Assembly: GCF_002161215.1 (NCBI RefSeq)
Contig: NZ_NFMB01000003.1
Coordinates: forward strand, 62,001 to 126,000
DNA from: Flavonifractor sp. An10
Lineage (GTDB): Bacteria; Bacillota; Clostridia; Oscillospirales; Oscillospiraceae
Reading direction: 5' to 3'
DNA length: 64,000 nucleotides
The translations under genes and the position numbers were made by a program. Positions 1-64,000 of the stretch are shown piece by piece (within the stretch, counting starts at the first letter, position 1; every line of letters starts with the position of its first letter). The notes under the pieces were generated by a model. The model ran no database searches. It saw only the letters and a list, made by a program, of their open reading frames with translations, and was not told the origin of the DNA.

Positions 1-423
1 GGACATGGCCCGGTTACGCTCATCGGCGTGCATGACAGCGGAGAGAATATACTGTTCGCCGCCCACGATCTCTACGGCAGCCCTGTAAGCGTCCTCATAA
101 AATCGCTTGGCAAACTCATACCCACCATGGTTATAGAAGTAGGCGGAGTTGACATCAAAAATCAGTTCCCCGTAAAGGTTGGCATCCGTTTTCAGGCCAC
201 GAGTGGAGATTACACCATCCTTTTCCATCTGTGCAAACATCTCTGCATATCCGGCAGTAGGCTTCTTAAAATGGATGTTCTGAGGGGTGCGTTCTGGTAT
301 AATATCTGGGTTGGTATAGGATTCTTTTTCTCGTTCATTGTGTCGCTGGGCATTTCCAATTTTAGCGGCAGTCAGATTTACATTTCTTGCGCTGGTACGG
401 TCAATCCCGTCGTTTCTCGCCAT
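1..423 (-). CDS. MOBV-family relaxase (Mob/Pre), partial, N-terminal 141 aa
   Basis: N-terminal part of a plasmid-recombination/mobilization relaxase that nicks oriT and pilots single-stranded DNA during conjugative mobilization; the gene runs off the left edge. The minus strand reads MARNDGIDRT at the start, then the HNEREK and SYTNPDI segments typical of MobV N-termini. It is clearly related to the relaxase at 25347-26612 (both share the MARNDGIDRT start and the stretch around GGEQYILSAVMHADERNR). ATG at 423 follows an AAAGGAG ribosome site. An oriT-like site lies just upstream. The catalytic HxH motif would be outside the window. Confidence 0.9.
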   Translation of the reverse strand, partial: MARNDGIDRTSARNVNLTAAKIGNAQRHNEREKESYTNPDIIPERTPQNIHFKKPTAGYAEMFAQMEKDGVISTRGLKTDANLYGELIFDVNSAYFYNHGGYEFAKRFYEDAYRAAVEIVGGEQYILSAVMHADERNRAMS

Positions 424-463
424 AGATCTCCTTTCACGTTTGTACGGCCTGCGGGCCGGGGCG

Positions 464-502
464 CACTTCCTGCGGAAGTGTAATAACCCACTATGATACT
501 TT
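464..502 (-). other. oriT-like site of element 1
   Basis: Directly upstream of the relaxase start. On the minus strand the site reads AAGTATCATAGTGGGTTATT followed by ACACTT and a CACTTCC/GGAAGTG hairpin (464-480). TAGTGGG|TTA resembles the MOBV nick sequence TAGTGTG|TTA known from pMV158, which would put the nick between 487 and 486. Nearly the same arrangement occurs upstream of the second relaxase (25252-25296). Function is inferred from position, motif and conservation. Confidence 0.6.
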
Positions 503-677
503 CATCCTGCGGCTGCAAAGTATCGTGGGCTCTCCGAGGGGGATGCGGCTTCTGCGGGAGCCTCCCTGGCTTGCGTGTGCTATCCACACAGCAAACCAGG
601 TGTGTCCGGCATCCTTGCTTCTGCAAGCAATCCTGCCGCCCACAGTTCGGGAAAATCCACCGGATTCTCCCGAACTT

Positions 678-709
678 ATCCATCTCCAAATCTGCGGATT
701 TTTCGATGG
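678..709. repeat. 32-nt block shared with 25030-25061
   Basis: A 32-nt block identical (inverted in the window) to 25030-25061, each copy lying in the non-coding interval upstream of a MOBV relaxase. It contains an AAATC-CGCA-GATTT hairpin inside CCATC/GATGG arms. Conservation between two different elements suggests an accessory oriT or mobilization-protein site. The remaining non-coding interval 503-776 contains no convincing gene. Confidence 0.6.
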
Positions 710-776
710 GGACGGTGGTGCGATACCAGAGTGCAACTCTGTGCAGGAAATGCAATAAATGCAGAAAATTCCGGTT

Positions 777-3086
777 TCATGCTGCGGGGTTCACGATGAT
801 TTTCACATCGGCTGGTCTGCCTACCGACTGGCGTTCCGGTTCTTCCAGCCGGATGTATCCATGCCCCTCCAGTAATTCCAAAGTCGGAAAAATCTCCTCC
901 GTTTTCTTGAAAAACTTTCCCCGGCACATCTGAAAAAGCTCAGAACGCTTGATCACCGATATGTTCTTCTTTTTCAGCTTTGCCAAGACAAATTTGGCTT
1001 TCTGGATGCTCAAGTCAGTACCCATCATAGAATAGGCGTAGGTGGAATGAGCCAGAAAATATTTGCCGATCTGAATTGCCCTGCTCATCGTAGAAGCTGT
1101 CACTTCTGTTTTGTCATCTTCCATATCAGCACAGTGCAACAATCCCGCAATCCGGAGTACGGCACCGATATATTTGCTTGCCCAATCGGAAATTGCCTGT
1201 CCCTCGCCAACCAGAAACTTCTCATGTTCCTGAAAGTAATCGGCCATCAGGTCAAAGGCTTTTTCGGAAACGTGTACTGTCTGGGCATCCCCACCAATCG
1301 GCAGAGCCATCAGGCGAAAAATCAAGCTACGGTAAGCGGCGGTTGCTTCGGGCGGAATCGGCTGGGCACGAAAGACTCGGCTGCCAATTCTGGACGGTGG
1401 GGACGCATACAGGAAGCGGGCAATCAAGCCCCGCCCGGTCATGGTGGTATTGGACATGATTTCGTCCAGCACACTGGGCTGAATTGAGAGGATAGCCGAC
1501 AGTGCCGGGTGCATGATGCACTCTGCTTCACGGGTCATTCGATCCACATAAATGGCATCTCCACAATGACCTTTCAGCCAGACATCAATGTTGGATTTGT
1601 TAGAATACCGTCCTGCCATGATGTCAAAGATGCCGCCCTCAGTGGAGATCACGGAGAACACTCCGTTGTTGGCTGCCATTAAGCTGGTCAGCGCTTCACT
1701 GGAACAATCGTCCGCAAAAAAGCGAACCGGCTTTAGTTCTGGAGTTTCTTCCAGCTGCTCCTGAAGCTGCCGCAGCTCCAACTCCATTTCCCGGCTTTCC
1801 TTGCGCTCCAGCTTCTTTTGCAGACCAGAGATCTGGCGCTCCAGAGATTCCCGATGCAAATGGTTTTCCCGTATTTCCATGCTGTGCGCCTTGTTATATT
1901 CCTGCTCATACTCATAGAGGAATGTGGTCATATCCCGCATGACGCTGGACTTTCGCTCCCCCGGTGCGGCGATTACCACTGTGTACAAGCTCAAAGGCTC
2001 ACAGTATCCTGGCGTTCCCTCTATCTTGTATTTCCCTTGTAAGCAGGTAGCCAGCACACCCAGGCTGATCACCGCTGCCATGTCCGGGGCAGTCTGACTG
2101 TGTTCGGCCACCGCACTCACATAATTCCGAATCACATCCGGGAGAGCGTCTACCGGAAATGCAGGCAGATCACTCCACTGTGGCGTCAGCGGAACAATAG
2201 GTTGAAAAACCGGTGACGGCTCCGCTTTTGGAGTGTAAATCTCCCGGCAATGCTCGATTGCCTTCTGAATGGTGATTGCACCATACGTTGTGCCGGATTG
2301 CTGCCGGTCCCATTTATCCCGCATCAATCCCGACTGCCGGAACATAGTGTCCATCTTGGCAGCATCCCGTCCTGTCCAAAAGGCGAGATGACTGCACAGT
2401 GCCAGATCCGCCTCTGATGGGGACGAATATCCCTCCAACGAACCGTTCCAAAGGGCTGTGAACGCTGCCCCATTCTTACTGCTTTTTGCCAGTTGCAGAA
2501 GCTGCTCCATGCTTAAATCAGAGTTTTTTGCATTTATTGCATTTTCTGCACCTACCTCTGTCCTGCGCATGAACTTATCCAGTAGCGTTTGCAGTTCTTG
2601 GGTCCGGTCCCCATACTCATAATCCTCGCAGCGGTTGCCGGTCACTGTGACATATTTGTTGGTTGCTCCTGCCACATACACCTCAATTCCAGCCCGATGG
2701 TTCATAATGTAGAATCGCTTAGTATCATACTGAAAGCCTTTTGCCGAAAATAGGATGTGCAGACCGTTGCCGCTGGGACTGTACTCGGTATAGCTGTGCA
2801 TTAAGGCCACAATTTCTGCGGCGGTCTGGGTGTAATAGCCGCTGTCCGAAACGCAGTTGTCCAGGTCAATCGCACAGATGCCGTTGAAAATGCCAATTCC
2901 GATGCCATCATATCCGCTGGCCTGCACTGCTGTTTTATAAGGTGCAAAGCTGGAAGGATCGTTGCTTTTCGCTCCCAGGCCGGTTTCTGGCTGGTATGGC
3001 ACCTTCGTTTTCCTTCCATTCCGTTCCTCGTACTTCCAGCAGCAGAACAGACCATTTTGTATGATGCTGTCTGGTAAAGCTGTCAA
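777..3086 (-). CDS. primase-polymerase / DUF3987 replication protein of element 1
   Basis: A 769-aa putative replication protein. Residues about 1-170 look like an archaeo-eukaryotic primase/polymerase domain of the NrS-1 phage type (IDLDN acidic motif, then NKYVTVTG). A helical segment around SGLMRDKWDRQQSG follows, then a DUF3987 ATPase-like region from about residue 300, with a charged coiled coil near residues 395-455. Start is TTG at 3086, chosen because AAGGAGG lies 8 nt upstream. Gene order (relaxase, oriT, replication protein, repressor, integrase) suggests an element that replicates after excision. It differs from the CHC2/SF3 pair used by element 2. The biochemical activity is inferred from the family. 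Confidence 0.8.
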   Translation of the reverse strand: MTALPDSIIQNGLFCCWKYEERNGRKTKVPYQPETGLGAKSNDPSSFAPYKTAVQASGYDGIGIGIFNGICAIDLDNCVSDSGYYTQTAAEIVALMHSYTEYSPSGNGLHILFSAKGFQYDTKRFYIMNHRAGIEVYVAGATNKYVTVTGNRCEDYEYGDRTQELQTLLDKFMRRTEVGAENAINAKNSDLSMEQLLQLAKSSKNGAAFTALWNGSLEGYSSPSEADLALCSHLAFWTGRDAAKMDTMFRQSGLMRDKWDRQQSGTTYGAITIQKAIEHCREIYTPKAEPSPVFQPIVPLTPQWSDLPAFPVDALPDVIRNYVSAVAEHSQTAPDMAAVISLGVLATCLQGKYKIEGTPGYCEPLSLYTVVIAAPGERKSSVMRDMTTFLYEYEQEYNKAHSMEIRENHLHRESLERQISGLQKKLERKESREMELELRQLQEQLEETPELKPVRFFADDCSSEALTSLMAANNGVFSVISTEGGIFDIMAGRYSNKSNIDVWLKGHCGDAIYVDRMTREAECIMHPALSAILSIQPSVLDEIMSNTTMTGRGLIARFLYASPPSRIGSRVFRAQPIPPEATAAYRSLIFRLMALPIGGDAQTVHVSEKAFDLMADYFQEHEKFLVGEGQAISDWASKYIGAVLRIAGLLHCADMEDDKTEVTASTMSRAIQIGKYFLAHSTYAYSMMGTDLSIQKAKFVLAKLKKKNISVIKRSELFQMCRGKFFKKTEEIFPTLELLEGHGYIRLEEPERQSVGRPADVKIIVNPAA

Positions 3087-3110
3087 ATTCTGTTCCTCCT
3101 TAAATAATTG

Positions 3111-3138
3111 TTGAATTTGGCAGCTGTCGTGTTATAAT
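3111..3138 (+). promoter_or_regulatory. promoter of candidate small RNA
   Basis: TTGAAT (3111-3116), a 16-nt spacer and TATAAT (3133-3138) on the plus strand, pointing away from the divergent replication gene. The only transcription unit before the next terminator is the short interval 3145-3225. Confidence 0.5.
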
Positions 3139-3144
3139 ATCCTT

Positions 3145-3225
3145 GCTGAGTGATAGTCACACGGTAGCTGCCGTTTGTACTGTCCGCCAAGAGTTCTCAT
3201 CTGCCAGGATGAGGGCTCTTTTTTT
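3145..3225 (+). ncRNA. candidate ~80-nt small RNA antisense to the replication-gene leader
   Basis: Between the promoter above and a rho-independent terminator (stem GAGTTCTCATC 3191-3201 with GATGAGGGCTC 3208-3218, then seven T) there is no start codon with a ribosome site. An internal ACGG...CCGT hairpin precedes the terminator. The RNA would be antisense to the mRNA joining the 77-aa gene (3224-3457) and the replication gene (777-3086), which suggests a counter-transcribed regulator as in plasmid copy-number control. This is inference; the minus-strand transcript could also be terminated or attenuated here. Confidence 0.4.
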
Positions 3226-3457
3226 ATGCGGTTTCCGGCTGGAAGTATCCAATTTCCTCCCACACCTTTCTGTCGGGACAGTAGTAGTTGTACTCGTTGG
3301 AGTTCTCCAACTTGATCGCATAGCCGAATTTCAGGATTCCCTGCTGCAATCCAATGCGCACATACTGGGCATCCTTGTGCATGGCGGCTGCAATCTCGGT
3401 GATGGGGACATTGCGTCCAGTGAAGGGCGGCAGTTCGACATAAACTTTCTTCTCCAT
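3224..3457 (-). CDS. small DNA-binding (excisionase-like) protein
   Basis: A 77-aa protein starting MEKKVYVELPPF with a helix-turn-helix-like core (VPITEIAAAMHKDAQYVRIG) and a C-terminal YCPDRKVWEEIG segment. Start at 3457 follows AAGGAGG. Transcribed from TTGACA(3535-3530)-17-TATAAT(3512-3507), divergent from the XRE repressor and upstream of the replication gene. Size, fold and position fit an excisionase or replication-activator role. The family is not recognised with certainty, so the function is inferred. Confidence 0.75.
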   Translation of the reverse strand: MEKKVYVELPPFTGRNVPITEIAAAMHKDAQYVRIGLQQGILKFGYAIKLENSNEYNYYCPDRKVWEEIGYFQPETA

Positions 3458-3480
3458 GTGAATGACCTCCTTGTTGCCGA

Positions 3481-3598
3481 TATGCGAATTATTAGTTCGT
3501 ATTTTGATTATAAGCCATTCAAGCCTGCTTGTCAACACTAAATACGAAAAAATTATTCGTATTACGACCTTGTAATTCGCACGACTTCGTGTTACAAT
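3481..3598. promoter_or_regulatory. divergent promoters with two 8-7-8 operators
   Basis: Minus promoter: -35 TTGACA at 3535-3530, -10 TATAAT at 3512-3507, 17-nt spacer. Plus promoter: TTGTAA 3570-3575, 17 nt, TACAAT 3593-3598. Two sites share one layout: AATACGAA-7 nt-TTCGTATT at 3541-3563 (perfect arms) and TATGCGAA-7 nt-TTCGTATT at 3481-3503 (one arm imperfect). They flank both promoters and are the likely binding sites of the XRE protein encoded at 3617, giving a phage-like switch. Confidence 0.65.
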
Positions 3599-3616
3599 AC
3601 AAGCGAGGTGATGACA

Positions 3617-4243
3617 ATGCACAGCAACCCAGCCGAAATTGGCGAGAGAATCAAGGCAGCCCGCAAGGCCGCTCACTTGAGCCAAACAGAGCTGGCACAG
3701 CGTCTGGACAAGACGATGCGCACAGTTCAAAAATACGAAAGCGGTGAAATTGAGCCATCCATAGCGATGATCAATGCTATCGCCAAAATCTTAAACATAT
3801 CTCCGGCAGACCTGATTGGCTACCAGAAACCTGAAATCCAGTTGGACAGCCTGGCTGATGTGATTGCGGTTCTTTACCAGTTAAACAAGAAGGCCGGTAT
3901 CCGGTTCGAGATTGACGTCCAGCGCCCGCCCCACAGCGAAGAATGGTCCTGCTCCCTGAAATTCAAAGGGAATGACCGGTCCGCAGAGATGAATGATTCC
4001 CTGTGCCTGATTTTGGAAGAGTTCCGGGACGAGCGTGAAAAGCTGGAAACCTATTGGACCGATCAGGAATCCTTTGACCGCTGGATTGAAAAGGAACTGG
4101 CCTACTACGCAGATGCCAAGTTGCAGGACAAGGAAGTGGAAGTCCTCTCCGATTTGGAGCGCATTCAGCGGCGCAACGAACTGGATCGGCAGATGCTGGA
4201 GAAAATGAAAAAGGCCGCCGAGGAAAACGGCGACCAGGAGTAA
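3617..4243 (+). CDS. XRE-family repressor of element 1
   Basis: A 208-aa regulator with an N-terminal Cro/C1 helix-turn-helix (IKAARKAAHLSQTELAQRLD, then TVQKYESGEIEPS) and a helical acidic C-terminal region of unknown function. ATG at 3617 was chosen over the upstream GTG (3608) and ATG (3611) because GAGGTG (3605-3610) is then correctly spaced. Its promoter faces that of the excisionase-like gene across paired inverted repeats. The integrase follows 67 nt downstream. It probably represses the excision/replication genes and itself. Confidence 0.85.
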   Translation: MHSNPAEIGERIKAARKAAHLSQTELAQRLDKTMRTVQKYESGEIEPSIAMINAIAKILNISPADLIGYQKPEIQLDSLADVIAVLYQLNKKAGIRFEIDVQRPPHSEEWSCSLKFKGNDRSAEMNDSLCLILEEFRDEREKLETYWTDQESFDRWIEKELAYYADAKLQDKEVEVLSDLERIQRRNELDRQMLEKMKKAAEENGDQE

Positions 4244-4310
4244 CAGAGGGTGTTGCATACCCTTTATCAAATTTAATTCAAACGCTGGGAGAAAGGAAGT
4301 TTGAGATTTT

Positions 4311-5363
4311 TTGAGATTACCCAACGGATATGGAAGCGTCAAGAAAATGTCCGGAAAGCGAAGAAGGCCCTATGCAGTGAGGAAAACGGTAGGGTGGCAC
4401 GTCAATCCTGAAACAGGGAAAACCGTTCAGGAACAAATCACCATCGGCTATGCGGCAACCAGAGCAGAGGGGCTGCAAATGCTGGCAGAGTACAACAGCA
4501 ATCCCTTTGACATCAAGGCATCCAAGGCCACCTTCCAGGAGGTCTATGAACGCTGGTCAAAGGAGAAGTTTCCCACGATCTCCAAGTCAAATGTAAAAGG
4601 CTATGAGGCGTCCTATCGGGTATGCGGAACACTTTACAACAAGGTATTTCGGGATATTCGGCTGATGGACCTTCAATTTGTGGTGGACACCTGCGGGAAG
4701 AATTACCCTACTCTGAAAAAACTCAAGGGTCTGTTCAACCAACTGTACGCCTATGCCATGAAAAACGACATCTGCAACAAGGATTACTCTGAGTTTGTGG
4801 ATTTGAGCCGGTACAAGGATAAGAACCCCAACAAGCGTGACCGGAACAAGTTCACGAAGGAGCAGATCGCCCGCCTGTGGGAGCTTGCAGAGGACCCGTA
4901 CTATCAGATCGTGCTAATGCTGATCTACAACGGCTGCCGCATCTCGGAGTTCCTCGACTTGAAGAAGGAAAACGTACATCTGGAAGAACAGTACTTTGAT
5001 GTGATTGCCAGCAAAACCGAAAACGGCCTACGGAAAGTTCCTATTGCCGACAAGGTGCTGCCATTCTACAAAGCGTGGTACGAAGGTTCTCAGTGTGACT
5101 ATCTGCTCCACACGCCGGATCAAAAGCACTTTGATTACAGGAACTACTACGACAGTTACTTCACGCCCCTGATGGAGCAGCTTGGATATGACCAGACGCC
5201 ACACTGTACCCGGCACACCTGTATCTCCATGCTGACAGAAGCCCACGTAGACCAAACCATGATCAAAAAGATTGTGGGACACTCCGGTGCCATGACACTT
5301 ACCGAACGTGTCTACACCCACCTGGATATTGAAACACTGGTGGAGGCAATCAACAAGATCTAA
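4311..5363 (+). CDS. tyrosine recombinase (integrase) of element 1
   Basis: A 350-aa site-specific integrase. The N-terminus (MRLPNGYGSVKKMSGKRRRP) is typical of Clostridia integrative elements, followed by a SAM-like core-binding domain (about 70-165) and the catalytic domain. Catalytic residues visible: Arg in NGCRISEFL, Lys in the SKTENGLRKVP region, His-x-x-Arg in HCTRHTCISML, His in VGHSG and the Tyr nucleophile in RVYTHLD. The start is TTG at 4311 with GGAGAAAGGAAG upstream; no in-frame ATG fits better. It lies at the right end of the element, immediately before rpsI. Confidence 0.93.
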   Translation: MRLPNGYGSVKKMSGKRRRPYAVRKTVGWHVNPETGKTVQEQITIGYAATRAEGLQMLAEYNSNPFDIKASKATFQEVYERWSKEKFPTISKSNVKGYEASYRVCGTLYNKVFRDIRLMDLQFVVDTCGKNYPTLKKLKGLFNQLYAYAMKNDICNKDYSEFVDLSRYKDKNPNKRDRNKFTKEQIARLWELAEDPYYQIVLMLIYNGCRISEFLDLKKENVHLEEQYFDVIASKTENGLRKVPIADKVLPFYKAWYEGSQCDYLLHTPDQKHFDYRNYYDSYFTPLMEQLGYDQTPHCTRHTCISMLTEAHVDQTMIKKIVGHSGAMTLTERVYTHLDIETLVEAINKI

Positions 5364-5396
5364 AAGGAAGAAGGAAAAGCCGTGCAGCACAAAAAA

Positions 5397-5433
5397 AGCA
5401 GGAGATACGCTCCTTGCGGAACGATCTCCTGCT
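5397..5433 (+). terminator. terminator after the integrase
   Basis: AGCAGGAGAT (5397-5406) pairs perfectly with ATCTCCTGCT (5424-5433) around a 17-nt loop, 34 nt after the integrase stop. An A-run precedes it, so it could also act on minus-strand transcripts. Confidence 0.65.
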
Positions 5434-5650
5434 TCATAAGGCTTTTGTTTTCGCTTGCGATTCTTGTTCCTTGTGTGCTCCTTGCTTGCTCCTTACGGAG
5501 TAAAACGGAACACTTCTGAGGAACTCTCACAACTCCAAAACCATCCAATTTTCTGCAAAACAGCGTCCAAAGACGTACTGAGAAGCAGTGAAAATTATCT
5601 CTTAGGTAAGTGAGATTAGCGCTTGCTGAACTGGGGAGCACGGCGGGCAG
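5434..5650. other. probable right attachment region at the rpsI 3' end
   Basis: No gene between the terminator and the rpsI stop (5616-5618). The integrase-proximal end of the element abuts the last codons of rpsI. The 3' end of rpsI is a documented integration site for ICEs and IMEs of Firmicutes. The matching left attachment site would be beyond position 1, so the core cannot be defined here. Confidence 0.5.
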
Positions 5651-6020
5651 CCTTCAGGCCGTACTTCTTGCGCTCCTTCATGCGAGGATCGCGGGTGAGG
5701 AAGCCGGCGGCCTTGAGGGCGGCGCGGAACTCGGGGTTGACCTGCAGCAGGGCGCGGGCCACACCATGACGGATGGCGCCGGCCTGGCCAGTGACGCCGC
5801 CGCCGGTGACGGTGGCGACGATGTCCACCTTGCCCAGCATGTCGGTGGTGGCCAGGGGCTGGCGAACCAGCAGCTTCAGGGTCTCCAGGCCGAAGTACTC
5901 GTCGATGTCACGGCCGTTGATGGTGATGGAGCCGGTGCCGTTGGGGAAGAGATGCACCCGGGCCACGGAGGACTTGCGGCGGCCGGTGCCATACAGATAA
6001 GGCTTCTTGCTCTTATACAT
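5616..6020 (-). CDS. rpsI: 30S ribosomal protein S9
   Basis: A 134-aa protein with the S9 signature ([15 protein letters not shown] near the N-terminus) and the invariant tail RRAPQFSKR that reaches the P-site tRNA. Length is normal. AGGAGGTAC precedes the ATG. Transcribed with rplM, 17 nt downstream of it, as is usual in bacteria. The 3' end is intact despite the adjoining element, as expected when integration rebuilds the gene end. Confidence 0.98.
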
Positions 6021-6037
6021 TTGTCTGTACCTCCTGC

Positions 6038-6469
6038 TTAGTTGGCGGCCCAGGACTCGGGCTTCTGGGCGGTGTGGGGATGCTCGGCGCCGCGGTAAAT
6101 ATGCAGGCGGGTCAGAGAATCCTTGGTGATGATGTTGCGGGGCATCATGCCGCGAATGGCCAGCTGCATGGCCAACTCGGGCTTCTGCTGCATCAGCAGG
6201 CGGTACTTGGTCTCCTTGAGGCCGCCTACCCAGCCGGAGTGGCGGCGGTAGTACTTCTGCTCCAGCTTCTTGCCGGTCAGAACGGCCTTCTCGGCGTTGA
6301 CGATCACGACATAGTCGCCGCAGTCGGCGTGGGGGGTGTACTCAGGCTTGTGCTTGCCGCGCAGCAGGACGGCCGCGGCGGCAGCGGTCTTGCCCAGGGG
6401 CTTGCCCGCCGCGTCGAGGATATACCACTTGCGGACGATGTTCCCCTTGTTGGCCATAAAAGTGGACAT
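6038..6469 (-). CDS. rplM: 50S ribosomal protein L13
   Basis: A 143-aa L13, an early-assembly large-subunit protein. It has the family features [48 protein letters not shown]-like ([13 protein letters not shown]) and MMPRN. Start ATG 6469 follows GGAGG. First gene of the rplM-rpsI operon. Confidence 0.98.
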
Positions 6470-6556
6470 GGTGAAACCTCCAATTTTTTTGCGTTCTATG
6501 CTTAAAATAGTCTAAACAGAATCAAAACCCCAATCTTTACGACTGGAGCGTTTTGT
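6470..6556 (-). promoter_or_regulatory. rplM 5' leader, possible L13-binding leader
   Basis: About 80 nt of untranslated leader between the promoter and rplM. Several Firmicutes carry autoregulatory L13 leaders here. The sequence could form short helices, but no specific motif was matched, so the regulatory role is only a suggestion. Confidence 0.3.
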
Positions 6557-6585
6557 ATTATAATACGATGGTTCCCGGGTGTCAA
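6557..6585 (-). promoter_or_regulatory. rplM-rpsI promoter
   Basis: Consensus sigma-A promoter on the minus strand: TTGACA (6585-6580), 17-nt spacer, TATAAT (6562-6557). A perfect match fits a strongly expressed ribosomal operon. Confidence 0.9.
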
Positions 6586-6694
6586 CATGTTTTTTCGTTT
6601 TTTTAATTTAGGATCGGAGAATCTCCCGAATTCTCCCTTTAGCTCTCTTAATCTCCCTCATGCTCCATTTCAATTTTCAAATTTTGAGGTGCCT

Positions 6695-7453
6695 ATGAAC
6701 AAGATTTTAAGCTACGTCCGCCGCTGTGTGGAGGACTACGACATGATCCAGGCCGGCGACCGGGTGGCGGTGGGGGTGTCCGGCGGCAAGGACTCCATCA
6801 CCCTGCTGGCCGCCCTGGCCAGGCTGCGGGAGTTCTACCCCAAGCCCTTCACTGTGGAGGCCTTCACCCTGGATATGGGCCGCGTGGACGGGGGCGAGGG
6901 GATGGATTTCGCCCCGGTGGCGGAGTACTGCCGCTCCATCGACGTGCCCTTCACCCTGCTGACTTCGGAGATCCACCACATCATCTTCGATCTCCGCAAG
7001 GAGAAGAACCCCTGCTCCATGTGCGCCAAGATGCGGCGGGGCGCCCTCCACAACGCCCTGAAGGAGCGGGGCATCTCCAAGATCGCCCTGGGCCACCACT
7101 TTGACGACGCGGTGGAGACCTTCTTCCTCTCCCTGTTCTACGAGGGGCGGCTCTCCTGCTTCCAGCCGGTGACCTACTTAGACCGCACCGACATCACCCA
7201 GATCCGCCCCCTGCTCTACTGCGGGGAAGGCCTGCTGCGCAACGCGGCGGAGCGCAACCACCTGCCGGTGATCTTCAACCCCTGCCCGGCGGACGGGAAC
7301 ACCAAGCGGCAGGAGGTCAAGGAGCTCATCCGCACCCTGGACAAGCAGTACCCCGGCCTGAAGAGCCGGGTGTTCGGGGCCATGCAGGGCCTCCCCCTCC
7401 CCGCCTGGGGGCCGGTGGAGCACCGCCGGGTGCCCCTGCCCGATGGGGAGTAG
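6695..7453 (+). CDS. TtcA-family tRNA thiolation PP-loop ATPase
   Basis: A 252-aa PP-loop ATPase. It has SGGKDS (nucleotide-binding loop), a CSMC motif in PCSMCAKMRRG, GHHFDDAVETF, and a late cysteine in NPCPADGNTKRQE where TtcA proteins carry their second cysteine motif (only one Cys here, as in many Clostridia homologues). TtcA makes 2-thiocytidine at tRNA position 32 using an Fe-S cluster. ATG 6695 was chosen because GAGG lies just upstream and MNKILSYVRR aligns with the usual N-terminus; the upstream in-frame extension is low-complexity and AT-rich. Confidence 0.8.
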   Translation: MNKILSYVRRCVEDYDMIQAGDRVAVGVSGGKDSITLLAALARLREFYPKPFTVEAFTLDMGRVDGGEGMDFAPVAEYCRSIDVPFTLLTSEIHHIIFDLRKEKNPCSMCAKMRRGALHNALKERGISKIALGHHFDDAVETFFLSLFYEGRLSCFQPVTYLDRTDITQIRPLLYCGEGLLRNAAERNHLPVIFNPCPADGNTKRQEVKELIRTLDKQYPGLKSRVFGAMQGLPLPAWGPVEHRRVPLPDGE

Positions 7454-7456
7454 CCC

Positions 7457-7939
7457 TCACACCGGGCTGGGCACCACCTGGCAGGCCCCGTCCAGCTCCG
7501 CGGGGAAGTGGTTGGGCAGGTAGAGGGAGGGGGCCTTCCGCAGAGGAAGGGCCCCGGAGGCGGAGAGAAGCTCCGCCACGAACTGGGAGCAGAAGTAGCG
7601 GCCCTTCCGGCGGAAGGGGAGGTGCAGCAGGCAGAGCGCCACCCCCACATAGCTATAGTGGTAGTCGGCCCGGCAGGCGGCCATGGCCCGGAGGCGGGCC
7701 TCCACCAGGCGGTAGGCCCTGTCGGCCACCGGAATCCGGTAGCATCGGCTGGCGGTGACGCCGCGGCGGCGGAGCTTGTCGGGGGTCTCCTCCGTGAAGC
7801 CCCGGAAGGAGAAGCTGTAAAAGCGGTTCCCGTCCTCCAGGCCGATGGAGGCATGGGTGTACCCTTGGCCGCTGAGGCGGGCCAGCACGCGGGCGAAGCG
7901 ATCCGGGTATTTGGTGAGCAGTACGCACAGGTATTTCAT
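7457..7939 (-). CDS. permuted papain-fold (YiiX/NlpC-P60-like) protein
   Basis: A 160-aa protein resembling the permuted NlpC/P60 (YiiX) family of papain-fold peptidases or amidases: conserved His in QGYTHASIGL, and the Cys in FCSQFVAELL at the start of a helix. No signal peptide is evident. Start ATG 7939 (MKYLCVLLTKYPD) has AAAGGATG upstream. It converges on the TtcA-like gene with a 3-nt gap. Substrate unknown. Confidence 0.65.
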   Translation of the reverse strand: MKYLCVLLTKYPDRFARVLARLSGQGYTHASIGLEDGNRFYSFSFRGFTEETPDKLRRRGVTASRCYRIPVADRAYRLVEARLRAMAACRADYHYSYVGVALCLLHLPFRRKGRYFCSQFVAELLSASGALPLRKAPSLYLPNHFPAELDGACQVVPSPV

Positions 7940-8172
7940 CGGGCAGGCATCCTTTTTCTGATGTGCCCCGCAAGACATCTGCTACCATACCGCATTGGCA
8001 TCCGAAACGCAAGCCTTTGGGCCCCGACGGCTGGGAAACCCCTGCAAAACAAGGACTTTCCTAACGGTCGAGTGGGAAAATGCCGCCAAAGGCTTGCAAT
8101 TTTGTCCCCGGGGCCGTATGGTGAGAGCGGCCCCGCAAGACAAACCCCTGCCGCAAAGGATGATGTTTGAAT

Positions 8173-8297
8173 ATGGAAAGCAAAAAGACCTTTGGCGCGT
8201 ACATCTGCCGCCGCCGGAAGGAGCTGGGACTCACCCAGCGGGAATTTGCCGATAAGCTCTTTGTCACGGAGTCGGCGGTCAGCAAGTGGGAGAGAGG
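8173..8297 (+). pseudogene. XRE regulator, 5' half, interrupted by element 2
   Basis: Encodes MESKKTFGAYICRRRKELGL and then TQREFADKLFVTESAVSKWERG, a complete Cro/C1 helix-turn-helix start. Beyond 8298 it runs into element DNA and stops at 8311. The missing remainder is at 28676-29596. Joining 8173-8297 to 28678 onward restores KWERGMSYPDITLIRDIC in frame, the usual continuation of this family. The insertion separates the DNA-binding part from the membrane part, so the regulator is presumably inactive. Confidence 0.88.
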
Positions 8298-8299
8298 AG

Positions 8300-8319
8300 T
8301 TTCCCATAGTTAAGGATAT
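8300..8319 (+). repeat. left terminal inverted repeat of element 2
   Basis: TTTCCCATAGTTAAGGATAT, matching the reverse complement of 28654-28673 at 18 of 20 positions. It lies 2 nt inside the GG crossover. Likely recombinase half-site. Confidence 0.85.
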
Positions 8320-8377
8320 CACACCACAAACCCACGCTTACATTACTTCCAGAACATCAAATTTTGGAGGTATTCCC

Positions 8378-8629
8378 ATGAAAAAACTGATTTCCTGTGA
8401 GTTTAATATCGACACCGCCTGTGTGGAGCTAAAATATTCTAACGGCAGCATGATTTCCATTAACTGTACTGCCGTTGAGGATGAGGTGGCGAATAACCGT
8501 TTCCAGCGGTCTGAACTGGACTGGCTCATCTACAACGATCCGCTGTCTTATGCGGAATTGATTTTGAATGGCGATCCGGAAGAATACCTGCGAACCGTAA
8601 CGGAGGCTCCACAGTTAGATTTCGATTGA
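8378..8629 (+). CDS. DUF6061-like small protein
   Basis: An 83-aa protein starting MKKLISCEFNIDTACVELKY with an acidic C-terminus. It resembles small DUF6061 proteins common on Clostridia mobile elements; function unknown. TTTTGGAGG precedes ATG 8378, which is why this start is preferred over an upstream one that would reach back into the host gene. First gene inside the left end, followed by a strong terminator. Confidence 0.75.
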   Translation: MKKLISCEFNIDTACVELKYSNGSMISINCTAVEDEVANNRFQRSELDWLIYNDPLSYAELILNGDPEEYLRTVTEAPQLDFD

Positions 8630-8637
8630 TAAGCAAA

Positions 8638-8682
8638 GCCGCCAGAGGCACATCCAAGGAATGATGCCTCTGGCGGCTTTTT
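8638..8682 (+). terminator. terminator between the DUF6061-like gene and hsdR
   Basis: GCCGCCAGAGGCA (8638-8650) pairs with TGCCTCTGGCGGC (8665-8677), followed by T5. It separates the small gene from the convergent hsdR. Confidence 0.9.
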
Positions 8683-8704
8683 CGCATAGAGAATTCGTAG
8701 ATTT

Positions 8705-11653
8705 TTATGGATGCTGCTGGCTATTTGTCTGGTATGTGGAATTAAATGCGCTATCAAACAACCACTTTCTGAAAGAAGGATTGTTCTGAACTTCCCTGAA
8801 AAGTTCAAGCCCGCTTTGCATACTGTTCAATACAGCTTCATGGGCCGCACGGTCACTTTCGTCACGAGCATTCTGCTTGTCGGAGTATTGCATAGCATTG
8901 TTATATCGTTCATCTTTGCGGACGCTTTCAATAATATCGTTGATCTGCTTCTTAACTTTATCTTCGTCTGTCCATTCGATGTTGCCGAAAATATCATGGA
9001 ATTCCTTTAGGATATTTGTCAGCGAATCGAGTTCTGGGACATCAATGCCGGTACTGGTACTAACTGGAACAGGAGCAATTTCACCATTTTCGTTTTCTAA
9101 CTGTATACGCATGGTTTCTTGGGCTTCTGCACGATAGCTTTCCAGGTCAACATCTTCCAACAAACCCTCGGTATAATCTTCACCTTCAGGCTTTGGAAGT
9201 TTAGGAAGTAAAAGAGTTAGGAAGATAGACAATTTTTCCCACTGAATGCTGCCATACGGGAGGATTGCAGAAAGAAAATTGTAGGTGCGTACAAAAGTTT
9301 TGGCACTGCTTTTAAAATCAATCTGATCTTCCATAATTAAATCTTTATAGACCTCAACGCATCGATCAAGTATCGGATCGAGAACTTCACGAGGTTCATT
9401 GGCCAGATATCGTTCAACCAATGTATCCACATCTTGATCATTGAACACTTGAATTGACTCCATAGTGTCAATTAAATCATTAAGCTTATTTACGTCCGTT
9501 TCTCCAGAAAGTATGGTGGTTTTATAATAACGATCGAAAGCCTGTTTGATAATTCCTGGTTCGTTGACAAAGTCCAGAATGAACGTGTCCTTTTTATCTG
9601 GATGACTTCTATTTAGTCGAGAAAGTGTCTGCACTGCTTTAATATCTGACAGGCCCTTATCTACATACATGGTATGCAGCAAAGGCTCATCAAAACCCGT
9701 CTGAAATTTGTTGGCAACGATCAGAATTCGGTACGGGTCTGCCTTGAATGTTTTCTCAATTTTCGCACTCGGAAAACCATTCAAATCTGCTTCTGTAACT
9801 TGCTTTCCTTCGTACTCCGCAGTCCCAGAAAATGCAACAATCGCCTTAAACGGGCTCTTTCTTTCCTCCAGAAGTTTAGAGATTTCCTTGTAATATTCAA
9901 TGGCCCTTTTGATAGAACTACTGATTACCATAGCCCTGGCCTTGCCACCGACTTTTCCCTTCGCAATCACTTCTGTATGGAAATGCTCCACGATGATCTT
10001 AGACTTTTCGTGAATTGCATATTGGTTCGATTCCACATAGTAGCGCAGTAACCGTTGCGCACGTTTTTTATCAAACTGCGGGTCATCTTCAACGGTTTTT
10101 GCCAATTTATAATAGCTTTGCACCGGCGTGAAATACTTTAGCACATCCATGATAAAGCCTTCTTCGATAGCCTGCTTCATGGTATAAACATAATGAGGCT
10201 CAGGCTTCGTGGTTCCGTCTGGAAGAGGTACTTTTTTGCCAAACATCTCTAATGTCTTATTCTTTGGTGTAGCAGTAAAGGCAAAATAGCTGGCATTTTT
10301 AACCATTTTCCTGCCTTCAATAATGGTATTGATTTTATCTTCCAGCTCATCCTCATCTTCATAGACACTTCCGGAAAGGACCATGTTCATCTTTGCAGAC
10401 AAGGAACCATTTTGACTGGAATGAGCTTCATCAATCAAAATGGCAAAGTTTTTATCTTTATGTACTTCGCCAATGTCATCCAGAATAAACTGGAACTTAT
10501 GGACGATAGTAATGATGATTTTCTTGCCCTCTTTTAGAAGCTGTTTTAGGTCACTGGAACTTTTGGCCCAACCAACTGTTGCGGACACCTGCATAAATTG
10601 CTTGATAGTATCTTTAATCTGTTTATCCAGATTGATACGATCTGTTACGACGATAACGGTGTCGAAGATTTCTTTTCCACTGTCATTCTTTAGTGTTACA
10701 AGTTGGTGTGCCAACCATGCGATAGAATTGGACTTTCCGGAACCAGCACTATGCTGGATCAAATATCGCCCGCCGACACCATCTCGTTTTGCATCTGCCA
10801 ACAGAGACTTTACCACAGAAAGCTGATGGTAACGTGGGAACACTTGCTTATATGTTATAGCACCAGTATCCTCATCTTTTTCAGCAATGACTTGAGCATA
10901 GTTTTCAATAATATTGGACAGCTCATCCTTGGTCAAAATCTCTTTCCAAAGATAATCGGTTTTGATACCGTTTGGATTTGGCGGGTTGCCTGCACCGTCA
11001 TTAAATCCTTTGTTAAATGGCAGGAACCAAGACTTTTTTCCTTTCAGCTCCGTGCACATTCTTATCTCGTTATCATCGACAGCAAAGTGAACAATACAAC
11101 GCTTGAAACTAAACAGCACCTTATCTGGAGTACGGTCATTTTTGTACTGTTCTACCGCATCAAACACATTCTGTTTGGTAAGCTGATTTTTCAGCTCCAT
11201 AGTGATTACTGGCAGACCATTGATAAAAATACATACATCCAGAGCCAGACGAGGATTGAAGCTGGAATATTGCAGCTGCCGAGTAACGCTGAAAATATTC
11301 TTTTCGTACAACTCGGCTGCTTCTGGATTATGGATAGAAGGGCGAACATAGAATAAGTCCAAACGCAGATGTTTATAACGTATACCTTTACGAAGCAACT
11401 CAATAACGCCATCATTTTTCAGTTTCTTATCCAGCTGCTTTAAAAAACGTTCTTTTTCCAGATCACTATCCAGAATGTGAAGTTCATCCATTGCCTTTTT
11501 CTGCGTGGACAACAGGAATCGGAACAATCTACCTTCGTCGATGGCATATTCTTTATGATACTCGCTTGTATCGCCTTGCTCATAGCCATTGTTATTGACC
11601 AGTGAGTCTACAATTAAAGTTTCAAAACCATTTTCCTTTGTATTACTCGGCAT
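8705..11653 (-). CDS. hsdR: type I restriction enzyme R subunit
   Basis: A 982-aa restriction and translocation subunit. The N-terminal PD-(D/E)XK nuclease core is visible around LDVCIFINGLPVITMELKNQ (acidic-x-Lys in ELK). The SF2 motor carries Walker A (HSAGSGKSNS), DEAH (LIDEAHSSQ), TATPKN (motif III) and QTGFDEPLLHTM. ATG 11653 (MPSNTKENGFE) overlaps the end of hsdS by 11 nt, typical translational coupling. With HsdM and HsdS it would cut unmethylated DNA, but hsdS is interrupted, so activity in this strain is doubtful. Confidence 0.95.
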   Translation of the reverse strand: MPSNTKENGFETLIVDSLVNNNGYEQGDTSEYHKEYAIDEGRLFRFLLSTQKKAMDELHILDSDLEKERFLKQLDKKLKNDGVIELLRKGIRYKHLRLDLFYVRPSIHNPEAAELYEKNIFSVTRQLQYSSFNPRLALDVCIFINGLPVITMELKNQLTKQNVFDAVEQYKNDRTPDKVLFSFKRCIVHFAVDDNEIRMCTELKGKKSWFLPFNKGFNDGAGNPPNPNGIKTDYLWKEILTKDELSNIIENYAQVIAEKDEDTGAITYKQVFPRYHQLSVVKSLLADAKRDGVGGRYLIQHSAGSGKSNSIAWLAHQLVTLKNDSGKEIFDTVIVVTDRINLDKQIKDTIKQFMQVSATVGWAKSSSDLKQLLKEGKKIIITIVHKFQFILDDIGEVHKDKNFAILIDEAHSSQNGSLSAKMNMVLSGSVYEDEDELEDKINTIIEGRKMVKNASYFAFTATPKNKTLEMFGKKVPLPDGTTKPEPHYVYTMKQAIEEGFIMDVLKYFTPVQSYYKLAKTVEDDPQFDKKRAQRLLRYYVESNQYAIHEKSKIIVEHFHTEVIAKGKVGGKARAMVISSSIKRAIEYYKEISKLLEERKSPFKAIVAFSGTAEYEGKQVTEADLNGFPSAKIEKTFKADPYRILIVANKFQTGFDEPLLHTMYVDKGLSDIKAVQTLSRLNRSHPDKKDTFILDFVNEPGIIKQAFDRYYKTTILSGETDVNKLNDLIDTMESIQVFNDQDVDTLVERYLANEPREVLDPILDRCVEVYKDLIMEDQIDFKSSAKTFVRTYNFLSAILPYGSIQWEKLSIFLTLLLPKLPKPEGEDYTEGLLEDVDLESYRAEAQETMRIQLENENGEIAPVPVSTSTGIDVPELDSLTNILKEFHDIFGNIEWTDEDKVKKQINDIIESVRKDERYNNAMQYSDKQNARDESDRAAHEAVLNSMQSGLELFREVQNNPSFRKWLFDSAFNSTYQTNSQQHP

Positions 11654-12104
11654 CCTCTGCCACCTCCTCTGTATCATCCGGTGTATCTGCTACATCGATT
11701 TCGGTATCATCCTCCCGTATGTATTTTGGAATTACCACATCACGCACATCAATCTGACCAGTTACAACATCAGAAATCAAACGGGTACGATATTCTCTCA
11801 AGAGGTCAATTTCCTTCTGGAATGATGGGAGTACACTATCGATTTTGGCTACCTCTACATTGATATAATCGGCAATAGCTTTTTGCTCTTCCAAGGGGAT
11901 TAATGGCAAATCTACTTTCACGAAATTAGAATATCTTAAATCCTGCCCATCCCGGATGAATTCTGATGTGCCCTGCAATGCTTTGATGTATGATTTTGAT
12001 TTTAACAACCACTTGAAGTATTGTGTGCAAACCATTTCCTGGGGAAGTAATACGACATAATGCCATGTTACACATCCAGTAATTTCGCAAAGCTCAATAC
12101 CACC
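11643..12104 (-). pseudogene. hsdS: hsdS 3' fragment (split by IS110 element)
   Basis: C-terminal 153 codons of the specificity subunit: reads GGIELCEITGCVTWHYVVLL from the insertion edge, continues through LPLIPLEEQKAIADYI, the second conserved coiled-coil region (VLPSFQKEIDLLREYRTRLI), and ends in an acidic tail. The codon before the IS edge continues exactly the hsdS 5' fragment (13724-14617): SLRSFQ joined to GGIE. Translation from an internal ATG at 12035 is possible but would give only the end of the second target-recognition domain. Confidence 0.92.
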
Positions 12105-12234
12105 TTGCTACGAAAATAAGTAGCGAGGGCGTGAACCTTGACAAACAGGCTTTCAACGCCTCATGAAAAACCATCGCAGCACAAAAAGCGGCAGGCCAAA
12201 ACCTGTCGCCGGCCGAAGTATGGTACAGTGGGAA

Positions 12235-13473
12235 TCAGCCTGGTGCCACCACAAAGTACCCCAGCTTTTGCAGTTCGTTCACCATACGGCTGGCCCGTTT
12301 GCGCTCACTTTGTTTTCTGCGGATCTCAAAACAGTCTTCGTTGTATGGAGAACCTGTCTTCAACATCGTGTAAATCAGCGCCAGCAGTTTGCGAGCCAAA
12401 GCAATCGTTGCACGTTTAGCGCCCTTCCGCTGTTTTATCCTCCAGTACCAACCGGAGAGGTACAAGCTTCGTTTTCCGGAGATGACCCATCCCACCTCAC
12501 AGAGCATACTCTTCAGATACGGATTACCTTTGTTAATGTGAGCACTCTTGCGTTTTCCGGCACTCTCGTTGTTACCGGGACTCAAACCGGCCCAGGAGCA
12601 TATATGCTGGGAATCCGGAAAGGCACTCATATCGGTACCAATCTCCGCGATAATGGCTGCTGCCGCAGTTACATCAATACCCGGTATGGAGCACAGGAGG
12701 CTCAATGCCTCTTCGTGCTTTATGATCTCTTTCGTAATAGCGTCCTCCACAGTATGCCGGTGCTGTTCAAGTGCTTCCAAGTGCCCAAATATCATGCGAA
12801 GAAAGCCGCGCTGGTGCTCCGAGAGCGAACCGTTCAAGGCAATCAGTATTTCGTCGATACGTTTCCGGGTCTGTGTTTTCAGACACCGATCCAGAGCTTC
12901 CCGCGAAATATTTCCGTATTCCATGAGATGACGGATGATGTTTCGCCCGGAAGCGCCAAATGCGTCCGACAGAAACGCTGTGAAGCGGAAACCGGAGCTT
13001 TGCAGAAATTTATCGATGCGATTCTTTTGGGCGGTAATGTCGCGAACGATGCTCTTACGATACCGGGTCAGATGCCGCAGTTCCCGGAAGGTCTTATCTG
13101 GGATAAAACTTCCCTTTAGTAATCCGGCACGGAGCAATGTGGCGATCCATTGCGCGTCCCGCATATCCGTTTTGCGCCCAGGCACATTCTTCATGTGGCG
13201 GGCATTCACGACCAGAATGCTGATCTGCCCATCAAAACATGGCTCCAGCATTTCGTAAATAGGCTGCCAGTAGATCCCGGTGCTCTCCATAGCGACATAG
13301 CGGCACTCTGCTTCCAACACCCAATCCCGCAGTTTCCGCATTTCCGGGATAAGTGTGCTGAAGGAGCGAATCTCGATTTCCGGATCGGTGCCCAGTTCAC
13401 CTTTGGCAAGACAGGCAACAATAACGTCACGATGAATATCCAGTCCCATGGCGCAGGTCAATATGTCTTGCAT
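12235..13473 (-). CDS. IS110-family transposase (DEDD recombinase)
   Basis: A 412-aa transposase with an N-terminal RuvC-like DEDD domain: Asp in AMGLDIHRD, Glu in AMESTGIYW, Asp residues in GRKTDMRDAQW. The C-terminal Tnp_20 domain carries IPGIDVTAAAAIIAEIG and SWAGLSPGNNESAGKRKSAH with the catalytic serine region. ATG 13473 (MQDILTCAMGLD) has AGGGAGGG upstream; an earlier in-frame start would intrude into the likely bridge-RNA region. IS110 proteins recombine DNA under guidance of a bispecific bridge RNA. Confidence 0.95.
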   Translation of the reverse strand: MQDILTCAMGLDIHRDVIVACLAKGELGTDPEIEIRSFSTLIPEMRKLRDWVLEAECRYVAMESTGIYWQPIYEMLEPCFDGQISILVVNARHMKNVPGRKTDMRDAQWIATLLRAGLLKGSFIPDKTFRELRHLTRYRKSIVRDITAQKNRIDKFLQSSGFRFTAFLSDAFGASGRNIIRHLMEYGNISREALDRCLKTQTRKRIDEILIALNGSLSEHQRGFLRMIFGHLEALEQHRHTVEDAITKEIIKHEEALSLLCSIPGIDVTAAAAIIAEIGTDMSAFPDSQHICSWAGLSPGNNESAGKRKSAHINKGNPYLKSMLCEVGWVISGKRSLYLSGWYWRIKQRKGAKRATIALARKLLALIYTMLKTGSPYNEDCFEIRRKQSERKRASRMVNELQKLGYFVVAPG

Positions 13474-13723
13474 CAAATCCCTCCCTGAATTATGCAGGCT
13501 GGGAATTGCCCGGGTGGGTATCCGAACTTTGCTACTCGTGCTCTTCACTTATGTGACGCAACATACTGCTGTTCTCTTGGGCAACTCGTCCACGTTGAAC
13601 AAACGGGGTGAAAATCCACCAAGGTGCAACCGGACTACGCCTGCTGTATTCAGTTTAGCAAATCCTTCGGTTAACGCACAGACTATATTTTCATTCTCAG
13701 CTGTGATGGCATTTCATGAGGCG
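13474..13723 (-). ncRNA. candidate bridge RNA region of the IS110 element
   Basis: A 250-nt non-coding end upstream of the transposase, where IS110-group elements encode their bridge RNA. Two short matches are visible: RNA CACCUUG (template 13620-13626) is complementary to CAAGGTG at the hsdS insertion site, and GTAGCAA (13535-13529) equals the element's far end (12111-12105). Such 7-mers can occur by chance, and the order of guides was not resolved, so boundaries and pairing are provisional. Confidence 0.45.
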
Positions 13724-14617
13724 TTGAAAACTGCGTAAACTAATTACAAAATTACCCAGATCTACATGTTTCCAATTATCCAGCCCCTGATTGGCAACGA
13801 CAATTCGCCTGCCCTCCCTACGCATGTATTCTTCTTGTGAAATAATCCCATATTTTTGGCTGGCGGTTGCAGACACATCCTCATCTCTACGACGTTCCTT
13901 GCCTTCGACAAATACTCTTTTGGAAGGAATCATTTTCCAGTGAGCCGGAATGTTTCCCATCCAGCAGCCCGGAATGTTTTGAACTGGGACAGTTGGATCA
14001 ATTCCTTTTGTAACGGCATTATTTATAAGGGTGACTTTACGTTCCTCGAGCAGCTTGATTTGCTTTTGAAATCCATGAATCATGTGGTTGATTTTAGATA
14101 TCTGCCAATCCAGATAACGAACAATCTGATCTTGCTCTTCACGAGGTGGTACAGGAATATAAATATTTCGCATTTCTTCCCATTTTGTAGTCCATAGATC
14201 AGAAACAAGTCCCTTTCCATTTCTATAAAACTCTTCAGAGAAGTAATGATTTCTCAAAAGATAGTGGTAAAAGTTTACGTTTAATTCATGATGCGGTTTC
14301 AAAACGGTGATAATTAGGGAAGCAGAACCATCATAGTTTGACATACCGCCTGATCCTTTACGATCAGAACGACTATTGATGGCAAAATCACCTTTCCTAA
14401 TTAGCTTTCTGTTATCCCCATTATCAGTTTTAACAGCAGTGTCCAGCTGAGGAACCACTCCCATTTTCCCAACGGAAAGAGGAGGATAATCTTTATCGGA
14501 AACTTTCTCCCTACGCTCGGAAAAAACCTTCCGCATTTTTGTAGATACCCAGTTTACCGGGATGCTATTATACCAAACAGCTTCTTTTGAACTTTTATAT
14601 TTTTCATATCTTCTCAT
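13724..14617 (-). pseudogene. hsdS: hsdS 5' fragment (split by IS110 element)
   Basis: First 298 codons of the type I specificity subunit: complete first target-recognition domain, the central conserved coiled-coil region (PPREEQDQIVRYLDWQISKI to LLEERKVTLINNAVTKG) and the start of the second domain (GNIPAHWKMIPSKRVF to FVISLRSFQ). Reading continues 8 codons into IS sequence, then stops at 13697. ATG 14617 lies 4 nt after hsdM. Half-length HsdS proteins can dimerise and give working enzymes with palindromic targets, so some activity is possible. Confidence 0.92.
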
Positions 14618-14621
14618 TGCA

Positions 14622-16448
14622 TCAGCCCCCTAAAATTCCTTCCAGAAGGCCGTCGGTTTCACGCTCGATTGCTCGAATATCCTGAGTAATTTCCTCCAGC
14701 GTGCGTAGCTGTACTGGTTGATAGAAATACTTTGTAAAGGACAGCTCATATCCTATTTTTTCAGAACCCGGTTTGATAAACACATCCGGCGCATACGGTC
14801 TGACCTCATTTTCAATAAAGGCTTCGATACCACCCTCGTAAGTGAATGGAATAATCTCCTTGTCGCTGTTTGGTTTCACAGGTTTACCTTTCTTATCCAG
14901 AATTGGCTTTCCGTTTTCATCATATTTGGGGGTGTACACAGGTACTTCCCAATAACCGAACTCGTAGGTATCAAATACCTTGCTGTAACGTTCATCGGCC
15001 TGATCAAACGCCATATACAATTCCAGAATGTGCTCCCTAATAGCTTTGTCAACCTCACAGTTCTTTTCGCCCAGATTCTTACGCAGAGGTTTTTTGAAGG
15101 AGGTGGCATCAATCAGCTGTACTTTACCCTTGCGCCGCTCCTCCTTTTTATTAGCAAGAACCCAGATGTATGTACTAATTCCGGTGTTATAGAACATCTT
15201 TTCCGGAACAGCAACAATTGCTTCCAACAAATCCTGTTCCAGAATGTACTGACGCAAATTGGACGGCCCTTGACCAGCTTTTCCGGTAAAGAGAGATGAG
15301 CCGTTGTGAACCTCAACAATACGGCTGCCTAACACGGTGTCCCTTTTCATTTTGCTGATATTATTGGCAAGGAACAACATCTGTGGATCGCTGATATCCG
15401 GAATCAAAGAGAAGTCTTCACCCTTGTAATTCACACGGAAACGAGTATCTGTGATATCGTCTTTTTTGATGTCACCCCATGCTTTCAGATCCGTTTTCCA
15501 AGGAGTTCCAAAGGGAGGATTGGAGAGCATAAAGTCAAAGGACTCTCCGGCAAAACCATCGTTAGAGATAGTAGAACCAAAGAAAATATTATTTGCCTGC
15601 GTACCCTCGCCTTTAACCAGCATATCACTGCGGGCAATTGCATAGGTCTCGTCGGAGTTCTCCTGACCATAAAGATGGATGGATATTTTCTTGTCCGTTT
15701 CCTTTGCTATTTCCTGAATACGCTCTTCAGCAACGGTCAACATGCCACCTGTTCCACAGGCCCCATCATAGATGCGGTAGGTTGTACTTTGAATTTTATC
15801 CTTTACCGGCACAAACGCCAAATCGGTAATCAATTCTACAATATCACGGGGGGTAAAATGGCGTCCGGCATCAGTAATATTGGTTTCTTCGTTGAATTTA
15901 CGGATTACCTCTTCAAACACCGTTCCCATGGTATGGTTATCCAGTGCAGGCTGTACAATATTGCCCTGTGCATCGTACACAGGACGGTTTGAGAGGTTAA
16001 CGGTAGAATCGGTAAACTTACTTATGAGCAAGCCCAAAATATCATGCTCTGAGAGTTTATCAATCTGATTTCTAAACTCAAAGCGTTTGATAATATCCTG
16101 CACGTTCTGAGAAAAACCATTCAAATACAAGATAAAGTCAGCTTTTAATTGTTGCTGATTTGTGCGGGATTTCAAGTCGGACAATGTATAAGGGGAGCTA
16201 TTGCAAAAAGCTTCTCCTGCCACACTGCACAGAGCTTCGTCCTGCTCAGTAATACCAGCAGCATCCAACTGTGCTTTCATTTTCAGAACTTTTTCTTTTG
16301 TAGGTTCCAAAACTGCATCAAAACGGCGGATCACCATCATTGGCAGAATAATCTTTCTGTAATCACCCACATCATAAGTATCTACCAGGCAGTCGTTGGC
16401 AATGCCGAACAAAAACGATACGATCTGCCCAAAATTCGATTTATCCAT
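14622..16448 (-). CDS. hsdM: type I restriction-modification DNA methyltransferase
   Basis: A 608-aa N6-adenine methyltransferase subunit. HsdM N-terminal helical domain, SAM-binding region (DGACGTGGML), catalytic NPPF in MLSNPPFGTPW, and a C-terminal helical extension. Its ATG overlaps the stop of the upstream XRE gene (TAATG), and hsdS starts 4 nt downstream, so XRE-hsdM-hsdS-hsdR is one operon. Without HsdS it has no sequence specificity. Confidence 0.95.
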   Translation of the reverse strand: MDKSNFGQIVSFLFGIANDCLVDTYDVGDYRKIILPMMVIRRFDAVLEPTKEKVLKMKAQLDAAGITEQDEALCSVAGEAFCNSSPYTLSDLKSRTNQQQLKADFILYLNGFSQNVQDIIKRFEFRNQIDKLSEHDILGLLISKFTDSTVNLSNRPVYDAQGNIVQPALDNHTMGTVFEEVIRKFNEETNITDAGRHFTPRDIVELITDLAFVPVKDKIQSTTYRIYDGACGTGGMLTVAEERIQEIAKETDKKISIHLYGQENSDETYAIARSDMLVKGEGTQANNIFFGSTISNDGFAGESFDFMLSNPPFGTPWKTDLKAWGDIKKDDITDTRFRVNYKGEDFSLIPDISDPQMLFLANNISKMKRDTVLGSRIVEVHNGSSLFTGKAGQGPSNLRQYILEQDLLEAIVAVPEKMFYNTGISTYIWVLANKKEERRKGKVQLIDATSFKKPLRKNLGEKNCEVDKAIREHILELYMAFDQADERYSKVFDTYEFGYWEVPVYTPKYDENGKPILDKKGKPVKPNSDKEIIPFTYEGGIEAFIENEVRPYAPDVFIKPGSEKIGYELSFTKYFYQPVQLRTLEEITQDIRAIERETDGLLEGILGG

Positions 16449-16663
16449 TATTCCTTAGTCCTTTCATCTGTAAGTTCCATAATGTCAGAGATGTCACACT
16501 TCAAAACACTGCATATTTTCACAAGCACCTCGGTATTAACATTTTCATTTTTCCCGAGCTTTGCAAGGGCTGCTGTGGTAATTCCAGCTTCTTTACGCAA
16601 CATTGTTTTCGTCATATCTCTGTCAATCAACAGCTTCCAAAGCTTTTTGTAGGATACAGCCAT
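16448..16663 (-). CDS. XRE regulator of the R-M operon
   Basis: A 71-aa Cro/C1-type protein (MAVSYKKLWKLLIDRDMTKT, then LRKEAGITTAALAKLGKNENV), consisting of little more than a helix-turn-helix domain. Translationally coupled to hsdM. A palindrome just upstream (16693-16707) is a plausible operator. Such controllers delay restriction until methylation is complete. Confidence 0.88.
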   Translation of the reverse strand: MAVSYKKLWKLLIDRDMTKTMLRKEAGITTAALAKLGKNENVNTEVLVKICSVLKCDISDIMELTDERTKE

Positions 16664-16692
16664 GCCTAACTCCTTCCTTCAATAAACCAAAT

Positions 16693-16707
16693 ATCTAAAA
16701 TTTAGAT
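16693..16707. promoter_or_regulatory. operator palindrome upstream of the R-M operon
   Basis: ATCTAAA-A-TTTAGAT, perfect 7-bp arms, 30 nt upstream of the XRE start codon. Likely binding site of the small XRE controller; inferred from position and symmetry. Confidence 0.5.
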
Positions 16708-16782
16708 TTCATATTTAAGTATATAACATTTGGTCAAAAAATCATAGTACCAAATGGACATTAAAAAATTCAGAAAACGCAC

Positions 16783-16840
16783 TTGACTTTCTTTGTGTTG
16801 CCGTATATAATGGTGTTAGAAATAAGCGAACACGCTTATT
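16783..16840 (+). promoter_or_regulatory. promoter and operator of the ImmR/IrrE-like pair
   Basis: TTGACT (16783-16788), 17-nt spacer, TATAAT (16806-16811), then a perfect inverted repeat AATAAGCG-4 nt-CGCTTATT (16821-16840) spanning the expected start of transcription. A bound repressor would block the polymerase, so autoregulation by the XRE protein encoded next is likely. Confidence 0.75.
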
Positions 16841-16860
16841 TCTATCAAGGAGGAAGTGCT

Positions 16861-17238
16861 ATGAATGGCAAGTTCGGAGAATTTATCGCTGAAAAGCGAA
16901 AATCCCGTGGATTGACACTGCGTGGGCTGGCGGCCGAATTAGGAATTGTACCAGCGTACATGAGTGATATCGAAAAGGGGCATCGTTATCCCCCTGATAA
17001 AGATAAACTATACGAATTATCCCGTATTTTGTGCCTGTCCGAAGATGAAACCAACACCATGTTCGATTTGGCCGCAGGTGAAAAGGAAAACACTGTGTCT
17101 CCTGATCTGCCGGAATATATCATGGGAAATGAGCAAGTACGTGTTGCACTTCGTATGGCACGTGACAACAACGCCTCCAGTGAAGTATGGCAAAAAGTCA
17201 TTGAAATGATGGAGGAACAGGAGCGAGGTAAGAAATAA
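16861..17238 (+). CDS. ImmR-like XRE repressor
   Basis: A 125-aa regulator: N-terminal helix-turn-helix (RGLTLRGLAAELGIVPAYMS, then DIEKGHRYPPDK) and a short helical C-terminus. AAGGAGG precedes ATG 16861. The next gene, 2 nt downstream, encodes an IrrE/ImmA-type metalloprotease, the classic partner that cleaves such repressors after DNA damage or loss of immunity signals. It probably represses element genes and itself. Confidence 0.85.
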   Translation: MNGKFGEFIAEKRKSRGLTLRGLAAELGIVPAYMSDIEKGHRYPPDKDKLYELSRILCLSEDETNTMFDLAAGEKENTVSPDLPEYIMGNEQVRVALRMARDNNASSEVWQKVIEMMEEQERGKK

Positions 17239-17240
17239 GT

Positions 17241-17954
17241 GTGATCCATTACAATTATTCTGCACGTCAACTGGAATCCGAAGCTGAGAAACTTCTATTC
17301 CGGTTTGATCCTGAGCGCCTAAAAAAGCCGAAGTCTATCGATGTATATGCAGTCATTGAAAAGTGTCTGGGCGTTGAATACGACTGGAAATACATCACCC
17401 CGGATCAGTCCATTCTGGGTGCAACAGCATTCAATGCCGGATATATATGGGTGTGGCCGGAACCTTGTTATCGTGAAGGTATGTTACCCTCAAAAGTGTA
17501 TCTTCCCAAGGGGTGCATTCTCATTGACGCCACCCTTACAGAATCGGAGAATAGAGGACGCGAAAACTTCACTGTGATGCACGAGGTATTTCATCAAGTC
17601 CTTCATAAAAATTGCTTTCGACGAGAAAAGCCTGATTACATCCATAGCACAAGCCAAAAAGCATTAAATGGCAAGAAGCAGTTGAAAACCTCATTGGACT
17701 TTATAGAATATCAGGCAAACACATGTGCAGCCGCTTTTCTGATGCCTCAGGATGTAGTTCGGGAGGAGTTTAAAAAGCGAAGTAACAATTTGGGCTCTAA
17801 GTACCCACTCCCATGCGATTATATGGTAGAAAGCATCATTTGCGACATGGCTGATGTATTCAGCGTATCAAAGCAGGCTATGCGTTATCGATTAAATGCG
17901 CTGAACATGATCACCTTTGATGCAACGCCATTCCAATTTAAAATTTCAATTTAA
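17241..17954 (+). CDS. ImmA/IrrE-family metallo-endopeptidase
   Basis: A 237-aa protein with the zinc-protease motif HEVFH in TVMHEVFHQVLH and a distal FLMPQDVVREEF segment common in IrrE-like proteins. Start is GTG 17241, with GAGGTAAG inside the previous gene's end. The family inactivates a cognate XRE repressor by cleavage. Together with the upstream gene it forms a derepression switch, here between the R-M operon and the replication genes. Confidence 0.88.
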   Translation: MIHYNYSARQLESEAEKLLFRFDPERLKKPKSIDVYAVIEKCLGVEYDWKYITPDQSILGATAFNAGYIWVWPEPCYREGMLPSKVYLPKGCILIDATLTESENRGRENFTVMHEVFHQVLHKNCFRREKPDYIHSTSQKALNGKKQLKTSLDFIEYQANTCAAAFLMPQDVVREEFKKRSNNLGSKYPLPCDYMVESIICDMADVFSVSKQAMRYRLNALNMITFDATPFQFKISI

Positions 17955-17975
17955 GGGAATCTTGGATTCCCTTAA
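17951..17975 (+). terminator. terminator after the IrrE-like gene
   Basis: TTAAGGGAATC-TTG-GATTCCCTTAA, perfect 11-bp stem overlapping the stop codon. The following 18000-18155 has a GAGCGG...CCGCTC hairpin but no gene of note. Confidence 0.8.
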
Positions 17976-18155
17976 AAACAGCCCAAATGTTAGGAATCTG
18001 CGAACAAGCGAATATGTGAATTTTGAGGAGGTGGTGCTATATGCGCAATTAAAAAGAGCGGCAATCTGCTGGCACAGACTAACCGCTCATTTACGATGTG
18101 TACATCATTAAAATATCATGTATAGCTTGTTTGGTCAAGCGGAAAGGAATATATC

Positions 18156-18371
18156 ATGTATAAGCATTACTATATTAACGACAACCAGACCTCAAATCCC
18201 GGTCTTCATCACGAGGTTCACACGAAAGAGCACGCTGCACAGCTTGGCATTCGTAGCAAACAGTATGTAGGCTACTATGCAAACGAGGTTGAGGCGGTTG
18301 CTCAAGCGAAGAAAATCTATTCCGATGCGGACGGCTGTGCAATCTGCTGTCCCGATGCACATAGGGGGTGA
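18156..18371 (+). CDS. small protein, unknown function
   Basis: A 71-aa protein (MYKHYYINDNQTSNPGLHHE) rich in Tyr and His, ending in CAICCPDAHRG. A GGAAAGGAAT ribosome site precedes the ATG. First of three closely spaced small genes (next starts 4 nt later). No recognised family. Confidence 0.7.
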   Translation: MYKHYYINDNQTSNPGLHHEVHTKEHAAQLGIRSKQYVGYYANEVEAVAQAKKIYSDADGCAICCPDAHRG

Positions 18372-18375
18372 TTCT

Positions 18376-18603
18376 ATGGCTCGTTCTTCTCATCATGTCG
18401 TTCACAATCCCAATGGCGGCTGGGATGTAAAACGTGGCGGGGCTCAGCGCTCCAGCGGCCACTATTCGACTAAACAAGAAGCCGTAAATGCTGGCAGACA
18501 AATCAGCCGCAATCAGGGTACAGAGTTCGTAATTCATGGCATGAATGGACGGATTCAGTCCTCAGACAGTCATGGTGGAGATCCTTATCCGCCAAAAGGA
18601 TAA
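18376..18603 (+). CDS. DUF2188-like protein
   Basis: A 75-aa protein starting MARSSHHVVHNPNGGWDVKR and continuing with STKQEAVNAGRQISRNQGTE and FVIHGMNGRIQ, the DUF2188 pattern. The family is widespread in bacteria and uncharacterised. It sits in the small-gene cluster downstream of the IrrE switch. Confidence 0.8.
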   Translation: MARSSHHVVHNPNGGWDVKRGGAQRSSGHYSTKQEAVNAGRQISRNQGTEFVIHGMNGRIQSSDSHGGDPYPPKG

Positions 18604-18621
18604 GTCGGGGAGGTGAAAAAT

Positions 18622-18747
18622 ATGGCTGTACATCATGGTGGCAAGGTAGGTAAAGCCGGGAAAACTCTGGCATCCAAAAGTTCTTCCAAGGCTGCAAAAA
18701 GCAAAGCAGGAAAGACTTTGGCAAACCACAAAGCAAAATCCCACTGA
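18622..18747 (+). CDS. 41-aa lysine-rich basic protein
   Basis: Encodes MAVHHGGKVGKAGKTLASKS and then SSKAAKSKAGKTLANHKAKSH: about a quarter lysine, no acidic residues, and a repeated KAGKTLA motif. GGGGAGGTG precedes the ATG. It probably binds nucleic acid in the manner of histone H1-like tails; inferred from composition only. Confidence 0.65.
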   Translation: MAVHHGGKVGKAGKTLASKSSSKAAKSKAGKTLANHKAKSH

Positions 18748-18752
18748 TGGAA

Positions 18753-18780
18753 AGGAGCCTGTGCAATTGCACAGGCTCCT
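18753..18780. terminator. bidirectional hairpin between convergent genes
   Basis: AGGAGCCTGTGC-AATT-GCACAGGCTCCT, perfect 12-bp stem between the basic-protein gene and the convergent sigma-like gene, whose stop codon it overlaps. Confidence 0.7.
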
Positions 18781-19969
18781 ATTCACATATCAAAGAGGTT
18801 TCTTTATATAATTTATCAGAATCACTGTTCAAAAAGTATTGAATCACTTTTCTTGCAAATTTCTTGCTTACCGTCGTATCCCATTCCGCCAGCCGGATGA
18901 TCTCCGCTGTTTCGACCTCAAAATCAAACGAAATCTCGCCCCATTCGCCGTCGTTGTCCACCTGATACAGGTAGACAGCGGCGGCGATTTTCTTTTTGTG
19001 TTTGATCTGGGATTTACGTTTCAGGCGAATCATGTGAAGCACCCCGGCTTCTGTCAGCAGACAAGCCAAATGCTCCACGGCTTTACGATAGGCCCGTTCT
19101 GCACCGCTGGCTGTGCTGCCCTCAAAGAGGATTGCCAGTTCTTCAAAGGTCAACCGGGTGCTGAGTGGGCTGACCCGCCCACAAGTCATACAGATGGCGT
19201 TTCGTTTTTCCAAAAGGGTCTGTTCCCGGTAATTCAGCTTTTCAAATGCCTCTCGGACAGCTTCCGCCTGGATGCCATTCCATAGAATCTCCGCATAGTC
19301 CCAATGGTCATCCCGGCTGACATCCTCGCCGGTTTCTTCGCTGTCCTCGTCCTGTACGGTCTGGTAAAACGGAACACGGCTTTGGTTTTGCTTGGCCAAC
19401 GCCAAAAACTTTGCTGCGGTTTCACTTGAGCAGCTATGTTTCTGAGCATATTTCTGGATCGCCGCCTGTTCAGACTGACCGGATTGATTATAGAGCCAAG
19501 CAATCCCACGCACAGCTTTGTACTCATCCACATTTTCGAAGGAACCGGCCTCCTCCTGCATCCGGCAGGTCAAAAGGGCATTCCCGATAAAATGATGGGC
19601 ATAGGTCAGAAAATCCGCCCCTTGTGAGGGATCGTATTCCCTGAGACAATCCAGCATGGCAAGTACACAGCCCATTTTGTAGTCCAAAAAGCGTTCCGGG
19701 TCATAGCGATCCAGCCCCTCCCGCAGCAGGAAACGGCGAATACGGCCATTGAGCCGATTTTCATAGTGATGCAGAAAAAAGGAAAACCAGCACAGTTCTC
19801 GGCTCTGCACGGCCTTAATAATATAATCATTCAGATTTTCACGGACAGGTGGCTCCGGGTCAAGCTGGAAAATGCGCTCCGCCAAGTATTCGGAAAGACC
19901 GCTTCCGGATGACTCGATACGGTGTTTGGGAATGTATCCAGTCGTATTCCACGAGAAATCTTTTAGCAC
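18779..19969 (-). CDS. sigma-70-like / helix-turn-helix protein
   Basis: A 396-aa protein. Around residues 110-135, DPSQGADFLTYAHHFIGNAL resembles sigma region 2 (helices that bind core polymerase and the -10 element). Around 240-300, LNYREQTLLEKR followed by LTFEELAILFEGSTASGAER resembles a region 4 helix-turn-helix. The linker is atypical. GTG 19969 has AAAGGAGGTG upstream. It may direct transcription of element genes, or be a sigma-derived DNA-binding protein; function unproven. Confidence 0.6.
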   Translation of the reverse strand: MLKDFSWNTTGYIPKHRIESSGSGLSEYLAERIFQLDPEPPVRENLNDYIIKAVQSRELCWFSFFLHHYENRLNGRIRRFLLREGLDRYDPERFLDYKMGCVLAMLDCLREYDPSQGADFLTYAHHFIGNALLTCRMQEEAGSFENVDEYKAVRGIAWLYNQSGQSEQAAIQKYAQKHSCSSETAAKFLALAKQNQSRVPFYQTVQDEDSEETGEDVSRDDHWDYAEILWNGIQAEAVREAFEKLNYREQTLLEKRNAICMTCGRVSPLSTRLTFEELAILFEGSTASGAERAYRKAVEHLACLLTEAGVLHMIRLKRKSQIKHKKKIAAAVYLYQVDNDGEWGEISFDFEVETAEIIRLAEWDTTVSKKFARKVIQYFLNSDSDKLYKETSLICE

Positions 19970-20016
19970 AGCGCACCTCCTTTCGCAGATTCTACCCGTT
20001 ACTATTGAATAGAAAT

Positions 20017-21162
20017 TTAATTTACACTGGTGTTATCAATTTCAGGACTAACTTCGAGGAGTTGATGCAAATTTATGTTTAATTGCTCAAAATATTCAAT
20101 CATAGAATCAAGGCTATCTAATGCATCACGTACAGTCTGCTCTGAACCGATTATAATTTCTTCATATTTATTCGCAGCTTCAGTCATGGCTTTTTCTGCA
20201 TAGTAGTCAAAATTTTCATCGAAGGCTTCCATGCCATAATCATTAGCAATTATTCCACAAGCCTCATCAGAAGTATCGTACCGTGCCACTTCTTCCAGGT
20301 CTTCAAATAATAATGAAATGGATTCATGAAAGCTGTCGTAAGAGCGCATATAATCTTCATATAGCCCTCTTAAAATTTCTACTTTCTCTGGCAGCTCATC
20401 CAGATCAGAATACTCGTCAACTATATCATCAATTACATTTAGTGCATCATCAAATGCAGAAAAATATTCAGTAAATCCCCGTAGAAATTTTAGCGTCAGT
20501 CCACTTTCTGTTGTTCGATAGATCCACTTTTCTTCAAAGTTGGTATCGTAATCTGACCACGGCATAAACGCAGCGTCGTGCAGTTCTTCTCTTGCTATTT
20601 TGCAAGCAGGAATTAGAGCTTCAATATTAGCAATTGCCATAGCAAAATTGTATTTGAAATACGGAACGGACTTTCTCTGTACCTCGGGAAACAGTGAATC
20701 TTTTAAGAAACCAATCAACTCTTTATTTGTAGATATAGTGCCACACTCAAAATTTCTGCTACTCTCATCGGAATAATTACTGGACCCCCAATAAACGATG
20801 TTATCCGTCATAACAATTTTTGCGTGATTATGAAAAGAAAAGTATGGACTTAGCCTCATTCCATAATTCTGCGGATTCAGTTGTCGCATATATGAGTCGA
20901 TCATGTTTCTTGCGGCTAAAGCATATTGGTGACCATAGTAAGATGGGAATCTCTTTGGAATATTGGTAATAACAACAGCATCCGTCCCTTTCAAACAGGC
21001 TTCTTGCAAAGATTTGAGGAGTTGACTGTTTGTACTTGGAGAGATGTTAAAAGTTATTATCCCAATGAATTTCGCATTTTTAAAATCGTCAAGTACACAT
21101 TGATAAATGCATTCGTTTTCTCCGAATACGGCTAAGTTATCGTGAATTTCCATAGTCATCAT
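20017..21162 (-). CDS. phospholipase D-like (HKD) protein
   Basis: A 381-aa protein with one HKD motif, HNHAKIVMTDNIVYWGSSNYS (residues about 111-131): His-x-Lys, Asp and Gly-Ser spaced as in PLD-family nucleases. An N-terminal FIGIITFNISPSTN strand fits the fold. The C-terminal half is long, acidic and helical. A single HKD implies dimerisation to form the active site. Its start overlaps the DUF6076 stop (ATGA), so the two are co-expressed. AT-richer than its neighbours. A role in defence or DNA processing is possible but not shown. Confidence 0.7.
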   Translation of the reverse strand: MMTMEIHDNLAVFGENECIYQCVLDDFKNAKFIGIITFNISPSTNSQLLKSLQEACLKGTDAVVITNIPKRFPSYYGHQYALAARNMIDSYMRQLNPQNYGMRLSPYFSFHNHAKIVMTDNIVYWGSSNYSDESSRNFECGTISTNKELIGFLKDSLFPEVQRKSVPYFKYNFAMAIANIEALIPACKIAREELHDAAFMPWSDYDTNFEEKWIYRTTESGLTLKFLRGFTEYFSAFDDALNVIDDIVDEYSDLDELPEKVEILRGLYEDYMRSYDSFHESISLLFEDLEEVARYDTSDEACGIIANDYGMEAFDENFDYYAEKAMTEAANKYEEIIIGSEQTVRDALDSLDSMIEYFEQLNINLHQLLEVSPEIDNTSVN

Positions 21163-22292
21163 GTTCTATTACACCTCCCACGATGTAATACCTCTTTTAG
21201 TAAAGTATCCTGTTCCATTTCTTTTGGATAATCACTTTGCGCATAGGTAGTATCAGTAATTGCATGTAGCATCTTATCTTTTGCCAGCTTCTTCATAGTT
21301 GCTGCCGTTTCGTGATCCAGCTTTCCACGGCGGGTGCTTTGCAAAATGGTGTTCATCCGCCGGGTATAAATAGCCTTTATCGGATGATCATCTGCAAGCT
21401 CCCGCTGCTCCCGGCCTCTCAGATTGCCGATTTGTCGGCACGTCCGTCCCCGCTGGTCGCCGGGGGCCAGACCGCCGCAGTATTTGGTATGCCGTGCGTC
21501 AATGGTGAGAAACCATCTGCCGCAGATGGGGCATTTCTTGGGTGCATGGCCCACACAAAGTCCCTCAAACAGATCGGAACGGAACATTCCCACAAAGGAG
21601 ACATAGTGCATCCGCTTGACCAGTTGCGGCTCTGTCTTTCCGGGGCGAATGGCGGATACATACTGCACCGAAGCATTGGTTAGGGTCATCCAGGCCGGGT
21701 TATCCAGCGACAGGGTTGGCTCACCTTGGAAGAACTGCCCGAACATTGTCGCATAACCGTCCGAGGTACGGTCATAGTCTGGTTCATTCAACCGCTCTGC
21801 AAATTTCGTCAAGGCTTCCTTGTACTGCCCCAGAGAATAACTCAAATGCCCCAGCACCTGCGCGATTCGCACGAGCATGGTCGCCTTGCCATGCTGACCA
21901 GTCAAGGCACAGATCAGCTGCTCCTGTTGGGTGAGCTGCAAATAAGCTTTGGCATCCTCCATGTATTCTTCGGAAAAGATGGTTGCAAGTTTTTGCTCGA
22001 AATAGCTTCGATTCAGGCGGGAGAAGGGCGATGTGGTCTGTAAAAAAGAGATGATCTCGCCAGCGGCCTGCTGCACCTGCGGTAGCAGCTCCATATCCAC
22101 GGAACCGGTGTTCATCCCCTGAAGCAGCTGGTTCAGCACATTGCAAGGAGTATCCAGCTTTCCAATGGTGCTGTCCGGGATGTTCAGCACCTCGCAGCCA
22201 ATAGTTCCTGCGGGCATCGTACACCCCTCATAGGTTACTGTATCCTGCCAGAAATCCAGCGATAAAACCGCATGGTTGATGATTTGATCCAT
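21159..22292 (-). CDS. DUF6076-like zinc-finger protein
   Basis: A 377-aa protein of unknown function. A C-terminal cysteine-rich motif CPICGRWFLTIDARHTKYCG, continuing to a further Cys in GRTCRQIGN, probably binds zinc. Similar proteins occur on Clostridia mobile elements next to primase genes. ATG 22292 (MDQIINHAV) has AGGAGGG upstream. It is divergent from the primase gene and coupled to the downstream PLD-like gene. Confidence 0.7.
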   Translation of the reverse strand: MDQIINHAVLSLDFWQDTVTYEGCTMPAGTIGCEVLNIPDSTIGKLDTPCNVLNQLLQGMNTGSVDMELLPQVQQAAGEIISFLQTTSPFSRLNRSYFEQKLATIFSEEYMEDAKAYLQLTQQEQLICALTGQHGKATMLVRIAQVLGHLSYSLGQYKEALTKFAERLNEPDYDRTSDGYATMFGQFFQGEPTLSLDNPAWMTLTNASVQYVSAIRPGKTEPQLVKRMHYVSFVGMFRSDLFEGLCVGHAPKKCPICGRWFLTIDARHTKYCGGLAPGDQRGRTCRQIGNLRGREQRELADDHPIKAIYTRRMNTILQSTRRGKLDHETAATMKKLAKDKMLHAITDTTYAQSDYPKEMEQDTLLKEVLHRGRCNRT

Positions 22293-22323
22293 CTTCTCCC
22301 TCCTGTCATGTTTTTCTATTTTC

Positions 22324-22352
22324 ATAATAGCACATAATTAAATCCTTGTCAT
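22324..22352 (-). promoter_or_regulatory. promoter of the DUF6076-PLD operon
   Basis: ATGACA (22352-22347), 17-nt spacer, TATTAT (22329-22324) on the minus strand, about 32 nt before the start codon. Confidence 0.55.
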
Positions 22353-22465
22353 GTTTTTTGAAAACGGCCTGTCATGCCATCAGCCTGTTTTTTTCGATTT
22401 TCCCCATAATCTATACAGAGGGGTGAGAAAACTGCCCCATCAAAAAGGAAATGGAGGGAATCTGT

Positions 22466-23077
22466 ATGAATCTGTTTGAAGTGGTGAAAGCCAGTATCAA
22501 CACACAGGAAGCAGCGCAGGCGTATGGAATTGACGTCAATCATTATGGCATGGCACTGTGTCCGTTCCACAATGACCGTCATCCGAGCTTATATGTATCG
22601 GGTGACCACTACTACTGTTTTTCCTGTGGGGAACATGGGGATATGATCGACCTGACCGCCAAACTGTTTGACCTTCGGCTGTATGATGCGGCCCGAAAAC
22701 TGGCGTCGGACTTTCATCTTGCACCGGACAAGCCCTTGCCGGAACTCATTCGCCGGAAAATGAAACACAAAACCAAAGCACAGCAGCTTCGTGAGAACGA
22801 GCGGCTGTGCTTTTCTGTTTTGAACGAGTATCGGCGGCTGCTCCTGGATTGGGAAAAACGGTATGCACCGCAAGCACCGGAAGATGTGCCGGACAAGCGG
22901 TTTGTAGAAGCCTGCCACCGGCTACCCTGGGCAGAGTATCAGCTGGACATCCTGCTGCAAGGCGATTCCTATGAACGAGGCGAAGTCGTAAGCGAACTAA
23001 CGGCAGACGGATACATCCGCAAATTACAGGCCCGCCTGAGAGAGGAGCAATACCATGAACAACCCTGTTTGGATTGA
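22466..23077 (+). CDS. CHC2 zinc-finger primase-like protein
   Basis: A 203-aa protein with an N-terminal CHC2 zinc finger (CPFHNDRHPSLYV, then YYCFSCGEHGD), as in DnaG and phage primases, but without a recognisable TOPRIM domain, so it is probably a DNA-recognition or priming subunit. ATG 22466 is preferred over 22451 because GGAGGG is then 7 nt upstream. It overlaps the helicase gene by 23 nt. Confidence 0.85.
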   Translation: MNLFEVVKASINTQEAAQAYGIDVNHYGMALCPFHNDRHPSLYVSGDHYYCFSCGEHGDMIDLTAKLFDLRLYDAARKLASDFHLAPDKPLPELIRRKMKHKTKAQQLRENERLCFSVLNEYRRLLLDWEKRYAPQAPEDVPDKRFVEACHRLPWAEYQLDILLQGDSYERGEVVSELTADGYIRKLQARLREEQYHEQPCLD

Positions 23078-24350
23078 TGAGAAAGGGAAAATCATCGAGC
23101 CGGAATATTGCCGGGATTTCCTGTCCCGGCATCCAATGCGCTGTATCAACGACCGCTTTTATACTGTGGAGGGACCGTTGCCGGATGAAAGCAAATTAAA
23201 GCGAACGATTTATGAGGAAATCTCGCCCTGGCTCCATGCCAAGGTCGCACAGACGGTGGAGCAGATAATCAAAGCGTTGAAGCTGGCGGCATATACAGAC
23301 CCTTTGCCCCTGCAATGTGACCGCATCCATGTAGCAAACGGCACTTGTTTTCTGGATGGCACGTTTACAGAGGAAAAAGAATACTGCAACAACCGCCTGT
23401 CGGTATCCTATCGGGCTGATGCTCCGGCACCGGAACATTGGCTGCGTTTCCTTTCGGAATTGCTGGAGCCGGAGGATATTCCCGCCTTGCAGGAGTATCT
23501 GGGCTACTGCCTGATTCCGTCCACCAAAGGTCAGAAAATGCTCATGCTGATTGGCAAGGGCGGCGAGGGCAAAAGCCGGATTGGTGTGGTGATGAACGCC
23601 ATTTTCGGGCTCAACATGAACACCACTTCCATTCAGAAAGTAGAAACTAATCGTTTCGCCAGAGCCGACCTGGAGGGCAAGCTGCTCATGGTGGACGATG
23701 ATTTGGACATGAATGCCTTGACCAAGACCAACTATGTAAAATCCATCGTGACAGCAGAACTGCGGATGGATTTGGAACGGAAGAAAGAACAGAGCTATCA
23801 GGGACTGCTTTATGTACGCTTCCTCTGCTTCGGTAACGGGGCATTGACTGCACTGCATGACCGCAGCGATGGTTTCTTTCGCCGTCAGATCATTCTGACC
23901 ACCAAAGATAAGCCTGTGGATCGGTTCGATGACCCGTTTCTTGCTGAGAAATTGATTGCCGAAAAAGAGGGAATTTTCCTCTGGATGCTGGAGGGGCTGC
24001 GGCGGCTGATCGCCAATCGCTATCACTTTACCATCAGCCAGAGGGCTAAGGACAATATCTCTTCCGCGGTTCGTGATGCCAATAACATTCTGGACTTTCT
24101 CGATTCTGAGGGCTATGTGGCATTCAAGGCGGATTATGAAGCCAGTACCAAAAATCTGTATGCAGCCTATAAACGATGGTGCGAAGACAACGCAGAAAAC
24201 CCACTGTCCCAAAAGAGCTTCGCAAACCAGCTCAGCCAGAACGCAGAACGCTACCATTTGGAGCCGGTCAATAACCTGCACATCGGCGGTGGGAAGCGAT
24301 GCCGAGGATATATGGGCATTTATGTTCTGCTCTCACCTGTGGAATTGTAA
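23055..24350 (+). CDS. P4-family SF3 replication helicase
   Basis: A 431-aa protein. D5-type N-terminal region (PEHWLRFLSELLEPEDIPAL), then the SF3 ATPase with Walker A (LIGKGGEGKSRIG), Walker B (LLMVDDDLDM), a sensor-like FLCFGNGA and the arginine-rich RSDGFFRRQIIL. A C-terminal winged-helix region follows. With the CHC2 protein it would open and prime the element's origin, allowing replication of the excised circle. Confidence 0.88.
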   Translation: MNNPVWIDEKGKIIEPEYCRDFLSRHPMRCINDRFYTVEGPLPDESKLKRTIYEEISPWLHAKVAQTVEQIIKALKLAAYTDPLPLQCDRIHVANGTCFLDGTFTEEKEYCNNRLSVSYRADAPAPEHWLRFLSELLEPEDIPALQEYLGYCLIPSTKGQKMLMLIGKGGEGKSRIGVVMNAIFGLNMNTTSIQKVETNRFARADLEGKLLMVDDDLDMNALTKTNYVKSIVTAELRMDLERKKEQSYQGLLYVRFLCFGNGALTALHDRSDGFFRRQIILTTKDKPVDRFDDPFLAEKLIAEKEGIFLWMLEGLRRLIANRYHFTISQRAKDNISSAVRDANNILDFLDSEGYVAFKADYEASTKNLYAAYKRWCEDNAENPLSQKSFANQLSQNAERYHLEPVNNLHIGGGKRCRGYMGIYVLLSPVEL

Positions 24351-24773
24351 TGAAACTTCAAAACCTTCTGTTCGTGCGTTCATGCGTTCTGGATCGGGCG
24401 CAGCCGTTGGAACGAAGGAACGCACGAACGCAAAAAATCCAAGTTCATTTTTTATTGTTCGGCTCAGAGGGCGCTCTAAAATCCGCACTTCCCAATCAAT
24501 GGTTGTGCAAACAGTGAAAAACACTACCATAAGCAGAACACAAATCATTATTCGGTGATTTACAGAATGGTGATGGTGGTATGCGGGAAGGTGGCTATTT
24601 TCGCGGTTTCGTTTGCAAGCCCACCTAATGGCAAAGTCGATGGGGTACTGTTGCGGACAGTTCTTCACAAACGCAGTTCTGAGCGATTTTTGAGAAGTAA
24701 TTAAGATTAACTGTACCGTGCAGCGTGTGTTCTCCACGGCAAACTAACTTTACGAAAGAATGAGGTATTTTCT
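24351..24773 (+). other. non-coding interval, candidate replication origin
   Basis: About 420 nt without a convincing gene directly after the helicase. A 12-bp perfect inverted repeat, GTTCGTGCGTTC (24370-24381) and GAACGCACGAAC (24418-24429), and further GCGTTC/GAACGAA fragments resemble iteron-like initiator sites. The location after the replication genes suggests oriV; function is inferred. Confidence 0.4.
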
Positions 24774-24995
24774 ATGAAATCCAATTTAAGAAATGAAATC
24801 AAGTCGTACATCGTGCGTTCCGGCTACACGATGCAGGAAGTCGTTGACCGGCTTTCTGAGGATTACGGCTGGAGTGACAGCGTTTCCAACCTGTCCAACA
24901 AACTCCAGCGGGAGTCTCTGCGGTATGTGGAGGCGGTACAGCTTGCTGACGCCCTTGGTTATGATCTCGTATGGCAGAAGCGGATGGACGAATGA
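24774..24995 (+). CDS. small helix-turn-helix protein
   Basis: A 73-aa protein starting MKSNLRNEIKSYIVRSGYTM with a helix-turn-helix pattern (MQEVVDRLSEDYGWSDSVSN) similar to DUF6471-type proteins. It lies between the putative origin and oriT; possibly a regulator of mobilization or copy number. The start follows GAAAGAATGAGG. Confidence 0.7.
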   Translation: MKSNLRNEIKSYIVRSGYTMQEVVDRLSEDYGWSDSVSNLSNKLQRESLRYVEAVQLADALGYDLVWQKRMDE

Positions 24996-25029
24996 TGCCT
25001 GTCGTTCTTACCCGCCGTATCTCCCGTCT

Positions 25030-25061
25030 CCATCGAAAAATCCGCAGATTTGGAGATGGAT
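25030..25061. repeat. 32-nt block shared with 678-709
   Basis: Identical to the block upstream of the element 1 relaxase, about 210 nt from the nick-like sequence in both elements. It contains the AAATC-CGCA-GATTT hairpin. The non-coding interval 24996-25346 has no convincing gene. Confidence 0.6.
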
Positions 25062-25251
25062 GGCAGAGTGGATTTGCAAAATCTGCTTTGCCTGTGGGCG
25101 GCAGAATTGAAGCAATCAAGATTGCAGAGAGACTGTCGGTCACACCGCCTTTTGAGGATTTGGGTGCCACACACAAGCCTCTAAAGGCGGCAAGGCATCC
25201 GCAGATGCCGCATTCCCCCTCGGAGAGCCCACGGCACTTTGCAGCCCTCTG

Positions 25252-25296
25252 GGATGAAAGTGTCATAGTGGGTTATTACACTTCCCGCAGGAAGTG
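25252..25296 (+). other. oriT-like site of element 2
   Basis: AAGTGT (25258-25263) and ACACTT (25278-25283) flank CATAGTGGGTTATT, with the nick expected after 25272 by analogy with the MOBV sequence TAGTGTG|TTA. A CACTTCC/GGAAGTG hairpin (25279-25296) follows. It lies 50 nt upstream of the relaxase and matches the element 1 site, including compensating arm changes. Confidence 0.65.
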
Positions 25297-25346
25297 CATC
25301 CCCGTCCCTCAGCCGTCTGCCGTACAACAGAAAGGAGCTGATTTTT

Positions 25347-26612
25347 ATGGCCAGAAACGACGGAATCGATCGCACCTTTGCCCGTAACCAGGACTTGCCC
25401 ACACTTGATGATGTGGCGAAAGTTCAGGAACATAACGAACGAGAAAAGGACAGCTACTCCAACCAGGATATTGATACCACCCAAACCTACCGGAATATCC
25501 ACTTCAAAGCTCCCACCGACAGCTATGCTGCCATGTTCGATCAGATGATTGCCGATGGCGTTATCTCCACCCGTGGACTGAAAGCCGATGCGGTGAAATA
25601 TGGAGAACTGATTTTTGATGTGAACTCCGCTTACTTCCACAATCACGGCGGCTACGAGTATGCCAAGCAATTTTACACCGACGCATACAAAGCTGCCGTG
25701 GAGATTGTGGGTGGTGAGCAGTATATTCTCTCTGCTGTCATGCACGCCGATGAACGCAACCGGGCTATGTCGGAAGCTCTGGGGCAGGATGTGTATCACT
25801 ACCACCTTCACGTGGTCTATATCCCGGTGGTGGAAAAACAGATTCTCTGGTCGAAGCGGTGCAAAGATAAGGCCCTTGTGGGCACAGTCAAGGAGACCAT
25901 CATGCAGGTCAGCCGCAGTAAAAAGTGGGAATCCAAGGTAGCTTTGGATGAGCAGGGTAATCCGCTTCTGACCTCCAAGGGCAAGAAAGTCCTGCGAACA
26001 TCGTACAGTGTCCTGCAAGACGATTTCTTCAACTATATGAAAGCTGCCGGATATACCGATGTGGAGCGTGGAGAGCGTGGCAGCACCGAAGAACATCTGA
26101 CTGTGACCCAGTTCAAAGTGGCACAGGAGCAGCAGCGGCTAGAAGATGTGACCGCTCAAATCGCTCAGACAGAGCAGGCGCTGGACACTGCACAGGCTGC
26201 CGTTGAGAAAAAGCAGAAGGAACTGCAATCCCTGCAAAAGCAGACCAAAGAACAGCGCACCACCGCCCTGACCGTACAGGAAATCCGCTCCATGGGGAAA
26301 AAGGCGATCACCGGCAATATCACTCTGACCCCATCCGAGTGCAGCACACTCAAGGATTATGCGGTCAACGGGATTCTTGCCAAGGCGGAAAACAGCCGTT
26401 TGGAAGAAAAACTGCAAAGCGCACAAAAAAGTGCCGCTGTCTGGAAACAGCGATATGAGTCGCTGAAAGAACAGGCACGGCCCTATCTGGAAGCTGTCAA
26501 GCTCGCACCCGAGAAGGTGCGGGCTTTTCTTGATGCCATTTTGACTCTGACTCGGCAAACAAAGCAGCACAATCAACCTTCCCGCCGCAAGTCGCAGGAT
26601 ATGGAACTTTAA
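25347..26612 (+). CDS. MOBV-family relaxase (Mob/Pre, TnpZ-like)
   Basis: A 421-aa relaxase that nicks oriT and initiates transfer. HNEREKDSYSNQDID near the N-terminus and the metal-binding YHYHLHVVYIPVV motif (His-x-His) near residue 152 are visible. The C-terminal third is a coiled coil (about 245-370, Gln/Glu-rich), probably for oligomerisation. Start follows AAAGGAG. In Tn4451 the equivalent mobilization gene is tnpZ. Confidence 0.92.
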   Translation: MARNDGIDRTFARNQDLPTLDDVAKVQEHNEREKDSYSNQDIDTTQTYRNIHFKAPTDSYAAMFDQMIADGVISTRGLKADAVKYGELIFDVNSAYFHNHGGYEYAKQFYTDAYKAAVEIVGGEQYILSAVMHADERNRAMSEALGQDVYHYHLHVVYIPVVEKQILWSKRCKDKALVGTVKETIMQVSRSKKWESKVALDEQGNPLLTSKGKKVLRTSYSVLQDDFFNYMKAAGYTDVERGERGSTEEHLTVTQFKVAQEQQRLEDVTAQIAQTEQALDTAQAAVEKKQKELQSLQKQTKEQRTTALTVQEIRSMGKKAITGNITLTPSECSTLKDYAVNGILAKAENSRLEEKLQSAQKSAAVWKQRYESLKEQARPYLEAVKLAPEKVRAFLDAILTLTRQTKQHNQPSRRKSQDMEL

Positions 26613-26629
26613 TTGATGGAGGAAACTGC

Positions 26630-26929
26630 ATGAGAAAACACAAAGATTTTATGAGCGAACCCGACGATGGTTATATCGACATTGAATCCTGCTTTGAACC
26701 GATTTTTGAGCCGCCGTTGGAAACTCTGGAAGAATGGCGCAGCTGGAAGGATGAACCCGAACCGACACTGGAGAACACCTCGGTCTATGTCACAGAGCCG
26801 GATGGCATCCAATATTTTTACTGCGGCAATACCCGGATTCGGGTATCCGAGCATTTCTCCCAGGCAGGCAAACCCATGGATAAGCTGATTGAAAATGTGA
26901 TCCAATATGCTGCCCGCAACGCTGGATAA
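26630..26929 (+). CDS. TnpW-like small protein
   Basis: A 99-aa protein whose C-terminal half (FYCGNTRIRVSEHFSQAGKP, then MDKLIENVIQYAA) matches the pattern of TnpW proteins of Tn4451-type transposons; the acidic N-terminal half is extra. Function is unknown in the family. It lies 17 nt after the relaxase and before the recombinase. Confidence 0.6.
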   Translation: MRKHKDFMSEPDDGYIDIESCFEPIFEPPLETLEEWRSWKDEPEPTLENTSVYVTEPDGIQYFYCGNTRIRVSEHFSQAGKPMDKLIENVIQYAARNAG

Positions 26930-26952
26930 ACCCATTCCACAACAAAATGTCG

Positions 26953-27007
26953 TTGAACCACACCCACGCTTACGATATAATAAAAGCAGAAGTATTGTAA
27001 GCGTGGG
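26953..27007 (+). promoter_or_regulatory. recombinase promoter with embedded palindrome
   Basis: TTGAAC (26953-26958), 17-nt spacer, TATAAT (26976-26981). CCCACGCTTAC (26963-26973) lies in the spacer, and its exact inverse GTAAGCGTGGG follows at 26997-27007, bracketing the -10 box. A third copy of CCCACGCTTAC is at 8331-8341 near the left end. It may be an autoregulatory site for the recombinase or a site used when the circle is formed. Confidence 0.65.
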
Positions 27008-27036
27008 TTGTTTCGATTAGAAGGAGGATTTTTACC

Positions 27037-28644
27037 GTGAAACAACCTTACAATACCGCACTCTATATGCGTCTCAGCCGTGACGACGAAAACTATGGCG
27101 ACAGCGTGAGTATCGAGACCCAGCGCACCATTTTGCAGCAGTACGCAAAGGAACATGGCCTTTCGGTGTATGGCGAATATGTCGATGATGGATGGAGCGG
27201 AACAAACTTCGAGCGTCCCAGCTTTCAGCGGATGATGGATGATGTGGAGGCCGGAAAGGTCAACTGCATCATTACCAAAGATCTCAGTCGCTTTGGCCGT
27301 GAACACGTGATGATGGACTATTATCTGGAATTTGTGTTCCCGGAAAAGCAGATTCGCTACATTGCTGTGGCCGAAAACGAGGACACCGAAAAAGGACTTT
27401 CGGATTTTGTACCGTTCAAGAACCTTTTTAACGAATGGTTTGCAAAGGATACCAGCCGCAAGGTGAAAACGGCGCTCCGTGCCAAATTTGCTGCCGGAGA
27501 ACGCACTTTTGCCTATGCGCCGCTGGGATACATCCGCCATCCCGAAGTCAAAAACACTTTGGCCATAGACGAAGAAACCCGTTGGATCATCGAGAAAATC
27601 TTTGACCTTGCGTTTCATGGAGCAGGTGCGGCGAAGATCACCAAGACCCTGATTGCAGAGAAAGTCCCGACTGCGGGCTGGCTGAATTATCAGAGATATG
27701 GAACTTTCGCCAATGTCTATGCCCATGCGCCGGAAGAAAAATCGTATGCCTGGACGATTGCTCAGGTCAAAAGTATCCTGCAAGATGAAACCTATATCGG
27801 CAACAGCGTACACAATAAGCAGACCAACATCTCTTATAAAAACAAGAAAAAGGTGCGTAAGCCGAAAGAAGAATGGATTCGGGTGGAAAATACCCATGAG
27901 GCCATCATCAGCCGGGATGTGTTTGAGCAGGTGCAAAAGCAGATCGCCAGCCGCAGACGGCAGCAGAAGGATGCCACAACGCAGATTTTCGCCGGGCTTG
28001 TAAAATGTGCAGATTGTGGCTGGTCTATGCGCTTCGGCACGAACCGGCAGAACAAAACGCCGTACAGCCATTTCACTTGCAGCCAGTACGGACAGATGGG
28101 GACACAATGCTCGGCGCATTATATCCGCTATGACACGCTCTATGTCTATGTGTTGTCCAGAATCCAGTATTGGTCCCATCGGGCGCAGCTGAGCGAAGAA
28201 AAACTTTTGCAGCAGATTTTGAAAAATGGTGACCGGGAACGTATGACCGCTGCCAAGCGTCAGGAATCCGAGCTGAAACGGGCAGAAAAGCGCAAGGCAG
28301 AAGTGGATGGAAAATTCGTCCGAATGTATGAGGACTGGTCTGCCGGACGCATCACTGAGTATAACTTCAATCTGCTGACTAAAAAGTACCAGACAGAGCA
28401 GCTGGAGCTGGAGGAAAAGATCAGCTGCTTGCAAGCGGAGCTGTCCGCAGAGCAGCAAACTGCCCTGGATGCCGAAAAGTGGGTCGCTCTCATCAAGCAG
28501 TACGCCAATCCCACGGAACTGACCGCCGAACTTCTCAATACCCTGATTGAAAAAATCGTCATTCACGAGGCCACTAAAGGCGAAGATAGTATGAGAGAGC
28601 AAGAGATTGAGATTTACTACCGCTTTATCGGCAAAATTGATTAA
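27037..28644 (+). CDS. large serine recombinase (TnpX-like)
   Basis: A 535-aa recombinase. The N-terminal resolvase domain has the catalytic Ser in YMRLSRDDE and DLSRFGRE. A recombinase domain follows (about 190-300), then a zinc ribbon (CADCGWSMRF to CSQYGQMGTQC), a long coiled coil and a DUF4368-like tail. Start is GTG 27037 with AAGGAGG upstream. It excises and integrates the element through short core dinucleotides; Tn4451 TnpX uses GA, here GG is inferred. Confidence 0.95.
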   Translation: MKQPYNTALYMRLSRDDENYGDSVSIETQRTILQQYAKEHGLSVYGEYVDDGWSGTNFERPSFQRMMDDVEAGKVNCIITKDLSRFGREHVMMDYYLEFVFPEKQIRYIAVAENEDTEKGLSDFVPFKNLFNEWFAKDTSRKVKTALRAKFAAGERTFAYAPLGYIRHPEVKNTLAIDEETRWIIEKIFDLAFHGAGAAKITKTLIAEKVPTAGWLNYQRYGTFANVYAHAPEEKSYAWTIAQVKSILQDETYIGNSVHNKQTNISYKNKKKVRKPKEEWIRVENTHEAIISRDVFEQVQKQIASRRRQQKDATTQIFAGLVKCADCGWSMRFGTNRQNKTPYSHFTCSQYGQMGTQCSAHYIRYDTLYVYVLSRIQYWSHRAQLSEEKLLQQILKNGDRERMTAAKRQESELKRAEKRKAEVDGKFVRMYEDWSAGRITEYNFNLLTKKYQTEQLELEEKISCLQAELSAEQQTALDAEKWVALIKQYANPTELTAELLNTLIEKIVIHEATKGEDSMREQEIEIYYRFIGKID

Positions 28645-28653
28645 CCTGTATCC

Positions 28654-28673
28654 ATATCTTTAACTTTGGGAAA
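28654..28673 (-). repeat. right terminal inverted repeat of element 2
   Basis: ATATCTTTAACTTTGGGAAA, the inverted counterpart (18/20) of 8300-8319, two bases before the GG crossover at 28676-28677. It starts 9 nt after the recombinase stop. Confidence 0.85.
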
Positions 28674-28675
28674 CC

Positions 28676-29596
28676 GGCATGTCCTACCCGGACATCACCC
28701 TCATCCGGGACATCTGCGCGATCCTCCAGGTGTCGGAGCACGAGCTGCTCACCGCCAGCGAGGACGTGGAGGCCCGCACGGCGGAGACCCTGGCCAAGAA
28801 GTATCTGCGCCTCACCCGGCGGGTGCGCATGGTTCAGCTGCTCCTGTACGGCGGCACGGCGGTGCTCTGCCTGGCCTGCAACTGGGCCATGTACCATGCG
28901 CTCACCTGGTTCTGGCTGGTGCTGACCGGTGAGCTGGTGGCCGCCTCCCTCACCCTGCTGCCCACCCTGGTGCAGAAGCGGCGGGCCGCGGTCACGCTGG
29001 GGGGCTTCACCCTGTCCCTGGAGCTGCTCCTGCTGGCCTCCTGCCTCTACAGCGGCGGCGACTGGTTCCCCATGGCCGCCGCAGCCACCCTCTTCGGCCT
29101 GGGGGCGATCTTCCTGCCCGCCGCCCTGCGGGAACTGCCCCGCCCCCTGGGGGAGCATAAGGCGGCGCTCTATCTGGGGGCGGAGACCCTGCTGCTGTGC
29201 GCCCTGCTCTGGGCGGGCGCGGCCTATAGCGGCGCGGACTGGTTCCCCCTGCCCGCCCTGCCCGGGACGCTGTTCGGCCTGGCCCTGCCCTGGGCCTGCC
29301 TGCTGATCATCCGCTACGCGCCCATCGGCCCCTGGTGGAAGGGGGCCGCCTGCCTGGGCGCGGCCTGCGTCTTCCTCCCCCTGGTCAACCCGGTGCTTGA
29401 CCGGCTGGTGCTGCTGGGGGGCGGTACGGTGGAGCGGCTCCACAGCTTCTGGTTCCGGCCGGATTTCACCCGCTGGACAGAGGACTGGTATTGCAATGAG
29501 AACGTCCTGCTGCTCCTGTGGCTGGCCCTGGCCGCCGCCGCGGTCTTCTGCGCGCTCCGGGCGCTGCTGTGCCGCCGGGACGCCGCCCGGGCATGA
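28676..29596 (+). pseudogene. XRE regulator, 3' half with membrane domain
   Basis: Remainder of the host gene begun at 8173. It reads GMSYPDITLIRDICAILQVS (end of the helix-turn-helix domain), ELLTASEDVEARTAETLAKK, then about 240 residues of hydrophobic segments that look like six to eight membrane helices in repeated pairs. An ATG at 28679 could start translation, but the product would lack DNA binding. The intact protein would have been a membrane-tethered XRE regulator. Confidence 0.85.
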
Positions 29597-29615
29597 GCCT
29601 CCTCCCAAGCGAAAA

Positions 29616-29841
29616 ACCGGGCCCCGCTGGAAACAGCGGGGCCCGGTCAGCGTGTCGAAAAAGTCTTTTCGACACGCTGCTGAACTTTTTGAAACTTCAA
29701 AAAAGTTTCAAAAAGTTGTTTGATCCAACGCGAAAGGGAACCCTGACGGTTCCCTTTCACACTATCCTTCCCTCCGAATCCTTCGGCAGGAGGGTTTATC
29801 GACAGCCTGACCGGGCCCCGCTGGAAACAGCGGGGCCCGGT
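29616..29841. repeat. structured repeat, copy A, between duplicated hairpins
   Basis: A 32-nt hairpin with a GAAA loop (ACCGGGCCCCGCTG arms) occurs identically at 29616-29647 and 29810-29841. Between them are four perfect or near-perfect hairpins: 29648-29679 (GTCGAAAA core), 29682-29716 (AACTTTTTGAAACTT arms), 29738-29764 (GAAAGGGAACC arms) and a CCTCC/GGAGG stem. Read on the minus strand the edge is CAGGCTGTCGATAAA, matching CAGGCTATCGAAAAA of copy C, so this is an inverted, divergent member of the same family. No gene is present in 29597-29866. Confidence 0.65.
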
Positions 29842-29866
29842 TTCTGTTCAGATGTCCGTCAGAGGC

Positions 29867-30280
29867 TCAGAAATACTTCTTGATGCCCTCGGTAGCCAGG
29901 GAGGCGTCGGCGCTGATGGTGACGGTGAACTTGATGTTGTTCTTCTCGGAGAAGCTGTTCAGCCAGTCCAGGAACTCCTCCACCGCGTGGTCGGTGGCCT
30001 CGGAGGCCACAATCTTGGTCAGGCTGTCGATGAAGATGTGGGTAATATCATAGTTGCCGGCGTACAGGCCGCTGATAAAGCCCTTCAGGAAGTCGTAGCT
30101 GCTCATATCATACTGGCTGGCTTCCACCAGGCGGATCTTATAATGGATGTCATAGGTCAGCTTGGGGCCCCGCTCGATGCACACCACGTTGCCGTTCTCG
30201 CTGTGGACGGCGGAATTAATGAGCTCGATCATCTGCTTGGTCTTGCCGGTGCCCTTGACCCCCATGATCACTCTCACCAT
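29867..30280 (-). CDS. P-loop ATP-binding protein
   Basis: A 137-aa protein with a Walker A motif at the N-terminus (MVRVIMGVKGTGKTKQMIEL) and a Walker B-like ITHIFIDSLTKI. Small single-domain ATPases of this type are common in Clostridia and are not characterised. ATG 30280 follows AAGGAGTG. Co-directional with pgi but separated from it by the organism's usual short intergenic gap. Confidence 0.75.
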   Translation of the reverse strand: MVRVIMGVKGTGKTKQMIELINSAVHSENGNVVCIERGPKLTYDIHYKIRLVEASQYDMSSYDFLKGFISGLYAGNYDITHIFIDSLTKIVASEATDHAVEEFLDWLNSFSEKNNIKFTVTISADASLATEGIKKYF

Positions 30281-30414
30281 AGTTATCACTCCTTCATTGT
30301 CCGCCGGAGCTGTCCTCCGGCCTTGTACCTGTATGTTACCATTTTTGCGGCCCGATTGCAACCGATTTGCGGAAGTTCACCAAAAGTTCATGGCTGAGGG
30401 GCCTTTGGCGCGGT

Positions 30415-31746
30415 TCAGCCCAGACGGGCCTCCAGCTCGGCTTTCCGATCCTCATACCCCGGCTTGCCCAGCAGGGCATACATGTTATTCTTGTACGCCT
30501 CCACGCCGGGCTGGTTGAAGGGGTTGACCTCCAGCAGGTAGCCGGACAGGCCGCAGGCGTACTCGAAGAAGTAGATCAGCCAGCCCACGCTCTTCTCGCA
30601 CCGGCCGGGGACGGTGACCACCAGGTTGGGCACGCCGCCGTCCACGTGGGCCAGCAGGGTGCCCCGCATGGCCTGCTCGGCCACGAAGGAGAGCTCCTTG
30701 CCCGCCAGGAAGTTGAGCCCGTCCACGTTGTCCGGGTCGTGGGGGATGGTGATGCTGCCCCGGCTCTTGTCAAAGCGCACCACCGTCTCGAACATGAGCC
30801 GCTCGCCCTCCTGGATATACTGGCCCATGGAGTGGAGGTCGGCGGTAAACTCCACGCTGGCGGGGAAGAGTCCCTTGCCCTCCTTGCCCTCGCTCTCGCC
30901 GTAGAGCTGCTTCCACCACTCGCCGAAGAAGCGGAAGGAGGGCTCGTAGGCCGCCAGGATCTCCACCTTCTTGCCGCCGGTGTACAGGGCGTGGCGGGCG
31001 GCGGCATACTGCCAGGCGGGGTTGTCCGCGCCGGGCCTGGCCAGCTCCTCCATGGCCTGGGCCGCGCCCTCCATCAGGGCGGCGATGTCAATGCCGGCGC
31101 AGGCGATGGGCAGCAGGCCCACGGCGGTGAGCACGGAGTACCGGCCGCCCACCGCGTCGGGCACCACGAACTCCTCATAGCCCTCGGCGTCGGCCAGGCC
31201 CTTCAGGGCCCCCTTGTGGGCGTCGGTGGTGGCGTAGATGCGCTTCTTCGCCCCCTCCTTGCCGTATTTCTCCTCCAGCAGGGCCTTGAAGATGCGGAAG
31301 GCCACGGCGGGCTCGGTGGTGGTGCCCGACTTGGAGATGACGTTGACGGAGAAGTCCTTGTCCTTCACCAGGTCGATGACCTCCAGCATGGCGTCGGAGG
31401 ACAGGCCGTTGCCGGCAAAATAGATCTCCGGGCCGTCCTTGTGGGTCAGGTTGAAGTTGGGGGAGTGGAGCAGCTCCACCACCGCCCGGGCCCCCAGATA
31501 GGAGCCGCCGATGCCGATGACCACCAGGGCCTGGGAGTCGCTGCGGATGCGCTCCGCCGCCGCCTGGATGCGGGCGAACTCCTCCTTGTCATAGTCCCTG
31601 GGCAGGTGCACCCAGCCGGTGAAGTCGCCGCCGGCGCCGCTGCCGCTCTCCAGCTTGGCGCGGCCCTCCTCCAGCCCGGCCAGGCGGCTGGTCAGCCAGT
31701 CCTCCGGCAGAAAGGATGCCGCGTTGGAAACATTACAGGTAAGCAT
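30415..31746 (-). CDS. pgi: glucose-6-phosphate isomerase
   Basis: A 443-aa cytoplasmic phosphosugar isomerase interconverting glucose-6-phosphate and fructose-6-phosphate in glycolysis. SIS domains with [30 protein letters not shown] and [12 protein letters not shown] are visible, and the C-terminal [12 protein letters not shown] lysine loop. Length is that of the short Firmicutes form. GAGGAGGGG precedes ATG 31746. Confidence 0.97.
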
Positions 31747-31843
31747 GATTGCCCCTCCTCTTTGTTAAGGCTTGTCCTGCCCACAGTATACACCAACGGG
31801 CGGCAATTTCCTAGGGGGAATTTGGCAATCCGGAGAAAAAAGC

Positions 31844-32054
31844 GCCGGGCCGCAGCAGCGGCCCGGCCTGTCAAAGCGGTCTCGCAGAGTTCCGTCATCC
31901 GCAGATGACGGAATAAAATCAAAATCCGTCATTTCCAGGGACATGCGCCCTGGAAATGACACTCCTCATGGCGGAAGGGGTGACTTTTTCGCAAGAAAAC
32001 GAACCCCTTCCGCCATGCAGCTCCTCTCGGAAAAGCGGCTTTACCGCTTTTCCG
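31844..32054 (+). repeat. structured repeat, copy B
   Basis: Starts with a GCCGGGCCGC-AGCA-GCGGCCCGGC hairpin (31844-31867), then TCTCGCAGAGTTC and four hairpins: GTTCCGTCATC with CGCA loop; GTCATTTCCAGGG closing on CCCTGGAAATGAC; TGGCGGAAGGGG closing on CCCCTTCCGCCA; CGGAAAAGCGG closing on CCGCTTTTCCG. The arms differ from copy C but stay paired. It abuts the stop of the next gene. The interval 31747-32055 contains no gene. Confidence 0.75.
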
Positions 32055-32055
32055 A

Positions 32056-32472
32056 TCATAAGTGATCGCTGTCCACCAGGATATTGTCGGTGCCGTGCTC
32101 CTCAAACTCCGCGATATAGGCGTCGATGCGGCTGGACAGCTCCTCGTAGTTGTTCTGGTCGATGGAGGCGTCCTCCATGTCCCGGCGGGCCAGATCCTCC
32201 GCCAGGATGTCGAAGAACACGTTGTTCTCGTATTCCATGATCGCCTCGTGGATGCCGCCCTCGGCAAAGGCCCGGGAGGGCACCACCTCCCCCTGCCAGT
32301 CCTCGGCCAGCACGCCCATGCCCTCCTCCCGGGCTTTGGCGAACAAAAGGCTCTCCACCTCGTCGTAGTCCTTGAACCGGTCGTCCCCCCGGGTGGAGTT
32401 CAAAATCCAGTTGCCGATATAGGCCATATCCAGCAGGCGGCGGAATTGTTTGGTCGTCAGCTCCAGCTTCAT
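32056..32472 (-). CDS. hypothetical acidic protein
   Basis: A 138-aa acidic protein starting MKLELTTKQFRRLLDMAYIG with a helical, charged remainder ending DNILVDSDHL. No recognised domain; no signal peptide or membrane segment. ATG 32472 was chosen for the GAGGAGGG site upstream. Its 3' end lies directly against repeat copy B. Confidence 0.75.
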   Translation of the reverse strand: MKLELTTKQFRRLLDMAYIGNWILNSTRGDDRFKDYDEVESLLFAKAREEGMGVLAEDWQGEVVPSRAFAEGGIHEAIMEYENNVFFDILAEDLARRDMEDASIDQNNYEELSSRIDAYIAEFEEHGTDNILVDSDHL

Positions 32473-32663
32473 CGCTTGAACCCTCCTCGCTGTCATGACG
32501 TGGGGCGGCGCGGCGGCCGCCTCTACCCCATATTATAGTCAGCCCCGCCAAAATGTCAAACGCAGAGGCGGTCGGAAACCATGAAAATACCCCTTGCCAG
32601 GGAGCCAATTTTCGCCTATGATGGAGAGAACAGACCAGAGGATGCTTTCAGGAGGGATTTGGA

Positions 32664-33479
32664 TTGGATCAGCGGCCCATCGGCGTCTTTGATTCCGGCC
32701 TGGGGGGGCTCACCGCTGTGCGGGAGCTGTGCCGCCTGCTGCCGGGGGAGGACGTGGTCTACTTCGGAGATACGGGACGGGTGCCCTACGGCAGCCGCTC
32801 CCAGGAGACGATCATCAAATATGCCCGGCAGGATGTGGCCTTCCTGCGCACCTTCGACCTCAAGGCCATCCTCATCGCCTGCGGCACCGTGTCCACCACC
32901 GCGCTGGACGTGCTCTCCGCCGAGAACCCCATCCCCGTGATGGGGGTGGTGGAGCCCGCCGCCCGGGCGGCGGCCCGGCTCACCCGCAGCGGGAACATCG
33001 GCCTGATCGGCACCCAGACCTCGGTGCGCAGCGGCGCCTATGAGCGGGCCATCCAGGCGGAAAACCCGGCGGCCCGGGTCACCGGGCAGCCCTGCCCCCT
33101 GTTCGTGCCCCTGGTGGAGAACGGCCGGTTCCGCCCCGGCGACATTGTAATCGAGACGGTGGCGGCGGAATACCTGGCCCCCCTGAAGGCGGCCGGAGTG
33201 GACACCCTGGTGCTGGGGTGCACCCACTACCCCCTGCTGGAGGAGGTCATCGCCGCCTGCATGGGCCCCGGCGTGGCCCTGGTCAGCGCCGGGGCGGAGG
33301 GAGCCCGGGCGGCGGCGGACTTCCTGCGCGCCCGCGGCGCCCTGTCCGGCCGGGCGGACGGCGGCGCGTGCCGCTTCTTCGTCAGCGACCGGCAGGAGGA
33401 TTTTGCCCGGCTGGCCTCCATTTTCCTGGGGCGGGACGTTACCGAGGCGGTGGAGCTCACCGATATCAGCCAATATTGA
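32664..33479 (+). CDS. murI: glutamate racemase
   Basis: A 271-aa enzyme that converts L- to D-glutamate for peptidoglycan. It has the substrate loop IGVFDSGLGGLT, the first catalytic cysteine in IACGTVSTTALD and the second in LGCTHYPLLEE. The start is TTG 32664, with AGGAGGG 8 nt upstream, matching the usual N-terminus. Followed by a DUF1934 gene in the same direction. Confidence 0.96.
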   Translation: MDQRPIGVFDSGLGGLTAVRELCRLLPGEDVVYFGDTGRVPYGSRSQETIIKYARQDVAFLRTFDLKAILIACGTVSTTALDVLSAENPIPVMGVVEPAARAAARLTRSGNIGLIGTQTSVRSGAYERAIQAENPAARVTGQPCPLFVPLVENGRFRPGDIVIETVAAEYLAPLKAAGVDTLVLGCTHYPLLEEVIAACMGPGVALVSAGAEGARAAADFLRARGALSGRADGGACRFFVSDRQEDFARLASIFLGRDVTEAVELTDISQY

Positions 33480-33563
33480 GGGGATCCCCCTTTACATCCG
33501 GCCCGCCGTCGGATATAATAGAATGCAATTTTCATTACAGCAAGCACCGAGGTACCAATCACC

Positions 33564-34007
33564 ATGGAGAACAACGTCATCATTTCCATCCAGGGAAAGC
33601 AGTCCTTCCAGGCCCAGGAGGACGACACCATTGAGCTGGTCACCGAGGGCTGCCTGGAGCCCGACGGCGACGAGGGCTATACCCTGACCTATCAGGAGAG
33701 CCAGCTCACCGGACTGGAGGGCACCCTGACCACCTTCCAGATCGAGCCCGACCGGGTCACCCTGCTGCGGGTGGGGGAGGTCAACTCCCAGATGGTCTTT
33801 GAGGAGGGCCGGCGGCACCTGTCCATGTATGACACGCCCTACGGCGCCCTGTCCATCGGGGTGAACACCCGCCGGATGCGCAGCGATCTGAGCGCCAGCG
33901 GCGGCAGCATCGAGATCGACTATGCCATCGAGATTGACCACGCACTGGCAGGCCAGAACCTGTTCCGGATTCAAGTGCGGGAGAAAGGGCCGGTGCTGAA
34001 ACAGTGA
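33564..34007 (+). CDS. DUF1934 (YwiB-like) beta-barrel protein
   Basis: A 147-aa protein of the calycin-like DUF1934 family (FQAQEDDTIELVTEGCLEPD; YDTPYGALSIGVNTRRMRSD; IEIDYAIEIDH). The family is often next to murI or argS in Clostridia, as here, with unknown function. The last 25 codons are the founding copy of a 198-bp tandem repeat that continues for about 570 nt beyond the stop. Confidence 0.85.
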   Translation: MENNVIISIQGKQSFQAQEDDTIELVTEGCLEPDGDEGYTLTYQESQLTGLEGTLTTFQIEPDRVTLLRVGEVNSQMVFEEGRRHLSMYDTPYGALSIGVNTRRMRSDLSASGGSIEIDYAIEIDHALAGQNLFRIQVREKGPVLKQ

Positions 34008-34580
34008 CCATCGTGGTCAATCTCGATACCAAGCGTTTCGCCTCCGGCGAAACCTTGACGCCGGGGCGATTTACTCGTCCCGAGCGGATGAAAAGCAGCG
34101 GGGCCCCCGCGGCGCCTGCGCCGTGGGGAGATTGACCACGCACTGGCCGGCCAGAACCTGTTCCGGATTCAGGTACGGGAAAAGGGGCCGGTGCTGAAAC
34201 AGTGACCATCGTGGTCAATCTCGATACCAAGCGTTTCGCCTCCGGCGAAACCTTGACGCCGGGGCGATTGACTCGCCCCGAGCGGATGAAAAGTAGCGGG
34301 GCCCCCGCAGCGCCTGCGCCGTGGGGAGATTGACCACGCATCGGCCGGCCAGAACCTGTTCCGGATTCAAGTGCGGGATTAGGGGCCGGTGCTGAAACAG
34401 TGACCGTCGTGGTCAATCTCGATACCAAGCGTTTCGCCTCCGGCGAAACCTTGACGCCGGGGCGATTGACTCGCCCCGAGCGGATGAAAAGCAGCGGGGC
34501 CCCCGCGGCGCCTGCGCCGTGGGGAGATTGACCACGTATCAGCCGGCCGGAACCTGTTCCGGATTCAAGTGCGGGATTAG
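33931..34580 (+). repeat. 198-bp tandem repeat, 3 full units plus part
   Basis: Units begin at 33931, 34129, 34327 and 34525 (partial), each opening with AGATTGACCACG. Unit 1 contains the 3' end and stop of the DUF1934 gene; later units repeat that end plus about 120 nt of downstream DNA. Within each unit CGTGGTCAATCTC is the inverse of GAGATTGACCACG at the next junction, and GCGTTTCGCC-TCC-GGCGAAACC forms a hairpin. There is no separate gene in 34008-34580. Confidence 0.9.
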
Positions 34581-34743
34581 GGCATGTTTGAAACATGTCA
34601 AAATGCCCAATCGGCGGGCCTTTTGCCCCCTGTACGGCGCAATTTTTCCTTGAAATCCGTCAGGATTCCTGCGAAAAAATTGCTTGCCAGCGGCCCCAAA
34701 TCCCTCGCCGCTGGACACATCGCCAATTTTCAAACAAGCCCTA
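34578..34743. mobile_element. 166-bp MITE-like element
   Basis: Terminal inverted repeats TAGGGCATGTTTGAAA (34578-34593) and TTTCAAACAAGCCCTA (34728-34743) match at 15 of 16 positions. There is no coding capacity; an internal AATTTTT...AAAAATT hairpin is present. The right 30 nt recur at 60782-60813 with few changes. It probably derives from an insertion sequence with the same ends. Confidence 0.65.
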
Positions 34744-34821
34744 GGGGCCGGTGCTCCGTCAGTAGGGGCGGATATCATCCGCCCGGAGCGTATGCACAAG
34801 AAATGAGAAAGAGGAGATAAC

Positions 34822-36570
34822 ATGTCCAACCTGATTCAGGCGGCCAAGGAGCAGGTCGCCGCGCTGACCCAGGCGGCCTATGAGAAGGCCGCGGCGGAGG
34901 GCCTGCTGCCCGGCGGGGCGGAGGTCAAGGCCACCATCGAGATCCCCAAGGATGTGACTCACGGCGACTACGCGTCCTCCTTTGCCATGGCGGGGGCCAA
35001 GGCGCTGCACAAGGCCCCCCGGCAGATCGCGGAGATCATTGTGGATCACCTGGAGCTGGCCGGCTCCTTCTTCGACAAGGTGGCCATCGCCGGCCCCGGC
35101 TTCCTCAACTTCACCCTGGGCAGCAAGTGGTACGGCCAGGTGCTCACCGACATTCAGGCCGAGGGGAACACCTACGGCGCGGTGGACGAGGGCCGCGGCG
35201 AGAAGGTGATGGTGGAGTTCGTCTCCGCCAACCCCACCGGCCCCATGCACATCGGCAACGCCCGGGGCGGCGTGCTGGGCGACGCCCTGGCCAGCGTGCT
35301 GGAGCGGGCTGGCTACGACGTGTGGCGGGAGTTCTACGTCAACGACGCGGGCAACCAGATCCACAAGTTCGCCATGTCCATCGACGCCCGCTACCTCCAG
35401 CTGGTGCTGGGGGAGGAGAACGTGCCCTTCCCCGAGGACGGCTACCACGGGGACGACATCAAAGAGCTGGCCCGGGCCTTCCTGGAGCAGCACGGCCCGG
35501 AGTGGAAGGACAAGAGCGAGGAGGAGCGGCAGGAGGCCATGGCCCAGTTCGGCCTGTCCATCAACATTCCCAAGATGAAGGAGGATCTGCTCCGCTACAA
35601 GATCGAGTATGACGAGTGGTTTCTGGAGTCCGCCCTCCATAACAGCGGCTACGTGGCCGAGACCGTGGGTCTGCTGGCCGACAAGGGCTGGACTTATGAG
35701 AAGGACGGGGCCCTGTGGCTCAACACCACCGCCCTGCTCAAGCAGAAGTATCTGGGCGAGGGTAAGAGCCAGGAGCAGGTGGACAAGCTGGATCTGAAGG
35801 ACGACGTGCTCCGCCGGGCCAACGGGTTCTACACTTACTTCGCCGCCGACATCGCCTACCACCGCAACAAGCTGGAGAAGCGGGGCTTCTCCAAGGCCAT
35901 CAATATCTGGGGCGCCGACCACCACGGCCACGTGGCCCGCCTCCAGGCCGCCCTGGACGGCCTGGGCCTTGACGGCTCCCACCGCCTTGTCATCGTGCTG
36001 ATGCAGCTGGTCAACCTGCTTCAGGACGGGCAGCCCGTCCGCATGTCCAAGCGCTCCGGCAAGGCCATCGCCCTGCGGGATCTGCTGGACGAGGTGAGCG
36101 TGGACGCCGCCCGGTTCTTCTTCAGCTCCCGCTCCTCCACCTCCGCCCTGGACTTCGACCTGGATCTGGCGGTGCGGGAGGACTCCGAGAACCCGGTGTA
36201 CTACGTCCAGTACGCCCACGCCCGCATCTGCTCCCTCATCGCCCGGCTGGCCGAGGAGGGGGACAAGGTGCCCGACGCGGCGGAGGTGGATCCCGCCGTG
36301 TTCTCCACTGAGGAGGAGAAGAGCCTCATCAAGACCCTGTCCCAGCTGCCCGAGACCATCCGGCTCTCCGCCCGGGACTACGACCCCTCCCACGTGAACC
36401 GCTATCTCACCACCCTGGCCGGGGAGTTCCACCGGTTCTACAACTCCTGCCGCATCAAGGGGGAGGCGCCGGAGGTTCTGGCCGCCCGGCTCAAGCTGTC
36501 CGACACCGTGCGGGCCGTGATCGCCAACTGCCTGGCCCTGCTGGGCGTCTCCGCGCCGGAGAAGATGTAA
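34822..36570 (+). CDS. argS: arginine--tRNA ligase
   Basis: A 582-aa class I aminoacyl-tRNA synthetase that charges tRNA-Arg. N-terminal additional domain, the HIGH motif as PMHIGNARGG, the KMSKS-like loop VRMSKRSGKAIAL, and the C-terminal DALR anticodon-binding domain with NSCRIKGE. AGAGGAGATAAC precedes the ATG. The upstream DNA is repeat-rich with a GGGCGGAT-ATC-ATCCGCCC hairpin. Confidence 0.97.
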   Translation: MSNLIQAAKEQVAALTQAAYEKAAAEGLLPGGAEVKATIEIPKDVTHGDYASSFAMAGAKALHKAPRQIAEIIVDHLELAGSFFDKVAIAGPGFLNFTLGSKWYGQVLTDIQAEGNTYGAVDEGRGEKVMVEFVSANPTGPMHIGNARGGVLGDALASVLERAGYDVWREFYVNDAGNQIHKFAMSIDARYLQLVLGEENVPFPEDGYHGDDIKELARAFLEQHGPEWKDKSEEERQEAMAQFGLSINIPKMKEDLLRYKIEYDEWFLESALHNSGYVAETVGLLADKGWTYEKDGALWLNTTALLKQKYLGEGKSQEQVDKLDLKDDVLRRANGFYTYFAADIAYHRNKLEKRGFSKAINIWGADHHGHVARLQAALDGLGLDGSHRLVIVLMQLVNLLQDGQPVRMSKRSGKAIALRDLLDEVSVDAARFFFSSRSSTSALDFDLDLAVREDSENPVYYVQYAHARICSLIARLAEEGDKVPDAAEVDPAVFSTEEEKSLIKTLSQLPETIRLSARDYDPSHVNRYLTTLAGEFHRFYNSCRIKGEAPEVLAARLKLSDTVRAVIANCLALLGVSAPEKM

Positions 36571-36588
36571 CCTATCATTGGATGCCGG

Positions 36589-36861
36589 GGGCGCTTCCCC
36601 AGGAAGCGCCCACAGTCAGGCTATCGAAAAACCTCCCTCGAAGGAGAGCCTCGCAGAGTTCCTGCGGCCGCAGCCGCAGGAATCAAATCAAAATCCGTCA
36701 TTTCCGGCGACATGTGCGTCGGAAACAACCCTTCTCATGGTGGAAGGGGCGACTTTTTCGCAAGAAAACGAACCCCTTCCACCATGCAATCTTTCTCGAA
36801 AAAGCGGCTTTGCCGCTTTTTCGACGCACTGGCCGCGGGCGCTTCCCCAGGAAGCGCCCAC
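36589..36861 (+). repeat. structured repeat, copy C, between duplicated hairpins
   Basis: The 25-nt hairpin-forming sequence GGGCGCTTCCCC...GCGCCCAC is identical at 36589-36613 and 36837-36861. Between them: CAGGCTATCGAAAAA, CCTCGCAGAGTTC, a GCGGC-CGCA-GCCGC hairpin, TTTCCGGCG-ACATGT-GCGTCGGAAA, TGGTGGAAGGGG pairing with CCCCTTCCACCA, and TCGAAAAAGCGGC pairing with GCCGCTTTTTCGA. The third stem differs from copy B by a paired C-G to T-A change. The interval 36571-37070 has no gene. Confidence 0.8.
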
Positions 36862-36975
36862 GGTTTCAATTATCTGCACATTTGTATGCAGATCCCTCCC
36901 GAGATCAGTTCTTACGTTTTTCTAAAGAAAGAAAAAACTTTCATTTAACAATTTGTTAATTGATATGCAACACTC

Positions 36976-37003
36976 TTGCAATCTTTTCAGAGCGTGGTAT
37001 CAT
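36976..37003 (+). promoter_or_regulatory. promoter of the GT2 gene
   Basis: TTGCAA (36976-36981), 16-nt spacer, TATCAT (36998-37003), 67 nt before the start codon. Confidence 0.6.
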
Positions 37004-37070
37004 AGGCTCTACGCCTGCGGGAAATCCCCGGGGCGGACTCTTTCCAACCACGCTGTGGAGGATTACAGGA

Positions 37071-38348
37071 ATGACACTGCTGGAACTTGTACAACATCTG
37101 AATTTTGCCATCGTGGTGCTGTTCACCCTGCTCTACCTCTATCAGGGGTTCTACGTGGTGGTGGGCCTGGTGCGCCGCCGCTGGTCAGACCGGCACCAGC
37201 CGGCGAAGCTCCACCGCTTCGCCGCCATCGTCTCCGCCCGCAATGAGGAGGCGGTGATCGGCGAGCTGCTGGAGAGCCTGCGAAAACAGGACTACCCGGC
37301 GGAGCTGCTGGATCTGTATGTGGTGGCGGACAACTGCACCGACGGCACCGCCGAGGCCGCCCGCAGGGCGGGGGCCTTCGTCTACGAGCGCTTTGACCAG
37401 AGCAAAAAGGGCAAGGGCTACGCCATGGACTACCTCTTCCGCCGCCTGGCGGAGGAGGGGAAGGACGTCTACGACGGCTACTTCGTCTTTGACGCGGATA
37501 ACCTGGTGGATCCCGGCTTCGTCGCCGAGATGAACCGCACCTTCGACCGGGGCTATGACGCGGTGACCTGCTACCGCAACTCCAAGAACTTCGGCACCAA
37601 CTGGATCTCCGCCGGCTACTCCATCTGGTTCCTGCGGGAGGCCCGGTTCCTCAACTTCCCCCGCACCCTGCTGGGCACCAACTGCCACGTGTCGGGCACC
37701 GGCTTCCTGGTGTCCGCCCAGGTGATCCGGGAAAACGGCGGCTGGCCCTTCCACCTGCTCACCGAGGACATCCAGTTCTCCGTGGACTGCGCCATCCAAG
37801 GCCGCCGCATCGGCTACTGCGACAAGGCGGTGGTCTACGATGAGCAGCCCACCACCTTCCGCCAGTCCTGGGATCAGCGGCTGCGCTGGTCTAAGGGCTT
37901 CTATCAGGTGGATCGGGCCTACACCCTCCCCCTGCTGAAGGGCTGCCTCCGCTGGGGGCACAAGGGCACCTCCTGCTACGACATGTTTGCCACCGTGGCC
38001 CCCGGCATGCTGCTCACGCTGTTCATCATTCTGTTCAACGGCGTGGTGCTGGCCGCCTGCCTCACCCAGCCCACCCACATGGCCGCCCGCATCATCCACG
38101 AGTGCCTGGGCTTCATCGGCTCCAACCTGTGGAACTTCTACCTGGGCCTGCTGGCCTACGGCATGCTGACGGTGCTGTCTGAGTGGCGCCACATCAGCGC
38201 CGCGCCGATGCAGAAGATCGGGTATGTGTTCACCTTCCCCGTCTTCATGTTCACCTACATCCCCATCTCCATCGCCGCCCTGGTGCGGAAGGTGGAGTGG
38301 AAGCCCATCTACCACACCGCCGCCAAAAAGCTCAACGAGCTGGGATAA
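37071..38348 (+). CDS. membrane glycosyltransferase, family GT2
   Basis: A 425-aa processive-type glycosyltransferase. One N-terminal membrane helix (NFAIVVLFTLLYLYQGFYVV), a GT-A domain with SARNEEAVIGELLESL, the DxD motif in FVFDADNLVD, TEDI, and QRLRWSKG (QxxRW), then three or four C-terminal helices. The motif set is that of polysaccharide synthases using nucleotide sugars at the inner membrane face. ATG 37071 follows GGAGG. No other glycan genes adjoin it, so the product is unknown. Confidence 0.85.
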   Translation: MTLLELVQHLNFAIVVLFTLLYLYQGFYVVVGLVRRRWSDRHQPAKLHRFAAIVSARNEEAVIGELLESLRKQDYPAELLDLYVVADNCTDGTAEAARRAGAFVYERFDQSKKGKGYAMDYLFRRLAEEGKDVYDGYFVFDADNLVDPGFVAEMNRTFDRGYDAVTCYRNSKNFGTNWISAGYSIWFLREARFLNFPRTLLGTNCHVSGTGFLVSAQVIRENGGWPFHLLTEDIQFSVDCAIQGRRIGYCDKAVVYDEQPTTFRQSWDQRLRWSKGFYQVDRAYTLPLLKGCLRWGHKGTSCYDMFATVAPGMLLTLFIILFNGVVLAACLTQPTHMAARIIHECLGFIGSNLWNFYLGLLAYGMLTVLSEWRHISAAPMQKIGYVFTFPVFMFTYIPISIAALVRKVEWKPIYHTAAKKLNELG

Positions 38349-38418
38349 TGCCAGGGGGAGCCGGGGATTTCCCCGGCTCCCTGCTTGTCCGGACAGGCGG
38401 GTTTCCGCCTCCCGCCTC

Positions 38419-38448
38419 TTGCATTTACCGGGCCCTTTGTGCTATACT
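38419..38448 (+). promoter_or_regulatory. promoter of the methyltransferase gene
   Basis: TTGCAT (38419-38424), 18-nt spacer, TATACT (38443-38448), 48 nt before the ATG. Confidence 0.6.
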
Positions 38449-38496
38449 AGCTTGCAAATGCGCCACGCGCAAATTTTCAGGAGGAACGAACGAACT

Positions 38497-39744
38497 ATGG
38501 ACACCATCCCCCCCTTATCCGCCCCCATCCTGCTGGACGGCGCCACCGGCACCGAGCTGTACAAGCGGGGCATGCCCCACGGCGTCTGCACCGAGCAGTG
38601 GGTGCTGGAGCACCCGGACGCCCTGCTGGAGCTCCAGCGCGCCTACGTGGACGCGGGCAGCCAGGTGCTCATCGCCCCCACCTTCGGGGCCAATCGGGTG
38701 ACGCTGGCCCGGTACGGCCTGAGCGGCCAGGTATCGGTGTACAACCGGCGTCTGGCGGCCCTGACCCGGAAGGCCGCGGGCGGCAAAGCCAGGGTGGCGG
38801 GGGATCTGGCCCCCACGGGGAAGTCCATCGTCCCCTTCGGCGACGCCAGCTTTGAGGAGCTGGTGGACATCTACACCGAGCAGGCCGCCGCCCTGGAGGC
38901 GGCGGGGGTTGATCTCTTCCTCCTCGAGACCACCATGACCATGGCGGAGGCCCGGGCGGCGGTGCTGGCCTGCAAGAGCGTTTCCGCCAAGCCCGTGTGG
39001 GTCACCTTCACCTGCGACGAAAACGGCCGCACCCTGTCCGGCACCGACGTGCTGGCCGCCCTCATCGTCATGCAGGGCATGGGGGTGGACGCCTTCGGCC
39101 TCAACTGCTGCGCCGGCCCGGCGGAGATGCTGGAGCAGCTGCGCCGCCTCACCCCCTACGCCTCGGTGCCGCTGATTGCCAAGCCCAACGCCGGCCTGCC
39201 CCAGGTGGTGGACGGGAGGGCCGTATACCGCTGTACGCCGGAGGAGCTGGCCGCCTACGCCGCCCCCTTCGCCGAGGCCGGCGTGCGCATGTTCGGCGGC
39301 TGCTGCGGCACCACGCCGGAGCACATCGCCGCCCTGGGGGACGCGGTGGCGGCGGTGGACTTCTCCGCCTTTGTCCCGCCGGAGCGGGATCCCGACGTGA
39401 TCCCCTGCGCCAGCGAGAAGGAGGCCCGGTTCATCACCCCCGACGTGGACGTGGGCGAGACCATCGAGTGCTCCCCCGATCTGATGGAGGACATCCTGGC
39501 CGCGGAGGAGGAGGCCCCCCAGGGGGCCCTGAAGATCGCCATCCTGGAGGAGGACGATCTGGATATCTTCGCCGAGAACCAGTACGTGGTGAAGGACGCC
39601 CTGTGCCTGTGGTCGGACGTGCCCGAGCTGCTGGAGCGGGCCCTGCGGCTCTACCAGGGCCGGGCCTTCTGGGACGGCACCGGGGATCTGGACGACGCCT
39701 TTCTGGAGGAGATGTCCCGGAAGTACGGTTTGGTGCTCCTATAA
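38497..39744 (+). CDS. homocysteine S-methyltransferase family protein
   Basis: A 415-aa protein. The N-terminal 300 residues form the Hcy-binding TIM barrel: LDGATGTELYKRG, and the zinc ligands in GLNCCAGPAEM and GGCCGTTPEH. The barrel transfers a methyl group to homocysteine to give methionine. The C-terminal 110 acidic residues (LKIAILEEDDLDIFAENQYV) are not part of the barrel; their role is unknown. ATG 38497 follows AGGAGG. It resembles the first module of MetH, without cobalamin domains. Confidence 0.85.
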   Translation: MDTIPPLSAPILLDGATGTELYKRGMPHGVCTEQWVLEHPDALLELQRAYVDAGSQVLIAPTFGANRVTLARYGLSGQVSVYNRRLAALTRKAAGGKARVAGDLAPTGKSIVPFGDASFEELVDIYTEQAAALEAAGVDLFLLETTMTMAEARAAVLACKSVSAKPVWVTFTCDENGRTLSGTDVLAALIVMQGMGVDAFGLNCCAGPAEMLEQLRRLTPYASVPLIAKPNAGLPQVVDGRAVYRCTPEELAAYAAPFAEAGVRMFGGCCGTTPEHIAALGDAVAAVDFSAFVPPERDPDVIPCASEKEARFITPDVDVGETIECSPDLMEDILAAEEEAPQGALKIAILEEDDLDIFAENQYVVKDALCLWSDVPELLERALRLYQGRAFWDGTGDLDDAFLEEMSRKYGLVLL

Positions 39745-39760
39745 ACCGAATAAGCCAAAG

Positions 39761-40059
39761 AGCGGCGGCCCGGCCGGGCCGCCGCTCATCGTCTGGAAAA
39801 AGCCTCGCAGAGCTCGCGCCCGCAGGCGCGAAAAAATGGAAATCTGTTTTCTCCGGCGACACAAGGTGAATTGCCCCGAAGGGGCAAGAGAGGGCCCCCT
39901 GGGGGGTGTGCGTCGGAAAAAACACTTCTCAGGCCGCAAGTGTGGGATTTGTCCGCTTGAAGCGGACAAATCCTGCGCGCGGCGGACTGCATCCTGCTCG
40001 AAAAAGCGGCTCTGCCGCTTTTTCGACTGTCTCAGCGGCGGCCCGGCCGGGCCGCCGCT
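39761..40059 (+). repeat. structured repeat, copy D, between duplicated hairpins
   Basis: A 26-nt perfect palindrome (AGCGGCGGCCCGG and its inverse) is identical at 39761-39786 and 40034-40059. Between them: TCTGGAAAAAGCCTCGCAGAG, CGCGCC-CGCA-GGCGCG, an expanded CCGGCGACAC...GTGTGCGTCGG stem carrying an inserted GCCCC-GAA-GGGGC hairpin, GATTTGTCCGCT pairing with AGCGGACAAATC, and TCGAAAAAGCGGC pairing with GCCGCTTTTTCGA. The interval 39745-40068 has no gene. Confidence 0.8.
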
Positions 40060-40068
40060 CTTGTCCGC

Positions 40069-40818
40069 CTATTTCTTCAGAAGCCGCCGGACGGCGGCCT
40101 CGTCCAGCAGGTTCACCGTCTGGAACTGCCCCCGGTAAAACACCGCGAAGTTGTTGAACGGACAGGGCAAGGCCTTGGCCTGGGCCAGGCTGTCCACCCG
40201 CACCAGGGACAGCGGGATCCCGCCGGCCTCGCAGAACGCCGCGATTTTTTCCACACACTGGTGGATAAAGGGGCACTGGGCGTCGTAATAGATGGTCAGC
40301 TCCTGGCTGTCGATGATCCCCCGTTTGGCGGCAGGGACGAAGCGGGGGAGGGTGCCGTCCAGGGAGAGGGCCAGCAGCTGATAGCCGGTATCGGTGGTGT
40401 CCGCCGCAGCAAAGCCGAATTTGCGGGCAAAGGACTGGTCGGAGAGCCACGCCTTCTGCTTCTCCGCCCCCAGCATGCACACGCCGGACTTTCCCTTTGC
40501 CCTGGCGTCGGCCAGGCAGGACTCCAGCAGCGCCCGGCCGTATCCCTTCCCCTTGTGGGGGCCGGTGACCCACAGGCAGTAGATGTAGAGGTAGTTGTCC
40601 CCCTCCACCGGCACCCAGGCCATCTCCAGGGGGGCGTACTCGATAAAGACCGTGCCCTTCTCGTCCAGCTTGCGGAACACGTGCCCCTCCCGGAGCCGCT
40701 CCGCCAGCCACCGCCGCTTTTCCTCCACCCCCGGGTGGGGCTTTTTGCTGCGGATGATGCAGCACAGGTGCTCACCTGCCAGATTCTCCGGCGTCAGATC
40801 GATAAAATGTCCGTCCAT
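40069..40818 (-). CDS. GNAT acetyltransferase with YoaP-like C-terminal domain
   Basis: A 249-aa protein. Residues about 20-150 are a GNAT fold with the acetyl-CoA loop VTGPHKGKGYGRALLESC. The C-terminal part has a thioredoxin-like YYDAQCPFIHQCVEKIAAFC (CxxxxxC) typical of YoaP proteins. The substrate is unknown. ATG 40818 (MDGHFIDLTPENLAGEHLCC) was chosen because AGGGAGG precedes it and the family starts there. Confidence 0.82.
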   Translation of the reverse strand: MDGHFIDLTPENLAGEHLCCIIRSKKPHPGVEEKRRWLAERLREGHVFRKLDEKGTVFIEYAPLEMAWVPVEGDNYLYIYCLWVTGPHKGKGYGRALLESCLADARAKGKSGVCMLGAEKQKAWLSDQSFARKFGFAAADTTDTGYQLLALSLDGTLPRFVPAAKRGIIDSQELTIYYDAQCPFIHQCVEKIAAFCEAGGIPLSLVRVDSLAQAKALPCPFNNFAVFYRGQFQTVNLLDEAAVRRLLKK

Positions 40819-40927
40819 GGCAGCCTCCCTTCCAGATGGGGCCATGATACCACAGGATCGCCGGGATGTCCACCGGCCCGGAGCCGCCGTCAATCCCCCA
40901 GGCGTCTCTTTTGCAAAATCAGCGAAA

Positions 40928-40957
40928 CCGCCAAAAAGGGCCTTCGGTTTTTGGCGG
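40928..40957. terminator. hairpin upstream of the nrdD promoter
   Basis: CCGCCAAAAA (40928-40937) pairs with TTTTTGGCGG (40948-40957), a perfect 10-bp stem with A-T base pairs adjoining the loop. The interval 40819-41118 otherwise holds only the nrdD promoter and leader. Confidence 0.5.
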
Positions 40958-40976
40958 CGGCCTCCGCTTTTTTGCC

Positions 40977-41005
40977 TTGACGGGGCGTTCAAGATACGGT
41001 ATCAT
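40977..41005 (+). promoter_or_regulatory. nrdD promoter
   Basis: TTGACG (40977-40982), 17-nt spacer, TATCAT (41000-41005), about 114 nt upstream of nrdD. Confidence 0.7.
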
Positions 41006-41028
41006 AGAAAGCGGACAAGCAAAAATAG

Positions 41029-41044
41029 CCACAAGATGTAGTGC
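41029..41044 (+). promoter_or_regulatory. possible NrdR box
   Basis: CCACAAGATGTAGTGC matches the NrdR consensus ACACTATATATAGTGT at 11 of 16 positions and lies just downstream of the nrdD start of transcription. Usually two boxes about 31 nt apart are found; the second is not evident, so this is tentative. Confidence 0.35.
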
Positions 41045-41118
41045 CAAGCTGGGACGGCGGCCCCGCCCTGTTTTGGCTTTTTTGCTGGACAAAAGCCCAG
41101 AGAAAGGAACGAAACGCC

Positions 41119-43440
41119 ATGACACTGACCAAGATCCGCAAGCGGGACGGCCGGCTGGCCGACTTCAACGAGGAGAAAATCGCCTCCGCCATCGACAAGG
41201 CCTTTGCCGCCACCTACAAGCCGGGGCAGGAGGACGTGGCCCGCAAGCTGGCCGACGAGGTGCTCTCCATCCTGGAGGTGGAGGGGGAGTGTCAGCCCGG
41301 CGTGGAGCATATCCAGGATCTGGTGGAACGGGTGCTCATGGACAACGGCTATGTCCAGACCGCCAAGGCCTATATCCTCTACCGGGAGGAGCGCAGCCGC
41401 GCCCGGGAGATGAACACCCGGCTGATGAAGACCTATGAGGATATCACCTTCTCCAAGGCCAAGGACTCGGACATCAAGCGGGAGAACGCCAACATCGACG
41501 GCGACACCGCCATGGGCTCCATGCTCAAGTTCGGCTCCGAGGGGGCCAAGCAGTTTTACGACATGTTCGTCCTCAACCCCGACCACGCCCGGGCCCACCG
41601 GGAAGGGGATATCCACATCCACGACCTGGACTTTTTGACCCTGACCACCACCTGCTGCCAGATCGACATCAAAAAGCTGTTCGCCGGCGGCTTCTCCACC
41701 GGCCACGGCACCCTGCGGGAGCCCAACGACATCTCCTCCTACGCCGCCCTGTGCTGCATCGCCATCCAGTCCAACCAGAACGACCAGCACGGCGGCCAGA
41801 GCGTGGTCAACTTCGACTACGGCATGGCCGACGGCGTGCGCAAGACCTTCCGCCGGGTATACCGCCAGAACCTGGCCCGGGCCCTCATGCTGCTGGAGAA
41901 TCGGGAGGATCCCGAGCAGGAACTGAAGGGCATCATGGCGGGCATTCAGGAGGACACCGGCCTGACCCCCACCCTGGAGGAGTGCGGGGACTACTTCGCC
42001 GCCGAGCGGGCCGTTCTGGTGCCCTCCTTCGGCACCGGGGAAGAGATTGAGAAGGCCCAGAGGTTCGCCCACCAGCGGGCGGTGAAGGAGACCGACCGGG
42101 CCACCTACCAGGCCATGGAGGCCCTGATCCACAACCTGAACACCATGCACTCCCGGGCCGGGGCCCAGACCCCCTTCTCCTCCATCAACTACGGCATGGA
42201 CACCTCCCCCGAGGGCCGCATGGTGATGAAGAACGTGATGCTGGCCACCGAGGCCGGCCTGGGCGGCGGCGAGACCCCCATCTTCCCCATCCAGATCTTC
42301 CGGGTGAAGGAGGGCGTCAACTACAACCCCGGCGAGCCTAACTACGACCTGTTCCAGCTGGCCATGCGGTGCTCCGCCAAGCGGCTGTTCCCCAACTTCT
42401 CCTTCATCGACGCGCCCTTTAACCTGCAGTACTACAAGCCCGGCCATCCGGAGACGGAGATCGCCTACATGGGCTGCCGCACCCGGGTCATCGGCAACGT
42501 GTACGACCCCAGCCGGGAGATCTGCAACGGCCGGGGCAACCTGAGCTTTACCACCATCAACCTGCCCCGGCTGGCCATCAAGGCCCGGGGGGATCTGGAC
42601 GCCTTCTTCGAGGGCCTGGATCGGATGCTGGATCTGTGCGTGGATCAGCTGCTGGAGCGGTTTGAGATCCAGTGCCGCAAGCACGTGTACAACTACCCCT
42701 TCCTCATGGGCCAGGGGGTGTGGCTGGACAGCGACAAGCTGGACTGGGAGGACGAGGTGCGGGAGGTGCTCAAGCACGGTACCCTGTCCGTGGGCTTCAT
42801 CGGCCTGGCGGAGACCCTCAAGGCCCTCATCGGCGTCCACCACGGGGAGAGCGAGAAGGCCCAGGTGCTGGGCCTGGAGATCATCTCCCACATGCGGGCG
42901 CGGATGGATCAGGAGAGCGAGAAGCGGGGGCTGAACTTCTCCCTGCTGGCCACCCCGGCGGAGGGCCTGTCCGGCCGGTTCGTCAAGCTGGATCGGGCCC
43001 GGTACGGCGCCATCGAGGGGATCACCGACCGGGAGTACTACACCAACTCCTTCCACGTGCCGGTGTACTACCCCATCTCCGCCTACGACAAGATCAGGAT
43101 CGAGGCGCCCTACCACGCCCTCACCAACGCCGGCCATATCAGCTACATCGAGATGGACGGCGACCCCACCGACAACCTGGAGGCCTTTGAGAAGGTGATC
43201 CGCTGCATGAAGGAGAGCGGCATCGGCTACGGCTCGGTCAACCACCCGGTGGATCGTGACCCGGTGTGCGGCTTCTCCGGCATCATCGGCGACCAGTGCC
43301 CCGGCTGCGGCCGCACCGAGGCCGACGGCGTGCCCTTCGAGCGCATCCGCCGCATCACCGGCTACCTGGTGGGCACCCTGGATCGCTTCAACAACGCCAA
43401 GCGGGCCGAGGAGCGGGATCGGGTGAAGCACAGCGTATAA
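41119..43440 (+). CDS. nrdD: anaerobic ribonucleoside-triphosphate reductase
   Basis: A 773-aa class III ribonucleotide reductase that makes dNTPs under anaerobic conditions. N-terminal ATP-cone (MTLTKIRKRDGRLADFNEEK), the ten-stranded barrel, a zinc site (CGFSG...CPGCG) and the glycyl radical loop RRITGYLVGTLDRFNNAK near the C-terminus. ATG 41119 (after AAAGGAACG) is the conserved start. Its activase gene nrdG lies 1.5 kb downstream, with an rRNA methyltransferase gene between. Confidence 0.97.
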   Translation: MTLTKIRKRDGRLADFNEEKIASAIDKAFAATYKPGQEDVARKLADEVLSILEVEGECQPGVEHIQDLVERVLMDNGYVQTAKAYILYREERSRAREMNTRLMKTYEDITFSKAKDSDIKRENANIDGDTAMGSMLKFGSEGAKQFYDMFVLNPDHARAHREGDIHIHDLDFLTLTTTCCQIDIKKLFAGGFSTGHGTLREPNDISSYAALCCIAIQSNQNDQHGGQSVVNFDYGMADGVRKTFRRVYRQNLARALMLLENREDPEQELKGIMAGIQEDTGLTPTLEECGDYFAAERAVLVPSFGTGEEIEKAQRFAHQRAVKETDRATYQAMEALIHNLNTMHSRAGAQTPFSSINYGMDTSPEGRMVMKNVMLATEAGLGGGETPIFPIQIFRVKEGVNYNPGEPNYDLFQLAMRCSAKRLFPNFSFIDAPFNLQYYKPGHPETEIAYMGCRTRVIGNVYDPSREICNGRGNLSFTTINLPRLAIKARGDLDAFFEGLDRMLDLCVDQLLERFEIQCRKHVYNYPFLMGQGVWLDSDKLDWEDEVREVLKHGTLSVGFIGLAETLKALIGVHHGESEKAQVLGLEIISHMRARMDQESEKRGLNFSLLATPAEGLSGRFVKLDRARYGAIEGITDREYYTNSFHVPVYYPISAYDKIRIEAPYHALTNAGHISYIEMDGDPTDNLEAFEKVIRCMKESGIGYGSVNHPVDRDPVCGFSGIIGDQCPGCGRTEADGVPFERIRRITGYLVGTLDRFNNAKRAEERDRVKHSV

Positions 43441-43447
43441 GGAGACA

Positions 43448-43558
43448 CCCCTCATCCGTCACGCTCCGCGTGACAGCTTCCCCCCTGAGGGGGAAGCCAG
43501 AGAAAAGCCCGGCCTTCCCCCTTCGGGGGGAAGGTGGCCCGAAGGGCCGGATGAGGGG
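43448..43558. repeat. palindromic intergenic repeat
   Basis: CCCCTCATCCG (43448-43458) and CGGATGAGGGG (43548-43558) bound a 111-nt unit with inner hairpins (TCACGC-TCC-GCGTGA; CTTCCCCC...GGGGGAAG; CTTCCCCCTTCGGGGGGAAG; GGCCC-GAA-GGGCC). It resembles the CCCCTCATCCG repeats scattered through many Clostridia genomes. The interval 43441-43612 holds only this. Confidence 0.8.
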
Positions 43559-43612
43559 GAGCTGGATGCTCTGCCCGTTTTGTCCTATTGCAACCCTAAA
43601 GGAGAGATATCC

Positions 43613-44818
43613 ATGTCCAACACACCAGCCGTCCGCCTGAAGCGGGGGGAGGGCCGGGCCTTCAAGGCCGGCGGCCCCTGGATCTATGACAACGAAATCG
43701 GGGAGATCCTGGGCGGGCCCGCCGACGGGGACATCGTCCGCATCGAGGACTACAACGGCTACCCCCTGGGGGTGGGCTTCCTCAACCGGGCCTCCACCAT
43801 CGCGGTGCGGGCTCTGTCCCGGAACGCCGACGCGGTGATCGACGAGGCGTTTCTGGAGCGCCGGGTGCGGGCCGCGTGGCAGTACCGGAAGGACACGGTG
43901 GACACCTCCTCCTGCCGGGTGATCTTCGGGGAGGCCGACTTCCTCCCCGGCCTGGTGGTGGACAAGTTTGCCGACGTGCTGGTGGTGGAGTCCCTGGCCC
44001 TGGGCATCGACAGGCTGAAGCAGAGCATCCTGGATCTGCTGGTCAAGGTGCTGGCCGAGGACGGCATCGCCATCCGGGGCGTGTACGAGCGCAGCGACGC
44101 CAAGGTGCGCCTGAAGGAGGGCATGGAGCGGGTGAAGGGCTTTCTGTCCGAGCCCTTCGACCCGGTGGTGGAGATCGTGGAGAACGGCATCCGCTACCAG
44201 GTGGACGTGGCCGAGGGGCAGAAGACCGGCTTCTTTTTGGATCAGAAGTACAACCGCCTGGCCATTCAGCCGCTGGCAAAGGGCGGCCGGGCCCTGGACT
44301 GCTTCACCCACACCGGGGCCTTCGCCCTCAACGCCGCAAAGGGCGGCGCGGCGGAGGTGATCGGCGTGGACGCCTCCCAGCTGGGGGTGGATCAGGCCGC
44401 GAAAAACGCCGCCCTCAACGGCATGTCCGACCGGGTGCGCTTCCTGTGCCGGGATGTGTTCGAGCTGCTGCCCGAGCTGCACCGGCAGGGGGAGCAGTTT
44501 GATCTGGTGGTGCTGGATCCGCCGGCCTTCACCAAGTCCCGCGCCTCGGTGAAGAAGGCGGTCACCGGCTACCGGGAGATCAACCTGCGGGGCATCAAGC
44601 TGGTGAAAAACGGCGGCTATCTGGCCACCTGCTCCTGCTCCCACTTCATGACGCCGGAGCTGTTTACCAAGACCATCGGGGAGGCCGCCCGGGACGCCCG
44701 CCGCCGCCTGCGGCAGGTGGAGTACCGCACCCAGTCCCCCGACCACCCCATCCTGTGGGGGGCCGACCAGTCCTACTACCTGAAGTTCTACATCTTCCAG
44801 GTGGTGGATGAACTGTAA
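43613..44818 (+). CDS. class I SAM-dependent rRNA methyltransferase (RlmI-like)
   Basis: A 401-aa protein. N-terminal PUA-like domain (VRLKRGEGRAFKAGGPWIYD), middle linker domain, and a Rossmann methyltransferase with DCFTHTGAFALNAA, VDASQLG and the catalytic LDPPAFTKS. RlmI methylates C1962 of 23S rRNA to m5C; substrate by homology. ATG 43613 follows AAAGGAGAG. Confidence 0.88.
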   Translation: MSNTPAVRLKRGEGRAFKAGGPWIYDNEIGEILGGPADGDIVRIEDYNGYPLGVGFLNRASTIAVRALSRNADAVIDEAFLERRVRAAWQYRKDTVDTSSCRVIFGEADFLPGLVVDKFADVLVVESLALGIDRLKQSILDLLVKVLAEDGIAIRGVYERSDAKVRLKEGMERVKGFLSEPFDPVVEIVENGIRYQVDVAEGQKTGFFLDQKYNRLAIQPLAKGGRALDCFTHTGAFALNAAKGGAAEVIGVDASQLGVDQAAKNAALNGMSDRVRFLCRDVFELLPELHRQGEQFDLVVLDPPAFTKSRASVKKAVTGYREINLRGIKLVKNGGYLATCSCSHFMTPELFTKTIGEAARDARRRLRQVEYRTQSPDHPILWGADQSYYLKFYIFQVVDEL

Positions 44819-44856
44819 GGCGCGGCATCCTTAACGCGCCCCATCCGAGAAATCCA

Positions 44857-44891
44857 ACAGGGCCGCCGCATTGTGCGGCGGCCCTGTTTTT
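44857..44891 (+). terminator. terminator between the RlmI-like gene and nrdG
   Basis: ACAGGGCCGCCGCA-TTG-TGCGGCGGCCCTGT followed by TTTT (44857-44891), a 14-bp perfect stem only 17 nt before the nrdG start. Confidence 0.9.
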
Positions 44892-44907
44892 GCAGGGAGG
44901 AACCATC

Positions 44908-45435
44908 ATGCGCATCGCCAATACCGTTTCCGACTCCATCGTGGACGGCCCCGGCCTGCGGTTTACCGTGTTCACCCAGGGCTGCCCCCACCGCTGCCCC
45001 GGCTGCCACAACCCGGACACCCACGATCCCGCGGGCGGGCATGAGGCGGCGGTGGAGGAGCTGGCGGAGAAGCTGCTGTCCAACCCCCTCACCGACGGCC
45101 TCACCCTCTCCGGCGGGGAGCCCTTCTGTCAGGCGGCGGAGTGCGCCCGCCTGGCCGCCATCGCCCGCGAAAAGGGCTTGAACGTGTGGGTGTATACGGG
45201 GTATACTTATGAGAGGCTGGTCGCCGGGGAGGTGCCCGGCGCCATGGAGCTGCTGGCGCAGACCGACGTGCTGGTGGACGGGCCCTTTGTGGAGGCGCGG
45301 AAGTCCTACGCCGCCCTGTTCCGGGGCAGCACCAACCAGCGGCTCATCGACGTGCCCCGCTCCCTGGCCGCCGGACAGGTCGTGCCGTGGGAGCGGCCCG
45401 ACCCCCTGGCCCACTTCGTCCGGCCGGAGTCGTAG
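44908..45435 (+). CDS. nrdG: anaerobic ribonucleotide reductase activating protein
   Basis: A 175-aa radical-SAM activase that installs the glycyl radical on NrdD. It has the CPHRCPGC cluster motif (Cys-x3-Cys-x2-Cys, in FTQGCPHRCPGCHNP), SGGEPF and VWVYTGYTYE. ATG 44908 follows GCAGGGAGGAACC. A terminator directly upstream suggests expression is attenuated or has its own promoter within the repeat-rich intergenic DNA. Confidence 0.95.
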   Translation: MRIANTVSDSIVDGPGLRFTVFTQGCPHRCPGCHNPDTHDPAGGHEAAVEELAEKLLSNPLTDGLTLSGGEPFCQAAECARLAAIAREKGLNVWVYTGYTYERLVAGEVPGAMELLAQTDVLVDGPFVEARKSYAALFRGSTNQRLIDVPRSLAAGQVVPWERPDPLAHFVRPES

Positions 45436-46325
45436 GGCGCGGCATCCTTGACGCGCCGTCTGCGTCCTTTCGGGGTGAAACGGGCCGCCGAGGGCGGCGG
45501 CCCCTGCATCCGGCTTCCCTGGCTTGCCGTAGGGGCGACCTGTGGTCGCCCGCTTGCCCGCGTATCCACCAACCCGTGGGGCGCGACGACCTCGGCGCGC
45601 CATCCGCCTGCCGGGATGCCTCCGGGGCGCGCCGCTTTTTTGAAGGTGGCTTCGCTGGATTTTTATCGGAAGCGCCCCCGGCGCCTCCGACGCGGCGGGC
45701 GCACCGCTTTTGCTGTCAAAAGCGGTGGGAAAACCACCAGGGCCCGCGTTTTTTGAGGTGGCTTCGCGTGGATTTTCATCGAAGGCGCCCCTGGCGCCTT
45801 CGACCCTGGACCCAGGGGCTCATGGCGGCGGTGGGTTGTGTCTGGCTTGCAGAGACCGGGCGTGCATCGCCGCCCGTCGTCGATGCAAGTTTCAGATCAT
45901 TCGCTTCGCCGCAAGCGGCAAAGCTCACTCCTTCCACAGCATCTCCTCTCCCCACCGAACCCACTTCGCTGGGCTTCGGCGGGGGCCCCGTGTTCGCTTA
46001 CGTCACAGGCGCTGCCGCGCCTCGGGTGGCACGCATCGGGATTACCCCGCAGGCCCTGACAGCCGCTGCGCTGTACCAGGTGCGCCCGCCGGGCCGCCAT
46101 CGGTGCCATGCCGCTGAAATACCATGGCGCTTGTGGTAATTGGGGATCATGCGCGGGCATACCTTGGGCCGACAATGTAGGGTCGACCTGTGGTCGCCCG
46201 CCGTCCCTGCCGTACCGTGGGGCGCGACGACCCGGCGCGCCGTCTGCCGTGCTTCGGCTTGCCCTCCGGGATGCGGGTCTGCCCAGAGGTGAACGACTGT
46301 AGGGCGGGGGCTTGCCCCCGCCGCT
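45436..46325. repeat. gene-free repeat patchwork, ~890 bp
   Basis: No convincing gene on either strand. Repeated patches: GGCGCGGCATCCTTGACGCG (45437 on; a near copy with TTAACG at 44819); GGGGCGACCTGTGGTCGCCC at 45532 on and GGTCGACCTGTGGTCGCCC at 46181 on (hairpins); CGTGGGGCGCGACGACC at about 45585 and 46217; and a 50-nt segment beginning AGGTGGCTTCGC at about 45645 and 45757. Long open frames here are by-products of the high GC. Confidence 0.6.
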
Positions 46326-46553
46326 CTAGGTCTGCCGGCTGCCCTCCTCCGCCAGCCCCGCGCCGGTGCGCAGCCCCAGCAGGAAGGCGTGGGCCGCCGC
46401 AAAGGCCACCACCGCCTCCACATCCTTTCGGGTCTCCTCGGTTTGATTGTTTTCGCACAGGGAGGCCCGGAAGATATCCCCGTCATCCATGGGCCGGGTG
46501 TCCAGATAGGGCTTGATGTAATGGGCGTACAGGAAGGTCAGAAAGTCGGACAT
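46326..46553 (-). CDS. hypothetical small protein
   Basis: A 75-aa protein (MSDFLTFLYAHYIKPYLDTR) with a helical C-terminus. ATG 46553 is preferred because GAGGTG lies 6 nt upstream. Transcribed from a strong divergent promoter shared with the XRE gene. No family recognised. Confidence 0.65.
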   Translation of the reverse strand: MSDFLTFLYAHYIKPYLDTRPMDDGDIFRASLCENNQTEETRKDVEAVVAFAAAHAFLLGLRTGAGLAEEGSRQT

Positions 46554-46591
46554 GTTGGTCACCTCATAACACGAATTTATGTGATGCCTTT

Positions 46592-46620
46592 ATAATATAC
46601 GAAATTTAATGATGTGTCAA
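46592..46620 (-). promoter_or_regulatory. promoter of the small divergent gene
   Basis: TTGACA (46620-46615), 17-nt spacer, TATTAT (46597-46592) on the minus strand, overlapping the leader of the XRE gene at 46638, so the XRE protein may control both directions. Confidence 0.75.
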
Positions 46621-46637
46621 GGGGGATAACGGAAAAG

Positions 46638-46859
46638 ATGGAACTGATTTTGCCCAGCCTGGCAGAACGGCTGAAGCCCCTGCGGAAGGAAAAGAAAAAA
46701 ACCCAGAAAGATATGGCGGCGCTACTGGGTATCACGGAGCGCCACTATCAGAAAATTGAGTACGGGCATATCAATATTTCCGCCACAATGCTGATCACCC
46801 TGGCGGACTACTTCCACGTGACCACCGACTATCTGCTGGGCCGGGAGGGGGAAGCATGA
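46638..46859 (+). CDS. XRE-family regulator
   Basis: A 73-aa Cro/C1-type protein: LKPLRKEKKKTQKDMAALLG, ITERHYQKIEYGHINISAT, ending DYLLGREGEA. It overlaps the next gene (ATGA), and the following three genes also overlap or abut, forming an operon. It probably regulates the operon and the divergent small gene. Confidence 0.85.
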   Translation: MELILPSLAERLKPLRKEKKKTQKDMAALLGITERHYQKIEYGHINISATMLITLADYFHVTTDYLLGREGEA

Positions 46860-47479
46860 CCGTCATTGACAAGGAGACCTGGCCCCGGCGGGGGCACTAC
46901 GACTTCTTCGCCCCCATGTCCGACCCGTTCTACACCCTCACCTTCCCGGTGGACGTGACCGCCCTGCGCGCCTGGTACAGGGCCAGCCACCAGCCCTTCT
47001 ACCCGGCCATGGTATACGCCGTCACCAAGGCCATGGAGGAAGTGGACGCTTTCCACTACAAGGATCGGGACGGGGTGATCGTCCGCCACGACACCCTGGT
47101 GCCCAGCTTCACCGACTTGAAGCCGGGCAGCGAGCTGTTCCACATCGTCACCCTGGAGGCGGGGGAGGATCCGGCGGACTTCTGCCGCCGGGCCAAGGCG
47201 CAGTCGGCGGCCCAGACCGCCTTTATCACCGACGGGCCGTGGGACGGGGATCAGCTGGTCTACTTCACCTGTCTGCCCTGGTTCCCTGTCACGGCGCTGA
47301 AAAACGAGAAGGATCTGAACCCCTCCGACTCGGTGCCCCGGGCGGCCTGGGGCCGGTGGGAGGAGCAGGGGGACAAAACCAGCCTTCTGGTCAGCCTGGA
47401 GCTGAACCACCGCCTGCTGGACGGGGTGCACGTGGGAAAATGCTATGAGGCTCTGAACGAATGGATGAAGCAGCTATGA
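46856..47479 (+). CDS. chloramphenicol acetyltransferase-like (CAT) protein
   Basis: A 207-aa protein of the trimeric CAT fold. The catalytic histidine motif is present as LNHRLLDGVHVGK (HxxxDG), with family segments RRGHYDFFAPMSDPFYTLTF and FYPAMVYAVTKAMEEV. True CAT enzymes inactivate chloramphenicol; many CAT-fold proteins in Clostridia have other or unknown acyl acceptors. The chromosomal operon context does not indicate resistance cargo. Confidence 0.8.
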   Translation: MTVIDKETWPRRGHYDFFAPMSDPFYTLTFPVDVTALRAWYRASHQPFYPAMVYAVTKAMEEVDAFHYKDRDGVIVRHDTLVPSFTDLKPGSELFHIVTLEAGEDPADFCRRAKAQSAAQTAFITDGPWDGDQLVYFTCLPWFPVTALKNEKDLNPSDSVPRAAWGRWEEQGDKTSLLVSLELNHRLLDGVHVGKCYEALNEWMKQL

Positions 47480-48087
47480 CACTGGACGATTTCAGGGCCC
47501 GCTGGACGGGCCACCCCCCCAAATTGCAGGATATAAACCGGGAGTACGCGGTGCTGGTGCCCCTGGCCCAGCGGCCGGAGGGCCTGTGCCTGCTGTACGA
47601 GGTGCGCGCAGATACCCTGGGCCGCCAGCCCGGGGAGGTGTGCTTCCCCGGCGGGAGGATGGAGGCGGGGGAGGATCCGGCGGCCTGCGCCCTGCGGGAG
47701 ACCTGGGAGGAGCTGTCCATCCCACAGCCGGCGGTGGAGGTGGTGGCCCAGCTGGACTTCCTCACCCACCAGGGCGGCTTTGCCATGTACCCGGTGCTGG
47801 GCATTCTGTCACAGGAGGGGGTGGAACAGCTGCGGCCCAGCCCCGCCGAGGTGAAGGAGACCTTCTGGGTGCCGGTGGACTGGCTGCGGGCTCACCCGCC
47901 GGCGGTATACACCTACAAGTTGATTCCCGACGTGAAGGACGACTTCCCCTATGACCGCATCGGCTTCTCCCAGGGCTACCGCTGGCGGGGCGGCCATGTG
48001 GACGTGCCCATCTACGACTGGCCGGGCCACCCCATCTGGGGTCTGACGGGCCGCATCACCCGCCGCCTGATGGAGCAGATGCCGTGA
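47476..48087 (+). CDS. Nudix hydrolase, CoA pyrophosphatase-like
   Basis: A 203-aa Nudix protein. The Nudix box is read as GRMEAGE, DPAACAL, RETWEEL (G-x5-E-x7-RE-x2-EE). It is preceded by LLYEVRADTLGRQPGEVCFP, which resembles the NudL/CoA-pyrophosphatase signature. ATG 47476 overlaps the CAT stop by 4 nt. Confidence 0.85.
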   Translation: MTLDDFRARWTGHPPKLQDINREYAVLVPLAQRPEGLCLLYEVRADTLGRQPGEVCFPGGRMEAGEDPAACALRETWEELSIPQPAVEVVAQLDFLTHQGGFAMYPVLGILSQEGVEQLRPSPAEVKETFWVPVDWLRAHPPAVYTYKLIPDVKDDFPYDRIGFSQGYRWRGGHVDVPIYDWPGHPIWGLTGRITRRLMEQMP

Positions 48088-48725
48088 GGGCCCCGGAGCG
48101 GCTGGGGCCCTATGTATACCGGCAGTCGGACGGCTGCTTCCCCCTGGGGGCGGACAGCCTGCGCCTGGCCGCCTTTGCCACGGTGCGGCGGGGGGACAGG
48201 GTGTGCGACCTGGGCTGCGGCGCGGGGGCACTGCTTCTGCTGCTGGCGGCCCGGGAATCCACACTGGAGCTGTCCGGTGTGGAAATCTCCCCGGAGGACG
48301 GGGCCCTGGCCCGCCAGAACCTGGCGGAAAACGGCCTGACGGGGACGGTTCATACCGGAGAAGTGCAGGCCGTGTGCACAATCCTGCCCGCCGGGGGCTT
48401 CTCCCTGGCGGTGTCCAACCCGCCCTACTTCGCCGCGGGGCGCGGCTGCCCCGGCGGGACGGCCCGCACCGAGGGGGAGAGCACCCTGGACGGCTGGTGC
48501 GCCGCCGCCGGGCGGCTGCTGAAAAACGGGGGGCGCTTCGCCCTGGTGTACCGGCCGGAGCGCCTGGCGGAGCTGTTCGCCGCCCTCCAGTCCCACGGGC
48601 TGGAGCCCAAGCGGCTCCAGCTGGTGCAGCACGGGCCGGACAAGGCCCCCTCCGCCGCCCTGGTGGAGGCGGTGCGGCAGGGCAGGCCGGGGCTGGCGGT
48701 GCTGCCCACCCTGCTGAATACCTGA
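48084..48725 (+). CDS. TrmN6-like methyltransferase
   Basis: A 213-aa Rossmann methyltransferase with the SAM loop DLGCGAGALLLLLA and the catalytic SNPPYFAAG (NPPY), as in TrmN6, which methylates N6 of A37 in tRNA1-Val. Start is GTG 48084, overlapping the Nudix stop. Position directly before rsmI is common in Firmicutes. Confidence 0.85.
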   Translation: MRAPERLGPYVYRQSDGCFPLGADSLRLAAFATVRRGDRVCDLGCGAGALLLLLAARESTLELSGVEISPEDGALARQNLAENGLTGTVHTGEVQAVCTILPAGGFSLAVSNPPYFAAGRGCPGGTARTEGESTLDGWCAAAGRLLKNGGRFALVYRPERLAELFAALQSHGLEPKRLQLVQHGPDKAPSAALVEAVRQGRPGLAVLPTLLNT

Positions 48726-48741
48726 ATCGGAGGAGAAAACC

Positions 48742-49584
48742 ATGGCCGGAACCTTATATCTGGTGCCCACACCCATCGGCAACCTGGGGGACATCTCCCG
48801 GCGGTGCGCCGAGACGCTGGAGGCGGTGGACTTCATCGCCGCCGAGGACACCCGGGTGACCCTCAAGCTGCTCAACCACCTGGGGCTGAAAAAGCCCCTG
48901 CTCTCCTACTACCGGCACAACACCGGCGCCGGCGGGGAGGCGGTGCTGGAGCGCCTGCTCTCCGGGGAGGACGGGGCCCTGGTCACCGACGCGGGCACCC
49001 CGGCGGTGTCCGACCCGGGGGAGGAGCTGGTGGCCCAGTGCGCGGAGCGGGACATCCCGGTGGTGGCCATACCCGGCCCCTGCGCCCTGGTCACTGCCCT
49101 GGCGGTGTCCGGCCTGCCCACCGACCGGTTCACCTTTGAGGGCTTTCTGGCCATGAACAGGAAAAACCGCCGCGCCCACCTGGCGGAGCTGGCCGGGGAG
49201 CGGCGAACCATGATTTTCTACGAGGCCCCCCACAAGCTGCGCGCCACTCTGGAGGATCTGACGGCGGCCTTCGGGCCGGAGCGGCGGATCTCCCTGTGCC
49301 GGGAGCTGACCAAGCTCCACGAGGAGGTGCGCCGCACCACCCTGGGGGAGGCGGCGGCGTGGTACGAGGCCAATCCGCCCCGGGGGGAGTTCGTGCTGGT
49401 GGTGGAGGGCGCGCCGGAGACAGCGGCGGCCGCCCCCGCCCCGGAGGACGCCCTGGCGCGGGTGGCGGAGCTGCGGGAGCAGGGGCTATCCCTGCGGGAT
49501 GCCGTCAAGCAGGCGGCCAAGGAGACCGGCCTGCCCAAAAACGAGCTGTATGACCGGGCCGTGGGGAAGCATGTCGAAGCGTAA
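48742..49584 (+). CDS. rsmI: 16S rRNA 2'-O-methyltransferase RsmI
   Basis: A 280-aa tetrapyrrole-methylase-fold enzyme that methylates the ribose of C1402 in 16S rRNA. It shows GTLYLVPTPIGNLGDISRR, VDFIAAEDTRVT, TDAGTPAVSDPG and FYEAPHKLRATL. AATCGGAGGAG precedes the ATG. Last gene of the five-gene operon. Confidence 0.95.
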   Translation: MAGTLYLVPTPIGNLGDISRRCAETLEAVDFIAAEDTRVTLKLLNHLGLKKPLLSYYRHNTGAGGEAVLERLLSGEDGALVTDAGTPAVSDPGEELVAQCAERDIPVVAIPGPCALVTALAVSGLPTDRFTFEGFLAMNRKNRRAHLAELAGERRTMIFYEAPHKLRATLEDLTAAFGPERRISLCRELTKLHEEVRRTTLGEAAAWYEANPPRGEFVLVVEGAPETAAAAPAPEDALARVAELREQGLSLRDAVKQAAKETGLPKNELYDRAVGKHVEA

Positions 49585-49690
49585 TATCCTATTTTAGAAT
49601 TATCTGGAATTTTGTATATTACAGATAGTATTAGTCGAAGGAGAAAATACCGGGCCGAATTTGCTCGAAACAGGGGCCCGCGCAAAAAGT

Positions 49691-49728
49691 AAAACTCCCT
49701 TGCTTTTCAAGAAAAGCAAGGGAGTTTT
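49691..49728. terminator. bidirectional terminator
   Basis: AAAACTCCCTTGCTTTTC (49691-49708) pairs perfectly with its inverse (49711-49728), an 18-bp stem between rsmI and the convergent abrB-like gene, with T-runs on both strands. Confidence 0.92.
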
Positions 49729-49746
49729 ACTCTATGAAACAAAAAA

Positions 49747-49989
49747 TTACTTCATCTGGAGCTCACGGATACAGTTGGGACAGACGTTCTTGCCCTTGAA
49801 ATTGATCACATCCTTGGCGTCATCGCAGAAAACACAGGCGGGCTGGTACTTTTTCAGCACGATCGAGGCCCCATCCACGTAGATTTCCAAGGAATCCTTC
49901 TCTGCAATGTCCAGTGTGCGGCGCAGCTCAATGGGGAGCACGATCCGCCCCAGCTCGTCCACCTTGCGCACAATGCCAGTCGACTTCAT
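49747..49989 (-). CDS. AbrB-family transition-state regulator
   Basis: An 80-aa protein. The N-terminal swapped-hairpin DNA-binding domain reads MKSTGIVRKVDELGRIVLPI and ELRRTLDIAEKDSLEIYVDG. The C-terminus has two CxxC pairs (ACVFCDD, VCPNCIRE) that probably bind zinc, as in AbrB/SpoVT-type proteins of Clostridia. Regulates growth-phase genes; targets unknown. Confidence 0.92.
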   Translation of the reverse strand: MKSTGIVRKVDELGRIVLPIELRRTLDIAEKDSLEIYVDGASIVLKKYQPACVFCDDAKDVINFKGKNVCPNCIRELQMK

Positions 49990-50054
49990 AAAACAGTTAC
50001 TTCCTTTCCCTGCTAATATCCATATATTTCCGCAATTCTCTACAAACTGACATT

Positions 50055-50082
50055 ATTATAACATATCGTATTGGATTGTCAA
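50055..50082 (-). promoter_or_regulatory. promoter of the abrB-like gene
   Basis: TTGACA (50082-50077), 16-nt spacer, TATAAT (50060-50055) on the minus strand. Confidence 0.85.
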
Positions 50083-50143
50083 TCGGAATCTGGAAATCTT
50101 TCCTGGGCCCGCTAGGCGGAATTTCTCAGGTATGCCGCCCGCA

Positions 50144-50173
50144 TTGACAAGCCCGGCGTTTCCGGGATATACT
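50144..50173 (+). promoter_or_regulatory. promoter of the pyruvyl-transferase fusion gene
   Basis: TTGACA (50144-50149), 18-nt spacer, TATACT (50168-50173), 40 nt before the start codon. Confidence 0.8.
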
Positions 50174-50213
50174 ATACTGATTTGATTTGTGCCTGTTCTT
50201 AGGAGGGAGCGCC

Positions 50214-52532
50214 ATGCGCACCGGACTGATCACCTTCCACTTTGCCCACCACTACGGGGCCCAGCTCCAGGCCTACGCCACCATGAGGGCCATTCAGGGC
50301 CTGGGCCACGGCTGCGAGATCATCGACTACCGCCTGCCCCACACCACCCGCACCAACCAGCTCTTCAAAAAGGGGGGCGGCGTGCGGGGCATGGCCTCCG
50401 ACGCCCACACCGCCCTCCACTACGGGGCCTTCCAGCGGCGCTTCCAGCGGTTCGAGGCCTTCGTGGCCGAGCAGATGAAGCTGTCGCCGGAGCGGTACAC
50501 CGCCTTTGACCAGCTCCGGGCCGCCCCGCCGGAGTACGACGTGTACGTGGCGGGCAGCGACCAGATCTGGAACCCCTACATCTTCCAGGACAAGCAGTTC
50601 GACCCCGCCTTCCTGCTGGGCTTTGTGAAGGAGGGCCGCCGCATCGCCTACGCCCCCAGCCTGGGTGTGCCGGAGCTGCCGGCGGACAAGGCGGCGCAGC
50701 TGCGGGACTTCCTGGCCCCCTTCTCCGCCCTGTCGGTGCGGGAGAAGCGGGGGCAGGTGCTGCTGCAAGAGGCCGCCGGGCGGGAGGCCCGGGTGGTGCT
50801 GGATCCCACCCTGCTGCTCAACGGGGAGGACTGGGGTGAGCTGGCCGCGCCGCCTAGGCACCAGGGGCCCTATATCCTGTGCTACTTCGTCTCCGACCCC
50901 GCCGAGGCGGCCCCCTACGCCCTGGCCCTGTCCCGGCGCACCGGCTGGCCCATCGTCCAGCTGGCGGGGGCCCGGCGGAAGATCGAGGGGGCCTCGGAGA
51001 TCGTCTTTGACGCCGGGCCCCGGGAGTTCCTGGGCCTGTTCCGGCACGCCTCCGCCGTGGTGACCAATTCCTTCCATGGGGCGGCCTTCTCCCTCCAGTT
51101 CCGGAAGAACTTCTTCACCTCCATGTCCCCCAGGGAGCGCAGCGAGCCCACCTTCTCCCGCATCTACAGCCTGCTGTCCCGGCTGGGGTGCGCCGACCGG
51201 ATCATCGGCCTGGACACCACCGCCCCGGTGGAGGCGGCCATGGACTATGACAAGGTGTATCAGCGGCTGGACGAGGCCCGGGCGGACTCCCTGGCCTATC
51301 TGAAGGCCGCCATCGAGGGGACGGCCCTCCCGGACGAGCCGCCGGAGGCCCCCGCCGCCCCCCGGCCCGTGCTGTGCAAGGCGGAGGACTGCACCGGATG
51401 CGCCGCCTGCGCGTCGGTGTGCCCGGTGAACGCCATCACCATGCAGCCCGACCACGAGGGCTTCCTCCGCCCGGCGGCGGGGGATGCCTGCATCCTGTGC
51501 CGCAGGTGCGAGCAGACCTGCCCCATCCTCCACCCGCCGGTGCCCGGCCCCGCCCCGGCGGCGGCACACGCGGTGTGGAACAGTGACGAGGCCGAGCGCC
51601 TGGCCAGCTCCTCCGGCGGCTTCTTCTCCCTGCTGGCCCGGCACGTGCTGGAGCAGGGGGGCGCGGTGTTCGGCTCCGTGCTGGACGATGACATGACCGC
51701 CCGCCACGTGTGCGCCCGCTCGGAGGAAGGGCTGGCCCCCATGCGGGGCTCCAAGTATGTGCAGAGCGACCTCGGCAGCTCCTTCCGTGAGGTCAAAGAG
51801 CTGCTGGAGGCGGGCACCCCCGTCCTCTTCTCCGGCGTGCCCTGCCAGGTGGACGGGCTGAAGCGGTATCTGGGGAAGGACTACCCCAGCCTGCTCACCT
51901 GCGACCTGGTGTGCCACGGGGTGCCCTCCCCGACGGTGTTTCGGGCGTACCTGGACAGCCTGGAGGCGGCACACGGCTCTAAGGTGGTGTCGGTGCGCTT
52001 CAAGGACAAGTCCCACGGCTGGTCTCACCCCTGGTTCACGGCGGAGTTTGCCGACGGGGGCGTTTACACCGAGGACTTCAACCGCACCGGCTACGGCCGG
52101 GGCTTCGGGATGCAGCTCTTCCTGCGGCCCGCCTGCGCCAAGTGCCGGTACACCTCCACCAGCCGCCCCGCCGACTTCACCCTGGCCGACTACTGGGGCC
52201 TGGACGAGAAGCTGGCCCTGCCGGTGGAGCGGGACAAAGGCGTGTCCATGGTGCTGGTGAACTCCGCCCGGGGGCAGCAGGTGTTCGACGCCCTGTCCGG
52301 CCGGTTCGGCCAGGTGGAGCGCCCCCTGGCCGAGGCGGTGGCGGGCAACCCCCGGCTGGCCACCCCCCTGAAGGCCAATCCCCGCCGGGCCGCCTTCTTC
52401 TCCGCCTTTTCCGCCCTGCCCTTTGCCGAGGTGGAGAGGCGCTTCCTGGCCCTACCCTCCCTGCCCTACCGGGCGGCGGCCAGGGTGCTCACCCCGGCCA
52501 TGAAGGAGAAGCTCCGCAAAATTCTGAAATAA
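50214..52532 (+). CDS. polysaccharide pyruvyl transferase - FrhB-type Fe-S fusion protein
   Basis: A 772-aa two-part protein. Residues 1 to about 330 are a polysaccharide pyruvyl transferase domain (GLITFHFAHHYGAQLQAYAT; VAGSDQIWNP; VVTNSFHGAAFSL). From about 385 there is a 2x[4Fe-4S] ferredoxin (CTGCAACASVCPVNAI; CILCRRCEQTCP), then a coenzyme F420 hydrogenase/dehydrogenase beta-type domain (SSGGFFSLLARHVL; SGVPCQVDGLKRYL; CDLVCHGVPSP). Such fusions occur in gut Firmicutes and are uncharacterised. ATG 50214 follows AGGAGGG. Confidence 0.88.
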   Translation: MRTGLITFHFAHHYGAQLQAYATMRAIQGLGHGCEIIDYRLPHTTRTNQLFKKGGGVRGMASDAHTALHYGAFQRRFQRFEAFVAEQMKLSPERYTAFDQLRAAPPEYDVYVAGSDQIWNPYIFQDKQFDPAFLLGFVKEGRRIAYAPSLGVPELPADKAAQLRDFLAPFSALSVREKRGQVLLQEAAGREARVVLDPTLLLNGEDWGELAAPPRHQGPYILCYFVSDPAEAAPYALALSRRTGWPIVQLAGARRKIEGASEIVFDAGPREFLGLFRHASAVVTNSFHGAAFSLQFRKNFFTSMSPRERSEPTFSRIYSLLSRLGCADRIIGLDTTAPVEAAMDYDKVYQRLDEARADSLAYLKAAIEGTALPDEPPEAPAAPRPVLCKAEDCTGCAACASVCPVNAITMQPDHEGFLRPAAGDACILCRRCEQTCPILHPPVPGPAPAAAHAVWNSDEAERLASSSGGFFSLLARHVLEQGGAVFGSVLDDDMTARHVCARSEEGLAPMRGSKYVQSDLGSSFREVKELLEAGTPVLFSGVPCQVDGLKRYLGKDYPSLLTCDLVCHGVPSPTVFRAYLDSLEAAHGSKVVSVRFKDKSHGWSHPWFTAEFADGGVYTEDFNRTGYGRGFGMQLFLRPACAKCRYTSTSRPADFTLADYWGLDEKLALPVERDKGVSMVLVNSARGQQVFDALSGRFGQVERPLAEAVAGNPRLATPLKANPRRAAFFSAFSALPFAEVERRFLALPSLPYRAAARVLTPAMKEKLRKILK

Positions 52533-52638
52533 CGAGGGCGAAAGGTTTACAGTTTGTTCGTGAATTTTTCCCCCGATGCTGGTACACTATGGAAACAGTA
52601 TGGCGGCCTGCGGCCCGCCTGTGGGAGGTAAGTTTGTC

Positions 52639-53532
52639 TTGAGTGCAATCCAACGCTGGCTGGATCGGTTCTGCTACAAGCACCCCCGGTTCGGCATACC
52701 CAATCTCATGCTGGTCATCGTGGTGGGCAGCGCCCTGGTGTGGCTGCTGGATCAGTTCAGCTACGGCGTGTCCCTGTCCGGCCTGCTGGCCTTTTCCCCC
52801 TACTATATCCTGCACGGGCAGATCTGGCGGCTGATCACCTTTGTCTTTGTCCCCATGGACAACCGCCTCTTTTTCCTGGTCATCTCCCTGTATTTCTACT
52901 ACATGATCGGCTCGGTGCTGGAGCGGGAGTGGGGCACCGCCAAGTTCAACGTGTTCTACGGCCTGGGCGTGGTGCTCAACATCGTGGTGGGCTTCGTGCT
53001 GTACGCCGTCAGCGCCTCCGCCTATCCCGCCGGCCTGCTGGGGTACCTGGTCACCGCCGACATGACCTATGTGAACATGTCCCTGTTCTTCGCCTTCGCC
53101 ACCCTGTACCCCGACATGCGGGTGCTGCTGTTCTTCATCATCCCCATCAAGATCAAGTGGCTGGCGTGGATTGACGCGGCCCTGTTCGCCTGGAGCATCC
53201 TGAGCAGCCTGTTCGGCGTCTTTACCGCGGGCCTCGCCGCCCTGCCCGGCGTGGTGCTCCCCCTGGTGGCCATCCTCAATTACTTCATCTTCTTCTGGGA
53301 CAACTTCCTCCAGCTCTTCGGCCGGGTGAAGTACCGCACCTCCCGCCAGACGATCAACTTCAAGCAGGCTGCCAAGAAGGCCCAGCAGCAGAAGGGCTAC
53401 ATCCACAAGTGCGCCGTCTGCGGCAAGACCGACACCGACTACCCCAACGAGGAGTTCCGCTACTGCTCCAAGTGCAACGGCTACTACTGCTACTGCTCCG
53501 AGCACATCCACAACCACGTGCACATCGAATAA
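52639..53532 (+). CDS. rhomboid-like membrane protein with zinc-ribbon tail
   Basis: A 297-aa membrane protein with about six hydrophobic segments in a rhomboid-like arrangement (GQIWRLITFVFVPMDNR; YYMIGSVLEREWGTAKFN), but no clear GxSG catalytic serine, so it is probably a pseudo-protease. The C-terminus is a cysteine-rich zinc-ribbon (CAVCGKTDTD...YCSKCNGYYCYCSEH). Start is TTG 52639 with GGGAGG upstream. Confidence 0.75.
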   Translation: MSAIQRWLDRFCYKHPRFGIPNLMLVIVVGSALVWLLDQFSYGVSLSGLLAFSPYYILHGQIWRLITFVFVPMDNRLFFLVISLYFYYMIGSVLEREWGTAKFNVFYGLGVVLNIVVGFVLYAVSASAYPAGLLGYLVTADMTYVNMSLFFAFATLYPDMRVLLFFIIPIKIKWLAWIDAALFAWSILSSLFGVFTAGLAALPGVVLPLVAILNYFIFFWDNFLQLFGRVKYRTSRQTINFKQAAKKAQQQKGYIHKCAVCGKTDTDYPNEEFRYCSKCNGYYCYCSEHIHNHVHIE

Positions 53533-53665
53533 ACACCAGGCGGGCGGCCCCAATCGGGCCGCCCCCCTTTTTGTAACCGTTCTGTTGTGGCCTTTCCTCC
53601 CCCGATTTTTTATAATCATATCAGGGTATGATTACAGCCCGCAATCAAGGAAGGGAGGATTCGGC

Positions 53666-54535
53666 ATGAAAAAACTGCTCTCCTGCGCCCTGGCGCTGCT
53701 GCTGGTGCTGCTCACACCGGCCTCCGCCAACTCCGCCCCCACCCGCAGCGACGGGGACGGGGGCTCCGCCCTGGCGGTGGACGAGGGCTGCCCCGTCACC
53801 GTCTCCGCCGAGCAGCTCACCTTCGACATCGGCGGGGAGGGCGGCTGGAACGGCCTCACCGCCCAGGTCACCGCCGTCTACCAGATGGAAAACTCCACGG
53901 ACGAATCCCTCCCGGTGCAGATGACCTTCTATCTGGAGCAGTACCGCACCTACGGCAGGGAGGGCGCGGAAGCCCTGGACACGGAGGGCTTCTCCATCAC
54001 CGCCGACGGGGAGCCGGTGGAGTTTGCCTGCGCCAAGGCGGAGGCGGACGCGGAGGATACCGACCGCTTCGCCCTCACCTACACCGTGGACTTCCCCGCC
54101 GGGGCCGCCCGGGAGGTGGCGGTGTCCTACCCCAGCCGGGGGCTGGGCCGCAGCGATTGGAGCAGCCACTGGCGGCACACCTTCACCTACCTGCTCTCCC
54201 CCGCCCGGCACTGGGCGGACTTCGGCACGCTGGATGTGGCCGTCACCACCCCGGAGTCATCCCCCTACGTGATACAGTCCTCCCTCCCCCTGGAGGAGGC
54301 GGGGGAACGGCGCTATACCGCCCACTTCGACAGTCTGCCCGACGGAGAGCTGACCTTTACGCTCTACCCGGAGCCGCGCATCACCCTGGCCGACCGGCTC
54401 TCCTCCTACCAGTTTCAGGCCTTCATGGTGATGGGGCTGCCCCTGCTCCTCCTCTTTGCCGGGCTTCCGGCGGCAGCGGCGGTGGTGCTTCTGGTCTGGC
54501 TGATCCGCCGGGCTCGGCGGAAAAAGGCGGGGTAG
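53666..54535 (+). CDS. secreted, membrane-anchored protein of unknown function
   Basis: A 289-aa protein with an N-terminal signal peptide (MKKLLSCALALLLVLLTPAS, cleavage near ANSA), about 220 residues of extracellular beta-rich domain, and a C-terminal membrane helix (MVMGLPLLLLFAGLPAAAAV) followed by a basic tail (RRARRKKAG). No catalytic motif was recognised. AGGGAGG precedes ATG 53666. Confidence 0.75.
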   Translation: MKKLLSCALALLLVLLTPASANSAPTRSDGDGGSALAVDEGCPVTVSAEQLTFDIGGEGGWNGLTAQVTAVYQMENSTDESLPVQMTFYLEQYRTYGREGAEALDTEGFSITADGEPVEFACAKAEADAEDTDRFALTYTVDFPAGAAREVAVSYPSRGLGRSDWSSHWRHTFTYLLSPARHWADFGTLDVAVTTPESSPYVIQSSLPLEEAGERRYTAHFDSLPDGELTFTLYPEPRITLADRLSSYQFQAFMVMGLPLLLLFAGLPAAAAVVLLVWLIRRARRKKAG

Positions 54536-54556
54536 GGGCGGGGCCGATCCCGCCCG

Positions 54557-55720
54557 TCAGGCCCTCTCCCCCACCACCGGGCTGTGGATCCACTCCGCCC
54601 CGCAGGGCCGGGGCGCGGGGAAGCACAGGCCGTACAGGTCGGTGTACCGGGCCTCCGACTCGAAAAGCGTCCGGGCCGGGCCGTCCAGCTCCCTGGCCTG
54701 GGCGGGCTTGACGATCACCGGCAGGGGGCAGGTGTCCTTCATTCTCCGCAGCAGCGCCCGCCCCCGGCCGCCCAGGCCCAGCACCCGCACATAGGGGGGC
54801 GCGGCGGGGCGCTCCGCCGCCCGCAGGCCCAGGAAGGCCGCCAGGGCCAGCCGCCGCAGCCGGGCGTGGGGGTAGCGCCTGGTCTTGGCCCTGGCGTAGA
54901 AATCCTCCAGGCTCACCGCCTCCCGGGCGGCCTTTGCCAGCCGGGAGGGCAGGCCCTCCGCCCCCCCGCCGTCGGGGAGGGCGGCCCAGTCCCCCTCGCC
55001 CATGGTGCGCAGGCGGGCCAGCACCGCCCGCTCGATATGCTGCATGTCCGCAAACTCCCCCGACCAGGGGGCGGTGAGATAGGGCGCGGCCTCCGCTCCC
55101 CGCCCCGCCCGAAGCAGCCTCCGCAGCTCCGAGGCGGAGGCATACCCCCCGGCGGAGGGGCCGTCGTGGCCCGCCCCCTGCCGGGGGACGGTCAGGGGGC
55201 GGATGGTGCTGCCCAGGGCCCTGAGGGAGCGCAGGTACTCCACTCCCAGGTTGTTGTTGGGGGCGGACAGGCAGGCCGCCCCGGCGGCCTCCTGCCGGGC
55301 CGCCGGGAAGGACAGGCCCCGCCCCAGGGCGGCGCGCAGCCTTTCCGGGTAGTCCGGAGCGTCCAGGGCCGCCGCCGCCTCTTCCAGCGGGGCCAGCTCC
55401 CCCATCTCGCTGCCGAAGGAGAGCACGTCCACCACCCCGGTGGCGGCCAGCAGGGACACCGCCCCCCGGGCGAAGCTCTCCGCCGAGGCCATGGCCCAGG
55501 GGGTGGGCAGCTCCACCACCAGGTCGGCCCCGCGGTCTAGGGCCAGGGCCGCCCGCAGCCACTTGTCCGCCAGGGCGCACTCCCCCCGCTGAACCCAGTG
55601 GCCGCTCATGACGCACACCACGGGGGCGTCCCCGCCCAGCCGCCGCCGGGTCTCGGCGATGTGCCAGGCGTGGCCCCTGTGGAAGGGGTTGTACTCGGCC
55701 ACAATGCCCGCTGTCTCCAT
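54557..55720 (-). CDS. tmcAL: tRNA(Met) cytidine acetate ligase
   Basis: A 387-aa nucleotidyltransferase-like enzyme that forms acetyl-adenylate and acetylates C34 of elongator tRNA-Met. It has the HxGH motif in VAEYNPFHRGHAWHI, MSGHWVQRGECAL, and VELPTPWAMASAE. ATG 55720 follows TTGGAGG; the upstream in-frame start lies inside the leader. It is divergent from ackA, an acetate-metabolism gene. Confidence 0.92.
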   Translation of the reverse strand: METAGIVAEYNPFHRGHAWHIAETRRRLGGDAPVVCVMSGHWVQRGECALADKWLRAALALDRGADLVVELPTPWAMASAESFARGAVSLLAATGVVDVLSFGSEMGELAPLEEAAAALDAPDYPERLRAALGRGLSFPAARQEAAGAACLSAPNNNLGVEYLRSLRALGSTIRPLTVPRQGAGHDGPSAGGYASASELRRLLRAGRGAEAAPYLTAPWSGEFADMQHIERAVLARLRTMGEGDWAALPDGGGAEGLPSRLAKAAREAVSLEDFYARAKTRRYPHARLRRLALAAFLGLRAAERPAAPPYVRVLGLGGRGRALLRRMKDTCPLPVIVKPAQARELDGPARTLFESEARYTDLYGLCFPAPRPCGAEWIHSPVVGERA

Positions 55721-55777
55721 GGGCTGAACCTCCAAACTCACAAGTAAAAAAATCCGAAGTTTCTTCTAAATTATGGG

Positions 55778-55806
55778 TTGTCCTTTTACCAAAAAGGGGC
55801 TAGAAT
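55778..55806 (+). promoter_or_regulatory. ackA promoter
   Basis: TTGTCC (55778-55783), 17-nt spacer, TAGAAT (55801-55806), about 64 nt before the start codon. Confidence 0.65.
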
Positions 55807-55869
55807 ATAGTTTACTACGGGAAAGACCGGGCGACAAGCCACATTATCATTTAAGGAGAGATTAGTCCC

Positions 55870-57066
55870 ATGAAAATTCTGGTCATCAACGCCGGCAGCT
55901 CCTCCCTCAAGTATCAGCTGATGGATCCCGAAACCAAGGAGGTCTTTGCCAAGGGCCTGTGCGAGCGCATCGGCATCGACGGCCGCCTGACCCACAAGGT
56001 GCCCGCCAAGGACGCCAAGTATGAGTTCGAGATCCCCATGCCCACCCACGCCGAGGCCATTCAGGCCGTGCTGGACGCCCTGCTGTCCGCCGAGCACGGC
56101 GTGATCAAGAGCGCCTCCGAGATCGACGCGGTGGGCCACCGTGTGGTTCACGGCGGCGAGAAGTTCGCCTCCTCCGTGCGCATCACCGACGACGTGATGG
56201 CCGCCATCGACGAGTGCATCCCCCTGGCCCCTCTCCACAACCCTGCCAACATCACCGGCATCAAGGCCTGCGAGAAGGTCATGCCCGGCGTGCCCATGGT
56301 GGCCGTGTTCGACACCGCCTTCCACCAGACCATGCCCGCCAAGAGCTATATCTACGCCCTGCCCTACGAGTACTATGAGAACGACAAGGTGCGCCGCTAC
56401 GGCTTCCACGGCACCTCCCACCGCTATGTGTCCGCCCGGGCCGCCGCCATGCTGGGCAAGCCTATCGAGGAGCTGAAGATCATCACCTGCCACCTGGGCA
56501 ACGGCTCCTCCGTGGCCGCCGTGGACTGCGGCAAGAGCGTGGACACCTCCATGGGCTTCACCCCCCTGGCCGGCGTGCCCATGGGCACCCGCTCCGGCGA
56601 TCTGGACGCCGGCATCCTGGAGTACCTGATGAACAAGCACGGGTATGACATGAAGGAAATGATGAACATCCTCAACAAGAAGTCCGGCGTGCTGGGCATC
56701 TCCGGCGTGTCCTCCGACTTCCGCGACATCGAGAACGCCGCCAACGACGGCAACCAGCGGGCTGCTCTGGCTCTGGAGGCCTTCCAGTACAGCGTGAAGA
56801 AGCTGGTGGGCGCCTATGCCGCCGCCATGGGCGGGGTGGACGCCATCGTGTTTACCGCCGGAGTGGGCGAGAACGACGCCAACACCCGCATGAACATCGC
56901 CTCCGGCCTGGAGTTCATGGGCGTGAAGATGGACGCCGCGGCCAACAACGTCCGCGGCAAGGAGACCGTCATCTCCGCCGCCGACTCCAAGGTGAAGGTG
57001 CTGCTCATCCCCACCGACGAGGAGCTCATGATCGCCCAGGACACCGCCGCCATCGTCAAGGGCTAA
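55870..57066 (+). CDS. ackA: acetate kinase
   Basis: A 398-aa ASKHA-fold kinase interconverting acetyl phosphate and acetate with ATP formation, the last step of acetate fermentation. Signature [17 protein letters not shown] at the start, [36 protein letters not shown] and FTAGVGEND. Length is normal. AAGGAGAG precedes the ATG. No pta adjoins. Confidence 0.98.
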
Positions 57067-57071
57067 CGCTT

Positions 57072-57290
57072 CTTCCACAAAGCGGCAAAGCCGCTTTGTG
57101 GAAGAGAGTTGCAGTCCCCTGCGCGCAGAGACAGCCGCCCTTGGCGGCTGTCTCCACACTTGGGGCCTGAGCTGTGTTTTCCCCGAGGCACATGTCCCCG
57201 GGGAAAACCGATTTCCCATTTTTTCGCGCTGGCGGCGCGAACTCTGTGAGACAAAGCGGCCCGGAGCTGGTACCAGCTCCGGGCCGCTTT
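57072..57290 (-). repeat. structured repeat, copy E (inverted)
   Basis: On the minus strand: a hairpin built on GGAGCTGGTACCAGCTCC (57253-57290), then GTCTCACAGAGTTC, GCGC-loop-GCGC, GTTTTCCCC-GGGGACATGTGCC-type stem, GGAGACAGCCGCC pairing with GGCGGCTGTCTCC, and CTTCCACAAAGCGGC pairing with GCCGCTTTGTGGAAG (57072-57104). The element order is that of copy D in reverse. It starts 6 nt after the ackA stop and probably acts as its terminator. Confidence 0.75.
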
Positions 57291-57856
57291 TTTATGCCTT
57301 CTATTTTCAACACGCGGGAGGCGTGGTGTTGTTTGTCTGCCCCCACAGCCGGGGGGCAGTATGCAAAGGCGGCCGTTCCTACTGAACAGGCGCGGACGGC
57401 CGTTTCCCCGCCCGTTCCCGGCCCTTGGCCTTGCAGCTTCGTCGTTCCTTGGCTGTGATGATAAGATACCACTCTTTTCCGCCCCGGTGGTTGACAAAGT
57501 TTAACGTGGGTATGAACGTTTTGTAAAGTCCGCCGCCGGCTCCGGGCGGGGTTCCGCGCCCCCGCGGGGGGTGCCAAATTTCGCGCGCCTCACTTGTGGA
57601 AACTGCCGATTCTAGATTTATCAGTCTTCCATTTCCCCTTTTCCGGCCCAAAAGATCCCCCTTCATTTTTTGATAATATGCACAAAAACCAATCACTCAC
57701 CTCGCCGTTACTGATTACTTTTTGGTAATTTGCTTACTACTTTGTGGGGATTGCAAGAATTCCGTCCTCCGGTTAGAGTATACCTCGCACAGGGCGCCGG
57801 ACCGCTATCGGCCGTAGGCCGCCGCCCGAAAATCTGACGAGAGAAGAGGGAACAAA
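57291..57856. other. 566-nt intergenic interval without a gene
   Basis: AT-rich for this region near its right end (57650-57760), where promoter signals for the MFS gene are expected, but no clear -35/-10 pair was found. No convincing open frame with a ribosome site on either strand. GAGAGAAGAGGG serves the MFS gene at the end. Confidence 0.4.
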
Positions 57857-59209
57857 ATGGCAAAAAAACCGACCAATGACAACAAGACCTCGGTCGTCAA
57901 CTTCGGCGTGGGCTGGGTCGTTATCATCTACTGTCTGCTGATGTTCTTCCTGTACGTGGGCATGTGCAACGACGGCGCCAACATCACGGCGCCCAACGTG
58001 GCCCACCGCCTGGGCCTGGAACAGGGCGACATCATGAACATGAACTCCCTAGCCGGCATCGTGGGCGTGGTGTTCTTCATCATCGTGGGCCAGATCAACA
58101 ACAAGATCGGCCCCCGCATCACCTCCGGCGTGTGCTGCATCATCTCCGGCATCACCTACATCATCGCCTGCAACGCCCCCAGCATTGCGGTCTACACCAT
58201 TGCCATGTGCTTCGTGTACGGCAGCATCATGTCCGCCGGCTACGTGGCGGGCGGCACCCTGGTGGCCGACTGGTTCCCCAAGAAGAAGGGCGTGGTCATG
58301 GGCTACACCACCATGGGCCACAACTTCGCCTCCGCCTTCTATGTGCAGCTGGTGGCCATCCTGATCGCCCCCGTGTCCACCCAGCTCAGCGCCGGCGGCA
58401 ATGACTTGGCCAACGTGGGCGAGAACTTCTCCGCCGGCATCGTCCCCATCGGCATCGCCGCCATCGTGCTGGGCATCCTGGGCATGATCTTCATCCGCAA
58501 CACCCCCCAGGAGCGGGGCATCAACCCCGACAACGTGTCCGACCGGGTGTATGAGACCGAGTACGACACCGTCGACCCGGTGGAGGGCGACGGCGGCTGG
58601 ACCACCGGCGCGCTGCTGCGGATCAAGGAGCTGTGGCTGGCCGCCATCACCACCGGCTTCTTCCAGATCTGCTCCGTGGGCGTCATGAGCCAGCTGGTCA
58701 CCCGCAACATCCAGCTGGGCTTCACCCCCCAGGCCGCCATGAACGTGATGACCATCCTGGCCCTGGGCGGCGTGGTGGGCTCCTGGCTCATCGGCATCAT
58801 CGACGACGCCATCGGCACCAAGAAGACCATGGTGGGCTTCGGCATCTGGTACGCCATCGCCCTGCTGGTCAACTTCGGCGCCGCCGACAGCTCCTCCCCC
58901 CTGGTGTACATCTCCCTGTTCATGATCGCCATGGGCATCGGCGGCTCCGCCAACTTCACCACCTCCCTGCCCACCTCCATCTTCGGCCGTCAGGGCTTTG
59001 ACAAGGTGAACAGCGTCATCTTCCCCATCCAGGGCGCCATCACCGCCCTGTGCTTCCTGGTCAACGGCGTTGTCCAGAAGATGACCGGCGGCGAGATCAA
59101 GATGGCCTACCTGGTGTTCGCCGGCGTGGCCCTGGTGAACGTGGTGCTGGTGCTGCTGGTGGACGAGCACCGCTTCAACCGCGACTGGATGGCCGCCCAC
59201 AAGGGCTGA
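57857..59209 (+). CDS. MFS transporter (OFA-like)
   Basis: A 450-aa membrane protein with 12 predicted helices in two bundles. The inter-helix motif NNKIGPR and VADWFPKKKGVVMGYTTMG recall the oxalate/formate antiporter and related carboxylate carriers of gut Firmicutes. A hydrophilic loop (about 215-255, NTPQERGINPDNVSDR) separates the halves. The substrate is not identifiable; ackA next door hints at organic-acid exchange. Confidence 0.85.
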   Translation: MAKKPTNDNKTSVVNFGVGWVVIIYCLLMFFLYVGMCNDGANITAPNVAHRLGLEQGDIMNMNSLAGIVGVVFFIIVGQINNKIGPRITSGVCCIISGITYIIACNAPSIAVYTIAMCFVYGSIMSAGYVAGGTLVADWFPKKKGVVMGYTTMGHNFASAFYVQLVAILIAPVSTQLSAGGNDLANVGENFSAGIVPIGIAAIVLGILGMIFIRNTPQERGINPDNVSDRVYETEYDTVDPVEGDGGWTTGALLRIKELWLAAITTGFFQICSVGVMSQLVTRNIQLGFTPQAAMNVMTILALGGVVGSWLIGIIDDAIGTKKTMVGFGIWYAIALLVNFGAADSSSPLVYISLFMIAMGIGGSANFTTSLPTSIFGRQGFDKVNSVIFPIQGAITALCFLVNGVVQKMTGGEIKMAYLVFAGVALVNVVLVLLVDEHRFNRDWMAAHKG

Positions 59210-59239
59210 GCCCTTCCCCAACTCCACAGCGATTCTCCT

Positions 59240-59273
59240 CAGGAGGCCGCCCGTCGGGCGGCCTCCTGTTTTG
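59240..59273 (+). terminator. terminator after the MFS gene
   Basis: CAGGAGGCCGCCCG with CGGGCGGCCTCCTG, followed by TTTT (59240-59273). Confidence 0.92.
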
Positions 59274-59274
59274 G

Positions 59275-59303
59275 TTGCGCCCGGCCGCTCCGTCTGCTAT
59301 ACT
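59275..59303 (+). promoter_or_regulatory. promoter of the adenosyltransferase gene
   Basis: TTGCGC (59275-59280), 17-nt spacer, TATACT (59298-59303), 31 nt before the ATG. Confidence 0.6.
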
Positions 59304-59334
59304 GGCCTTATCCTATCAGAATCGAGGAAGTTTT

Positions 59335-59865
59335 ATGGCAGAGCAGCAGGGTTTGGTACACATCTACTACGGCGACGGCAAGGGCAAGACCACGGCGGCC
59401 TTCGGCCTGGCCTTCCGGTGTGCGGGCTGGGGGAAGCGGGCGGTGATCGCCCAGTTCCTCAAGAGCAGCCCCTGCGGCGAGGTGGCGGCGGCGGAGCGCT
59501 TTCCCGAGCTCACCGTCCTGCGCAGCAAGGGCATCCACAAGTTCACCTTCCAGATGGATGAGGCGGAGAAGGCCGCCACCGCGGCCGAGTGCGCCGCCCT
59601 CTTCCAGCAGGCCGTGGAGCTGGCCCAGGCGCGGGAGGCCCGCCTGCTGGTGCTGGATGAGGTGATCGACGCCACTCATGGCTTTCTCTCCCTGGAGGCG
59701 CTGTGCTCCTTCCTGGATCACCGCCCGGCGGGGCTGGAGGTGGTGCTCACCGGCCACAGCCTGCCGGAGCAGCTGGCCGCCCGGGCCCACTACATCACCC
59801 GCATGGCCAAGGAGAAGCACCCCTACGACCAGGGCGTCACCGCCCGCCGGGAGATCGAGTTTTAG
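59335..59865 (+). CDS. corrinoid adenosyltransferase (CobO/BtuR type)
   Basis: A 176-aa ATP:cob(I)alamin adenosyltransferase. The P-loop is IYYGDGKGKTTAAFGLAFR, followed by LVLDEVIDA (Walker B) and the C-terminal MAKEKHPYDQGVTARREIEF typical of the family. It makes the 5'-deoxyadenosyl form of corrinoids. No other cobalamin gene adjoins, so it probably serves salvage. ATG 59335 follows GAGGAAG. Confidence 0.92.
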   Translation: MAEQQGLVHIYYGDGKGKTTAAFGLAFRCAGWGKRAVIAQFLKSSPCGEVAAAERFPELTVLRSKGIHKFTFQMDEAEKAATAAECAALFQQAVELAQAREARLLVLDEVIDATHGFLSLEALCSFLDHRPAGLEVVLTGHSLPEQLAARAHYITRMAKEKHPYDQGVTARREIEF

Positions 59866-59961
59866 GAAAAGCAGTGGGCGGGGGCATGGCGCTGCGCCAT
59901 GCCCCCGCCCACTGTCTCTGGGAAGACCGGAAAGGGAAAGGAAGGGAAGAGAGGAAAACGC

Positions 59962-60699
59962 TTATTCGGGGAGGTATTCCCCGGGATCCACGGCGGCGCC
60001 GTCCAGGGCCATGGCAAAATGCAGATGGCTGGCCAGGGCGCTCTCGGCGATGGCGGTGTCCCCCACCGTGCCCAGCACCTGCCCGGCGTTCACATGGTCG
60101 CCCGCCTCCACCATGGCCTCGGCGGCCAGGTTGGCGTAGGTGCTGGTAAGGCCTCCGCCGTGGCTGACGGTGACGACGGTGCCCATCAGGGGATCCTGGC
60201 TGACGGCGGAGACGGTGCCGTCCGCCGCCGCGCACACCTGGCTGCCCAGAGCGGCGGCGATGTCCACACCGTCATGGGTGCGCCAGTCGTCCATGGTGGG
60301 ATTATACATCAGCTCGTCCACGCTGAAGGCGGCGACCAGCTCCCCCCGGACGGGCCAGGTGAAGGACGTGGGGGCCGTCTGGGGCGCGGGCTCCGGGGTC
60401 GGCGCGGCGGCGGGGGTCGGCTCGGGGGTGGACTCCGCCGCCGGGGTCGGCACGACCGACGGCCGGACGGCCGCGGGCACCGAGTGCTCCGGCCGGGCGG
60501 GTGTGCGCACCGGCGCCGGCGTGGGGGTGACGGTAATCTCCGCCGTGGCCGCCACGGGGGCGTCCGGCCCGTCACGGGTGAGGGAGTCAAAGAGATAATA
60601 GCCCGAAATTCCTATTGCGGCGACGCAGAGGAACAGGACTATGTAGAAGCCCTTGCCCTCCAGGAAGTCGCCCACACGCTGGTGGAACGGTTTTTTCAT
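59962..60699 (-). CDS. M23 (LytM) peptidase-domain protein, SpoIIQ-like
   Basis: A 245-aa membrane-anchored protein: short cytoplasmic start, one membrane helix (FYIVLFLCVAAIGISGYYLF), a Pro/Thr/Ala-rich linker (about 50-110), then a LytM domain with THDGVDIAA and HLHFAM (zinc-ligand motifs H-x3-D and HxH). The layout matches SpoIIQ of endospore formers, which joins mother cell and forespore; ordinary cell-wall endopeptidase is the alternative. Intact zinc ligands suggest catalytic activity. Confidence 0.78.
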   Translation of the reverse strand: MKKPFHQRVGDFLEGKGFYIVLFLCVAAIGISGYYLFDSLTRDGPDAPVAATAEITVTPTPAPVRTPARPEHSVPAAVRPSVVPTPAAESTPEPTPAAAPTPEPAPQTAPTSFTWPVRGELVAAFSVDELMYNPTMDDWRTHDGVDIAAALGSQVCAAADGTVSAVSQDPLMGTVVTVSHGGGLTSTYANLAAEAMVEAGDHVNAGQVLGTVGDTAIAESALASHLHFAMALDGAAVDPGEYLPE

Positions 60700-60771
60700 A
60701 TGATTAGCACCTCCGAGCCCTATTGTGGACAGGCCCGGAGCTGGTTATACATGGAATTCCAAATTTTTTCC

Positions 60772-60813
60772 GGGGCTTGTCTGGACATCGCCAATGTTCA
60801 AACAAGCCCTAGG
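60772..60813. repeat. partial MITE-like copy
   Basis: The right 30 nt match the end of 34578-34743 (GCCAATGTTCAAACAAGCCC against GCCAATTTTCAAACAAGCCC). GGGCTTGT just upstream could pair with ACAAGCCC. The end CTAG supplies the stop codon of the XRE gene at 60809. Confidence 0.6.
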
Positions 60814-61144
60814 TGCTCTCCCGGTGGTGATCGGCCAGGGCCCGGAGCATGGCCGAGACCTCCCCCCGGGTTTCCTCCGGCAGGGCGCGGTACAGGGCCA
60901 GCAGCTGGGCCTCATCCGCCGAAAGGCCCCGGGCCTGGGGCCTGGACTCCAGCCGGAGCAGCCGGTCGGCGGAGGCGTGGTACAGCCTAAGCAGGGTGGC
61001 CAGGGTCTGGAGATCCGGCTCCGAAACCCCGTTCTCATATCCCGAGAGAGTCTTGTTGTTGATTCCGGTCAGCTGCATCACCTGGGTCTGGGTCAGCCCG
61101 CGCTTCTCCCGGGCCACCCGCAGGGCAAAGCCAAACTCCTCCAT
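60809..61144 (-). CDS. XRE-family regulator
   Basis: A 111-aa protein with an N-terminal helix-turn-helix (VAREKRGLTQTQVMQLTGIN, then NKTLSGYENGVSEPD) and a helical C-terminus (SADEAQLLALYRALPEETRG) like those of ClgR-type and SinR-like regulators. ATG 61144 is preferred over 61168 because AAGGAG then stands 9 nt upstream. Its stop codon lies in a MITE-like end, so the original C-terminus may have been a few residues different. Confidence 0.82.
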   Translation of the reverse strand: MEEFGFALRVAREKRGLTQTQVMQLTGINNKTLSGYENGVSEPDLQTLATLLRLYHASADRLLRLESRPQARGLSADEAQLLALYRALPEETRGEVSAMLRALADHHREST

Positions 61145-61388
61145 AGCCACACGCTCCTTTTTGTCCATTGTAATCGAAGAAGGAACGGTTCCCCCTCTGA
61201 TTCTTAAAAATACAGAAATAATAGTTACTTTCTTATTATCAAAGATTTATAATGGAGCCTGCGCCACCGCGCCGGGCCTGTTTTAAGGAATTTTTAATGT
61301 TTCCTTCATCCCTGCTTTCATACAATTCTGGTAAGCTGTTCCCCGTCGGGGAAATTGTGAACGAACTGCGAATTTTTGGCCGGCTCCG

Positions 61389-61433
61389 TTGACATATGAC
61401 AGGCTGTCGTCTATGATATGTGACAGCTTGTCA
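61389..61433 (+). promoter_or_regulatory. TetR promoter with two operators
   Basis: TTGACA (61389-61394), 17-nt spacer, TATGAT (61412-61417). TGACAGGCTGTCG (61397-61409) lies in the spacer and TGACAGCTTGTCA (61421-61433) over the start point, 24 nt apart centre to centre. Near-identical palindromes on the promoter indicate autorepression by the TetR protein encoded next. Confidence 0.8.
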
Positions 61434-61449
61434 GGTCAGGAGGGACGCC

Positions 61450-62070
61450 ATGCCCAGCACAACGTTTTACAATCTGCCGGCGGAGAAGCGGGAGCGGCTC
61501 CTGTCGGCGGCCCGGGCGGAATTTGCCCGGGCGCCCTACGAGGAGGCCTCGGTCAACCGGATGATCCGGGCGGCCGGCATTCCCCGGGGCAGCTTCTACA
61601 TGTACTTTACCGACAAGGAGGAGCTCTTCCGCTTCCTGATGGAGACCTACAGCGGCATGCTGTCGGACTGGATGGGCGCGCAGCTGGCGCGCAACGGCGG
61701 GGATCTCTTCGCCGCGTTCCTGGCCCTGTTTGACTTTATCCAGGCCAACCGGGAGAGCGTGCCCTTTCAGGAGCTGGCGGCCATCCTGCACCGGAACCGG
61801 CAGATGCAGCCCGGGCTGCTGCTGGAGGGGCTGCGCCCCGGCGCGGTGCTGGAGCGCCTGCGGCCGCAGGTGGATCTCTCCCGGCTGGATCTGCGGGCCG
61901 AGACGGATCTGGCGGATCTCTTCCGCCTGCTGGCCATCTCCACCCTCAGCGCGCTGACGGCCGGATGCGCCGGCGGCGGTCGGTCGGATCAGCGGGAGCA
62001 CCTGGAGCGCGTGTTCAGCCTCCTGCAGCGGGGCGCGGCGGCCAAGCCCGCCCCCTGCTGTGAGTCATAG
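61450..62070 (+). CDS. TetR-family regulator
   Basis: A 206-aa repressor with the N-terminal TetR helix-turn-helix (RLLSAARAEFARAPYEEASV, then NRMIRAAGIPRGSFYMYFTD) and a ligand-binding helical domain. AGGAGGGACGCC precedes ATG 61450. Directly followed by the efflux genes, so the pump is probably induced when its ligand is present. Confidence 0.9.
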   Translation: MPSTTFYNLPAEKRERLLSAARAEFARAPYEEASVNRMIRAAGIPRGSFYMYFTDKEELFRFLMETYSGMLSDWMGAQLARNGGDLFAAFLALFDFIQANRESVPFQELAAILHRNRQMQPGLLLEGLRPGAVLERLRPQVDLSRLDLRAETDLADLFRLLAISTLSALTAGCAGGGRSDQREHLERVFSLLQRGAAAKPAPCCES

Positions 62071-62096
62071 CAAAGGAAAGAAAAGGAGAAACCACT

Positions 62097-63761
62097 ATGG
62101 AAGCAACCCAAGTCAAGCCGGAGGGATCCGCGTCGGCTCCGTCGGCGCCGGAGAAGAAGATTCCCCAGTTCCAGGCACCCAGGAAGAAGCGCAAGTGGGT
62201 CAAGCGGCTGATCATCATCCTGGTGATCGTGGCCCTGCTGGCCTTCCTGCTCTCCCGGTGCATGGGCGCGGGGCAGCAGGCCCTCAGCTCCGTCTATCTG
62301 CCCTACACCGCCGAGATGCGGGACATGACGGTCTCGGTCTCCGGCACCGGCACCATCGAGCCCATCAGCGCCTACCGGGTGACCAGCCTGGTCAGCGGCG
62401 AGATCCTGGAGGCCCCCTTTGAGGAGGGGCAGACCGTCCACAAGGGGGATGTGCTCTTCCGCATCGACGCCGGCAGCGTGGAGAACAACATCCAGCAGCT
62501 CCAGCTCAACGTCCAGTCCGCCCAGCTGGCCCTGGACGATCTGCTGGAGACCCAGAGCGATAACCAGAAAAACCGGAATGTCACCGCCGAGGACGGCGGC
62601 ATCATCACCGAGCTGTATGTGGATCAGGGTGACGCCGTGACGGTGGGCACCGTCATCGCCGACGTGCTGGATCGTGACCACATGAAGCTGGAGGTGCCCT
62701 TCCACTCCGCCGACGCGGCCGGCTTCTACGCGGGCCAGCCCGCCGCCGTCATGGTGGACGGCACGGCGGAGCAGCTCACCGGCACGGTGGACTCCATCGC
62801 CGCCACCGACAGCGTGGGCCCCGGCGGCACCCTGGTGCGGCAGGTGACCATCCGGGTGGATAACCCCGGCGTCCTCACCGACGCCAGCCGGGGCACCGCC
62901 TCTGTGAACGGCCTGGCCTGCGCCTCGGGCAATACCTTTACATACGCCGCCTCCGGCCAGATCACCGCCGAGGCCGCCGGCGATCTGGATGTGCTCAGCA
63001 TCCGGGAGGGCGACCGGGTGGCCGACGGGCAGGTGATCGGCGTGATTTCGGAGTCCGACCTGGACAGCCAGATCGAGAACGCCCGCATCGCCCTGGAGAA
63101 TGCCCAGCTCTCCCTCCAGAACGCCCAGCGGCAGCTGGAGGACTACACCATCACCTCCACCATCGACGGTGAGGTGATCGAGAAGAACCTGGACGTGGGG
63201 GACAACATGGGCGGCATGACCGGCTCCGGCGCCTCCGCCTCCTACGCCGCGGTGATCTACGACCGCTCCCAGCTCACCTTCGACATGGACATCAGCGAGG
63301 AGGATATCAGCCAGATCCGGGTGGGCCAGAAGGTGGAGATCACCGCCAACGCCCTGGACGGCCAGAGCTTCACCGGCGTGGTGGACAAGATCAACATCAA
63401 CGGCACCACCACCAGCGGCAACACCACCTACCCGGTGACCGTGCTGGTGGACGGCTCCCCGGAGGAGCTCTACCCCGGCATGAACGTGTCCGCCCGGGTG
63501 ATCGTGGAGGAGGCGGGCAATGTGCTCACCCTGCCTGTGGAGGCGGTGGAGCGGGGGAACACCGTGCTGGTGGCCCTGCCCGGCTGCCTGGACGAGGACG
63601 GCAGCATCGCGGACATCACCGCCACCGAGAGCCGCCAGGTGACCCTGGGCCGCAACGACGACAACTACATCGAGATCCTGGACGGCCTGGAGGAGGGCGA
63701 CGTGGTGCTGGCCCTCAGCCCCCAGGGCTCCAGCCTGATGAGCGCAATGGGGATGGAGTAA
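62097..63761 (+). CDS. HlyD/MacA-like efflux adaptor
   Basis: A 554-aa membrane-fusion-type adaptor. Lysine-rich cytoplasmic start, one membrane helix (LIIILVIVALLAFLLSRCMG, about 39-58), biotinyl-lipoyl half-motifs (VSGEILEAPFEEGQTVHKGD; DGEVIEKNLDVGDNMGG), a duplicated barrel insertion longer than in usual MacA, and a C-terminal barrel domain. In Gram-positives such proteins pair with MacB-like ABC transporters. It lies 26 nt after tetR and 3 nt before the ATPase gene. Confidence 0.9.
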   Translation: MEATQVKPEGSASAPSAPEKKIPQFQAPRKKRKWVKRLIIILVIVALLAFLLSRCMGAGQQALSSVYLPYTAEMRDMTVSVSGTGTIEPISAYRVTSLVSGEILEAPFEEGQTVHKGDVLFRIDAGSVENNIQQLQLNVQSAQLALDDLLETQSDNQKNRNVTAEDGGIITELYVDQGDAVTVGTVIADVLDRDHMKLEVPFHSADAAGFYAGQPAAVMVDGTAEQLTGTVDSIAATDSVGPGGTLVRQVTIRVDNPGVLTDASRGTASVNGLACASGNTFTYAASGQITAEAAGDLDVLSIREGDRVADGQVIGVISESDLDSQIENARIALENAQLSLQNAQRQLEDYTITSTIDGEVIEKNLDVGDNMGGMTGSGASASYAAVIYDRSQLTFDMDISEEDISQIRVGQKVEITANALDGQSFTGVVDKININGTTTSGNTTYPVTVLVDGSPEELYPGMNVSARVIVEEAGNVLTLPVEAVERGNTVLVALPGCLDEDGSIADITATESRQVTLGRNDDNYIEILDGLEEGDVVLALSPQGSSLMSAMGME

Positions 63762-63764
63762 GCC

Positions 63765-64000
63765 ATGGAACACCTCATTGAACTCAGGGACGTCTACAAG
63801 ATCTACCAGATGGGGGACGAGGCGGTTCACGCCCTGGACGGCATCTCCCTGACGGTGGATCCCGGGGAGTTCGTGGCTATCGTGGGCCAGTCGGGCTCCG
63901 GCAAGTCCACCGCCATGAACATCATCGGCTGCCTGGACGTGCCCACCTCCGGCACCTATCACCTGGCCGGGGTGGACGTGTCCACCATGGACGACGACCA
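63765..64000 (+). CDS. MacB-like ABC transporter ATP-binding protein, partial
   Basis: The first 78 codons are in the window: [20 protein letters not shown], Walker A in [19 protein letters not shown], and [18 protein letters not shown] (the LolD/MacB pattern). The gene continues past the right edge. It probably forms an efflux system with the adaptor and a permease downstream, under TetR control. Confidence 0.93.

What the first reader, a model, noticed from the sequence alone, without database searches (positions are those of the whole stretch)
12108..13723. IS110-family element in hsdS with a candidate bridge RNA and guide-like matches
The transposase has a DEDD fold and a 250-nt upstream non-coding end, the bridge-RNA location in IS110-group elements. 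A 7-nt stretch of the predicted RNA is complementary to the hsdS target (CAAGGTG) and another equals the element's far end (GTAGCAA). The insertion joint itself is defined to within the CAA triplet by the restored hsdS reading frame.
Basis: partly seen in the sequence, partly recalled or inferred. Interest (0 to 1): 0.66.

Follow-up and report, generated by a model that had tools for sequence, protein, structure and literature searches.

The report
Jumping gene with reversed-order guide RNA
A small bacterial jumping gene sits in a restriction-enzyme gene and very probably chooses its landing sites with its own guide RNA; the RNA lies upstream of the enzyme gene, but its two target-reading parts come in the opposite order to that published for the studied members with an upstream RNA.

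Summary
Window 12108-13723 (minus strand) is a complete IS110-family element: seven identical 1616-bp copies lie in the genome, each between CAA triplets in a TTTTCAA/GGTGC-like target. A homologous hsdS with an empty site and a single CAA exists in a congener. The 250-nt upstream end encodes a conserved two-loop RNA with some compensatory changes. Its segment TGCACCTTG pairs with the target's right side, TTTGTTCAA matches the left side if one G bulges, and GTAGCAA equals the right end plus core. In relatives at about 34-43% protein identity with other targets, loop segments track targets: right side 0 of 20,000 permutations, left side 0 of 20,000. The bridge-RNA reading is supported. Two features differ from the IS110-group RNAs I read about: the guides come in IS1111 order (top-strand guide first; searching the other order gives no signal) although the RNA is upstream, and the 5' strand of the donor loop tracks a left-end site about 20 bp inside the element (0 of 20,000), not the bases beside the core. 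RNA expression and activity are untested.

The parts
12108..13723 (-). IS110-family element (without its 3-bp core)
   Evidence: 7 identical copies end exactly here
12235..13473 (-). DEDD transposase/recombinase, 412 aa (P0001); D12, E63, D103, D106 and serine of GLSPGNNESAG (positions counted; E63, D103, D106 and the serine align to IS621, D12 lies outside that alignment)
13724..13726 (-). core CAA at left junction (end of left target TTTTCAA)
   Evidence: CAA in 15 of 15 two-sided sites
12105..12107 (-). core CAA at right junction (start of right target CAAGGTGG)
13494..13645 (-). predicted bridge RNA, target loop then donor loop inside an outer stem; ends approximate
   Evidence: fold; alignment; pair counts
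13652..13660 (-). TGCTAAACT, extended -10-like box just upstream of the RNA; TGCTAnnnT in all seven aligned rows
   Evidence: alignment; promoter reading is inference
13620..13628 (-). target guide 1 (TGCACCTTG), pairs with top strand of right target CAAGGTGCA
   Evidence: site consensus; permutation test on relatives
13595..13603 (-). target guide 2 (TTTGTTCAA, probably with the G bulged), equals top strand of left target TTTTCAA
13593..13594 (-). CG after guide 2, equals the first two bases of the left end; handshake-guide-like
   Evidence: sequence; mechanism known for IS621 (passages)
13566..13572 (-). donor loop 5' strand (ACAGCAG), tracks left-end motif
13698..13704 (-). left-end subterminal motif ACAGCTG, positions 20-26 from the left end
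13529..13535 (-). donor loop 3' strand (GTAGCAA), equals right end plus core
13688..13694 (-). ATGAAAA box in left end, inverted match (GAAAA) to TTTTC at the right end
12108..12116 (-). right terminus TTTTCGTAG
   Evidence: right ends of nine loci were found by searching for TTTTCGTAGCAA, so their identity here is by selection
12151..12180 (-). inverted copy (90%) of the left junction 13700-13729, inside the right end
   Evidence: kept in close relatives
13727..14617 (-). hsdS 5' part (interrupted specificity gene)
   Evidence: Methylase_S
11643..12104 (-). hsdS 3' part
   Evidence: frame across the joint; no Pfam family on its own

Best explanation
This is a recently active IS110-family element whose left (upstream) end makes a bridge RNA. 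The recombinase-RNA complex picks targets of the form TTTTCAAGGTGC: the 5' strand of the target loop (UGCACCUUG) pairs with the top strand right of and including the core, and the 3' strand (UUUGUUCAA) pairs with the bottom strand left of and including the core. [quoted passage not shown] Insertion joins circle and target at the CAA core without further duplication. Shown: exact ends, target consensus, complementarity, tracking of loop segments and targets across relatives, structure. Inferred: that the RNA is made, bound and acts; circle formation; which strand is cut.
For: Seven identical copies at seven sites. 15 sites with both flanks: left TTTTCAA in 14, 15, 12, 14, 15, 15, 15 of 15 per base; right G 11, G 15, T 10, G 7, C 12 of 15. 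Right target versus own upstream end, 14 elements: 99.5 against a permuted mean of 78.0 (sd 4.8), 0 of 20,000. Left target versus the segment 3' of guide 1, 12 elements: 99.25 against 84.0 (sd 2.9), 0 of 20,000; repeated with other bounds 98.25 against 82.8 (sd 3.0), 0 of 20,000, while the segment 5' of guide 1 gives 79.5 against 82.6, 18,257 of 20,000. Stems: 90.3% of cells paired, 6 pairs changed on both sides, against at most 40.9% and 3 when slid. Left-end motif versus donor loop, 14 elements: 105 of 126 against 84.9 (sd 3.3), 0 of 20,000; neighbouring left-end windows gave 14,646 and 2,497 of 20,000. Empty hsdS site in a congener.
Against: No expression or binding data. In one search only 7 of 14 elements rank first with their own RNA, and the window's own site ranks 8th (its exact match is 7 nt, the test used 9). 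In one search, 9 of 12 rank first, six of these tied with another element's RNA (L002, L034, L036, L061, L045, L044); L035, L037, L066 do not. In a free search over the RNA zone 8 of 12 place the left match 3' of guide 1 at 24-40 nt; L002, L035, L037 and L066 do not. Right ends were set by eye after I had seen candidate matches, so one search was not blind, and rows of one subgroup share guides. Guide 2 has a G where the target has T in 15 of 15 sites, unless that G bulges. Three of the seven doubly changed cells, both of the target-loop stem among them, come from L064, whose gene holds a stop; 'further pair types' did not exceed its shuffles (452 of 500). In the L061 subgroup the cores at the two junctions do not agree exactly (TAA against TAT). 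Many relatives could not be scored (see Tried and rejected).
Confidence: 0.92

Rival explanations
1. The transposase itself reads the target by protein-DNA contact, and the upstream end is only a regulatory leader; the matches are chance or relics of past target sequence.
For: In the window element alone the two 7-nt matches together arise in 3 of 5,000 shuffles; close relatives share both guides and targets, so they cannot separate the two readings.
Against: Across relatives with different targets the RNA segments change with the target on both sides, and the segments lie in stem-bounded loops.
Confidence: 0.04
2. The RNA is read from the opposite strand, which would change the polarity of the guides.
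For: Complementarity alone does not fix the transcribed strand.
Against: On the sense strand both target guides carry the core at their 3' ends, as in IS621 (passages), and a TGCTAnnnT box precedes them. On the opposite strand the cores would be at the 5' ends and the arrangement would still not be that of IS621.
Confidence: 0.03
3. Ordinary IS621-type element with guide order left-then-right, misread here.
For: The RNA is upstream as in the IS110 group. In the free search four of 12 elements, the window's among them, do not place the left match 24-40 nt 3' of guide 1.
Against: Searching the left target 5' of guide 1 gives no signal (18,257 of 20,000), 3' of it does (0 of 20,000); eight relatives give exact 9-nt matches there. 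The donor loop is turned the same way: the segment equal to the right end is on its 3' strand.
Confidence: 0.03

Closest known systems
IS621 bridge RNA (Durrant 2024, PMC11208160; Hiraizumi 2024, PMC11208158)
   Same: RNA upstream of the gene; target loop then donor loop; both target guides end in the core; DEDD plus serine recombinase; handshake-like bases after the second guide
   Different: Guide order reversed in both loops; transposase 412 aa against 328 for IS621 (PDB chain); SA instead of SG after the proposed serine nucleophile; three bases (CAA) shared at the joint instead of a CT dinucleotide; donor loop 5' strand tracks a site about 20 bp inside the left end
IS1111-group seekRNA (Siddiquee 2024, PMC11187229)
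   Same: Top-strand guide 5' of bottom-strand guide
   Different: RNA upstream, not downstream; 412 aa against about 340; no sTIR of the usual placing
ISEc21 seekRNA (IS110 family, PMC11187229)
   Same: Upstream RNA
   Different: There the bottom-strand match is 5' of the top-strand match; here the reverse
IS110-like ISArsp3 (L080)
   Same: Same transposase clade, SA motif
   Different: Guides could not be set: all four records carry it beside the same upstream gene

Membership tests
IS110 family (DEDD recombinases) | DEDD RuvC domain plus Transposase_20 domain | tested here: met
   aligned to IS621
IS110 family (DEDD recombinases) | serine in G--P----S motif | tested here: met
   GLSPGNNESA; followed by A, not G, in 22 of the 23 rows of its clade; L074 reads CLSPGNKISGG
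IS110 family (DEDD recombinases) | circular intermediate | not testable with these tools
   needs PCR
Bridge-RNA elements | long non-coding end with two structured loops | tested here: met
Bridge-RNA elements | loop segments covary with target | tested here: met
Bridge-RNA elements | loop segments match donor ends | tested here: met
   right end GTAGCAA; left-end motif
Bridge-RNA elements | RNA bound by recombinase and needed for recombination | not testable with these tools
   needs RNA pull-down and recombination assay
IS110 group (IS621/ISEc21 type) | RNA upstream of the gene | tested here: met
   250 nt upstream, 127 nt downstream
IS110 group (IS621/ISEc21 type) | bottom-strand guide 5' of top-strand guide | tested here: not met
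   and the order control
IS1111 group | RNA downstream of the gene | tested here: not met
   conserved structure and guides are upstream
IS1111 group | top-strand guide 5' of bottom-strand guide | tested here: met
IS1111 group | sTIR of 7-17 bp near both ends | tested here: inconclusive
   a 30-bp inverted pair exists but one arm abuts and includes the left core and the other lies 43 bp inside the right end; a short GAAAA/TTTTC pair flanks the donor motifs
IS1111 group | transposase clade | tested here: inconclusive
   P0001 falls in a clade of 23 rows apart from the 340-aa proteins L073, L081; those were taken as IS1111-like by length, not by name, and long branches meet

The most novel reading that the evidence does not exclude
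A third bridge-RNA architecture: in a clade of long ('SA') IS110 recombinases the RNA stays upstream but is turned end for end relative to target and donor (IS1111 guide order). Its donor loop combines a core-pairing end with a guide for the opposite strand of a left-end site about 20-35 bp inside, so the donor is read across a spacer and a strand switch rather than in one 7-nt stretch beside the core.
Probability: 0.45. Interest if true: 0.7.

Novelty: new variant of a known kind. Interest (0 to 1): 0.52.

Why it matters
Siddiquee et al. left open whether the reversed guide order of IS1111 RNAs means a different mechanism (discussion). Elements with an upstream RNA but IS1111 order separate the two traits, so order can be tested apart from RNA position. 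The left-end donor match, if real, is a second way of reading donor ends and would change how such systems are reprogrammed. The naturally different guide and target pairs found here are ready test material.

Tried and rejected
Left guide in the hairpin loop (ATTTTCA): rejected, since the loop varies in L023 and L026 while the target does not. Inversion of the cassette at the 30-bp inverted repeat as origin of the reversed order: rejected, since of 23 distant relatives 19 show no inverted 11-nt seed between the two ends and 4 (L035, L039, L043, L060) show short ones elsewhere. DNA hairpin in the left-end spacer that would bring the inner motif to the core: not general; 13 spacers folded, two with z below -2 (L061, L045), the window's own does not fold. 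Rfam: no match in the window at gathering score. Viral contigs: no relative by this query; phages: 12 records with distant matches only, all under 60% identity, not followed; plasmids by near match: none. A pattern search in ten genomes matched 2, both elements already held. A hand alignment of the left-end motif (16 elements, 67 against 40.8, 0 of 20,000) mistyped L068, which scored 0; one search replaces it.

Literature: the listings of searches show no paper that I could recognise as describing an upstream RNA with IS1111 order; figures are not held, so Durrant Extended Data Fig. 10c (ISPpu10, ISAar29, ISHne5) could not be checked beyond its legend. Seen: PMC11208160 abstract, sections 6, 7, 12, 21 and passages; PMC11187229 abstract, sections 6, 9, 12, 13, 14; PMC11208158 passages only; all others as search listings.

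Left out of counts: L027 (same flanks as L026), L028 (right end missing), L024 and L025 (right flank only) from the 15 two-sided sites. Not or 54: L058, L038, L039, L050, L059, L042, L043, L046 and L040, L041, L060, L065, L070, L071, L072 (right end not set), L064 (no right end), L074, L075, L080 (fetched later). L067 and L069 are only. Of 28 elements given, L066 and L058 had no box; the other 26 gave 178.25 against 156.9 (sd 4.6), 0 of 20,000; one search used 14 of them as representatives that I chose.

Full report
What is there. The window carries a type I restriction-modification locus on the minus strand: hsdM (14622-16448), hsdS in two pieces and hsdR (8705-11677). Between the hsdS pieces lies a DEDD transposase gene of 412 codons with 250 nt upstream and 127 nt downstream. 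A search of the window's own genome with 12108-13723 found seven places, all 100% identical over all 1616 bases. Their flanks differ up to the same two points, and all seven have CAA on both sides. Copies 98.9% identical lie in Angelakisella massiliensis and Pseudoflavonifractor sp. An184, and 88% identical copies at four sites in Pseudoflavonifractor sp. Marseille-P3106, so the element has probably moved recently between genera.

Target. Fifteen sites with both flanks (seven of the window's genome, eight of relatives) share TTTTCAA on the left (14, 15, 12, 14, 15, 15, 15 of 15 per base) and GGTGC on the right (G 11 with A 4, G 15, T 10, G 7, C 12). The hsdS site reads as the codons SFQ|GGIE. 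A 70% identical hsdS region (89 of 127 bases) in a congener has CTTTCAAGGTGG with one CAA and no insert, within an uninterrupted 429-residue frame. The reading frame alone cannot say whether one or two CAA belong to hsdS, since CAA is one codon and both joins stay in frame.

RNA. The upstream end folds into an outer stem around two hairpins. Aligned over seven rows, 33 pairs of this structure are formed in 90.3% of cells, with 6 pairs changed on both sides; sliding the partners gives 33-41% and at most 3. The measure 'further pair types' does not exceed its shuffles (452 of 500 reach it), the covariation score mostly does (7 of 500), and 3 of the 7 doubly changed cells come from L064. The first hairpin holds TGCACCTTG on its 5' strand and TTTGTTCAA on its 3' strand. 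The first is complementary to CAAGGTGCA, the consensus right side including the core; the second matches TTTTCAA if one G bulges (without a bulge that G faces a target position that is T in 15 of 15). L064 lacks that G (TTTTTCAA). The second hairpin ends in GTAGCAA, which is the right terminus plus core.

Do guides track targets? Relatives at about 34-43% protein identity have other guides and other flanks. I set right ends from the conserved TTTC stretch and its match, in part imperfect, to the donor loop, by eye and after seeing candidate target matches, and asked whether each element's right target pairs better with its own upstream end than with those of others. Over 14 elements the summed score is 99.5 against 78.0 (sd 4.8) for permuted pairs; 0 of 20,000 permutations reach it. 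Examples: L034 TTTTCTTTG with CAAAGAGAA, L036 GGCTTTTTT with AAAAAAGCC, L035 and L066 GGGACGGTT with AACCGTCCC, L068 GAGACTCCT with AGGAGTCTC. Seven of 14 rank first; the window's own site, L067, L063, L045, L062, L044 and L069 do not. For the left side, over 12 elements, the sum is 99.25 against 84.0 (sd 2.9), 0 of 20,000; examples are TCTACAAAC (L034), GCGTGAAAC (L036), ATTGTAATC (L063), CCCGCAGTC (L068), each present near the left junction and in the 3' strand of the target loop. Nine of 12 rank first, six of these tied. The left ends of relatives are set by this match itself, so the two extra bases shared with the left end (a handshake-guide-like feature) are independent only in the window element, where the RNA reads CAACG and the left end begins CG.

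Order of guides. One search looked only 3' of guide 1, so I tested the order separately. Searching the left junction's sequence 5' of guide 1 gives 79.5 against a permuted 82.6, reached by 18,257 of 20,000; searching 3' of it gives 98.25 against 82.8, reached by none. In a free search 8 of 12 elements place an exact 9-nt match 24-40 nt 3' of the start of guide 1; L002 (the window), L035, L037 and L066 do not. So where it can be seen, the segment pairing with the top strand (right target) is 5' of the segment pairing with the bottom strand (left target). [quoted passage not shown] In ISEc21, also with an upstream RNA, the top-strand match is 3' (PMC11187229, section read). In the IS1111 elements tested there, the top-strand match is 5'. 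So this element has the IS110 position and the IS1111 order. The donor loop is turned the same way: the segment equal to the right end is on its 3' strand. In the flipped frame the shared triplet is TTG; a T in the core fits the IS621 preference for T (passage), which is an inference.

A left-end donor match. The 5' strand of the donor loop resembles not the bases beside the core but a left-end motif just before a conserved ATGAAAA-like box, about 20-35 bp inside: CACAACCAA in L064, GCACAAATGAT in L067, CACCTTTAA in L075 (a Chloroflexota plasmid), ACAGC.G in the window. With the left-end window fixed relative to the box, 14 representative elements give 105 of 126 matching bases against 84.9 (sd 3.3) for permuted pairs, 0 of 20,000; three other windows over the motif also give 0, and two neighbouring left-end windows give no signal (14,646 and 2,497 of 20,000). 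An earlier free 8-mer test gave 0 of 20,000 on 26 elements and 6 of 20,000 on 12 representatives, with a reverse-complement control of 8,542 of 20,000; in it the window's own row ranked 7th. In several elements the RNA segment is followed by TTG (CTG in L068, whose core is CAG), which could pair with the core on the top strand. So the donor guide may pair with the core on one strand and with the inner motif on the other. None of the published RNAs in the sections I read is described so; I did not test IS621 itself.

Family. The protein falls in a clade of 23 rows, 22 of which read G--P----SA instead of SG (L074 reads SG), apart from IS621/ISCro4 fragments and from 340-aa proteins that I take for IS1111-like by length; some branches are long and the deep forks are unsure. 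Siddiquee et al. note a subgroup that includes IS110 itself with 395-455 aa (section read), which fits in length.

Verdict. The finding is a real, probably recently mobile IS110-family element with a well-supported bridge RNA. The kind is known; the arrangement is a variant I have not found described in the searches named. What is missing is any experiment.

Noticed in passing
window 12134-12146: AACCTTGACAAAC in the right end reads on the element strand as GTTTGTCAAGGTT, very like the element's own target; kept in form in close relatives. Perhaps a self-target or regulatory site.
   Followed up: partly
window 12151-12180 and 13700-13729: 30-bp inverted repeat: the right end carries an inverted copy of the left junction including TTTCAA of the target; present in close relatives, not seen in the 23 distant ones examined. 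Function unknown.
   Followed up: partly
window 13697-14617: The truncated HsdS frame (306 aa) keeps a first specificity domain; half-length HsdS proteins can be active as dimers (recalled), so the system may have changed specificity rather than died.
   Followed up: no
L044, L045, L062: These relatives carry the segment TAGGAGGA where guide 1 lies, complementary to TCCTCCTA; the right targets of L044 and L062 hold TCCTCCT, so a Shine-Dalgarno-like sequence lies on the other strand.
   Followed up: no
15 insertion sites: Bases -17 to -11 of the target (GG..ATT) are also biased although no guide segment covers them; cause not examined.
   Followed up: no
L003 1189-1268: Rfam pemK RNA near one insertion site.
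   Followed up: no
L007 at the insertion joint: This copy lies early in a frame that looks like an IS256-family transposase (recalled likeness; MSEKIVQLNEEVI|KGQLKELV).
   Followed up: no
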